Origin: a virus
Reading direction: 5' to 3' (one strand)
DNA: 29,709 nucleotides
Virus record (IMG/VR): IMGVR_UViG_3300025301_000075
Location: 1-29,709 of that record
The position numbers were made by a program, and so were the translations under genes. Of the stretch, positions 1-29,709 are shown piece by piece (position 1 is the stretch's first letter; every line of letters starts with the position of its first letter). The notes under the pieces are model-generated. The model searched no databases and was not told the origin of the DNA. It saw only the letters and a list, made by a program, of their open reading frames with translations.

Positions 1-24
1 GGTGGACTTTTTGGCGCGGAGGGA

Positions 25-1002
25 ATGGCTAATCCTCTGCAACAAGGTATTTTTGGACAAGGTTACCAAGGAGACTTTTTCCCACAATATGATCCTAAGT
101 TTCAAATGCCAGGTGCGGCAACCGCCGCTCTTCCTGGAGGAGGAGTAGTTCAACAAGCTTCAGGGCAACAGGGACAGATGGTTACTTTATCAGATGGTCA
201 AAATGTCATGGTTCCTAGAAGTTGGGCGCATCAGCAAACTTTTACAGATGCTCCTGCCTATGGAAAAAGCATGGGACACTTACCCCCAGAGATGAGTGCA
301 GAAGCTATGCAACAAAGTGCTCGTTTTATGAGTCCATCAGGTCAATCAGGAATAGGGAGAACACTTGGTGAATATATTGATCCTGGGTCTAAGCAACGAT
401 TCATCCAGCTTCCAAACGGAAAATGGGTCCAAGCAGCAGCGAAAAAACCAGATTTAAGCTTCTGGGAAAAGATGCAAACACCTGAATTCCTTGGACCGAC
501 AGCAGCGGCGTTAGCACCAGCGGCTCTTACTGCAGCTTTCGCTGATGATAAACCACCATCAGAGGAAGAACTTGCCAAACTTACTGATCCCCAAAGATCA
601 GCTTACCAACAGTACATAGCGATGACAGCGGAACAAAGGGCAAGTGCCGCCGGACAAAGCTTGAGAGATCAGTGGTATGGTCCTCTTCAGTACACCCGTC
701 AGCAATTGGCCTCTATAACGGGAGTTACTCCTGGACAGGCTGGTGCTTCCCAAGCAAGACTTGGAGGGATAGCTCCTCTTGCTAATCAGGCGACAGGACT
801 ACAGCTTCCGAACCTGATGGCGGCAGGAGGAGGAGAAATCTCAGGCCCCGGAACGGGAAGATCTGACAGCATACCGGCGCTATTGTCGGATGGGGAATTT
901 GTGATGACAGCGAAGGCAGTGCGTAATGCCGGTAACGGGAACCGTGATCTAGGTGCCGCCAGAATGTATGACATAATGCACGGTTTTGAAGGAAGAGCAT
1001 AA
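25..1002 (+). CDS. Virion-associated protein with C-terminal SDSIPALLSDGEFVMTAKAV motif
   Basis: Probable structural protein of 325 residues. The N-terminal part is rich in Gly, Gln and Pro; the middle holds an Ala-rich hydrophobic stretch; the last 50 or so residues carry GPGTGRSDSIPALLSDGEF followed by VMTAKAVRNAGNG. I recall this signature from virion or tail proteins of marine podoviruses, where its role is unknown. The frame is open to the left edge of the window, and a GGAGG at 18-22 sits only 2 bases before the ATG at 25, so the true start may lie upstream and the gene may be partial. The stop overlaps the next start (TAATG), which suggests translational coupling in a virion operon. 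No enzymatic motif is visible. Confidence 0.6.
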   Translation: MANPLQQGIFGQGYQGDFFPQYDPKFQMPGAATAALPGGGVVQQASGQQGQMVTLSDGQNVMVPRSWAHQQTFTDAPAYGKSMGHLPPEMSAEAMQQSARFMSPSGQSGIGRTLGEYIDPGSKQRFIQLPNGKWVQAAAKKPDLSFWEKMQTPEFLGPTAAALAPAALTAAFADDKPPSEEELAKLTDPQRSAYQQYIAMTAEQRASAAGQSLRDQWYGPLQYTRQQLASITGVTPGQAGASQARLGGIAPLANQATGLQLPNLMAAGGGEISGPGTGRSDSIPALLSDGEFVMTAKAVRNAGNGNRDLGAARMYDIMHGFEGRA

Positions 1003-2039
1003 TGGCCGAGACAACAACATCCAGTAGTGTTATTCGACAGGCACCGTTCCTCGAGGATTTCCAGAAGCGTATTCTTGAACAGGCTTTCGCACGGGGAGAA
1101 GCTCCCGTTGATATTCCAGCCATTCAGGTTGCAGGACTCGATCCTCTCACGCAACAGGGGATAGCCGCTGGACAAGGTATTGGACAGTTCCAGCCCTTCC
1201 TTACCACTGGTGCGGAAACCATTGGCCAAGGTCTGGGAACCCTTCAGGAAAGAGCGGCTGGTGTTCCTGAACTTTTCTCTCAGGCAGCGGAACAGGCAAC
1301 AGGAACCACGGGCGCCTTTACACCGACCACGGAAACTCTTCAGCCTTTCATGGACCCCTATCAACAGATGGTCACCCAACAGGCCCTTGAAGAGCTATCA
1401 CGGCAAGGTGATATTGCAGCGAATCAGATCAGGGCGCAACAAGTCGGTGCTGGAGCTTTAGGAGGAGGTCGCGGTGACCTCCAGTTATCGGAACTTCAAC
1501 GGAACCTCAGTGAAATCCAGAGTCGCCGCATATTTGAGGATCTGTCACGCAACTTCAACCAGGCACAGAACGCCTCCCAGACGGCGTTTGAGAACCAGCA
1601 ACGCCGACAACAAGGAGTGGCACAACTCTTGGCTGGGATAGGACAGACGCAAAGTCAGGAAGCTACACGCCTTGGCGCAGGGATAGGACAATTCGGCGCA
1701 CTACAGGCCAATCTAGCTGGTCAGGGACAGAACCTCCTTGGACAACAGGCGCAGTTGCAGACTCAACTGGGTGCCTTGGCACAGACACAGGCGCAACGAG
1801 AACTCGATGCAGCACGTCAGACTCAGTTACAGCAATCCTTTGAACCCTTCCAGAGGATCGGCTTCACCAGTGACATCTTCAAACCGTCCATTGGATCAGC
1901 GACCAGTACCCTAGGCACAACTGTAGCACCGTCTCCAAGTCCGCTTTCACAGGCGGTTGGCGCCGGGATTGCAGGACTGGGTGCCAACAAAGCACTGGGC
2001 AATCCGTTTGGGGCATTATTTGGAACGAGGACTTCTTGA
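1002..2039 (+). CDS. Gln/Ala-rich virion protein, function unknown
   Basis: A 345-residue protein starting at the ATG that shares one base with the previous stop. Composition is strongly biased: long stretches of Gln, Ala, Gly and Leu between about residues 150 and 275 look helical or coiled-coil, as in internal virion or tail-shaft proteins. Near the N-terminus it has APFLEDFQKRILEQAF, of which PFLEDFQ recurs in the next gene. The C-terminus is Gly/Ala/Ser-rich and ends SLSQ-type low-complexity sequence. It sits between two other virion-like genes with overlaps on both sides. Structural role is inferred from context and composition only; no family name can be assigned. Confidence 0.6.
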   Translation: MAETTTSSSVIRQAPFLEDFQKRILEQAFARGEAPVDIPAIQVAGLDPLTQQGIAAGQGIGQFQPFLTTGAETIGQGLGTLQERAAGVPELFSQAAEQATGTTGAFTPTTETLQPFMDPYQQMVTQQALEELSRQGDIAANQIRAQQVGAGALGGGRGDLQLSELQRNLSEIQSRRIFEDLSRNFNQAQNASQTAFENQQRRQQGVAQLLAGIGQTQSQEATRLGAGIGQFGALQANLAGQGQNLLGQQAQLQTQLGALAQTQAQRELDAARQTQLQQSFEPFQRIGFTSDIFKPSIGSATSTLGTTVAPSPSPLSQAVGAGIAGLGANKALGNPFGALFGTRTS

Positions 2040-4477
2040 TGAGAAACCGTACCATCAGATCAGTTCTTGCACGGCGCCCCATGTTTGCGAATGGGGGGAT
2101 GCTTCCCCCTGTGACCCAGACCCCGATGGCGGCTGGTATACTTAGTTCATCTGCCCCGTTGATTGAGACAGTCAACACTCAGCAATCTCCCAATGGGAAT
2201 GTTGGTATGTCCATGGCCAATGGAGGGGTTGCAAGATTCCGGCATGGTGGATTTCATAAATACCCAAGTCGCCCCATGTCTCCTAAATGGTCGCATCCAG
2301 ATTTACCCTTTATCAGATCAGACACAATCAGCCTTAAAGATGCTCTTTCTAGAACTCTCGAAAGTGTGGTTCCGGGTCTTGAGACGATAGGTTTAAGTCC
2401 AGAACAAATCAGAGCACTTGCCGTGAGATATGGTCTCATAAGCGGTAGGGAACCGTTCCTTGAAGATTTCCAAGCCCCTGCCGAAGCCCCTGTTCCAGAC
2501 GACAAGTTTGGAGGTATAGGACGAATATTTGATTTAGGAGAACCCCGAAAAACTGCCATACGACCCCGTGTTTCGGAGATAGTCGAGGAAACGAAAGCGC
2601 CACCTTCAGCTTGGGAAGTAGCGGCTTCAGAAGTGCCTATAACTCAACAATTACAAACCCAAAGAAGTTATAATCAGCCAGGAAGACATGACATGAAGCC
2701 AGAGTTCTTTACGGAAGAGGATTTAAGGGCAGATATGTTAGCTCCAGTTCCTGAAGAAGGAGACCCTGATGCTGTTTCCGCTCTAGATATATATATGCAA
2801 ACCGGGGTCAACCCAGCCGATATGACAATGGACGAAGTTAAAAAATTCCATGCAAGTCTTCCTGATGCCCCTGAAGGAATGGTTGGCTCTAAAGACCTGT
2901 TAGGTCGTCAAATAAGAATTGATGAACAGAAAATAGCCGATGCTCAAGCGCAAGATGCTGAGACTGTTACTGAAACTGTACAAGCGTCTGAGTATGATCC
3001 TCCTCCTGATGATCCGGGTTTTAGTACTGGTCCGTTAAGTTCACTTCCGGGAGTCATTGAAGGTGACATTGAAGAGGCACGTAAGTTAGCTGAAGAAGAA
3101 GCCGCACAAGCACCAGAAGTACAAGTAAAGAAAAAACCTGATGAGGTTATTACTACCACAGAAACAGAAAAAGTTACTACAGAAGACGGTACAGGACCCG
3201 CTGGTGGTGCTGATGCTGGGACAGTAGTGGCGCATGTAGAAGCAGCAGCGGGTGAGCAAAAAGCTGATATTGTTGCTGGGGACCAACTCCCACCCGCCGC
3301 CGCCGTAGTTGAGGAAACTTTCGCAAAGCAAAATCCTCCTGGCGCTCCCGCAAAAACCAAAGACCAGTATATACAAGAGTTCAAGGAAGCTCTCCCGAAA
3401 TACGAAGGCATGAGCGAAGAAGAAAAAGGCTTCACCATCATGGAAGCTGGTCTAAAGGTTATGGCGGGTCAAAGCCCTAACGCAATAAAAAATATCGCGG
3501 AAGGCTTAAAAGGAATATCTAAAGAGTTTATAGCCGACAAGAAAGCAAGACGTGCCTACGATCAACAAACAGGATTATCCGCTGCTAAGTATGCATTAGA
3601 GAGAACTAATGCCGATAGAACTAGAATGCTGGATTTTGAAAGGAAAGAAAAGGACTTAGTTTATATAATGAACCCTGAAACCGGAGATCAAAAGACTATT
3701 ACCAAAGCTGATCTTCGTTCTGGTAACGTTCCTAAAGGATACTTAGCAACAAAAGACCCATATAAGAATTACATAGATGGGGTTAAAGCTACTAAAGCTT
3801 TAATTGATGCTCAAGCAAAACTTATAGGTAAAGGCGAAATAACCAGTAAGTGGGTAAGCGTTGGAAAAGAATATACGCAAAATGCTCAAAAGGTTCTGGA
3901 TTCTGTGCAAAGTAAGAATCTATTAGGACCCGCAATAGAAAGTTTATGGGATCCGAACATATCTATTACTGGCGCACAGGGCGTTATGGCCACTAGCTGG
4001 AATCGTCTTAAAAATGCTTTTAATATGAAAGATGATCAATTTTCAAAAAAAGGTGAAGCACGTGAGAAATATATTAGTAGAGTTTCTCAAGTTATTGCGA
4101 AAAAAATTACAGCTATATTAGGAGAATCTAATAGAACTATTTCGACCCCCGATAGAACTCGCGCTGATGACATTGCTGGTGTTTTTGCAGATTATTTATG
4201 GGACCCAACTTTTAAAGATCCTGATGTTTTAAAACAAAAAATTAAACAGTTATGGACGACATTGGACAATGACGAAAGATTAGGTGCGGCTGAAATGAAT
4301 CGAATAGTAGAAACGGTAGGGACTTTAACCGTTCCTGGAGGAGCGAAAACGTATGCGGATGTTTTAAGAGGTACTGGGAGACATATACTAGGGACAAAAA
4401 AAGGCATTGGGTCAAAAGGAAAAGTACGGAAGTTAAGTGAATTTGGTTCTTTTAATAAAAAAGGTATTTTTGGATGA
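2039..4477 (+). CDS. Large virion protein with FANGGM/MANGGVARF motifs
   Basis: About 812 residues. The ATG at 2039 overlaps the preceding TGA (TGATG); a TTG one codon upstream is an alternative. The N-terminus contains FANGGMLPP and MANGGVARFRHGG, short Gly-rich motifs common in marine phage structural proteins. A Pro/Glu/Val-rich linker covers roughly residues 300-430, followed by a Lys-rich, probably helical C-terminal half. It also has a PFLEDFQ heptapeptide at 2453-2473 shared with the upstream gene. It ends in an ATGA overlap with the next gene. A role in the virion (internal or tail protein) is inferred from operon context; there is no recognisable catalytic motif. Confidence 0.6.
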   Translation: MRNRTIRSVLARRPMFANGGMLPPVTQTPMAAGILSSSAPLIETVNTQQSPNGNVGMSMANGGVARFRHGGFHKYPSRPMSPKWSHPDLPFIRSDTISLKDALSRTLESVVPGLETIGLSPEQIRALAVRYGLISGREPFLEDFQAPAEAPVPDDKFGGIGRIFDLGEPRKTAIRPRVSEIVEETKAPPSAWEVAASEVPITQQLQTQRSYNQPGRHDMKPEFFTEEDLRADMLAPVPEEGDPDAVSALDIYMQTGVNPADMTMDEVKKFHASLPDAPEGMVGSKDLLGRQIRIDEQKIADAQAQDAETVTETVQASEYDPPPDDPGFSTGPLSSLPGVIEGDIEEARKLAEEEAAQAPEVQVKKKPDEVITTTETEKVTTEDGTGPAGGADAGTVVAHVEAAAGEQKADIVAGDQLPPAAAVVEETFAKQNPPGAPAKTKDQYIQEFKEALPKYEGMSEEEKGFTIMEAGLKVMAGQSPNAIKNIAEGLKGISKEFIADKKARRAYDQQTGLSAAKYALERTNADRTRMLDFERKEKDLVYIMNPETGDQKTITKADLRSGNVPKGYLATKDPYKNYIDGVKATKALIDAQAKLIGKGEITSKWVSVGKEYTQNAQKVLDSVQSKNLLGPAIESLWDPNISITGAQGVMATSWNRLKNAFNMKDDQFSKKGEAREKYISRVSQVIAKKITAILGESNRTISTPDRTRADDIAGVFADYLWDPTFKDPDVLKQKIKQLWTTLDNDERLGAAEMNRIVETVGTLTVPGGAKTYADVLRGTGRHILGTKKGIGSKGKVRKLSEFGSFNKKGIFG

Positions 4478-7400
4478 CCCAAATAGAGTTCCCTTCTGGT
4501 GATGTCATAGATTTTGAAGACGCTAGTGAAGATCAGATTAAGCAGTCGGTCACGGTTCTGCGCCAGAAGAATCCTGAATTATTTGAAGAAGGTGAAGTTG
4601 ATTACTCTACATTGTCTTTTGAAGAAATTGCAGCACGTGGTTCCAAGGGTGTTGATCAAGAAGAAATAGAAGAAGTTAAAACAACTCATGAGGGAGAGGT
4701 TAAGGACTTAGGTCTCCAGTACTTTGTTGGTCGTGGAGATACTGATGAAGAACGTCAGGCTCGTCTTGTTTCAGTCTTCGGAGAAGAAGGTGTCACCAAG
4801 GTAGGCGCAGATGATTTTGTACTTAACCTCGATACCATAACCGAAGACATAAAAGAGAAATACGGTCTTCCTCAATCAGGGACAATTCGTTTTAATGAAC
4901 CCGGTCTTAGTTGGCAGGATGTATCTGGTTTTCTGGGAAGAGAGACAGTTCCTTTGGTGGCCGCATTAGGCGCCAGTGTCGCGGCTACCGGATTGGGTGC
5001 TCCTGCCGGTATTGGGCTTGTGGCTTTAGCAGGGGCCGCTGGTAAAGCAGTAGATGAATTTATTTTTGAGGATATCTTTGAAGGACTACAACGACAGGAC
5101 ACAGGCGATATATTAAAAGATGTTGCGCTTCAGGCTTTAATAGAAGGTGGTGGTGAAGGTCTTGGCCGTGGTGCAGGGTGGCTTATAAAACGATCTTTAA
5201 GAGGAAAAGGCCCACCCGCTGATCCTGTTCGAGTGGCAGAACTCAAGGAAAATTACATAGCCCAAGGTATGTCTGAGGGGAAGGCTAACAGACTCGCAAC
5301 CAAAGCTTCACGGGAAGAAACAGCCGCCATGTTCAGACAGATGATCGACGAAGGCGCCAACTTACCGGCAATCACGGTCACGGGGAAAAGTATACTGGGA
5401 AGAACACAGGCAATCTGGGAATCAATTTTCCCTAACGAAGCAGCCGTCTCACGCAATGTTGCGTATGTTAATGATGTTCTTAAAAAGCACCAACTTGGTG
5501 ATATATCTACCGACGAAGCCAAAAAATTAATTGCAGATACCGCTGATAGCATGGCAGCGAAACTAGCTCAAAGTATGGCCGATCCTGATCAGGCCATTAA
5601 ACAGGCTAACAAAGAATTAAAGGATGTTCTGGAAAAAGAGTTCGATACCATCAACAAGGTGTTAGAAAGATCAACTGCCGGGTCTGAAGGTCTTGCCAGT
5701 GAGTTTCAACGGGGGATGGAACTTGCAACCAAACTATTCACTGCCCGGTCGAACACGCTTTACCGTAATGCCGATGACTTGTTAACAGGGGAAACAGTAA
5801 ATTTACGTCCCTTACAGGATCAATTAAAAGTCTTACAAGGAGACCCATTAAGAGGAGGGGAACAATTAAACGGAGCCATATTCCAGCATATTTTAAAGAC
5901 GCCAGATTTATCCATATCAGATATTCCAGCTTTACGATCAGCACTTCGTGCTACTGAGGCCCACCCTGACTTACTGGGAACTACGGCGGGAGCAAACATA
6001 AAAAAGCTACTGGATACTTTAGATACCGCTGTAAAAAAGAAAGAAGTAGATCTGGCTGAAGAACTTGAAAGGGGTCTTGGTGGCCGATTTGCAAAAGAAG
6101 CAACGGCAGAAGCTCCTGCACGACCTGTACCTTATGAAATGGAAGAGGGTGTTCATATTTTTCCAGGAGGAAAGGTTCCTCCTTTAGCAGCCAGAAGTCC
6201 TTCTGAAGTGTCTAACTTCAGAGAAGGTCTGGATTTACTTTCAGCCGCTAACAAACATTACCAAGAAGGCGCTGAAATAATTAATTCCGGTATGATTCAA
6301 CAACTCAATCAGCTTATAAAAGACAAGAACATGGTGGATTTTACCGCCATTGTCGGACAGGTAGTACAACCAAACCAACCCCAACTTCTGAAATTCGTAC
6401 TGGATGCTATTACGCCTAGTGGAAAAGATGTCAATAAAATAATTGAGGTTGGAAGGGCTAACCCTGGGTTTTTTGCCGGACTAAGTGAACGAATTCGTAC
6501 TGGGGATATAACAGGTGTTAACCAGGCACTGGACGATGCGGGGTTAGGATCTAAGGCACTAGAAAAAGCTGGGATCAAATCCGAAAAGAATTTACTCACA
6601 GTGCCGGAAGTCTTTGCAAGGATGGCACCTGATGACCCCACTCGATTACGTCTCCAGAATGATTTTGCTGAAACTCTAACCCTGTATGATGAGATGGCTA
6701 ATGCCGCCGGTAGACCTGGTCAGTTCAGGGAAGGGTATAGAAATCTTATGGCCAAGAACTGGCTTGATAGTGTCATTAAAGTTAACCCCATGGATGACGG
6801 AACTAATTATAAGGCATTAGCGCAGTCATTTGATTCTCTTGGAACAAAAGTACAAAACGAATTATTCGGCAAGGAAGCTGGTCAATACCGCCAAATTATG
6901 AACGATCTTAAACTCCTTGATCGAAATAGTGCGGCAAAGTTGAATGAGTTCACGGGGGATATAGCCAACCAGGATGCAAGGACAATAGTGGATACATTTA
7001 AAAACGTCATTAGACAATCTGAGGTAGAAGGACAAGATGCTTTTTTGAGAGCTATTAGAGGGGGTCCGTTGGATGCGGATAAGTTAGTAACCCACGTTTT
7101 GAAGAACCCTAAAAACTACGATACATTAAGAGCACGGGTAGGAGATGAAATGCTGGATTCTCCGGGGGGATTCAAGGATCTCGTCTTGGAGAGAATTGTA
7201 TCTTCTGGTTTCCCAACCGGGAAAGTAACTTCTGATGTTGTGCAGAGTGGGGCCTTTGGACAAGCATGGCTGAAAAGTATAAAGGATTTAAACCAGGCAG
7301 GTGCTTTAGAAAAAATACTGGGCAAAGAAGCGGTTGTGGATTTAAACAAGATAGCGAAAGCGGGAGAAGCAGTTTCAGATTCCGTATTAAAGGGGAAAAC

Positions 7401-7902
7401 AGGACTTGCAGCGGCTGGTTACGCGGCTGGGTTTTCAACAGCCTTAATCCTTAATCCTATAGCTACCTTGTCTGGTGCGGCTACTATAATAGCTTTGTCA
7501 CGTGCTTTACGATCCAAACCCATCCTTAAATATCTGTCTTCTCCTCGTTTGAGAGCATATGAAGCGGAGAGAGCAATGAGGGGTGGGGCTGAACTTGGTA
7601 AAAGAAATATTGCTGCGGAAAAGGCACGGGAATCGGCTGTCAGATCACTCAGAACCATACTTGTAGATATGGGTTATTACGCAAGTGGGGTAGGAGGTGA
7701 TATTCTTTCAGAAGAAATCATTGAACCTGCGAAACAAGAAGCAGCGCCTGTAGTACAACAAGGCCAACAAGCAATACAGCCTGTAGTTGATCAGGTTTCT
7801 CAACAAGTAAGCCAGTTACAACCTCCTCCCCAAATTCCTCCTAGAGGAGCGGAAGTTTTAAGAGAAATTGAACAACAGAAAATGTTGAGAGGCTATGCAT
7901 AA
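4474..7902 (+). CDS. Very large internal virion / DNA-ejection-like protein
   Basis: At 1142 residues this is the largest gene here. It starts at an ATGA overlap and ends in a TAATG overlap with the M15 peptidase gene. Two hydrophobic Gly/Ala-rich segments, at about residues 158-190 (from VPLVAALGAS) and 977-1009 (from GLAAAGYAAGF), could cross a membrane. The rest is charged and mainly helical, and the tail is Gln/Pro-rich. Size, hydrophobic patches and position after other virion genes fit an ejected internal virion protein, as in T7-like phages, but I see no lysozyme or transglycosylase motif. The assignment is contextual. Confidence 0.55.
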   Translation: MTQIEFPSGDVIDFEDASEDQIKQSVTVLRQKNPELFEEGEVDYSTLSFEEIAARGSKGVDQEEIEEVKTTHEGEVKDLGLQYFVGRGDTDEERQARLVSVFGEEGVTKVGADDFVLNLDTITEDIKEKYGLPQSGTIRFNEPGLSWQDVSGFLGRETVPLVAALGASVAATGLGAPAGIGLVALAGAAGKAVDEFIFEDIFEGLQRQDTGDILKDVALQALIEGGGEGLGRGAGWLIKRSLRGKGPPADPVRVAELKENYIAQGMSEGKANRLATKASREETAAMFRQMIDEGANLPAITVTGKSILGRTQAIWESIFPNEAAVSRNVAYVNDVLKKHQLGDISTDEAKKLIADTADSMAAKLAQSMADPDQAIKQANKELKDVLEKEFDTINKVLERSTAGSEGLASEFQRGMELATKLFTARSNTLYRNADDLLTGETVNLRPLQDQLKVLQGDPLRGGEQLNGAIFQHILKTPDLSISDIPALRSALRATEAHPDLLGTTAGANIKKLLDTLDTAVKKKEVDLAEELERGLGGRFAKEATAEAPARPVPYEMEEGVHIFPGGKVPPLAARSPSEVSNFREGLDLLSAANKHYQEGAEIINSGMIQQLNQLIKDKNMVDFTAIVGQVVQPNQPQLLKFVLDAITPSGKDVNKIIEVGRANPGFFAGLSERIRTGDITGVNQALDDAGLGSKALEKAGIKSEKNLLTVPEVFARMAPDDPTRLRLQNDFAETLTLYDEMANAAGRPGQFREGYRNLMAKNWLDSVIKVNPMDDGTNYKALAQSFDSLGTKVQNELFGKEAGQYRQIMNDLKLLDRNSAAKLNEFTGDIANQDARTIVDTFKNVIRQSEVEGQDAFLRAIRGGPLDADKLVTHVLKNPKNYDTLRARVGDEMLDSPGGFKDLVLERIVSSGFPTGKVTSDVVQSGAFGQAWLKSIKDLNQAGALEKILGKEAVVDLNKIAKAGEAVSDSVLKGKTGLAAAGYAAGFSTALILNPIATLSGAATIIALSRALRSKPILKYLSSPRLRAYEAERAMRGGAELGKRNIAAEKARESAVRSLRTILVDMGYYASGVGGDILSEEIIEPAKQEAAPVVQQGQQAIQPVVDQVSQQVSQLQPPPQIPPRGAEVLREIEQQKMLRGYA

Positions 7903-8348
7903 TGATGCTGTCGAAGCACTTCAGCTTTGACGAAATGACGAAGTCCCAGACCGCTGAACGGCTGGGGATCTACAACAAACCGGGGGATCGTGAAACGGTC
8001 TCTCTGAAAGAGTTATGTGAGAATATACTTGAACCTGTTAGAGAGCACTACGGAATCCCATTCAGCCCCTCGAGCGGCTTCCGATGTTTGGAACTGAATA
8101 AAGCCATAGGCTCATCTGACAAGTCGCAACATGTAAAAGGAGAAGCAGTAGATTTTGAAATCCCGAAGATACCCAACACGGACGTTGCCCGGTGGGTCAT
8201 GGACAATCTGGATTACGATCAATTGATACTGGAATTTTTCAAGGAAGGCCAACCCCGTTCCGGATGGATACATTGTAGTTATGTCGGAAGTGGAAACAGA
8301 AATAGCGCCAGAAGATTTGACGGACGAAATTGGGAAGATTTGTCCTAA
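7902..8348 (+). CDS. M15A family zinc peptidase (endolysin or virion peptidase)
   Basis: A 148-residue protein matching the peptidase M15 C-terminal domain (D-Ala-D-Ala type). The expected zinc ligands are visible: His77 in SQHVKGEAVDFE, Asp84 in the same motif, and His124 in GWIHCSY. The SSGFRCLELNKAIG stretch before them is also typical. Family members cut peptidoglycan stem peptides or cross-links and act as phage endolysins or virion-bound wall enzymes. The start at 7902 shares a base with the preceding stop; a second Met follows at once. It lacks a signal peptide, so release would need a holin. It overlaps the next small gene by 68 bases in another frame. Confidence 0.85.
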   Translation: MMLSKHFSFDEMTKSQTAERLGIYNKPGDRETVSLKELCENILEPVREHYGIPFSPSSGFRCLELNKAIGSSDKSQHVKGEAVDFEIPKIPNTDVARWVMDNLDYDQLILEFFKEGQPRSGWIHCSYVGSGNRNSARRFDGRNWEDLS

Positions 8349-8451
8349 GTGCGGTTGCGACAAACCCAAGGTGTTTGTCCACGGACACTACCAGTGCGCC
8401 GATTGCAAGTGCGTCACCCATGGTGAATGCTGTCAAGGGGAGACCGCCTGA
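8281..8451 (+). CDS. 56-residue cysteine-rich zinc-binding-like protein
   Basis: A short gene overlapping the end of the M15 peptidase gene and ending TGATG with the next. Its second half holds CPKCGCDKPKV, YQCADCKCV and GECCQ, a pattern of paired Cys residues typical of a zinc ribbon or knuckle; the first 20 residues are acidic. The stop of this frame defines the start of the following gene, supporting real translation. I have seen comparable small Cys-rich proteins beside the endolysin in uncultured marine phages, but their function is unknown. Confidence 0.7.
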   Translation: MSEVETEIAPEDLTDEIGKICPKCGCDKPKVFVHGHYQCADCKCVTHGECCQGETA

Positions 8452-9593
8452 TGGCTATTTCTAGGAAAGAACTCTTCACGAATTATCTTGCTGAAGATAA
8501 AGCGGCTCAAACTAGAACATTGGCAGGGTGGAGACAACATCATCCACATGGCTTTGATCCAACTACAACTTTCCAAATCGTACAACAGGTGTTTGAGCCT
8601 TTTGCTACTAAAGAACATCAGGGGACAAGGAATGCTTTTGTTTCAGGGGTAAGACAAGCCATGATGAAATATGGCATTTCAGGGGCAGACATAGATAAAA
8701 AAGCAAATGAGATAAATGCTTCTATTTTCAATGTGCCTCTACAAGAACTAACCACTATTCCACAAAGAAAACCTTCACCCCCTGCCAAAGATGACCGTAG
8801 GCCACCACAAATAGGAATTTCTACTCTTCAAATACCAGGAACTGATATTTGGGGGAAAGGAGTCTCATTAGGAGAAGGAAAAGGAATTCTTTCTATTGGT
8901 GGTGCTTCAACTGACACAGGAAAAATTCCACTTTTTGAGTGGCCATCTGGTCTTGAAAACGAGGAATTATCTGATCAACAAATTGACCCTAATAAACTTC
9001 CAACGGGGGCTGGTGCAGGGTTCGCGTTTGATGAAAAATCTCCTCCCCTCCAGACATCAATTAGAGAGGAAGCTGCAAAAGGAGTTTTGGACGACATAAA
9101 TGCAAAAAAAGTGCTTCCTCTAGCCAGTAACGTTATGACGGGAGCAGATTTATTAGGGTTAATCACAACTCCTCCTCCCGTTAAACTTGCCCAACTGGCT
9201 TTAAGCTTGTTTAATTTTGGTCGTCAAAGAGAATTGGATAAACCAACTTTATTAGGGGGCGGTATAAGAAACCCCAATCTCTTAGGAAGTTTAGGAAGAA
9301 CTTTATTAGGGGGTGCCTTTACCAAAAAAGAAGATATCCTGCCGCCCATTGATCCCAAGCAACGATTTGGGCCGGTTATTTCTGCTTCTGATCCTCGCGC
9401 TTTCACATTAGCGAAAGCATTAGGGAGGGGAAGCTCTAAAGGTCTTCTGGGTATTGACCCCACCGTTGGACCCTCAATGACAATTGAAGGCATTGCCCCA
9501 AGTCGTGGAGAAAGTGGACCTCCAACTGGAGAAGGGGGGTATTCCCCAAATGTAGGAATATTTTCGGGGGTAGATTGGGGCGCCCCATTTTAA
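8451..9593 (+). CDS. Hypothetical virion-like protein, last gene of the structural block
   Basis: A 380-residue protein. The ATG at 8451 overlaps the preceding TGA, and AAGGGGAG about 8 bases upstream is a good ribosome site, so this start is preferred over an in-frame ATG at 8427. The first 90 residues look globular and helical (MAISRKELFTNYLAEDK onward); the remainder is Pro/Gly-rich with repeated LLGG turns, like linker or fibre-associated virion proteins. No known domain was recognised. It is the final plus-strand gene before a tail-to-tail junction with the leftward replication operon at 9593/9605, with no clear terminator hairpin between them. Confidence 0.6.
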   Translation: MAISRKELFTNYLAEDKAAQTRTLAGWRQHHPHGFDPTTTFQIVQQVFEPFATKEHQGTRNAFVSGVRQAMMKYGISGADIDKKANEINASIFNVPLQELTTIPQRKPSPPAKDDRRPPQIGISTLQIPGTDIWGKGVSLGEGKGILSIGGASTDTGKIPLFEWPSGLENEELSDQQIDPNKLPTGAGAGFAFDEKSPPLQTSIREEAAKGVLDDINAKKVLPLASNVMTGADLLGLITTPPPVKLAQLALSLFNFGRQRELDKPTLLGGGIRNPNLLGSLGRTLLGGAFTKKEDILPPIDPKQRFGPVISASDPRAFTLAKALGRGSSKGLLGIDPTVGPSMTIEGIAPSRGESGPPTGEGGYSPNVGIFSGVDWGAPF

Positions 9594-9604
9594 ATTAGGT
9601 AAAA

Positions 9605-9811
9605 CTATTTTTTCTTCAGCTTCCAGATAATGTACGGTTCACCATTAGGTGGTGTCAGGGTAAGAGCTTTAGCAGTAGGGTCTGGCGGTCTTGGTCCAAC
9701 CTTATGCCATCTGGCACCCTCTTTATACTCTTGCGCGGCGGTATCAAAAAATTCTTTATTGTCCTCATAGAACAACGTCACGTTTAAAATTAAAAAAAGT
9801 CCCAGTATCAT
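9605..9811 (-). CDS. Small membrane-anchored or secreted protein
   Basis: A 68-residue protein read from the ATG at 9811, which overlaps the polymerase stop as ATGA; a longer reading from 9826 is less likely. The N-terminus MILGLFLILNVTLF is a hydrophobic anchor or signal segment, followed by a polar domain with KEGARWHKVGPRPPDPTAKA and a basic C-terminus. It is the distal gene of the replication operon. Short single-anchor proteins of this sort occur in marine phage genomes near polA, with no established function; a lysis-accessory role is possible but unsupported. Confidence 0.6.
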   Translation of the reverse strand: MILGLFLILNVTLFYEDNKEFFDTAAQEYKEGARWHKVGPRPPDPTAKALTLTPPNGEPYIIWKLKKK

Positions 9812-11736
9812 TTTGCATTTCCCCAATTAGTTCCAATTCCAACGTCAATCCTTGATGGTATCTGAAGATCAGGAATACAATTTTCCATCAAGTCCTTAAT
9901 CTTTTTCACCTGATCTTCATTCTTTATCGAAAAGCAAAGCTCGTCATGAACCGTCAGCATGGGCAGGTAACCATGGTCCGCACACACCTTCATGGCCATT
10001 TTGGTCTGATCGGCAGAGGACGCCTGTATCAAACGGTTCAAAGCCTTGTAGGTAAAGGCTACCTGATAACGGTCTGGTTCAAAACTTTTCCAGCCTTTCT
10101 CACGTTCTTCTTCCGGGATGGCAAGTATGCCCCGCCATCTTTCCTCAAGTTTATCCGCATGGATCAAAGAACTTGAATCCTTGTTATATCCTCGTAGCTC
10201 CCTCATAGGGAACCGGCACTTGCGTCCTAGCAATGTACGGATTTCATTTCGTCGAGAAGCTACTTCCATAACCGAAGATGCCATCGCTCTTATAAACGGA
10301 ACCTTCTCGTCATAGTCGTTTCTTAGTTCCTTGGCTTCTTCAAAAGAAATATTCCCCATGACATTGGCCAATTTCCCAATGCCCATCCCATACATGATCC
10401 CCAAGTTTATCGTCTTGGCACTGTCACGATCCACATCAGCTATGTCGGCTATCATCTGGTGGAAGTCAAAATTAGCCTTCTTGTACTGATCTACTATTTC
10501 TAAAACCTTTTCGTTATCCCTTACCTCCGGGGTCTTGGAAGCATAGTGCATGAGCCACCTGGGTTCCTGTGCGTTATAATCGAAGCCTCCCCATTTACAA
10601 TCTTCCTCTGGGAGGAACAGACCACGGATCATTTCCTTTATTTCAGGATGTTTAGAGGGAACTTGCTGCAAATTAGGATGGCTTGATGAAAATCGCCCGG
10701 ACACAGTTCCACCGTCATCTGAGCGCAACTGGTTAAACTGACAATGAATACGGCCTTTGTACTGATGATTGAGTATCGTATCAACAAAGGTAGTGTTGGC
10801 CTTGTTGTACTCCCTGATTTCCAGAATTGTTTTGGCAACAGGGTGAGAATGTCCTTTAAGAAAATGCTTGGTGAAGCTGGGAGCGTCCGTTTTTGGAGTT
10901 CGCTGATATTCCAGGCCAAGCGCATCAAAGACAGACGCCAATGATGTAGCGTTCCATGGTTCAAGGTGAATTTTGGTTTCGTCATGTATCTTCTTCAAAA
11001 GAGCATCCTCCTTCTTTTGAAGAAACTCTTTGGTCGTTTGGGCTTTTTCTACATCGACCCGTACACCTTTTTTCCTCATCTCAAATATAATGGGCAGAAG
11101 ATCAAGCTCCAGTTCAAATATTTTATCACAATTTTCCTTTTTAAGCTTTCGGCTTAAAACGTCCCACAACCGTAATGTGAGACGTGCGTCCGTTTCAGCG
11201 TACAAAGCTACCCGTGACGCTGGAAGTTTCCACATATCTTTTTTTGCGTCTACACCATGCTGACCTGCTGCCCGTTTAAGATCCTCCTCTTGCTTACGTT
11301 CTCCCAGATAGGTCCCTCCAAGGGCGTTCAAGGAATAACTGAATCTATTCTCATCGAGCAGCGGTGCGGCAATCATGGTGTCGAGTATTTGTCCTTTAAT
11401 TTCAATACCTTTCGTTAACAACCACCCCACATCGTACTGGGCGTTATGAAAAACCACAGACATTTTGTGGTTTAATTGATCCTGTAGCCAACCGCATACC
11501 GTCCGCTTTGACATGTTATCGCCGCCCTCATGGGCAATGGGAAGGTAGGCGTTCCACTGGGAGGACGCTACGGCGATCCCGATTAATTGACCATCGTCCC
11601 TTGACCACCCTGGTCCTTTGGTAATGAGGTTAGGGTCGCGGGTTTCCACGTCTATTGCTATTATTTTTTCCTGGGATAAATCAGGTAGTGTCTCTGGAGG
11701 TGTCCAGACTGACTCGTCAAAGAGGTCTTCTTTCAT
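9808..11736 (-). CDS. polA: Family A DNA polymerase with 3'-5' exonuclease
   Basis: The replicative polymerase, 642 residues, T7-like in having a proofreading domain but no 5'-3' exonuclease domain. Exonuclease motifs: Asp29/Glu31 in AIDVETRD, Asp102 in HNAQYD, Tyr179/Asp183 in YAETD. Polymerase motifs: A with Asp386 in FDYNAQEPR; B (O-helix) RDSAKTINLGIMYG with Arg437, Lys441, Tyr449; C with His597-Asp598 in TVHDE. The position matching Phe762 of E. coli Pol I is Leu445, a substitution seen in many marine viral polymerases and discussed as linked to slower, more accurate synthesis. ATGA overlaps on both ends place it in one operon with DUF6378, helicase and primase genes. Confidence 0.95.
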   Translation of the reverse strand: MKEDLFDESVWTPPETLPDLSQEKIIAIDVETRDPNLITKGPGWSRDDGQLIGIAVASSQWNAYLPIAHEGGDNMSKRTVCGWLQDQLNHKMSVVFHNAQYDVGWLLTKGIEIKGQILDTMIAAPLLDENRFSYSLNALGGTYLGERKQEEDLKRAAGQHGVDAKKDMWKLPASRVALYAETDARLTLRLWDVLSRKLKKENCDKIFELELDLLPIIFEMRKKGVRVDVEKAQTTKEFLQKKEDALLKKIHDETKIHLEPWNATSLASVFDALGLEYQRTPKTDAPSFTKHFLKGHSHPVAKTILEIREYNKANTTFVDTILNHQYKGRIHCQFNQLRSDDGGTVSGRFSSSHPNLQQVPSKHPEIKEMIRGLFLPEEDCKWGGFDYNAQEPRWLMHYASKTPEVRDNEKVLEIVDQYKKANFDFHQMIADIADVDRDSAKTINLGIMYGMGIGKLANVMGNISFEEAKELRNDYDEKVPFIRAMASSVMEVASRRNEIRTLLGRKCRFPMRELRGYNKDSSSLIHADKLEERWRGILAIPEEEREKGWKSFEPDRYQVAFTYKALNRLIQASSADQTKMAMKVCADHGYLPMLTVHDELCFSIKNEDQVKKIKDLMENCIPDLQIPSRIDVGIGTNWGNAK

Positions 11737-12017
11737 CCGCGATTCTCATCGTAATGAGAAATGAGATCCCCCCAAATTCCAGTATAAGCCGCTGCATCTG
11801 CAAGGTCATCGTCGTTTTTGCCACCTACTTCCTGCCTGGCCACTTTAAGAAGAACCATACAGAAAGCTACCTGTTCTGGGGTAACAATGGTTTCAAGATA
11901 TGTGGACCACAGAATGGATATCCTTTCATGTAGTTCGACATAATCTCCGTGTTGGGCGCCCCGTTCTCCTGAAACAAGAATTTGAGCTTTTTCCAGATTT
12001 TTTGATGGTATTTTCAT
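11733..12017 (-). CDS. DUF6378 domain phage protein
   Basis: A 94-residue protein matching the DUF6378 pattern as I remember it: EKAQILVSGERGAQHGDYVE, then HERISILWSTYL, TPEQVAFCMVLLKVARQE and DLADAAAYTGIWGDLI. It is widespread in phages, often next to replication or nucleotide-metabolism genes. The His/Glu/Asp pattern is reminiscent of all-alpha NTP pyrophosphohydrolases, but that is only an inference. It is linked by ATGA overlaps to the helicase gene upstream and polA downstream. Confidence 0.8.
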   Translation of the reverse strand: MKIPSKNLEKAQILVSGERGAQHGDYVELHERISILWSTYLETIVTPEQVAFCMVLLKVARQEVGGKNDDDLADAAAYTGIWGDLISHYDENRG

Positions 12018-13543
12018 AACTCGTAATACAACTCGCTGTTAGGTTCCATGATATGGAGGGATTGTTTAGCCCTCGTAACTGCCACATAAAAAACCCTATG
12101 CTCTATGGAAGGGTTTTGGAGGTACGTTTTATAAGCTGCGTAGGATAGTTCCGGTATCACCAGAACATTATCACATTCACCCCCTTTCATGGAGTGAATG
12201 GTACTGACTTTAATTCTTGGATGTTTGACATTGTCCCCCCGTCTTAAAGCGTTAAGTATATAGTTCTTGGTATCAATATCAATCTTGGTCAATGCTTCAT
12301 GCCACCGGATACCTAGTTTCCACCTTAAACCAAAACGATCAGCCGCCATATTAATATCAATAAGTTCTTCCTGATTTGAATCAAGGAAGGTACGACAACG
12401 AGGACCAAATCCTTTCACATAATCCTCCCCGGAAGTCATCTGCATGTACACACTTCTGAGTTCAGCAATTGAAATCTGATCTCCTTTTGCCAGTTTCTCC
12501 CAGGAAATGATGGCGTCATATATTCTGGAATCAATGCTGGGACGGCCATGACGACTGTAGACCCACCCTTCTTCTCTTAGTTTGTTGGCGTATTTTGTAG
12601 CAATATAATTTGTCCTCGCAAGAATGCACCATTCTCCCTCATCAAAAGGAACATCCCAAAAGTTCTGGTAATAATGAACCGAACCCTCTTCGTCTCGAGG
12701 AGACCACTGTTTGGGTGCTCTTCCCTCAATACGGGACACAATACGCTGTGCTTCCTCCCACACTCTACGAGGGAGTCTATAAGACTGAGTCAAAACATGC
12801 TTCTTGTCTGTAGCCGTTAAGAAAGCGTTAACGTCTGCACCCTGGAAATTCATAATGGCTTGGTCATCATCGCCAGTAAAAACCTGAACTTCAGGAGTGA
12901 GACGGAGTACATCAATCATCTCCCACTGAAGGGTAGATAAATCCTGCGCCTCATCCACAAACAAGGCATCTATATCAAGTGCCTCTCCCCTTGCTACAAA
13001 ATTTTCAATCATATCAGTGAAATCGATTTTCCGGCGTACCTTCTTGTAATTTAGATACGCATCTATCAGACGGTTTAATTCAGACCAGTACAAGTCATAG
13101 TTTTCCGACTGCCGGTAACTTTCTTCCAGCGAAATACGAAGGCTACGGGAGAGCTGATATATGTTTAAATATACATCCCCTTGGGAAAACCCAAGGATAT
13201 CAAAATCACTTTCAAGACCATTTTTCTTTGATTCCGTAAAAAGAAGCCCTACTGACTTCCCCAAGGTTTTTAAATCTGAGCCACGCATAACATTGTCAAC
13301 CTTATATCCTCCACTGCGAAAAGCCATGGCGTGAAGCGTCTGGAAATGAGGAAGACTGTCTTCTTCAAGACCCCAGTCCTTGCATACTCGTTCACGGCTT
13401 TCTTGTGCTGCCTTACGTGTGAAGGAGACACAGGCAATTCTTTCAGGAGGGATGTTGTCCTCCAGGCAGTTGCGTATGAGGTTGGAAAGGTTTTGGGTTT
13501 TGCCGGTTCCCGGTGGCCCCAGATAAGTTATGGGGTCTGTCAA
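12014..13543 (-). CDS. UvrD/PcrA-like superfamily 1 DNA helicase
   Basis: An ATP-driven helicase of 509 residues for phage replication or recombination. Motif I GPPGTGKT (9-16), Ia VSFTRKAAQE, II DEAQD (197-201), III TGDDDQAIMNFQGA (from 223), IV QSYRLPR, V STIHSMKGGE and VI YVAVTRAKQ are all present, so the enzyme looks intact. The start is TTG at 13543, overlapping the primase stop as TTGA. No ATG exists between the upstream in-frame stop at 13562-13564 and the Walker motif, and GAGGAAG lies a few bases upstream, so the TTG start is well supported. It is shorter than UvrD/PcrA (about 700 residues), as usual for phage versions. Confidence 0.92.
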   Translation of the reverse strand: MTDPITYLGPPGTGKTQNLSNLIRNCLEDNIPPERIACVSFTRKAAQESRERVCKDWGLEEDSLPHFQTLHAMAFRSGGYKVDNVMRGSDLKTLGKSVGLLFTESKKNGLESDFDILGFSQGDVYLNIYQLSRSLRISLEESYRQSENYDLYWSELNRLIDAYLNYKKVRRKIDFTDMIENFVARGEALDIDALFVDEAQDLSTLQWEMIDVLRLTPEVQVFTGDDDQAIMNFQGADVNAFLTATDKKHVLTQSYRLPRRVWEEAQRIVSRIEGRAPKQWSPRDEEGSVHYYQNFWDVPFDEGEWCILARTNYIATKYANKLREEGWVYSRHGRPSIDSRIYDAIISWEKLAKGDQISIAELRSVYMQMTSGEDYVKGFGPRCRTFLDSNQEELIDINMAADRFGLRWKLGIRWHEALTKIDIDTKNYILNALRRGDNVKHPRIKVSTIHSMKGGECDNVLVIPELSYAAYKTYLQNPSIEHRVFYVAVTRAKQSLHIMEPNSELYYEL

Positions 13544-15072
13544 AACGGGACTTCCTCTTCCTCAAAGGTCACTGGTGGTAGATCCACTTCCCCCTTGTCC
13601 ATTTCCGGGACGTACCATACCCGAACTTCTTTCCACTTATCCTTGTTATCTTTAAAACGATATCTCTTATTGGACATATCACCGTTGTTAAGTTCCTTTA
13701 GTCTTTCCGTTACCTGACCACGGGTATAGGCACCAAAGTTGTGGCGCTTCAGAAATTCCTGGAGACCACTAAGCTTGAAGTAGGTTACGCCTTCATCAGT
13801 CCAGGGTTTGCCTGTGAGAAGTTCTTCCGGGCTTTGTGCCTTGATCCTCGAAGTACAGTACATCTCAAGGAGTTCGTTGAACTGTCCCTTGTGAGTGAGT
13901 TCTTCCGGCACCGAAATACGTGTAGCCGTTTCCAGTAGCTTGTCTATCAGGTCACGCCAGTCAGGCTCTTTCATTTTAGGAGGCATCTTGTACATCTGTT
14001 CCATACACGCCCTCTGAAATTCCACCTGCATCTGCAATTGTTTGGTTGCAAGTTCCAGACGAGAACCGTCCACATCCACAAACCAGACAGGAGGTTCAGA
14101 TTCCACCACGGTTAATCCGCCAAGAGTAGCCGCCCCTTGGCTGGTGCTAATGCCATACTTGCGTGTTCTGCATAAGGCACGGTTACAATGACTGTGCAAA
14201 GGTTCCTGCTTACATGAGTAGATATAATCTTTCTTCTCCAACTGCTTTTGGATGGTTACTATTTCCGAAGCTGGTAAAGGAGGACTGCAATAGTCCTGAT
14301 TGGCTTTCTCCAACAACTGTTTCCACTTGGACGGATCAACCATTTTGAAATAGACCCCTACATTTAGTAAGGTATTATTCCTTCCCCCTTCTGGTATCCC
14401 GAACTCTGCTATTTGCTGAAGACATGGGGGGCCGTGCGGAAGGACGGAAGCATCTACTCCGATGACGCATTCTTTCAATGTTTTGAAATCAAGCCGCATA
14501 CTTTCTGCGCGATCAAGGAACTCTTCAAGGGAAAGACTTTCCCCCTTCTTATCAAGACCGTACCGTGTCGTATGCTTTGAATTAAAATAAGGGAGATTTA
14601 TAAAATTTCCGACATCCCCACGTTCTACTATTACTTCTTCCTGTTTAGGAAAAATCTCACAAGTCCCCCAGCCTAACGCTGATGCGAACTCTGCAAGTTT
14701 GTCACGGATTTCAGATGCCGCAACGCTCTCAGACATGAACAGGAATAAGTGGGCGCCCCCCGATTTGGATCTGCAAAGAACCAAAGGAAGCTTTAAATTT
14801 TCTACCTTCTTATATAAAGAGACAAGGTCGAGATTGTAATCGTCAATGTCCAATGCCCCAAACCAACAGCAATTGGTTTCATCGATGGGGATGCTGCCAA
14901 CTCCCAGTTTACCGTCCAGATGATCTTGGACCAGATCAAGTGTCAACGGTTCACGGACAATGAAGCTCTTGGCTTTTTTCTTACCCTCACGGTGATTATC
15001 AATAACCGTGGTTTGGCCATGTGCTCCATTATACCCTTTAAAAAGGGATATAAATCGTTCAGTCGGATTCAT
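13540..15072 (-). CDS. Archaeo-eukaryotic-type (TOTE-like) DNA primase
   Basis: A 510-residue primase that would make replication primers. The N-terminal catalytic domain has ALDIDDY with the Asp75/Asp77 metal site, SKSGGAH with His108, and GNFINLPYF. The middle has PEGGRNNTLLNVGVYF, typical of primase C-terminal regions, and a Cys/His cluster (Cys287, His293, Cys296, Cys301) like the zinc element of TOTE-type AEPs. It is not a DnaG/T7 gp4 type, and no helicase domain is fused. The protein ends FEEEEVPF, an acidic tip ending in Phe that is matched by the SSB-like protein encoded just upstream in the operon. It overlaps the helicase gene (TTGA). Confidence 0.85.
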   Translation of the reverse strand: MNPTERFISLFKGYNGAHGQTTVIDNHREGKKKAKSFIVREPLTLDLVQDHLDGKLGVGSIPIDETNCCWFGALDIDDYNLDLVSLYKKVENLKLPLVLCRSKSGGAHLFLFMSESVAASEIRDKLAEFASALGWGTCEIFPKQEEVIVERGDVGNFINLPYFNSKHTTRYGLDKKGESLSLEEFLDRAESMRLDFKTLKECVIGVDASVLPHGPPCLQQIAEFGIPEGGRNNTLLNVGVYFKMVDPSKWKQLLEKANQDYCSPPLPASEIVTIQKQLEKKDYIYSCKQEPLHSHCNRALCRTRKYGISTSQGAATLGGLTVVESEPPVWFVDVDGSRLELATKQLQMQVEFQRACMEQMYKMPPKMKEPDWRDLIDKLLETATRISVPEELTHKGQFNELLEMYCTSRIKAQSPEELLTGKPWTDEGVTYFKLSGLQEFLKRHNFGAYTRGQVTERLKELNNGDMSNKRYRFKDNKDKWKEVRVWYVPEMDKGEVDLPPVTFEEEEVPF

Positions 15073-15080
15073 AGAAGACT

Positions 15081-15102
15081 GCCCCCGCCTTTCAACGGGG
15101 GC
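15081..15102 (-). terminator. GC-rich hairpin between SSB-like and primase genes
   Basis: GCCCCCG at 15081-15087 pairs perfectly with CGGGGGC at 15096-15102 across an 8-base loop. It lies in the 39-base gap between the SSB-like gene and the primase gene, the only long gap inside this leftward operon. On the transcribed strand the hairpin is followed by AGTCTTC rather than a T run, so it is more likely an attenuator, RNA-stability or processing element than a full terminator. It could give more SSB-like protein than primase from one message. Confidence 0.5.
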
Positions 15103-15111
15103 TTCCCTTAA

Positions 15112-15873
15112 TTAAAATGGAACGTCTTCAGCCGACTGATCCGTAATAGGGACTAACTCTTCGGGTGGGAGAAGGATGTTCAATGCAGCAGGGTTCCATT
15201 CCTTCGCCTCAGTATAAGCTTCCATGCTTGGCACCACTCCCTCAAGGGAAATTGACCAGGAATTCCACTTCCCTTTATCGTTGCCGTCCGGGACTGTTTT
15301 AAGACGGTACGTGTTGGCATAAGACGGAAGTGTTTTTCCATTCAGCTTTTGCATCATCATCATCGAAAGCCACATCCGGGACTTCTTCACTTGGGTCTTT
15401 TTCATGTCCACAATGGCACTTTCCAAGGTGCCGTCATCATGAATAATCTTGATGTAGTGTTGAGCGGTGCGGACAAGCTCGTTACCACTGTCCAGAATTT
15501 CAAGTCCGGTGGATTGATCTCTCACAGCCTGTTTTACTTCATTAGATTCGATTGCGAGTTCCCCCACAAACCCACCACCGTCCACTCTGGGAACAAATTC
15601 CAGAAACTTCATTTGAAAGTAGACCGGAATAACACTCACCCCTTCCTCACCATCCCAAAATCTCTGGGTCACAGTATTGAAGACATCGCCCACTGAGGCG
15701 CCCTCAATAAAGTCCGGTTCATTTTTGTTAATTTGGGGGGAAAGGGACTGAATTATCCTCAGAAAAGGAACCTGCATATCTGAGGTGGATACTTCTTCAA
15801 AACCCTTACCGGAATCTTCGGCAAAGGCGTTCTCTAGTTCAGCGGATAATCCGCCATTCGTTTTCTTAGCCAT
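15112..15873 (-). CDS. Probable single-stranded DNA-binding protein (gp2.5-like role)
   Basis: A 253-residue protein, first large gene product of the leftward operon before the primase. It has a beta-rich middle (GVSVIPVYFQMKFLEFVPR, then LVRTAQHYIKIIHDDGTLE) and an acidic C-terminus ending SAEDVPF, very like the interaction tip of bacterial SSB and T7 gp2.5. Similar proteins in phages are often annotated as hypothetical or SSB-like. AAAGGAGC about 8 bases before the ATG at 15873 is a strong ribosome site, fitting a protein needed in quantity. The fold cannot be proved by eye, so the role rests on the tail, operon position and family resemblance. Confidence 0.6.
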   Translation of the reverse strand: MAKKTNGGLSAELENAFAEDSGKGFEEVSTSDMQVPFLRIIQSLSPQINKNEPDFIEGASVGDVFNTVTQRFWDGEEGVSVIPVYFQMKFLEFVPRVDGGGFVGELAIESNEVKQAVRDQSTGLEILDSGNELVRTAQHYIKIIHDDGTLESAIVDMKKTQVKKSRMWLSMMMMQKLNGKTLPSYANTYRLKTVPDGNDKGKWNSWSISLEGVVPSMEAYTEAKEWNPAALNILLPPEELVPITDQSAEDVPF

Positions 15874-15876
15874 CGT

Positions 15877-16443
15877 TCATGCTCCTTTTATCTTGGCTTT
15901 TTGTCCAATGTGCGCATTAAAAATCTCAAGATCAATTTCCTGACGGTTCTCCACACGCTCCCGAATAAGCTTCTTCAGCGTCATGGGTTCCACCCAAGTC
16001 TTGGCACTCGTATCAAAACCCTTTTCTTCAAGATCCTGTTGCATTGACTTAGCGCGATTGTCTTCAGTGACACCAAATGAAACGCTAATTTCATTCTTTA
16101 TAAAATCAGAGGCGCCGATATCACGCAAATGAGAAAAAGCTACATCTCTCTGTAAAGGGTCTTTAGGCAACGTGCCAAAAACAAAAGTTGAAAGGCTAAC
16201 AGAATGCCCATCGACTTCTACCTTGTCCATTCCAACTTCCTGCATCTTTGCAGGGATTAGTTCGAACAGATAACGATCCACTTGCTTTTTTAAAGTCTTT
16301 GCTGCTTCTTCTGCTTGGGTAAAAGCTTTCTCCGTAGACAACGCTTGTCTAATAAGATCAGATAGTTCTCCACCGGCTTCAGTAGTAAGACCTTCAAAAG
16401 CACTTGCATCAGCTTTAATGCTCTCTAAAACATCTTCGTTCAT
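15877..16443 (-). CDS. Conserved phage protein next to SSB gene, function unknown
   Basis: A 188-residue protein. The N-terminal third is helical and rich in Glu/Ala/Lys (EEAAKTLKKQVDRYLFELIP), then KVEVDGHSVSLSTFVFGTLP, FIKNEISVSFG and a conserved C-terminus EPMTLKKLIRERVENRQEI followed by LEIFNAHIGQKAKI. I recognise this C-terminal pattern from many phage genomes, usually beside SSB or recombination genes, with no agreed function. AGGAG precedes the ATG at 16443, and only three bases separate its stop from the SSB-like start. A replication-associated role is inferred. Confidence 0.7.
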   Translation of the reverse strand: MNEDVLESIKADASAFEGLTTEAGGELSDLIRQALSTEKAFTQAEEAAKTLKKQVDRYLFELIPAKMQEVGMDKVEVDGHSVSLSTFVFGTLPKDPLQRDVAFSHLRDIGASDFIKNEISVSFGVTEDNRAKSMQQDLEEKGFDTSAKTWVEPMTLKKLIRERVENRQEIDLEIFNAHIGQKAKIKGA

Positions 16444-16466
16444 ATTAACGTATCTCCTCGTCAGGT

Positions 16467-16790
16467 TTAAAGTTCTTCAATGCCGCCACGGACACTTACC
16501 CGCACAGGATAATAAGTCTTCTCCATCTTATCCCACTTGAGTACGTTAACTCGTCCTTGGTTAGCATTTGCGGCCACCGCGAATGCGATACCGATTATGA
16601 CTGGGTCTCCCATCGCCAATAACCAATCATCATCACAAAACCCCTTGAGCTTTCGCCTGAGAAGCGAAACAACTCGTCCGGGGTTCATATGAATCTGATC
16701 GAAAGGAGAGGCGAGAGGAACAAGATCACCCCATTGATTTGCCGATACGATATCGACCTTGGGATTTTCCTGTGTAACGTACACAGTCAT
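16467..16790 (-). CDS. Conserved phage protein, first gene of the leftward operon
   Basis: A 107-residue protein with a good ribosome site (AAAGGAG) before the ATG at 16790. Characteristic stretches are LVPLASPFDQIHMNPGRVV, LLRRKLKGFCDDDWLLAMGD, PVIIGIAFAVAANANQGRV and NVLKWDKMEKTYYPVRVS. The pattern recurs in diverse tailed phages at the head of replication operons, but the function is unknown. Its leader would be the long structured region at 16791-17150. Confidence 0.7.
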   Translation of the reverse strand: MTVYVTQENPKVDIVSANQWGDLVPLASPFDQIHMNPGRVVSLLRRKLKGFCDDDWLLAMGDPVIIGIAFAVAANANQGRVNVLKWDKMEKTYYPVRVSVRGGIEEL

Positions 16791-16810
16791 TAAGTTCTCC
16801 TTTCTATCTG

Positions 16811-16946
16811 GATGCTGTCTAAAGCAGCAATCCAGTTAATAAAATTTTCTTCCCTAAACTTCGGGTTAGTAAAGGGACCCCAGATGAAAAGGACTAGAAA
16901 ACATCCAGGGTCCCTTTATTTTGCGCCTCTTACCGCACTTAACCCA
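16811..16946. repeat. Structured direct repeat, copy 1
   Basis: First of two imperfect copies (second at 16992-17140). Elements in order: a small hairpin TGCTG/CAGCA (16813-16829), then CCAGTTA, a 33-base stretch identical in both copies (16856-16888), a long hairpin, and ACTTAACCCA at the end. The long hairpin has arms 16871-16886 and 16902-16917: 14 of 16 positions pair, around a 15-base loop, followed on the plus strand by ATTTTG, a terminator-like shape for rightward transcription. Read leftward, it lies in the leader of the replication operon. Confidence 0.8.
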
Positions 16947-16991
16947 ATCAAATGACCATAGGAGAACGCAAGGTCTTCGTAGTTCTTGATA

Positions 16992-17140
16992 ACTGCTGAT
17001 ACAGCATCCAGTTATAAACTCCCTGCCAAACTTCGGGTTAGTAAAGGGACCCCAGATGAAGAAGATTCCAGAAAAAACATCTAGGGTCTCTTTACCGCGC
17101 AGTTTAAGGGTCCTAACTCAAAAGTGCGCTACTTAACCCA
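16992..17140. repeat. Structured direct repeat, copy 2
   Basis: Second copy, offset by 172 bases. The small hairpin is TGCTG-ATA-CAGCA (16994-17006), the identical 33 bases are 17028-17060, and the long hairpin has arms 17043-17058 and 17078-17093 with 15 of 16 positions able to pair (one G-T). No T run follows. It ends with ACTTAACCCA (17131-17140). Both hairpins are kept despite base changes in the second arm. AGGGTCC at 17107-17113 could pair with the left arm as an alternative, as in attenuators. Confidence 0.8.
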
Positions 17141-17157
17141 TAGTTGAAGTATTGAAT

Positions 17158-17186
17158 AATATAGCAGCTTATTTCGGTATTGCAAA
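17158..17186 (-). promoter_or_regulatory. Candidate sigma70 promoter for the leftward replication operon
   Basis: On the minus strand TTTGCA (17186-17181), a 17-base spacer and TATATT (17163-17158) form a fair sigma70 promoter: 4 of 6 and 5 of 6 matches. Transcription would start near 17150 and give a leader of about 360 bases carrying both structured repeats before the first gene at 16790. It shares its -35 bases with the rightward promoter, so the two probably compete. Confidence 0.45.
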
Positions 17187-17208
17187 TATAAAATCATGGT
17201 ACTATACT
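17180..17208 (+). promoter_or_regulatory. Candidate sigma70 promoter for the rightward helicase block
   Basis: TTGCAA (17180-17185), 17-base spacer, TATACT (17203-17208): a good sigma70 promoter with a near-consensus -10. The predicted start near 17215 is only about 4 bases before the helicase ATG at 17219, and no Shine-Dalgarno sequence is visible, so the message would be nearly leaderless. Confidence 0.6.
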
Positions 17209-17218
17209 CCCATCATTC

Positions 17219-18658
17219 ATGGATTACACATTCAAGACACCCCCCTACGAGCACCAGGCTACTGTCCTGGCTACATCTTGGAGTCAGACCAATTGGGCAT
17301 GGCTCATGGAAATGGGAACCGGAAAATCCAAGGTTTGCATAGATAATGCCGCCATGCTTTTTGAAAAGAAAGAGATCAACACGCTTATTGTAATTGCTCC
17401 AAAAGGTGTTTACCGCAATTGGGCGAACCTTGAAATTCCGGCGCATCTCCCTGACAGAATTGATGCCAATACCGTTGTCTGGAACCCCGCCAATACCAAA
17501 GCCAACAAAGAAACTCTTATAAATTTTCTGGAATCTTCAGGGGGTCTCAAAATCTTTCTTATGAACGTCGAAGCCTTGTCTACTTCTAAAGGGAAAAAAT
17601 ATTTGGAGGCTCTTCTTCAACGCTCCACCTCCCTTTTAGCAGTAGACGAATCAACTACTATCAAGAGTCCAAAGGCCAAGCGAACCAAGACGCTTATAAA
17701 GCTGGGGTCACTCGCCAAATATCGGCGCATCCTCACAGGGTTTCCTGTGACGCAATCACCTCTGGATTTGTGGGCGCAGTGCAGGTTTATGGACAAGACA
17801 TTATTGGGGGATTGCGGGGACAACTTTTTCCAGTTCCAGTATCGCTACGCCATCATGAAAAAAAGTAGCGTAGGCACCCATACTTTTAATCGTGTTGTAG
17901 GTTATCGAGATCTCGAGAGATTATCAGAACTTCTGAAAAAGTTCTCCTCCCGCATAACAAAAGATGAATGCCTGGATTTGCCTGAGAAAGTTTATGTTCA
18001 AAGAAGTATTCCACTTACCCCAGATCAATCCAGAATTTATAATGAACTAAAGGAGTTTGCATTAGCCAATCTGGATAATGGGGAATTTATGACGGCTCCT
18101 AATGTCATGACCCAATTGTTGAGAATGCAACAAGTTCTGTCAGGCCATACCAAAACCGATTATGGCGAACTGGTGGAAATAAAAGACAATCGGCTGGATG
18201 AACTCCTCTCCTGTCTTGATGAGATGGAAGGTAAGACCATCATCTGGGCGCGGTTCCGTTATGACGTGAAACGCATTACAAAAGCGTTGCTTGAAAAATA
18301 CGGCGATGGAAAAGCGGTTGATTACTTTGGTGACACTTCCGATGATGATCGTGTTGAAGCCGTTAATAGATTTCAAAACGGAGACGCTCTCTTCTTTGTG
18401 GGCAACCCTCAGACGGGAGGGTACGGGTTAACACTGACCGCTGCCCAGAACGTGATTTACTTTTCAAACAGTTTCGATCTCGCTGTGCGGATGCAGAGCG
18501 AAGACCGGGCGCACCGCATAGGCCAACGGAACACTGTTACTTATGTGGATTTAATTGCGGAAGGGACTATTGACGAAAAGATAGTCAAGTCTCTCCGTGC
18601 CAAACTCAACATCGCCAGTCAGGTAATGGGCGAAGAATTTAAGGAGTGGTTAAGATGA
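17219..18658 (+). CDS. SNF2-type superfamily 2 helicase/translocase
   Basis: A 479-residue DNA-dependent ATPase. N-terminal Q-like PPYEHQ, motif I MEMGTGKSK (30-38), Ia IAPKGVYRNW, motif II VDEST (142-146, Ser replacing the usual A/C), III LTGFPVTQSP. The C-terminal lobe has IIWARFRYDV, VGNPQTGGYGLTLTAA (V) and QSEDRAHRIGQ (VI), the last typical of SNF2 proteins. Phages use such enzymes in replication, recombination or origin opening. The ATG at 17219 is the only possible start after an in-frame stop and lacks a ribosome site. It begins the rightward block and ends in an ATGA overlap. Confidence 0.92.
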   Translation: MDYTFKTPPYEHQATVLATSWSQTNWAWLMEMGTGKSKVCIDNAAMLFEKKEINTLIVIAPKGVYRNWANLEIPAHLPDRIDANTVVWNPANTKANKETLINFLESSGGLKIFLMNVEALSTSKGKKYLEALLQRSTSLLAVDESTTIKSPKAKRTKTLIKLGSLAKYRRILTGFPVTQSPLDLWAQCRFMDKTLLGDCGDNFFQFQYRYAIMKKSSVGTHTFNRVVGYRDLERLSELLKKFSSRITKDECLDLPEKVYVQRSIPLTPDQSRIYNELKEFALANLDNGEFMTAPNVMTQLLRMQQVLSGHTKTDYGELVEIKDNRLDELLSCLDEMEGKTIIWARFRYDVKRITKALLEKYGDGKAVDYFGDTSDDDRVEAVNRFQNGDALFFVGNPQTGGYGLTLTAAQNVIYFSNSFDLAVRMQSEDRAHRIGQRNTVTYVDLIAEGTIDEKIVKSLRAKLNIASQVMGEEFKEWLR

Positions 18659-19017
18659 CAAAATGGCATCGCGTATCTAACAACATAATATTTGGACCTT
18701 GGGCGCATTCTACTAACGGACAATACCTTATTTCAAAGGTTCCTGTGACCCAAGCCAAGGGTAATTGGGTCTATGCTGAAGATGAACACGGGGTGGATAT
18801 GTCAACGAAAGTGGATAGCCCACCTTCCCATATTTATTCAGTCACTAAATACAGTGATTCGGTTGTACCCCCTTACAAATATTGCTCGAATAACGACCCT
18901 GATAAAATTGAGGAATATAGAAAAAAAATGAGACTTCCTGAAGGAGTTCTGCCGTTGTCAGGCGGTCACTCTGAATGGAGATGCTTATCCCACGCAAAAC
19001 GATCAGTTGGAGAATAA
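18655..19017 (+). CDS. Hypothetical protein after the helicase
   Basis: A 120-residue protein starting at the ATG at 18655 (ATGA overlap with the helicase stop), with AGGAG about 8 bases upstream; an earlier GTG at 18646 is less likely. It is rich in aromatic and polar residues (TKWHRVSNNIIFGPWAHS) with a charged C-terminus (EEYRKKMRLPEG). No signal peptide, membrane segment or known motif was found. Co-transcription with the helicase is the only functional hint. Confidence 0.65.
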   Translation: MTKWHRVSNNIIFGPWAHSTNGQYLISKVPVTQAKGNWVYAEDEHGVDMSTKVDSPPSHIYSVTKYSDSVVPPYKYCSNNDPDKIEEYRKKMRLPEGVLPLSGGHSEWRCLSHAKRSVGE

Positions 19018-19018
19018 T

Positions 19019-19759
19019 ATGTCTGTTACAAAAGTAGAATTACAATATCCTATCTTCGCAACTTTAGATGAATGGGAAATACAGAGAGCGGATGTGATTG
19101 GTCGCGCTCGTACATTTGAATCCAGGCGCCAAGGTTTCGCCCCAACCTCTGAAAACAATACCCAAAAGTATGATCCTGAAGCACAGAATTTTAAGGATAG
19201 GATGGGGTCTTTGGGAGAGATGGCTGTTTCCAAAGCATTTAATGTTTATTTTCCTGGCCGTGTAAACAGTGGTGCAGTTTCTGTAGAAGAATTTAAAAAA
19301 ATACCTGACATTCATCATTGGGAAGTACGTGCTGTTCGTTCCGCCAACCATAGATTAATAATACGCCCTTGGCATAGGAACCCTGATAAACTTGATCGTG
19401 TCTATATTTCGGTTTGCGTAGGCATGAAAGGATTGAACACACCGCCGCCTCGTAAGGTTCATTGCTGGGTAAGGGGTTATTATGATGCAAGGAATCTTAC
19501 AGAAGAGATAATGGAAAGGTATAAAGATAACCCCAATGATGAGGGGGAAGCTGTTTTTCTTCCATATAAAACGTTACAAAATTGTTATGACTTATTAAAA
19601 GATATCACTCATCCGGATTCAAGGTTGATACACGATGAGTGGTGGGATGCTGAGTGGAATGGTCCGGGTCCACATCCCAATATGCATCTGCCCCCTTGGG
19701 AGGATTTTGAACCTCTTCCTCGTCCCCCCGGAGAGGTTATACCTTTCCCTAAAAAATAG
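19019..19759 (+). CDS. Possible PD-(D/E)XK-fold nuclease or hypothetical protein
   Basis: A 246-residue protein. The ATG at 19019 follows GGAG at a proper distance; an in-frame TTG at 19007 is an alternative. The middle contains DRMGSLGEMAVSKAF, then KIPDIHHWEVRAVR, LIIRPWHRNPDKLDRVYI and CWVRGYYDARN. The GE, PD and E-x-R order with following hydrophobic strands resembles phage proteins with a PD-(D/E)XK nuclease fold, although the usual Lys is Arg here. The C-terminus is Pro/Trp-rich. Nuclease function is inference; a structural search would settle it. Confidence 0.5.
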   Translation: MSVTKVELQYPIFATLDEWEIQRADVIGRARTFESRRQGFAPTSENNTQKYDPEAQNFKDRMGSLGEMAVSKAFNVYFPGRVNSGAVSVEEFKKIPDIHHWEVRAVRSANHRLIIRPWHRNPDKLDRVYISVCVGMKGLNTPPPRKVHCWVRGYYDARNLTEEIMERYKDNPNDEGEAVFLPYKTLQNCYDLLKDITHPDSRLIHDEWWDAEWNGPGPHPNMHLPPWEDFEPLPRPPGEVIPFPKK

Positions 19760-19768
19760 GAGATATTG

Positions 19769-19852
19769 ATGATACGTTCCCTTCTCCAACTTCTGTTAGG
19801 TATAATTATTATAGTCGGCTTTCTCTATCTGATTTTCGCGGTGGTATTATGA
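19769..19852 (+). CDS. 27-residue single-span membrane microprotein
   Basis: A tiny gene with AGGAG at 19758-19762, six bases before the ATG, and a stop overlapping the next start as ATGA. Translation begins MIRSLLQLLL and continues with GIIIIVGFLYLIFAVVL, so almost the whole protein is one hydrophobic helix with a single basic residue at the N-terminus. Coupling on both sides argues that it is real. Its role is unknown; a membrane effector or holin-like accessory is possible but unproven. Confidence 0.65.
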   Translation: MIRSLLQLLLGIIIIVGFLYLIFAVVL

Positions 19853-20253
19853 ACCAGTATACCAGCCGATGGAGCTTTGATAGAACCATGAGGCTTAGAG
19901 AACTTTTTGAGGAAGGGTTAACTTTTCTTGAAATTTCTCATGAACTTGGGATCAATCGTTCCGCTGTCGCTGGTAAGCTACATCGATTGGGATTGTGTCG
20001 AACTCAGTACTCCTCAAAAAAAAGTCCCCCAACCGTAGCGTCCAAATTTGGGGATTGGCATAAACTGGGGGTATTCAAATATTGTAAATGGCTGGATGAA
20101 GAAAGACGCTTTTGCCATGAACCAGTGGAAAAAGGATCTTCTTATACTTTCTGTCCAGATCATATGAAAAAAGTTCTATCGCAAACACAGAGGAGCCGAA
20201 ATGACCGGAAAAAAAAACCAATTTTATGGCACAGACTTACATCCTTACATTAA
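19849..20253 (+). CDS. gcrA: GcrA-like cell-cycle transcription regulator
   Basis: A 134-residue GcrA-family protein. The N-terminal helix-turn-helix is RLRELFEEGLTFLEISHELG followed by INRSAVAGKLHRLGL (to about residue 49), the family's core. The C-terminal part has CKW (Cys79), FCHEPV (Cys89) and FCPDH (Cys102, His105), the usual Cys/His cluster. In alphaproteobacteria GcrA binds sigma70-RNA polymerase and promoters carrying CcrM-methylated GANTC, driving division and replication genes. A phage copy may redirect host transcription or recruit polymerase to phage promoters. It overlaps the 27-residue gene (ATGA) and, by 53 bases, the transporter gene. Confidence 0.8.
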   Translation: MNQYTSRWSFDRTMRLRELFEEGLTFLEISHELGINRSAVAGKLHRLGLCRTQYSSKKSPPTVASKFGDWHKLGVFKYCKWLDEERRFCHEPVEKGSSYTFCPDHMKKVLSQTQRSRNDRKKKPILWHRLTSLH

Positions 20254-20713
20254 ACCGTGGACCTTCACATACGTTCTATTAGTTGTTGCCATCAACATTG
20301 GCTTCAGTGTCGTTCCACTGGTCCCTGTTTTTGGGGAAATGTTTCCTCCACTTTCTTTAGCAGTTGGCCTTGTCTTTGTCGCCCGTGACTTTGCACAACG
20401 TGAGATTGGTCATAAAGTTATAGGGGCCATGCTCGTTGCTGGGATTCTTTCATGGTTCATGGCAGATCCCTTCGTTGCCTTGGCTTCGATTACTGCTTTC
20501 CTGATTTCGGAATCAGCGGACTGGGGTATCTATACATGGACCAAGAAGCCTTTTGCTGAACGCATCCTGATCTCGAGCATTGTTTCAACACCGCTGGATA
20601 GCGGCGTTTTCCTCGCCATGATCGGTCACTTTTCAATTCTTAATACAATCTTAATGACCATTGCCAAAATGGCGGGTGCTCTGATTGTTTGGTGGATGCT
20701 TAAAAGACGATGA
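20201..20713 (+). CDS. yhhQ: VUT/YhhQ-family queuosine-precursor transporter
   Basis: A 170-residue inner-membrane protein with about five or six hydrophobic segments (near residues 19-41, 50-64, 74-89, 91-110, 120-142 and 147-167). Family-like features are VFVARDFAQREIGHK, LISESADWGIYTW and VSTPLDSGVFLAMIG, matching the VUT (formerly DUF165) family, whose YhhQ member imports preQ0/preQ1 queuosine precursors. AGGAG lies 5 bases before the ATG at 20201. The stop overlaps the next gene's start as ATGA. That gene is TGT/DpdA-like, so imported 7-deazaguanine is likely destined for DNA. No preQ0 synthesis gene (FolE, QueD, QueE, QueC) is seen in the window. Confidence 0.75.
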   Translation: MTGKKNQFYGTDLHPYIKPWTFTYVLLVVAINIGFSVVPLVPVFGEMFPPLSLAVGLVFVARDFAQREIGHKVIGAMLVAGILSWFMADPFVALASITAFLISESADWGIYTWTKKPFAERILISSIVSTPLDSGVFLAMIGHFSILNTILMTIAKMAGALIVWWMLKRR

Positions 20714-21393
20714 TCCATTACCACGGTACACCTCTAACCCCACGATCAGAACTATGGGGGATGGCAGGGAAACACTTTTGCGTTTCTTTTGGCGACCCCC
20801 GTGATGCTGATGTGTGCTTACGCATAGGTCAGAGCGTTATGTGGGACAATGGCGCCTTCAGCTTGTTTACCAGAGGAGTCCCTGCCCAATGGGAGAATTT
20901 CTATGCTTGGGTGGAACCGCGCTTGGGTCACCCCCACTGGGCAGTGGCCCCGGATGTCATAGATGGAGATGAAGAGGCTAACCTTATCCTTGCCAAGGAG
21001 TGGCCCCTACGGAAAGATTGCGCAGCAGTCGTGTGGCATTTATCTGAATCAATGGACCATCTTCTCTGCTTACAGGATCTAGGCTTTGGAAAACTTGCCT
21101 TTGGTTCAAGTGGAAAATACTGGAAGATTGGTACTCCCGAATGGGAACGTAGAGTAGATAAAGCTTTCAATACGTTAATTAACCACGGTCCACTGCCCTG
21201 GGTGCATATGATGAGAGGACTTTCTCTGGGAGGAAAACAATGGCCATTTTCTTCTGCCGATAGTACTAACGTAACTCTTCACCATGCAGAAAATAATGTA
21301 ACAGCAGAACATATGGCAAGACAAATAGACCACGCTCAATGTCCAGTTCAATGGACCATTAAACCAACTCAAAAGGAGTTATTAGATGCCTGA
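20710..21393 (+). CDS. TGT-fold DpdA-like DNA guanine transglycosylase candidate
   Basis: A 227-residue protein resembling the phage DpdA/tRNA-guanine transglycosylase group, which exchanges guanine for a 7-deazaguanine base in DNA. MWDNGAFSLF (Asp46) matches the DSGGFQ-type active-site motif, APDVIDGD gives Asp82/Asp85, FGSSGKYW follows, and WVHMMRGLSLGG plus FSSADSTNV (Asp184) match the late TGT strands with the second catalytic Asp region. The TGT zinc motif CxCxxC is absent. The direct coupling to a YhhQ-type transporter strongly supports the call. Alternatives are a DNA/RNA-modifying TIM-barrel enzyme of unknown substrate. It ends overlapping the next gene by 8 bases. Confidence 0.65.
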   Translation: MIHYHGTPLTPRSELWGMAGKHFCVSFGDPRDADVCLRIGQSVMWDNGAFSLFTRGVPAQWENFYAWVEPRLGHPHWAVAPDVIDGDEEANLILAKEWPLRKDCAAVVWHLSESMDHLLCLQDLGFGKLAFGSSGKYWKIGTPEWERRVDKAFNTLINHGPLPWVHMMRGLSLGGKQWPFSSADSTNVTLHHAENNVTAEHMARQIDHAQCPVQWTIKPTQKELLDA

Positions 21394-21586
21394 TACTAAA
21401 AAATATAAAAGCGTAGCTGTCCCTATACCTGTATGGGAAAAGTTATGGGCTATGTCAGAGAAGAACCACCGCTCACCGGCACAGCAGATATCATTCCTCG
21501 TTGAGGTTGCAGCAGGTTCTCCTAGTGACAAGGAAATCTTGTCCCTGTATGCTAACATAAGAGAAGTGGTGGCGCATCCACGATGA
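21386..21586 (+). CDS. Small ribbon-helix-helix-like protein
   Basis: A 66-residue protein with AAAGGAG seven bases before the ATG at 21386. KSVAVPIPVWEKLWAMSEKN followed by RSPAQQISFLVEVA fits a beta strand and two helices, as in Arc/CopG-type DNA-binding proteins. It could be an autoregulator of this block, but it is too short to be sure. It overlaps both neighbours (8 bases before, ATGA after). Confidence 0.55.
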   Translation: MPDTKKYKSVAVPIPVWEKLWAMSEKNHRSPAQQISFLVEVAAGSPSDKEILSLYANIREVVAHPR

Positions 21587-21837
21587 GTAATATTGAGGAA
21601 TTTTACCGCCGCGCCCACGTTTTCGTAGATGAAAATAAAGGGGACCTCGAGACTGAATCAGTAACAGTTGCTCTTTTTCGAGTAGCTCTTGAAAAAGGCG
21701 CTGAAACTATGGGGATGCCATTGGTTTGTTACCTAATATCCAGACTCCTGAGTGTTACTCTTGGGATTATAGCTGGAGACACACAGGTTAAATATGAAGA
21801 CATTCTTGACGGGTTTGATGACGAGACGAAGCATTAG
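21583..21837 (+). CDS. Hypothetical acidic protein
   Basis: An 84-residue protein starting in an ATGA overlap. It is acidic and probably helical, with a hydrophobic stretch MPLVCYLISRLLSVTLGIIAG that might associate with a membrane or form a core helix. No known motif. Its 3' end overlaps the next gene by 44 bases. Confidence 0.6.
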   Translation: MSNIEEFYRRAHVFVDENKGDLETESVTVALFRVALEKGAETMGMPLVCYLISRLLSVTLGIIAGDTQVKYEDILDGFDDETKH

Positions 21838-22177
21838 TTTAATTTTACTAACGCTTCTCATTATTGCGTGTCAAACCACAACAATAGCAAACCCCGTTCT
21901 TGTTGAGCATGAAAAACGACCTGGCCATTTAATCCTTTTTGCGACCATGCTTACAACTACAGCCGTTCAATGCGCCCCGTCAGATAAATCAAAATCTATT
22001 TTTAAACCAGAACAGATAGTTTTCACTGGGTTTATAGATAAAGATAATATTTTGAAGGTTTATCTTACACCGGATAATATATGGGCGGCGATGCTGGAAA
22101 ACACAGCGGGGCTGTCCTGTATTTATTTCACAGGAACCCCTGGCGTGTTAAAAAAACCCATTGAGAAATCATTTTAA
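21794..22177 (+). CDS. Putative secreted lipoprotein
   Basis: A 127-residue protein (119 if started at the in-frame ATG at 21818). The N-terminus has basic residues, then SLILLTLLIIAC, a signal peptide ending in the lipobox-like I-I-A-C, so it is probably a lipoprotein; signal peptidase I cleavage near TTTIAN is the alternative. The mature part is small and beta-rich (QIVFTGFIDKDNILKVYLT). A phage lipoprotein could act in lysis or superinfection exclusion, but nothing here decides. It ends the rightward block; a weak dyad TCCTCA/TGAGGA and a T-rich tract follow. Confidence 0.55.
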   Translation: MKTFLTGLMTRRSISLILLTLLIIACQTTTIANPVLVEHEKRPGHLILFATMLTTTAVQCAPSDKSKSIFKPEQIVFTGFIDKDNILKVYLTPDNIWAAMLENTAGLSCIYFTGTPGVLKKPIEKSF

Positions 22178-22221
22178 GTCCTCAAATTTCCCAAAGGCTT
22201 AACTGAGGAAAAATATTGTAT

Positions 22222-22251
22222 TTGTTTTTTTCAGGAGAAACCTCGTATAGT
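22222..22251 (+). promoter_or_regulatory. Candidate promoter of the XRE regulator gene
   Basis: TTGTTT (22222-22227), an 18-base spacer and TATAGT (22246-22251) give a plausible sigma70 promoter with a good -10 and weak -35. The start would be near 22258, leaving a leader of about 19 bases that holds the ribosome site of the regulator gene. The preceding sequence has TCCTCA/TGAGGA flanking 19 bases and a run of seven T, which may weakly end the upstream transcript. Confidence 0.45.
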
Positions 22252-22276
22252 ACCATCAGTGTAGGTGGGGGTATAG

Positions 22277-22525
22277 TTGAGAAACCGGGAAGAGAAACCA
22301 GATCATTGGGCTACGATTCTACTGTCGATACGCAAAGAATCAGGTCTCACCAGACCTGAACTTTCTGCGTTGTCTGGTGTTGGCACCAGTACCATAGAGA
22401 ATTACGAGCGGCGGAAGATACAGGAACCTTCCATCTACAAAGTAGAGCAGCTTTTGGATTGCATGGGTTACGAGCTTGATGCTCTCAGAGGTTCTTCTTT
22501 GTCATCAACGATTTCACCGCACTGA
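22277..22525 (+). CDS. XRE/Cro-CI-type helix-turn-helix regulator
   Basis: An 82-residue DNA-binding protein. An HTH_3 domain spans about residues 14-72: ILLSIRKESGLTRPELSALS then GVGTSTIENYERRKIQEPSI and YKVEQLLDCMGYELDAL. The start is TTG at 22277: an in-frame TAG lies directly before it, no ATG is near, and GGTGGGGG six bases upstream is the ribosome site. It stands alone between two opposing gene blocks with its own promoter, so it probably controls phage promoters. Its 3' end overlaps the convergent Zn-ribbon gene by 58 bases. Confidence 0.8.
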   Translation: MRNREEKPDHWATILLSIRKESGLTRPELSALSGVGTSTIENYERRKIQEPSIYKVEQLLDCMGYELDALRGSSLSSTISPH

Positions 22526-22620
22526 CATATCCACACGATTTCCTCCCCTCCTATAATAGCCTCCGCCATACAATCTTCAGGGTCTACTGTTTTTCCGCAC
22601 CATCTGCATGTTTTAATCAT
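22468..22620 (-). CDS. 50-residue Zn-ribbon-like protein
   Basis: Read from the ATG at 22620, with AGAGG six bases upstream and an ATGA overlap with the preceding basic microprotein gene. MIKTCRWCGKTVDPEDC gives CxxC and a further Cys, and VWICQCGEIVDD gives CxCG, so a zinc ribbon is likely. A longer TTG reading from 22656 is less convincing. It is the last gene of the minus block and runs tail-to-tail into the XRE gene. Confidence 0.6.
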   Translation of the reverse strand: MIKTCRWCGKTVDPEDCMAEAIIGGEEIVWICQCGEIVDDKEEPLRASSS

Positions 22621-22757
22621 CCTTGTCCTCTCTTTCGTTTTCTCATGCCACGCCAACCGGACTTTGGTCCTTCCTTCTTGCGCAAATTAAAAGGGCGCAA
22701 TTTATTCCCCCTTGATTTTGTGGTTTTAGAACGATATGTGCTTTTGTTTTTAACCAT
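22617..22757 (-). CDS. 46-residue highly basic microprotein
   Basis: From the ATG at 22757, which overlaps the radical SAM stop by 8 bases, to a TGA that overlaps the next ATG (ATGA). The translation starts MVKNKSTYRSKTTKSRGNKL and ends MRKRKRGQG; about 18 of 46 residues are Lys or Arg. It is likely a nucleic-acid-binding peptide. The coupling on both sides supports it; there is no known family. Confidence 0.6.
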   Translation of the reverse strand: MVKNKSTYRSKTTKSRGNKLRPFNLRKKEGPKSGWRGMRKRKRGQG

Positions 22758-23685
22758 CGAATAAATCTGCGTGATTTTTGGGTTTACGATTATGCCGACT
22801 ACGCTTGTAAAATTCCCATGGGGTGGTCTTGAATATCTCTTTTCTATTTACCCATCGTGCGAACTTCTTTTGGTAAGGGTCTTCCTTATTGTAAGGCATC
22901 ACATACGGATCGCATCCATATGAAGCTAACTTCTGTACCCGATACATGTCCTCTTCTGGAGTTGTATTGAACCCCACCAATACAAAGAAAGCCATCTGTC
23001 GAGGGGTTATTCCGGCATCCCAGCATCGATTTAAACCTTGGTCTATAAGTTTTTCTGTGCCTTTACTGAACTGGTCCCATGCGAAATGGACCTGCTTGTA
23101 CTTTCCTTTCAGATTGCGGAACTCTACTGATGCCAGTGCCGTAGCCTGTTCTTCAGTGATGATACGGATATTCAACCCTTGGCTGAAGCATACTTTCAAT
23201 TTGTGTTTTATTATTTCGTCAATCCTCTTATCCCATGACGGGTTCCCAAAGAAATCATTATCCAGTAGTACCACAAAATCGCTTCGCCGCTGTCTCCAAA
23301 TTTCATCAATTGTGTTTTCCTCATACGGTTTCCCTTCTTTCTGAGGCACAACACAGAATTTGCAACGAAATCTGCACCCCCTCATGGTAAATCCAATATT
23401 ATGAGGATAGCCATACAGGCTATAATCAGGAAAGCTTTTGTCTATTTCCAATGGGAGTTCTGTTTTGTAATCCCAACCCGTACCCCCAATCATCATTTCT
23501 TTCGGATCAAGCATGGATTTGTCTGAGTACTCAAAGACCGTGGATGCATAAACCTTGTCATAAGTGGATTTCCACAAGGGGCTATACCATCCCACAGAGT
23601 CCCCTCTTTCCTTATGATAATGACTTACTTTCATCAAAGCCAAGTTGGGGATCTTGGAATCTACATCCAATACTCCTATTTTCAT
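22750..23685 (-). CDS. Radical SAM enzyme of unknown substrate
   Basis: A 311-residue protein. The ATG at 23685 overlaps the hydrolase stop as ATGA and starts MKIGVLDVDSKIPNLAL, a plausible N-terminus; longer readings run into the neighbour. The 4Fe-4S motif is Cys104-x3-Cys108-x2-Cys111 in MRGCRFRCKFCVVP. The N-terminal 100 residues look like the Rossmann-type B12-binding module of larger radical SAM proteins (VYASTVFEYSD), but the cobalamin His motif is not obvious. Similar genes occur in marine phages without known function. It is not the QueE type. Possible roles are methylation or another modification of nucleic acid or protein. Confidence 0.82.
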   Translation of the reverse strand: MKIGVLDVDSKIPNLALMKVSHYHKERGDSVGWYSPLWKSTYDKVYASTVFEYSDKSMLDPKEMMIGGTGWDYKTELPLEIDKSFPDYSLYGYPHNIGFTMRGCRFRCKFCVVPQKEGKPYEENTIDEIWRQRRSDFVVLLDNDFFGNPSWDKRIDEIIKHKLKVCFSQGLNIRIITEEQATALASVEFRNLKGKYKQVHFAWDQFSKGTEKLIDQGLNRCWDAGITPRQMAFFVLVGFNTTPEEDMYRVQKLASYGCDPYVMPYNKEDPYQKKFARWVNRKEIFKTTPWEFYKRSRHNRKPKNHADLFDG

Positions 23686-24101
23686 TTCTCCCACCTGTAA
23701 AATATGTGATCGCCAATGCGGCCAATTTTTGTTTTCTTGATGTCCCACTTAGGGTTAACTGAAACTGCATGGTAATGGGTCGCCCCATCCGTTAAATCAT
23801 CTGAGTCACCATATATTACATAGTGCGCAATTAACTGCGCCCATCGATATGCGTCAAGATCATGAGGCCGGTCTTTGCGGCCATCGCAGTACCACGTAAA
23901 TTGACATTTCCAGCGCAGCGGCTGCCCAGTTACCTTTGAATGAATACCTTGTTTTATAACTTTACACGGCGTATCGGGGTAGCGAGGATCAGCTACCCTG
24001 TTCATTACTACGTGGGTGACCGCGATTTGCCCTCCTAGAGGCTGATTTCTTGCCTCGTAATACACATTTAAAGCAAGACAGACTAAAGATTCCGCTATCA
24101 T
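23682..24101 (-). CDS. SleB-like cell wall hydrolase
   Basis: A 139-residue protein matching the Hydrolase_2 (SleB) domain: LALNVYYEARNQPLGGQIAV with the likely catalytic Glu16, THVVMNRVADPRYP, CQFTWYCDG, and DGATHYHA near the end. SleB enzymes cleave peptidoglycan glycan strands. There is no clear cleavable signal, so it may need a holin, or act as the endolysin alongside the M15 peptidase. It is separated by one base from the PP-loop gene and overlaps the radical SAM gene (ATGA). Confidence 0.85.
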   Translation of the reverse strand: MIAESLVCLALNVYYEARNQPLGGQIAVTHVVMNRVADPRYPDTPCKVIKQGIHSKVTGQPLRWKCQFTWYCDGRKDRPHDLDAYRWAQLIAHYVIYGDSDDLTDGATHYHAVSVNPKWDIKKTKIGRIGDHIFYRWEK

Positions 24102-24102
24102 T

Positions 24103-24939
24103 TTATACCCCGCACATCCCTTCGCACTCGTTTCCGAACATATCGAGTTGATCAGGATCGCCGTCTAACTGTGCCGTTTCCAGCGGCTCGTATGATTTGT
24201 GTAAATAAAATTCAGCTTCCTTATCCTGTCCCGCCCACATTGTCCGTATCAATCGATCTACCACTACCGCATCATCAAACGCCTCTCGATCATTATCGCG
24301 CAAGTTTCTCCACTCATCATTTGAATGGAACGGACAGAAGGTACACGCTGACCGTGGTGGAGTGACATTGTAGTGCTTCTGCATCCAACGGATGCAATCC
24401 CTTCGGTTCATTCCTTTCTCAATCAGCGGCCAACGGTGCTGGATAAAAGATTCACGCGATTCCTTCATACGCACCGCTTCATCTGTAGAAATACCAATCC
24501 ACTGGGTAGCAAGTATCCCTTCGGGCGTTCTTTTGCCGAAAATACCTAGAATCTTGCGAACCTCTCTAACTAAAGGTCTTATTTTATAATCAGTTGTGCA
24601 TTGCCTTCTAAGCAGTCCACCTTTTCTCCAGTTCCCATCATCTTTTAATTTTATAAACGCGGGGATTGGCATTTTTTTAAATTTTCCAGTTGGCCTTTGT
24701 TTGCCTATATCCGTTCTCAAGTTTCCATAAGATACTCTTGTAACTTTAAATGGATATTCGACTCTTATAGGGTTGGAAACGACTGTCTCAAGCCAATCAA
24801 GCCAATCGTACACTGCCTTGGGTTCAGCCCCAGTATCAGCAAATATAGCGCAGTGAGGCCTGGGTGTGATCTCACCATGCGCTGCCATTAAAGCCATTGT
24901 TGACGATTGGACGCCAGCACCTAGGGAGATGATGTTCAT
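24103..24939 (-). CDS. PP-loop ATPase, PAPS-reductase/DndC-like family
   Basis: A 278-residue protein. The PP-loop ISLGAGVQSST lies at residues 4-14; Cys114 in RRQCTTDYKIRP and Cys199-x2-Cys202 in ACTFCPFH could bind metal or Fe-S. The fold belongs to the adenine nucleotide alpha-hydrolase superfamily, which includes PAPS reductase and the DNA-sulfur protein DndC. Phage copies are common but the substrate is unproven; thiolation of nucleic acid or sulfur assimilation are options. It begins ATGA-overlapped with a truncated copy of its own N-terminus. Confidence 0.82.
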   Translation of the reverse strand: MNIISLGAGVQSSTMALMAAHGEITPRPHCAIFADTGAEPKAVYDWLDWLETVVSNPIRVEYPFKVTRVSYGNLRTDIGKQRPTGKFKKMPIPAFIKLKDDGNWRKGGLLRRQCTTDYKIRPLVREVRKILGIFGKRTPEGILATQWIGISTDEAVRMKESRESFIQHRWPLIEKGMNRRDCIRWMQKHYNVTPPRSACTFCPFHSNDEWRNLRDNDREAFDDAVVVDRLIRTMWAGQDKEAEFYLHKSYEPLETAQLDGDPDQLDMFGNECEGMCGV

Positions 24940-25088
24940 GCGTTAGCCTCTTTCGGCCAGATAATATCCGTCGCCCATTGCGTGTCAGAGAAAATGGCAC
25001 AGTCGGGCATTGGAGTAAGTTCGCCTTCCGCTGCCATCAGCGCCATAACACTTGATTGAACCCCTGCACCCAGACTAATGACCTTCAT
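24936..25088 (-). CDS. Truncated tandem copy of the PP-loop protein N-terminus
   Basis: A 50-residue reading frame from the ATG at 25088, with GAGGA seven bases upstream. MKVISLGAGVQSSVMALMAA is nearly the same as the start of the full gene downstream, and similarity runs through CAIFSDTQW (residues 30-38). It then changes to an unrelated 12-residue tail ending PKEANA and stops in an ATGA overlap with the full-length gene. Third positions differ widely between copies, so this is an old duplication or a recombined paralogue rather than a recent error. It retains only the nucleotide-binding loop and may now serve as a coupling leader. Confidence 0.7.
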   Translation of the reverse strand: MKVISLGAGVQSSVMALMAAEGELTPMPDCAIFSDTQWATDIIWPKEANA

Positions 25089-25111
25089 TCTTTTTCCTCT
25101 TATAAGACCCT

Positions 25112-25519
25112 TTACCCTTCTTCGGGCGCATTATCCGTGGACGGAACAACCGGGATTCCAGCAATTTTGCCCCCGGCGATCTTCTCTTTACTACCTTCAT
25201 CTTTCCGTCTCTCGTTATCCATTAGAACAATCGCACGGGCCAGAACCGAAGTACCCCCTTCTTCCCGACCCGTATGCAGACTGTGTATCAACTGATCCAA
25301 AGGAACTCCGTACTGAAGCGCAAGGGATAGTATCACGGTTGCATCGTCCAACAGGATGTCCATGTCGCTACCGCTCTTGGACCCCCGTATGAATACTTCT
25401 CCTATTATACCTGTTTCGGGTTCCACGCCAAATGACACATGGTACTTACCACTCTCTGTTTTCAGGCCCGTTGTTACATTCAACCTTCTGTTCTCCAGCT
25501 TCCGCCGCTCTGATTGCAT
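25112..25519 (-). CDS. TSCPD-domain protein
   Basis: A 135-residue protein with RRLNVTTGLKTESGKYHVSF, GEVFIRGSKSGSDMDIL and DDATVILSLALQYGVPLDQL, matching the TSCPD domain found near the C-terminus of B12-dependent ribonucleotide reductases and as free-standing proteins in phages. The free form has no established activity; a link to ribonucleotide reductase is a guess, since no reductase gene is in the window. The tail after residue 105 is charged and Gly/Pro-rich. Its start overlaps the methyltransferase remnant by 74 bases. Confidence 0.75.
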   Translation of the reverse strand: MQSERRKLENRRLNVTTGLKTESGKYHVSFGVEPETGIIGEVFIRGSKSGSDMDILLDDATVILSLALQYGVPLDQLIHSLHTGREEGGTSVLARAIVLMDNERRKDEGSKEKIAGGKIAGIPVVPSTDNAPEEG

Positions 25520-25946
25520 ATCCTATTTCCTCTGCGATTTGCGGGATGATCGAGTTTCCCAAGGCACGGAGTTGAGGTACTCTGTCGGGTAGCCCATCAA
25601 CCAGGCGACCCACTTGGGGTTCAATTTCCCAGTAGTTTGCGGCTGCTCTACTTGAACGGTAACCTCCAGACGCCTCTTCGGATCTCCCTTGTCTACTTCG
25701 CTTTGCGCCACTCCGTTTGCGCTGGACACCCGTGGTGTCGGCCACATTCGGGTCGGGGTCGGGGAGGTCGGGTCGGGTGACATTCTTTATATCTCCTAAG
25801 ATCTGGGTTCGCGGCCAATGGGATTTTAGCACCAGGCGGCAGTAAGGTTCCAACTCAACAAAACAGGTCGTGCGAAAAAAGCCGGTGGCCTCGAGACCAA
25901 GCGCGAAGCCACCGATACCAGAAAACAAATCCAGAGTTCTGAGCAT
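25446..25946 (-). pseudogene. Internally deleted DNA cytosine-5 methyltransferase
   Basis: 166 residues from the ATG at 25946. Residues 1-56 are a normal Dcm N-terminus: LDLFSGIGGFALGLEATGF (SAM motif I) and CFVELEPYCRLVLK (II), up to LGDIKNV. The C-terminus is also normal: EPQVGRLVDGLPDRV then RALGNSIIPQIAEEIGYAI (motifs IX/X). Between them the Pro-Cys catalytic motif IV, ENV motif VI and motif VIII are absent, replaced by PDLPDPDPNVADTTGVQRKR and basic sequence. The frame is intact, but the protein cannot methylate DNA by the usual mechanism. The junction is a GTCGGG tract. It may be a decayed gene or a SAM- or DNA-binding remnant. Confidence 0.75.
25750..25777 (+). repeat. GTCGGG tract with G-quadruplex pattern
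   Basis: Five G runs of 3-4 bases separated by TC, TC, AGGTC and TC on the plus strand, which fits the simple G-quadruplex rule. It encodes the Pro/Asp-rich junction of the deleted methyltransferase on the opposite strand. The same hexamer is concentrated again at 29537-29709. Confidence 0.7.
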
Positions 25947-26010
25947 CAAATAATCTGGATCAGATTTACGAGAAGTTCCCCAATCCAGACCAACAGAGTA
26001 AAATCAAAGG

Positions 26011-26331
26011 TCATTGTCTGTTCATCACAAGCTTGTAAATCCTCCGGGCTTTGTCTCCTTGGTTATCTAAAAACCACTGGAATGGATCTGTACGAAACCT
26101 GAGACCTTCACTCTCATCTGCAAACACGCCGCTCAACACTGCGACATCCAATACACAGTGCATTGATTTCAGCATGTTGAGGAAAAGCTTGTAACCTTTC
26201 TCTTCCTCCGCTGCCAAGATGAATGGATTATGCACCAAGGTTCGCGCCTTGAGTGGCCCCTCAAGGGGAACCACTCTTTTACCGTCCGAAGACCATGCTG
26301 TTGTCATCTTAGAATTGGTCGCAGAATTCAT
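26011..26331 (-). CDS. Hypothetical protein
   Basis: A 106-residue protein from the ATG at 26331 with GGAG six bases upstream; an in-frame ATG at 26307 is possible but has a poor ribosome site. It includes GPLKARTLVHNPFILAAEEE and KLFLNMLKSMHCVLDVAVLS, suggesting a small alpha/beta fold. No domain was recognised. It overlaps the DUF1281 gene by 23 bases, and 64 noncoding bases separate its stop from the methyltransferase remnant. Confidence 0.6.
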   Translation of the reverse strand: MNSATNSKMTTAWSSDGKRVVPLEGPLKARTLVHNPFILAAEEEKGYKLFLNMLKSMHCVLDVAVLSGVFADESEGLRFRTDPFQWFLDNQGDKARRIYKLVMNRQ

Positions 26332-26719
26332 AACATTCTCCTACATATCCGCCGTGGATGTCTAATTGTGGCCAGTCTTTCCTGAGTTTCTCAACGATCT
26401 TCTCAGGGGGGGACCATGCCGTGTCAAAATTGTACGTGACGTATTTCCCACCAACGTGTTTGTGCGTCCCGATTTGTCGTTCCACGTTGTAGGCGTTCCA
26501 CTTGGTGTCCCAGTTTTCACAACACCAGTCATACCAGTTGGGGACGCCTTCTTTCGCCAGACGTTCTTTGTCTTCTGAACTTACGTCATCGCGGTAGATG
26601 TTGTCGGGCATGGGGATGACCTTTTCAAAGTCAAAGCCGTCACCCATGTATTTCAGAAAACGGTTCACTTCCTTCGTTGCACCGTCCACTGTCAATTCAT
26701 TGCTCACATGATTAGGCAT
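26309..26719 (-). CDS. DUF1281/Api92-like ferredoxin-fold protein
   Basis: A 136-residue protein. MPNHVSNELTVDG at the start, FDFEKVIPMPDNIY, PNWYDWCCENWDTKWNAYNV and FDTAWSPPEKIVEKL are the marks of the DUF1281 (YubB/Api92-like) family found on plasmids and phages. The fold is ferredoxin-like and the function is unknown. Aromatic residues in the NWDTKWNAY and TAWSPP segments are the conserved surface. Confidence 0.8.
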   Translation of the reverse strand: MPNHVSNELTVDGATKEVNRFLKYMGDGFDFEKVIPMPDNIYRDDVSSEDKERLAKEGVPNWYDWCCENWDTKWNAYNVERQIGTHKHVGGKYVTYNFDTAWSPPEKIVEKLRKDWPQLDIHGGYVGECYEFCDQF

Positions 26720-26734
26720 ACGCTTTCTCCTCTC

Positions 26735-27580
26735 TTAATAAAGTGCGCTTGTGAAATTATCTTCAACATATAGGACACCGTTGATACCATAGTGCTTGGT
26801 CGATAAAGTAGTTCCATCCACTACCTTTGTTCCCCAAGAATACGGGGCGTTAGCCAAGAAAACCGCTTTGGCAAACCCCCGTGGGGTAGCCGACCTGATG
26901 TTCTTGGTCTTGAGTGATTTGCCACCCGTCCTTGCATGAACAAGTGAGTCACGTGGCGACTTCTTTGGGTCTTTACGCACATGTGTCACCGTAACGTGTT
27001 CAACAGGGATTGGTTTTGGCATTTCAAAATTGCACCCTGTCCACAGGCAAGTGCGCTTTCGGTATGCGTCACGTGGCGAAATGTAATCTGGCCATTCTGG
27101 ATGCACATCGTCTTCTGGTAAATACCCACCATAATCGCATGGGTGAAATGAGTGATCGTACTTCCTCCACAATCGGCTTAACGCTCCTACCGGATTTTCT
27201 ATATAGAAGGGGGCGCCCAAAGAGCGACCAACCAAGGAACATGCCATGACATGGTCTGTTGCGGTTTGCTGAAAGTGGGGATCTTTTTTCTCTTTGTCTT
27301 TCCACCACCGCGCCCCAGCAGAACTGAGGTCGGTGCATGGGGGAAAGGCCGACATGAACACGGCCTTGTTGCTGTGCCGTGCGACAATTTCAAGAAGCTG
27401 GTTGTTGTCATACAGGTCGGCACGGACATACTTAATCCCTTCAATCATGCGGTATATCTCGCCTGTTCCTACAAAAGGATCGTGCTGGATGTCGTAAGCG
27501 TAACAATCGTATCCAGCTTCCGCCCATGGCCGAAGTGCCTCGCCCGTGTAATCATACAATGAGACAACGTGATTTTTCAT
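26735..27580 (-). CDS. C5-cytosine methyltransferase-like protein, intact motifs
   Basis: A 281-residue SAM-dependent enzyme. VVSLYDYTGEALRPWAEAGY and YAYDIQ form motifs I/II; SAFPPCTDLSSAGARWW holds the Pro-Cys catalytic motif IV; FYIENPVGALSRLW is motif VI (ENP instead of ENV). The end has SATPRGFAKAVFLA, like the C-terminal MTase helix. The target-recognition part is short, so sequence specificity is unclear; it could also be a pyrimidine-modifying relative of Dcm. It starts with GGAGG upstream of the ATG at 27580 and is intact, in contrast to the remnant at 25446-25946. Confidence 0.75.
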   Translation of the reverse strand: MKNHVVSLYDYTGEALRPWAEAGYDCYAYDIQHDPFVGTGEIYRMIEGIKYVRADLYDNNQLLEIVARHSNKAVFMSAFPPCTDLSSAGARWWKDKEKKDPHFQQTATDHVMACSLVGRSLGAPFYIENPVGALSRLWRKYDHSFHPCDYGGYLPEDDVHPEWPDYISPRDAYRKRTCLWTGCNFEMPKPIPVEHVTVTHVRKDPKKSPRDSLVHARTGGKSLKTKNIRSATPRGFAKAVFLANAPYSWGTKVVDGTTLSTKHYGINGVLYVEDNFTSALY

Positions 27581-27812
27581 GTCCTACCTCCCTTACTCTC
27601 TTTTCAATTTTCCCATTGGGATAATCTGCCCTGACACTCTCCTCATTTTCATGACACGTTTCAATGTAAATGTATTTGCCAGTGCCGTCGCATACTGGGC
27701 AAGACGTATCACCAGACCAAGGTGAAATTGCAGATTCAAACCACCCCATGCCGTCGCACTCAGGGCAATCATCAGTGATGTGCCATTCGGTTTTGTAAAC
27801 CCTTTCTATCAT
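27552..27812 (-). CDS. DnaJ-type zinc-finger small protein
   Basis: An 86-residue protein with CPECDGMGWF and CPVCDGTGKY, the paired CxxCxGxG repeats of the DnaJ central zinc domain. No J domain is present. Such small proteins are frequent in phages; they may bind unfolded protein or nucleic acid. It overlaps both neighbours (ATGA with the previous gene, 29 bases with the methyltransferase gene). Confidence 0.75.
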   Translation of the reverse strand: MIERVYKTEWHITDDCPECDGMGWFESAISPWSGDTSCPVCDGTGKYIYIETCHENEESVRADYPNGKIEKRVREVGHEKSRCLIV

Positions 27813-28033
27813 GACTTTTCCCTTCTTGCTTGATTGAAAATCTTCATCGCTCCACTCCGCTTGGCAAAACCATACTCGTCTGCGAAGTCCATGGACGATT
27901 GCAAAAAGAGGCGGGGGCTTTCCCCCACCTCCAGTGCATTGGCGATAACCTTGGGGTCTCTCGTTCTGGCAACCTGTACATCATCATGCCAAACCTCAAT
28001 CTTCCCAAACTTGGCGCACACGAAAATATCCAT
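27809..28033 (-). CDS. Hypothetical small protein
   Basis: A 74-residue protein starting at 28033, where the ATG shares a base with the preceding TAA. The N-terminal beta segment MDIFVCAKFGKIEVWHDDVQ is followed by a helical, basic C-terminus. No motif was recognised. It is coupled by ATGA to the DnaJ-type gene. Confidence 0.6.
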   Translation of the reverse strand: MDIFVCAKFGKIEVWHDDVQVARTRDPKVIANALEVGESPRLFLQSSMDFADEYGFAKRSGAMKIFNQARREKS

Positions 28034-28428
28034 TAACCCTTTTCCATCATACGCTTGACAAAAGTCGCTGGTGCGACCCGCTTAGTGCCATCAGAACATT
28101 CTAACATGATTTTGTTTTTACTGGCTTTGGTTTTTAAACCCGTGATTTTGTAGGTGAGACCCCTATGGGTGAAACTGTCGTCCAGCCAATCTGGATTAAG
28201 GTCGCATAAGGACTGAGCGTATCTGGTGAAGTCTTCACGCTCACGTGTCTGAACAACACCATCTTCGCTAACGGTGTTCGCTGTAATCTTGGTAGTGAAA
28301 CGATTGCCTTGGAATGAGATGTTCCCGATTTCCAAAGTAATGCCGAAGTGATCAGCTACATCATTCAAGGACGTGTTGATAGCCGACCTGATGTCGGCTA
28401 AGTTGGACTTTTCAAAAGAGGTAATCAT
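28033..28428 (-). CDS. Conserved phage hypothetical protein, first gene of second minus block
   Basis: A 131-residue protein. The ATG at 28428 with AAGGAG seven bases upstream is preferred over an ATG at 28467, which would lie upstream of the predicted transcript start. MITSFEKSNLADIRSAINT, FGITLEIGNISFQGNRFTTK and THRGLTYKITGLKTKASKNK are typical of a common phage/plasmid protein with no known function. The fold appears alpha then beta barrel-like. It is the promoter-proximal gene next to the origin-like region. Confidence 0.7.
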   Translation of the reverse strand: MITSFEKSNLADIRSAINTSLNDVADHFGITLEIGNISFQGNRFTTKITANTVSEDGVVQTREREDFTRYAQSLCDLNPDWLDDSFTHRGLTYKITGLKTKASKNKIMLECSDGTKRVAPATFVKRMMEKG

Positions 28429-28450
28429 TCCAGTTCTCCTTTCTATAAAT

Positions 28451-28480
28451 AAAGTACCATTAATCATGGGAGAGGGTCAA
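28451..28480 (-). promoter_or_regulatory. Candidate sigma70 promoter for second minus block
   Basis: On the minus strand TTGACC (28480-28475) is a near-consensus -35; after 18 bases TACTTT (28456-28451) is a weak -10. Predicted start near 28444, giving a 16-base leader with AAGGAG before the ATG at 28428. The inverted arm at 28487-28509 lies just upstream, where an activator or second promoter could act. Confidence 0.4.
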
Positions 28481-28486
28481 GTTATA

Positions 28487-28509
28487 CCTATATAGGAGCG
28501 ATTTGAAAA
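28487..28509 (-). promoter_or_regulatory. Left arm of promoter-like inverted repeat
   Basis: Read on the minus strand, TTTTCAAATCGCTCC leads into the palindrome CCTATATAGG. The right arm at 28713-28735 has the same sequence with one change (22 of 23) and opposite orientation, so each points toward one of the divergent genes. The ending TATAGG resembles a single-subunit phage RNA polymerase start, but CCTATATAGG could also be a repressor site. Confidence 0.65.
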
Positions 28510-28547
28510 AAAAGTTTTTTTTTTTCAGTTTTTTAACAAAAAAAGTG
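28506..28547. other. Homopolymeric A/T-rich tract
   Basis: Runs of eight A, eleven T, six T and seven A follow each other within about 40 bases, beside the left inverted arm. It would melt easily and could be the unwinding element of an origin; homopolymers of this length can also carry sequencing errors. The rest of 28429-28743 has no gene. Confidence 0.6.
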
Positions 28548-28669
28548 TCAAAGTGTCACGAACCAAAAATAGATACGCTGTAACCATTGACCACTAACAA
28601 TTACAGCGATTTCAACTCGTGGCATTGCTCGTGGCACTTACGGCAGAAGGTATACGTTTCGTGGCACTT
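28543..28669. repeat. Iteron-like array AAGTG(T/C)CACG
   Basis: Five related sites: AAGTGTCA at 28543-28550 directly followed by AAGTGTCACG at 28551-28560, then in reverse orientation CGTGGCATTG at 28618-28627 and CGTGGCACTT at 28630-28639 and 28660-28669. They surround the dyad at 28576-28608 and lie next to an A/T-rich tract. This arrangement is typical of replication-origin or operator sites for an initiator or repressor. Confidence 0.65.
28576..28608. repeat. Inverted repeat CGCTGTAA/TTACAGCG
   Basis: Perfect 8-base arms at 28576-28583 and 28601-28608 around a 17-base centre. The dyad is central in the iteron-like array and fits a protein-binding site or cruciform in an origin. Confidence 0.7.
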
Positions 28670-28712
28670 CTTCGTTCGTGCGAAAGTTGAAAAATCATAA
28701 ACAGGTACTGGA

Positions 28713-28735
28713 TTTTGAAATCGCTCCTATATAGG
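28713..28735 (+). promoter_or_regulatory. Right arm of promoter-like inverted repeat
   Basis: TTTTGAAATCGCTCC followed by CCTATATAGG-type palindrome (28726-28735), ending 8 bases before the terminase ATG at 28744. It mirrors the arm at 28487-28509. No proper -35 hexamer stands 16-18 bases before TATATA, which argues for a phage-specific promoter or an operator rather than a plain sigma70 promoter. Confidence 0.65.
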
Positions 28736-28743
28736 ATGCAGGT

Positions 28744-29325
28744 ATGGGAAGACGATTAGAAAACAAAGCTTCTGAAATTGAAGAGGCCCATGGCCGGAAA
28801 CTAACAAATCGGCAAAGGGAATTTTCCAGGCATTATGTTGATGGCACTCACTCAAATGCGGAGTGTGCCAGACTTGCTGGTTACGCAACTGACTGCGCTA
28901 AAATTCAAGCGCATAAACTTCTGGATTCAAAGTTCTTCCCACATGTTGCTGAATACATTTCAGAGTTGAGGGAAGATAGAGAACGCAAATACGGGGTCAC
29001 TCTTTTAGGCCAACTCAAAAGACTGAGTGAACTATCTATAGGTGCGGAAGAGGCTGGACATTTTTCGGCAGCAATCAATGCAGAGAAAACCAGATCGGCT
29101 TTGGGTGGTCTTACTGTTGATAGACGTGAGACAAATCATTTTCATGCAATTGAAAACATGAGTCGTGAAGAAATTGAAAAACGTTTGGCAGAACTTCGAC
29201 AGAATCATCCTAGTGTGTTTATAGATGCTGATTACGAGGTAGTGAATGGCGCAAAAGCAAGAGACATTACTGTGGAACAAATTGAAAGAAAAGATCCCCC
29301 CGCACTGGAACACAACACGGATTGA
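28744..29325 (+). CDS. terS: Terminase small subunit
   Basis: A 193-residue DNA-packaging protein that recognises phage DNA and loads the large terminase. The N-terminal DNA-binding part KLTNRQREFSRHYVDGTHSN, AECARLAGYA and AKIQAHKLL (to about residue 65) fits the Terminase_2 pattern. A central helical region (VTLLGQLKRLSELSIGAEEA) probably makes the oligomer ring, and GGLTVDRRETNHFHAIENMS with REEIEKRLAEL forms the C-terminal part. The start is close after the right promoter-like arm, with AGGA seven bases upstream. It overlaps the following nuclease gene by 80 bases. The large subunit is expected beyond the right edge. Confidence 0.85.
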   Translation: MGRRLENKASEIEEAHGRKLTNRQREFSRHYVDGTHSNAECARLAGYATDCAKIQAHKLLDSKFFPHVAEYISELREDRERKYGVTLLGQLKRLSELSIGAEEAGHFSAAINAEKTRSALGGLTVDRRETNHFHAIENMSREEIEKRLAELRQNHPSVFIDADYEVVNGAKARDITVEQIERKDPPALEHNTD

Positions 29326-29709
29326 AAATCGTTATGGGGGAGGTATCCCTGATGTACATGTTTGTGCGGAGGGTTGTTCTTTTTGGATAGAACTCAAAGT
29401 AACAAAAACTAACCGATTAAATATCTCATCCCATCAAGTTGCTTGGAATTACGCCTATTATAAATCAGGAGGGGTAAGTTTTTTCCTAGCCCACCCCCTC
29501 TCTTCCCCTAACCTATATTTGTTTGGGGGGGACCATGGTCGGGAGTTAGTTAAACACGGTTTGCGAACTGTGAGTTTGGGTTCTGAAACCGGAACCGTGG
29601 TTCCTTGTCTTTGGTCGGGGCCAGACTGGTCGGGGTTGGTCGGGTCTTTGATCGGGATCAGTCGGGGTCGGGTCGGGGTACATGGTCGGGTCGCCGATGA
29701 CCAGGTCGG
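29246..29709 (+). CDS. PD-(D/E)XK (VRR-NUC-like) nuclease, runs off the window
   Basis: Partial gene, at least 154 residues, open to the right edge. The ATG at 29246 has GAGGT five bases upstream. MAQKQETLLWNKLKEKIPPH is followed by ENRYGGGIPDVHVC (Asp36) and FWIELKVTKTN (Glu49, Lys51), the PD...ExK catalytic set, then SSHQVAWNYAYYKSGG. Such small nucleases in phages resemble VRR-NUC or Holliday-junction enzymes and often lie between the terminase subunit genes; they may trim branched DNA before packaging. After about residue 105 the sequence becomes Gly/Trp/Ser-rich, encoded by GTCGGG repeats, and may not belong to the original domain. Confidence 0.75.
   Translation, partial: MAQKQETLLWNKLKEKIPPHWNTTRIENRYGGGIPDVHVCAEGCSFWIELKVTKTNRLNISSHQVAWNYAYYKSGGVSFFLAHPLSSPNLYLFGGDHGRELVKHGLRTVSLGSETGTVVPCLWSGPDWSGLVGSLIGISRGRVGVHGRVADDQV
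29537..29709 (+). repeat. GTCGGG-rich array with G-quadruplex potential
   Basis: At least eight GTCGGG words occur in about 170 bases (for example at 29538, 29614, 29629, 29639, 29661, 29667, 29672 and 29685), plus a related GATCGGG at 29650. Four G runs at 29654-29678 fit the G-quadruplex rule with loops of 2-7 bases. The array lies inside the 3' part of the nuclease frame and continues to the window edge. Confidence 0.75.

Follow-up and report, generated by a model that had tools for sequence, protein, structure and literature searches.

A tandemly duplicated, probably structured leader upstream of a phage replication operon

The replication operon of the phage studied here very probably begins with a structured leader that has been tandemly duplicated and that occurs patchily among its relatives, an anatomical reading to which we give a probability of roughly 0.85. 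For what the leader might do, protection of the mRNA or tuning of its translation has about an even chance of being the correct mechanism, as judged by analogy with known 5' stem-loops. The case for a leader is built on position, recurrence, and strand evidence, all of them read from sequence, and we infer both the transcription start and the protective or translational mechanism. The window, that is, the whole stretch of DNA analysed (29,709 nucleotides), is a 29.7 kb virus record, and its closest relatives were found within IMG/VR.

Results

Promoters and extent of the leader

To the left of the element lies a minus-strand operon encoding Pam3-type gp32, gp33, and gp34, a primase, a UvrD-type helicase, and DNA polymerase A, and to the right lies a plus-strand gene for an SNF2-type helicase. 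The nearest named phages by operon and helicase proteins include DSL-LC04, 023Pt_psg01, and the Pelagibacter phages HTVC027P and HTVC023P, none of which reaches 60% identity, and judging from these relatives the host is presumably marine. A tRNA-Sec call at 12869-12964 falls inside a helicase gene and was taken as spurious. The following features delimit the leader.

16467-16790, minus strand: first gene of the replication operon (Pam3_gp32-like, phrog_5888)
16796-16805, minus strand: ribosome-binding site AGAAAGGAGA of the first operon gene, mostly unpaired in the predicted fold
16791-17151, minus strand: the operon mRNA's predicted 5' leader, with about 361 nt between the start deduced from the promoter and the start codon
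17158-17163, minus strand: -10 hexamer TATATT of the replication-operon promoter, spacer 16
17180-17185, no strand assigned: palindromic -35 hexamer TTGCAA, common to both divergent promoters
17203-17208, plus strand: -10 hexamer TATACT of the divergent helicase promoter, spacer 17

The shared -35 hexamer is conserved in L229, L231-L236, L239, L270, and L296, and relatives keep the minus-strand promoter (TTGCAA-16-TATATT, 17185-17158) at equal spacing. The duplicated element fills the gap from this promoter to the first gene's ribosome-binding site. With 361 nt between the predicted start and the start codon, we predict that the replication-operon mRNA carries the entire element in its leader. 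This agrees with the earlier note, where a leader of about 360 bases had been proposed for the leftward reading. The leader contains short open frames, and no sign of their conservation as leader peptides was seen. One of them, beginning ATGCTGTATCAGCAG.. and 19 codons long, is located at about +143 from the predicted start with GGGAG upstream, and no counterpart was seen in copy 1.

Two related units with an unchanged core

The element consists of two copies, each predicted to fold into one long hairpin of 17-18 bp, one second hairpin, and one closing helix made of GGGTTAGT and ACTTAACCC. Their 33-base core, AAACTTCGGGTTAGTAAAGGGACCCCAGATGAA, is identical at two positions 172 bases apart, whereas no exact repeat longer than 12 bases arose when the region was shuffled 1000 times. 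Folded as a whole, the region reached a z of -6.5 for the minus strand and -5.8 for the plus strand, and none of 100 shuffles folded as well. The units and their parts are listed from the ribosome-binding site towards the promoter.

16808-16835, minus strand: copy 1 CTGGAT..GCTG/CAGC..ATCCAG hairpin (-13.1 kcal/mol, z -4.2), stopping 2 nt short of the ribosome-binding site
16850-16950, minus strand: copy 1 unit with closing helix, short second hairpin, and long hairpin (-40.9 kcal/mol, z -4.4)
16856-16888, no strand assigned: identical 33-base core, copy 1 (exact-repeat search against shuffles)
16870-16918, minus strand: long hairpin of copy 1, 17 pairs (67 bits)
16989-17015, minus strand: copy 2 TGCTG/CAGCA hairpin, weak (z -0.6 in operon sense)
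17022-17145, minus strand: copy 2 unit, transcribed first, with closing helix, GCGCA/TGCGC hairpin, and long hairpin (-44.4 kcal/mol, z -3.8)
17028-17060, no strand assigned: identical 33-base core, copy 2 (exact-repeat search against shuffles)
17041-17095, minus strand: long hairpin of copy 2, GTAAAGAGACCCTAGATG .. CATCTGGGGTCCCTTTAC (75.5 bits)

The earlier note had described two copies offset by 172 bases with this core, a small TGCTG/CAGCA hairpin, a long hairpin, and a common terminal sequence. The repeat and its core were confirmed, and the small hairpins are present in both copies. The long hairpin, of 16 positions in the note, was also found in both copies, at 17-18 bp. The terminal ACTTAACCCA, which pairs with GGGTTAGT of the core as the closing helix, does occur in each copy (16937-16946 and 17131-17140), only with a spacing of 194 rather than 172 because of indels.

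The small-hairpin arms at 16801-16818 and 17001-17018 can also pair mutually (18 nt, 89%), giving an alternative long-range fold that extends to the edge of the ribosome-binding site. Further along the window at 15081-15102 (minus strand), between two genes of the replication operon and directly 5' of the primase start codon, lies a second strong stem-loop, GCCCCCGTTGAAAGGCGGGGGC (-19.8 kcal/mol, z -2.6), with the purine-rich AAGGGAAG on its upstream side.

Pairing, covariation, and strand

On the minus strand, the arms of the copy 1 long hairpin (16870-16886 and 16902-16918) pair at 17 of 17 positions, two of them as G.U, and the equivalent arms of copy 2 at 17 of 18. Changes in the second arm had been taken to keep the pairing and hence to indicate selection on structure. 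The pairing is indeed retained at most positions, but the changes between the copies are one-sided; the first arm is identical in both, so that there is no two-sided compensation between them. A single two-sided change in the long hairpin (A-U to G-C) appears only in comparison with the related phages L231 and L233. The covariation score of the four sequences did not rise beyond shuffling (81 of 500 shuffles were as high) and thus lends little weight to selection within the element. It is for the leader site as a whole that selection on structure finds most of its support: unrelated hairpins recur there in other lineages, and variant loops stay GNRA.

Taken alone, the long hairpin hardly discriminates between the strands, with 66 pairs in the operon sense against 64 in the antisense, and the plus strand of copy 2 folds almost as well as the minus strand. 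Judging from loop types and wobble-rich stems, we favour operon-sense RNA as the strand that was probably selected.

Relatives with one unit or none

Two relatives with 91% helicase identity (L003/L233 and L007/L231) carry one homologous unit of 134-137 nt at the same leader site, predicted to fold from roughly the second base as far as the ribosome-binding site. Equally close relatives (L004, L005, L006, and L008) lack the element, and one of these (L006/L234) has a short duplication in the promoter region (TATTTGCAATACCAAA..). A mere 15-17 nt separate the predicted start from the start codon in L229, L230, L232, L235, L236, and L239, compared with 361 nt here; leader lengths of several distant loci (e.g., L237, L248, and L294) were excluded for doubtful automatic promoter choice. 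The element is thus patchy between otherwise conserved flanks. Three conspecific contigs are identical over the whole interval and show no variation (a fourth, without the anchor, was left out).

A collection-wide pattern search retrieved the element only in the window phage and the two relatives and in no further phage type. When a covariance model built from the four copies was used with cmsearch, these same training copies scored 67-85 bits in the operon sense, and the other matches, at about 30 bits or less, were the reverse strand of the four copies or terminator-like or chance matches. Searching Rfam at gathering and relaxed thresholds gave nothing convincing (the lowest E-value was 0.1, with a score of 19.4 bits where the cut-off is 114), and DNA similarity in phage records gave no near match, only short weak ones.

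Unrelated hairpins at the same leader site

In a handful of lineages, hairpins unrelated to the element occupy the interval between promoter and ribosome-binding site (L274/L276/L277, L278/L280/L286, L389-L393, L282-L285, and L021/L024). The hairpin of L274, L276, and L277 has the form GTGGTCTGG-GNRA-CCAGACCAC, in which the nine-pair stem is kept and the loops read GCAA, GCGA, or GTGA. Most of this stem is retained in L390, with one two-sided change from G-C to A-U and a second one seen by eye whose columns are misaligned in the count; in these four sequences, neither covariation measure exceeds shuffling. The L282 hairpin folds in the operon sense only (-19.9, z -4.2, against -5.9, z -1.0 in the antisense) because its stem includes many G.U pairs. 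No U-tract was seen by eye after the homologous or the unrelated hairpins of relatives. Together, the GNRA loops, the G.U-rich L282 stem, and the missing U-tracts favour a structured operon-sense RNA and make a terminator less likely.

L021 and L024 have, at this site upstream of the helicase start, a structured leader of about 109 nt that is unrelated to the element and contains several stem-loops; its two strands fold about equally. In the more distant relatives L078-L080, other hairpins (e.g., GGGCGCC..GGCGCCC) lie between the helicase and the divergent gene.

Discussion

We propose that the element would act at the RNA level, mainly through its structure and less through its sequence. Stable 5' stem-loops might shield the early mRNA from 5'-end-dependent decay of the RNase E/RppH type and might keep the ribosome-binding site clear, whereby the output of replication proteins would be raised or tuned. 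Stable 5' stem-loops protect mRNA independently of sequence in ompA and T7 gene 10 (PMC2254391; PMC3997798), and sequence-independent protection accords with the recurrence of structure, but not of sequence, at this site. The 5'-terminal stabilising stem-loops of ompA, papA, and the phage T7 gene 10 leader share with our element a stable stem-loop in the 5' untranslated region, here near the 5' end given the start deduced from the promoter, and an open ribosome-binding site; they work without sequence specificity and are known in a phage. The leader described here differs in its length of about 360 nt, in its two related multi-hairpin copies with an unchanged 33-base core, and in that unrelated structures replace one another between lineages, and its effect is putative. 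A protective hairpin leaves the two copies, the 360 bases, and the unchanged core unexplained; the core and the duplication could be due to a recent duplication event, to gene conversion, or to a factor that binds there. Most relatives manage without any leader structure, which counts against protection. Leaders of the L274 type, in which a weak hairpin comes first and the strongest hairpin begins tens of bases from the predicted 5' end, fit poorly to a strictly 5'-terminal model.

The leader of the replication operon might instead be a site where lineages install different structured RNAs, the one found here being a duplicated trans-acting or polymerase-binding RNA, a decoy or a put-like antiterminator, of an undescribed family, which we consider possible but unlikely. 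The closest alternative in layout is the put RNA of HK022, a cis-acting antiterminator of two stem-loops and about 70 nt downstream of an early promoter (PMC9378689). Put RNA binds RNA polymerase at its zinc-binding domain and suppresses termination. By this analogy, each two-hairpin unit would bind the transcribing RNA polymerase and allow read-through of terminators in the 7-kb operon. The likeness lies in the layout: two stem-loops per unit, a leader starting at an early-type promoter as with putL, and two related copies per genome with an unchanged core, resembling the putL/putR pair (PMC9378689). The units here are larger (100-124 nt) and both lie in one leader, whereas putL and putR are on two different transcripts; most relatives have the same operon without the element, other lineages have single plain hairpins at the site, and there is no Rfam match of any kind. 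We consider a put-like function improbable.

We judge it similarly doubtful that the phage makes an RNA decoy or a small RNA, perhaps by processing of the leader. Such an RNA would titrate a host protein or mimic an antitoxin RNA, with its copy number expanded under selection, much as repeats in phage PhiTE can multiply and so imitate ToxI (PMC3475682). The tandem duplication, its unchanged core, and the patchiness among near relatives would suit a decoy, and the PhiTE pseudo-ToxI repeats are likewise phage-encoded tandem RNA repeats of changeable number. Those repeats, however, are pseudoknots of about 36 nt, whereas ours are 172-nt hairpin units with no known antitoxin similarity and no Rfam family, and the terminator scan (loops of 3-8) found no site to end a separate short RNA. 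The pair of free small RNAs and the protein-binding leader suggested in the earlier note are likewise conceivable.

An element acting as DNA is also quite unlikely, whether it had arrived as a small mobile hairpin, is bound by a protein, or belongs to a replication origin within the divergent region. Its patchy presence between conserved flanks and its place in a divergent control region near which the GC skew turns would be compatible with such a role, but the skew follows gene direction and therefore cannot test for an origin, no target-site duplication was apparent by eye, the hairpin occurs nowhere else in this record, and the GNRA loops and G.U-rich stem of sister leaders point to RNA.

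A transcription terminator or attenuator in the leader, on either strand, is disfavoured and in our view very unlikely: the earlier note's reading of copy 1 as a rightward terminator is not supported, as a scan of 16401-17600 for a G+C-rich stem with a U-tract found no intrinsic terminator (loops of 3-8 only), the tails are weak (TTTACT on the minus strand and merely TTTATTTTG on the plus strand), relatives' homologous and analogous hairpins lack U-tracts, and no rightward transcription into the element is known. What had lent this reading some plausibility is that the AAAGGGACCC/GGGTCCCTTT stem recurs elsewhere in hairpins resembling ordinary bidirectional terminators. Outside this phage group, viral-contig matches to the long-hairpin stem pattern look like ordinary short-loop terminators, and there are many matches in genome contigs too, among the matches listed. 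The stem sequence is alike, but the phage element has no U-tract, has a long loop, and sits inside a leader.

The leader of the replication operon is a site, in uncultured marine phages, where RNA structure has apparently arisen, been replaced, and in one case been duplicated, with the promoter and ribosome-binding site unmoved. If the leader does protect or tune the replication mRNA, near relatives with and without it would offer a natural comparison for how RNA structure controls the output of early genes.

Follow-up and report, generated by a model that had tools for sequence, protein, structure and literature searches.

The window, by which we mean the whole 29,709-base IMG/VR virus record analysed here, comes from a tailed phage, marked as such by terminase, tail-length and ejection-type proteins, PolA, a UvrD-type helicase and an archaeo-eukaryotic-type (AEP) primase among its genes, which also include an SNF2-type helicase and relatives of Pam3 gp32–gp34. 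Its nearest annotated phages are distant, namely the Pelagibacter phages HTVC027P and HTVC023P by the terminase small subunit (TerS), and phage DSL-LC04 and others by the primase. A preliminary description had singled out an origin- or switch-like region of 249 bp between two divergent genes, and a leftward ORF (28033–28467) and the rightward terS (28744–29325) do indeed diverge from it. The features of this module and its borders are as follows:

28033–28467, minus strand: leftward orphan gene, 144 aa; likelier start at 28428, with a Shine-Dalgarno
28451–28480, minus strand: possible leftward promoter TTGACC-N18-TACTTT, weak, outside the left arm
28487–28509, minus strand: left mirrored arm, outward (leftward) CAAATCGCTCCTATATAGG, with a T-tract and the conserved TATATA element
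28500–28545, no strand: A/T-rich tract, candidate DNA-unwinding element; conserved in the alignment of relatives
28543–28552, plus strand: left iteron 1, degenerate, AAGTGTCAAA
28551–28560, plus strand: left iteron 2, AAGTGTCACG, exact AAGTG(T/C)CACG
28576–28608, no strand: central dyad CGCTGTAA-N17-TTACAGCG, half-sites 28576–28583 and 28601–28608
28618–28627, minus strand: right iteron R1, degenerate, CGTGGCATTG on the plus strand, two mismatches
28630–28639, minus strand: right iteron R2, AAGTGCCACG, exact AAGTG(T/C)CACG
28641–28650, minus strand: degenerate position of right iteron R3 (CGTNNCA(AAAA) in relatives), placed by comparison
28660–28669, minus strand: right iteron R4, AAGTGCCACG, exact AAGTG(T/C)CACG
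28713–28735, plus strand: right mirrored arm, outward (rightward) TTGAAATCGCTCCTATATAGG
28744–29325, plus strand: terminase small subunit gene terS

The two 23-bp arms are inverted copies of each other with 22 of 23 positions identical (96% over 23 nt), as had been described, and their exact core of 18 nt is the longest exact inverted repeat in the window (span up to 300 bp), a length reached in one of 100 dinucleotide shuffles. Both arms carry CCTATATAGG (28487–28496 and 28726–28735), which occurs nowhere else in the window even when one mismatch is allowed. The A/T tract is equally real (85% A+T over 28500–28545 vs 55% for the window), and the A/T-rich block adjoins the iterons, as is required of an iteron origin, and is conserved in relatives. 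The iteron itself is a 10-bp site, AAGTG-N1N2-AC(G), arranged in two opposed groups upstream of terS; among the five AAGTG(T/C)CACG sites originally proposed, three are exact (28551–28560, 28630–28639 and 28660–28669) and two are degenerate (28543–28552 and 28618–28627). Across the window, sites with up to two mismatches are no commoner than expected by chance, and the distinctive feature of the iterons is their clustering and opposed orientation. The 8-bp dyad is present in the sequence, but is retained only partly, and in the nearest relatives only.

Conservation of the module and of its iteron words

TerS-based searches yielded over 150 loci, with 72 upstream regions less than 90% alike. 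Sequence comparison establishes the module as conserved and single-copy: about 70 distinct relatives keep it at the same place, one copy per genome, which disposes of the possibility, raised with the first description, that its elements lack conservation in relatives. In most relatives the layout is an outward TATATA arm, an A/T block, two tandem plus-strand iterons, a variable centre, three or four minus-strand iterons and a second outward arm. The arms and their spacing (about 229–248 bp) are kept, the arm pair occurring once per genome, and the sequences of the arms vary from phage to phage yet pair within each phage. Each genome likewise has one iteron cluster, the single-locus cluster of short sites expected of an iteron origin, and among nine larger contigs, seven have the module as their best inverted-repeat cluster. 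It invariably adjoins terS across the phage family; in two genomes (G016 and G019) a gene for a T5orf172-domain protein lies between the intact module and terS, so TATATAGG is not simply the ribosome-binding region of terS. We observed T5orf172/MUG113 nuclease-like genes between the right arm and terS at L056:4518–4988 and L062:185–655. Further afield, the terS-upstream repeats of the pelagiphages HTVC023P and HTVC027P differ and our scan recognised no equivalent module there, and the distant phage DSL-LC04 (L271:20552–20771) has mirrored arms with a CCTATAG core upstream of its terS operon. On the other side of terS, the window carries a TCGGG-rich stretch on one strand (29500–29709) downstream of the VRR-NUC gene; TCGGG is strongly enriched from +600 to +3000 after terS in nearly all relatives, and many contigs break in or near this stretch.

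Within the iteron, AAGTG is constant and is followed by a variable part, N1N2-AC(G) in most phages, which forms a word common to the iterons of one phage and differing between phages. Defining the word of each phage by its right-hand sites, we found TA to be the commonest, the others being GG, GT, TT, TC, CC, TACC, TATA, TTCC, TAGC and TTGA. Site pairs within a genome agree in 89 of 128 cases vs 24.6 expected, and no more than 40 did so in any of 5000 permutations; the left word equals the right word in 37 of 62 (13.3 expected). Comparison of near relatives shows these changes to be concerted: L018, L021, L026, L067 and L041 keep their spacers while the dinucleotide changes at three or four sites together, and in G003, G005 and L014 the block is replaced between conserved edges. 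There are exceptions, as the left word differs from the right in L021, L026 and the window (TC left, CC right), and L171 and L168 have mixed words. Stem pairing of left with right iterons was considered and rejected, since mismatched pairs occur and it is same-strand copies that agree; no Rfam match indicative of an RNA element was found in five sources.

A candidate reader of the iteron word

A near-isogenic pair of relatives with different words, G003 (TC) and G005 (TA), served to exclude many candidate readers by comparison. From −9.2 kb to about +3.7 kb their flanks agree at 93–98% (for G003, what lies downstream is represented by its near-identical relative L006), and the 30-column windows just outside the block are 97–100% identical, as against 67–83% in the iteron block. 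The two share one TerS sequence (193 aa, 100% identity) and one XRE sequence, so neither of these proteins reads the word, and given the near-identity of the flanks the reader should be encoded outside that stretch. This removes XRE, one of the proteins originally put forward for binding to the region; another, GcrA, is set aside because no homologue of the GcrA-like gene was detected in most of the module-bearing relatives. No sign of an RHH protein, the third one put forward, emerged in these comparisons. More generally, TerS, XRE, the SNF2-type helicase, VRR-NUC and the first leftward protein are unchanged or do not follow the word in G003, G005 and L014, and the difference in the C5 methyltransferase is confined to a length-variable low-complexity stretch. 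In the window itself a remnant of this C5 cytosine methyltransferase lies at 25446–25949; it matches only residues 11–80 and 311–357 of the G003 homologue, and hence its catalytic middle part is missing.

Outside the stretch shared by G003 and G005, the genes found in nearly all relatives are chiefly those for PolA, the UvrD helicase, the primase, gp33- and gp34-like proteins and structural proteins. Our first attempts at column scoring did not clearly single out a reader, nor did the variable linkers of the primase, the UvrD helicase and gp33. One UvrD column came close to tying with the best; it is identical in the window and in G027 despite their different words, and therefore cannot be the reader. 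The Pam3 gp34-like protein of this set (window 15112–15873) has an SSB-like acidic C-terminal PF tail and a weak, mostly beta model, and is likely a single-stranded DNA-binding protein. Elsewhere in the replication genes we noted a hairpin unit of about 60 nt, present as two tandem copies, between the divergent replication operons (16850–17110; minus-strand fold z = −6.65) and an ARAGORN tRNA-SeC call inside the helicase gene (12869–12964) that is probably a false positive.

The best candidate for the reader of the iteron word, judging from these comparisons, is the phage's own AEP primase, which is encoded about 13 kb from the module together with the helicase and polymerase in a leftward replication operon:

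13540–15072, minus strand: archaeo-eukaryotic-type primase (AEP-TOTE and PriCT_1), proposed iteron reader
13606–13890, minus strand: predicted C-terminal winged-helix domain of the primase, residues 395–489
13663–13665, minus strand: codon of residue 470, which tracks the iteron word
13627–13629, minus strand: codon of residue 482, which tracks the iteron word

The C-terminus of the primase is predicted to run helix-hairpin-helix-helix-strand-strand, the order of a winged helix, and structure comparison returned PadR, IclR, forkhead and plasmid-initiator winged helices with low Z scores (up to 6, for PadR-type and others), the primase model being weak (mean pLDDT 39; 60–70 in the C-terminal domain). 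Two residues of this domain covary with the word. Residue 470 follows N2 (Arg where N2 is C, Glu for G, Gln/Asn for T, and Thr/Gln/Val for A) and residue 482 follows N1 (Glu for C, Lys for G, other residues for T). Of 1664 variable columns, that of residue 470 has the best rank for N2 and that of residue 482 the fourth best for N1; these ranks describe the fit and are not blind, as the pattern was spotted by eye before the final ranking. With 14 dereplicated rows the associations have P = 0.0002 (470 with N2) and P = 0.0019 (482 with N1), and in these rows Arg/Glu at 470 and Glu/Lys at 482 occur without a violation of the rule; the distant G030, with the word TG, has Tyr at 470. Pairings of Arg or Lys with G, Glu with C, and Gln or Asn with A, on either strand, are the chemically usual ones.

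On the primase tree, the word GG arose in three changes (G027, G038 and G045), each time with Glu470 and Lys482, and CC in two (the window and G006), each time with Arg470 and Glu482. The contig G027 has no module of its own; a 2113-bp overlap at 99.9% shows it to be the phage of L005, whose word is GG, and the G027 primase has the Glu470 and Lys482 seen in G038 and G045, which by sequence comparison makes this case the nearest thing to a blind check of the residue rule. The primases of the window (CC) and G027 (GG) are 96% identical, and eight of their 20 differences fall in residues 462–492 (P = 6e-6); synonymous changes show no such clustering in the wing region (Fisher P = 0.002). In the literature searched, the coverage of which was incomplete, we found no phage with a stand-alone AEP primase that reads iterons.

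Function of the module and its parallels

From the sequence evidence we consider it probable that the module is the replication origin of the phage and that the primase recognises it; the outward TATATA elements on either side are probably divergent promoters. The origin proposed in the preliminary description is favoured by the covariation of the iteron word with the primase wing, by the single iteron cluster per genome, and by a cumulative GC-skew minimum at or next to the module. Iteron origins typically have one cluster of iterons next to an A/T tract and a replication protein that reads the cluster, and it is because of this match that we prefer the origin reading. In G008, G028, G029, G031 and G032 the skew, which had been suggested as a check, reaches its minimum at the module or next to it, although it follows gene direction and is not independent evidence. 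Outside the family, the iteron pair has four exact matches, three of them located at replication-type genes (one at the 3' end of a Prim-Pol gene, the others within a replisome-organiser gene and an initiator-like gene), vs none of four for a same-composition control; as the matches equal the control in number, only their location is informative. A scan for the GGGACG pattern gave mostly unrelated matches, among them about 14 GGGACG iterons on an unrelated contig (L343:1600–1890), flanked by a ParM-like partition gene and a 529-aa ORF of no known family. The constant position beside terS in the phage family is not something that origin function requires.

The mechanism that we infer covers iteron binding, melting, the firing of the origin and what the arms do. 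In it, the primase would bind the iterons through its C-terminal winged helix, the invariant recognition helix reading the constant AAGTG half, wing residue 470 the second letter of the variable dinucleotide and residue 482 the first. Once bound to both opposed groups of iterons, the primase would melt the A/T tract next to them and would load the helicase and the polymerase from its own leftward replication operon. As for the mirrored arms with their TATATA, they would probably be outward promoters or sites for a second protein, and initiation may be coupled to divergent transcription.

A transcriptional role of the module, with divergent promoters and autoregulation, is likely from its sequence, and this much of the earlier notion of a switch may still stand. 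That the module serves transcription control only, with −10-like TATATA arms as divergent promoters, the central iterons as the operator of some phage regulator (perhaps the primase regulating itself) and replication starting elsewhere, strikes us as improbable. Both arms conserve their outward TATATA core, however far away the next start codon is, a leftward TTGAC-N17/18-TA element is partly conserved, and the iterons abut the arms from outside in L153, L163, L166 and L175, all of which would suit promoters under control. Set against this, the word covaries with a replication protein and not with a regulator gene, XRE, the same in G003 and G005, does not track it, and sigma-70-like elements score slightly above shuffles leftward and no higher than shuffles rightward. 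Promoters for a single-subunit RNA polymerase were rejected, as no PF00940 was found (in a search whose control was also silent and hence uninformative) and the arms occur only at the module.

We regard it as quite unlikely that the module is a packaging initiation (pac) site, in which TerS would bind the opposed iteron groups around a central cut site; both pac and a pure operator are less likely than a primase-read origin. The module does lie at or just upstream of terS throughout the family, its opposed groups around a centre resemble pacL-pacC-pacR, the pac of SPP1 overlaps the terS promoters (PMC6316719) as well as the beginning of terS, and DSL-LC04 also has a mirrored-arm structure upstream of terS. 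Specificity, however, does not follow TerS, as seen in the identical TerS of G003 and G005 and in L021, L026 and L067, where the helix-turn-helix of TerS is nearly the same and the words are different; in G016 and G019, moreover, the extra gene separates the module from terS. An invertible switch or MITE-like element, the least credible reading despite a 23-bp terminal inverted repeat bounding 249 bp, is refuted for the family, given one position and internal orientation in all relatives read, arms that differ between phages and pair within each, and a genome without any other copy.

If the primase-read origin is correct, a large group of uncultured marine phages gains an origin and an initiator, the primase itself being the origin reader, and a naturally varied and testable protein–DNA recognition code emerges from sequence alone; the origin word would be predictable from the primase, and origin specificity would turn over fast among close relatives. 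More tentatively, we speculate that this marine phage family keeps diversifying its origin specificity, with two wing residues of a stand-alone AEP primase forming an amino-acid-to-base code, and that the concerted switching may reflect an arms race, e.g., with origin-directed T5orf172 nucleases or co-infecting relatives.

Three known systems offer parallels. The SPP1 oriL/oriR and lambda-type iteron origins have direct repeats, a phage initiator and an adjacent A/T-rich unwinding element (PMC6316719); the module likewise has repeats beside an A/T-rich element, with initiator binding proposed, whereas the SPP1 initiator gp38 is not a primase and the SPP1 repeats are not mirrored between outward arms. 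In pRN1-type replicons, an AEP primase is joined to an SF3 helicase and a C-terminal winged helix, with the origin downstream of the gene (PMC4234260). There as here, the C-terminal winged helix of an archaeo-eukaryotic primase is the likely origin-recognition part; however, pRN1 relies on a single fusion protein and on an origin that has a stem-loop and no iterons, while the window has a separate UvrD-type helicase and a proposed iteron origin about 13 kb from the primase gene. The closest parallel, by analogy, is the PLE satellites of Vibrio cholerae, whose origin iterons are read by a RepA_N domain, together with the origin-directed nuclease Odn of ICP1 (PMC8263062). As in PLE, the sequence of the iterons covaries with the domain by which the replication protein binds DNA, and the two form an exchangeable module, although PLE uses RepA and roughly 30-bp semi-palindromic iterons in place of a primase and 10-bp iterons, and the specificity change in our phages looks confined to a few wing residues. 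A nuclease domain of the Odn type, T5orf172, is encoded beside the module in G016 and G019, and this makes an arms race over the origin a possible reading.
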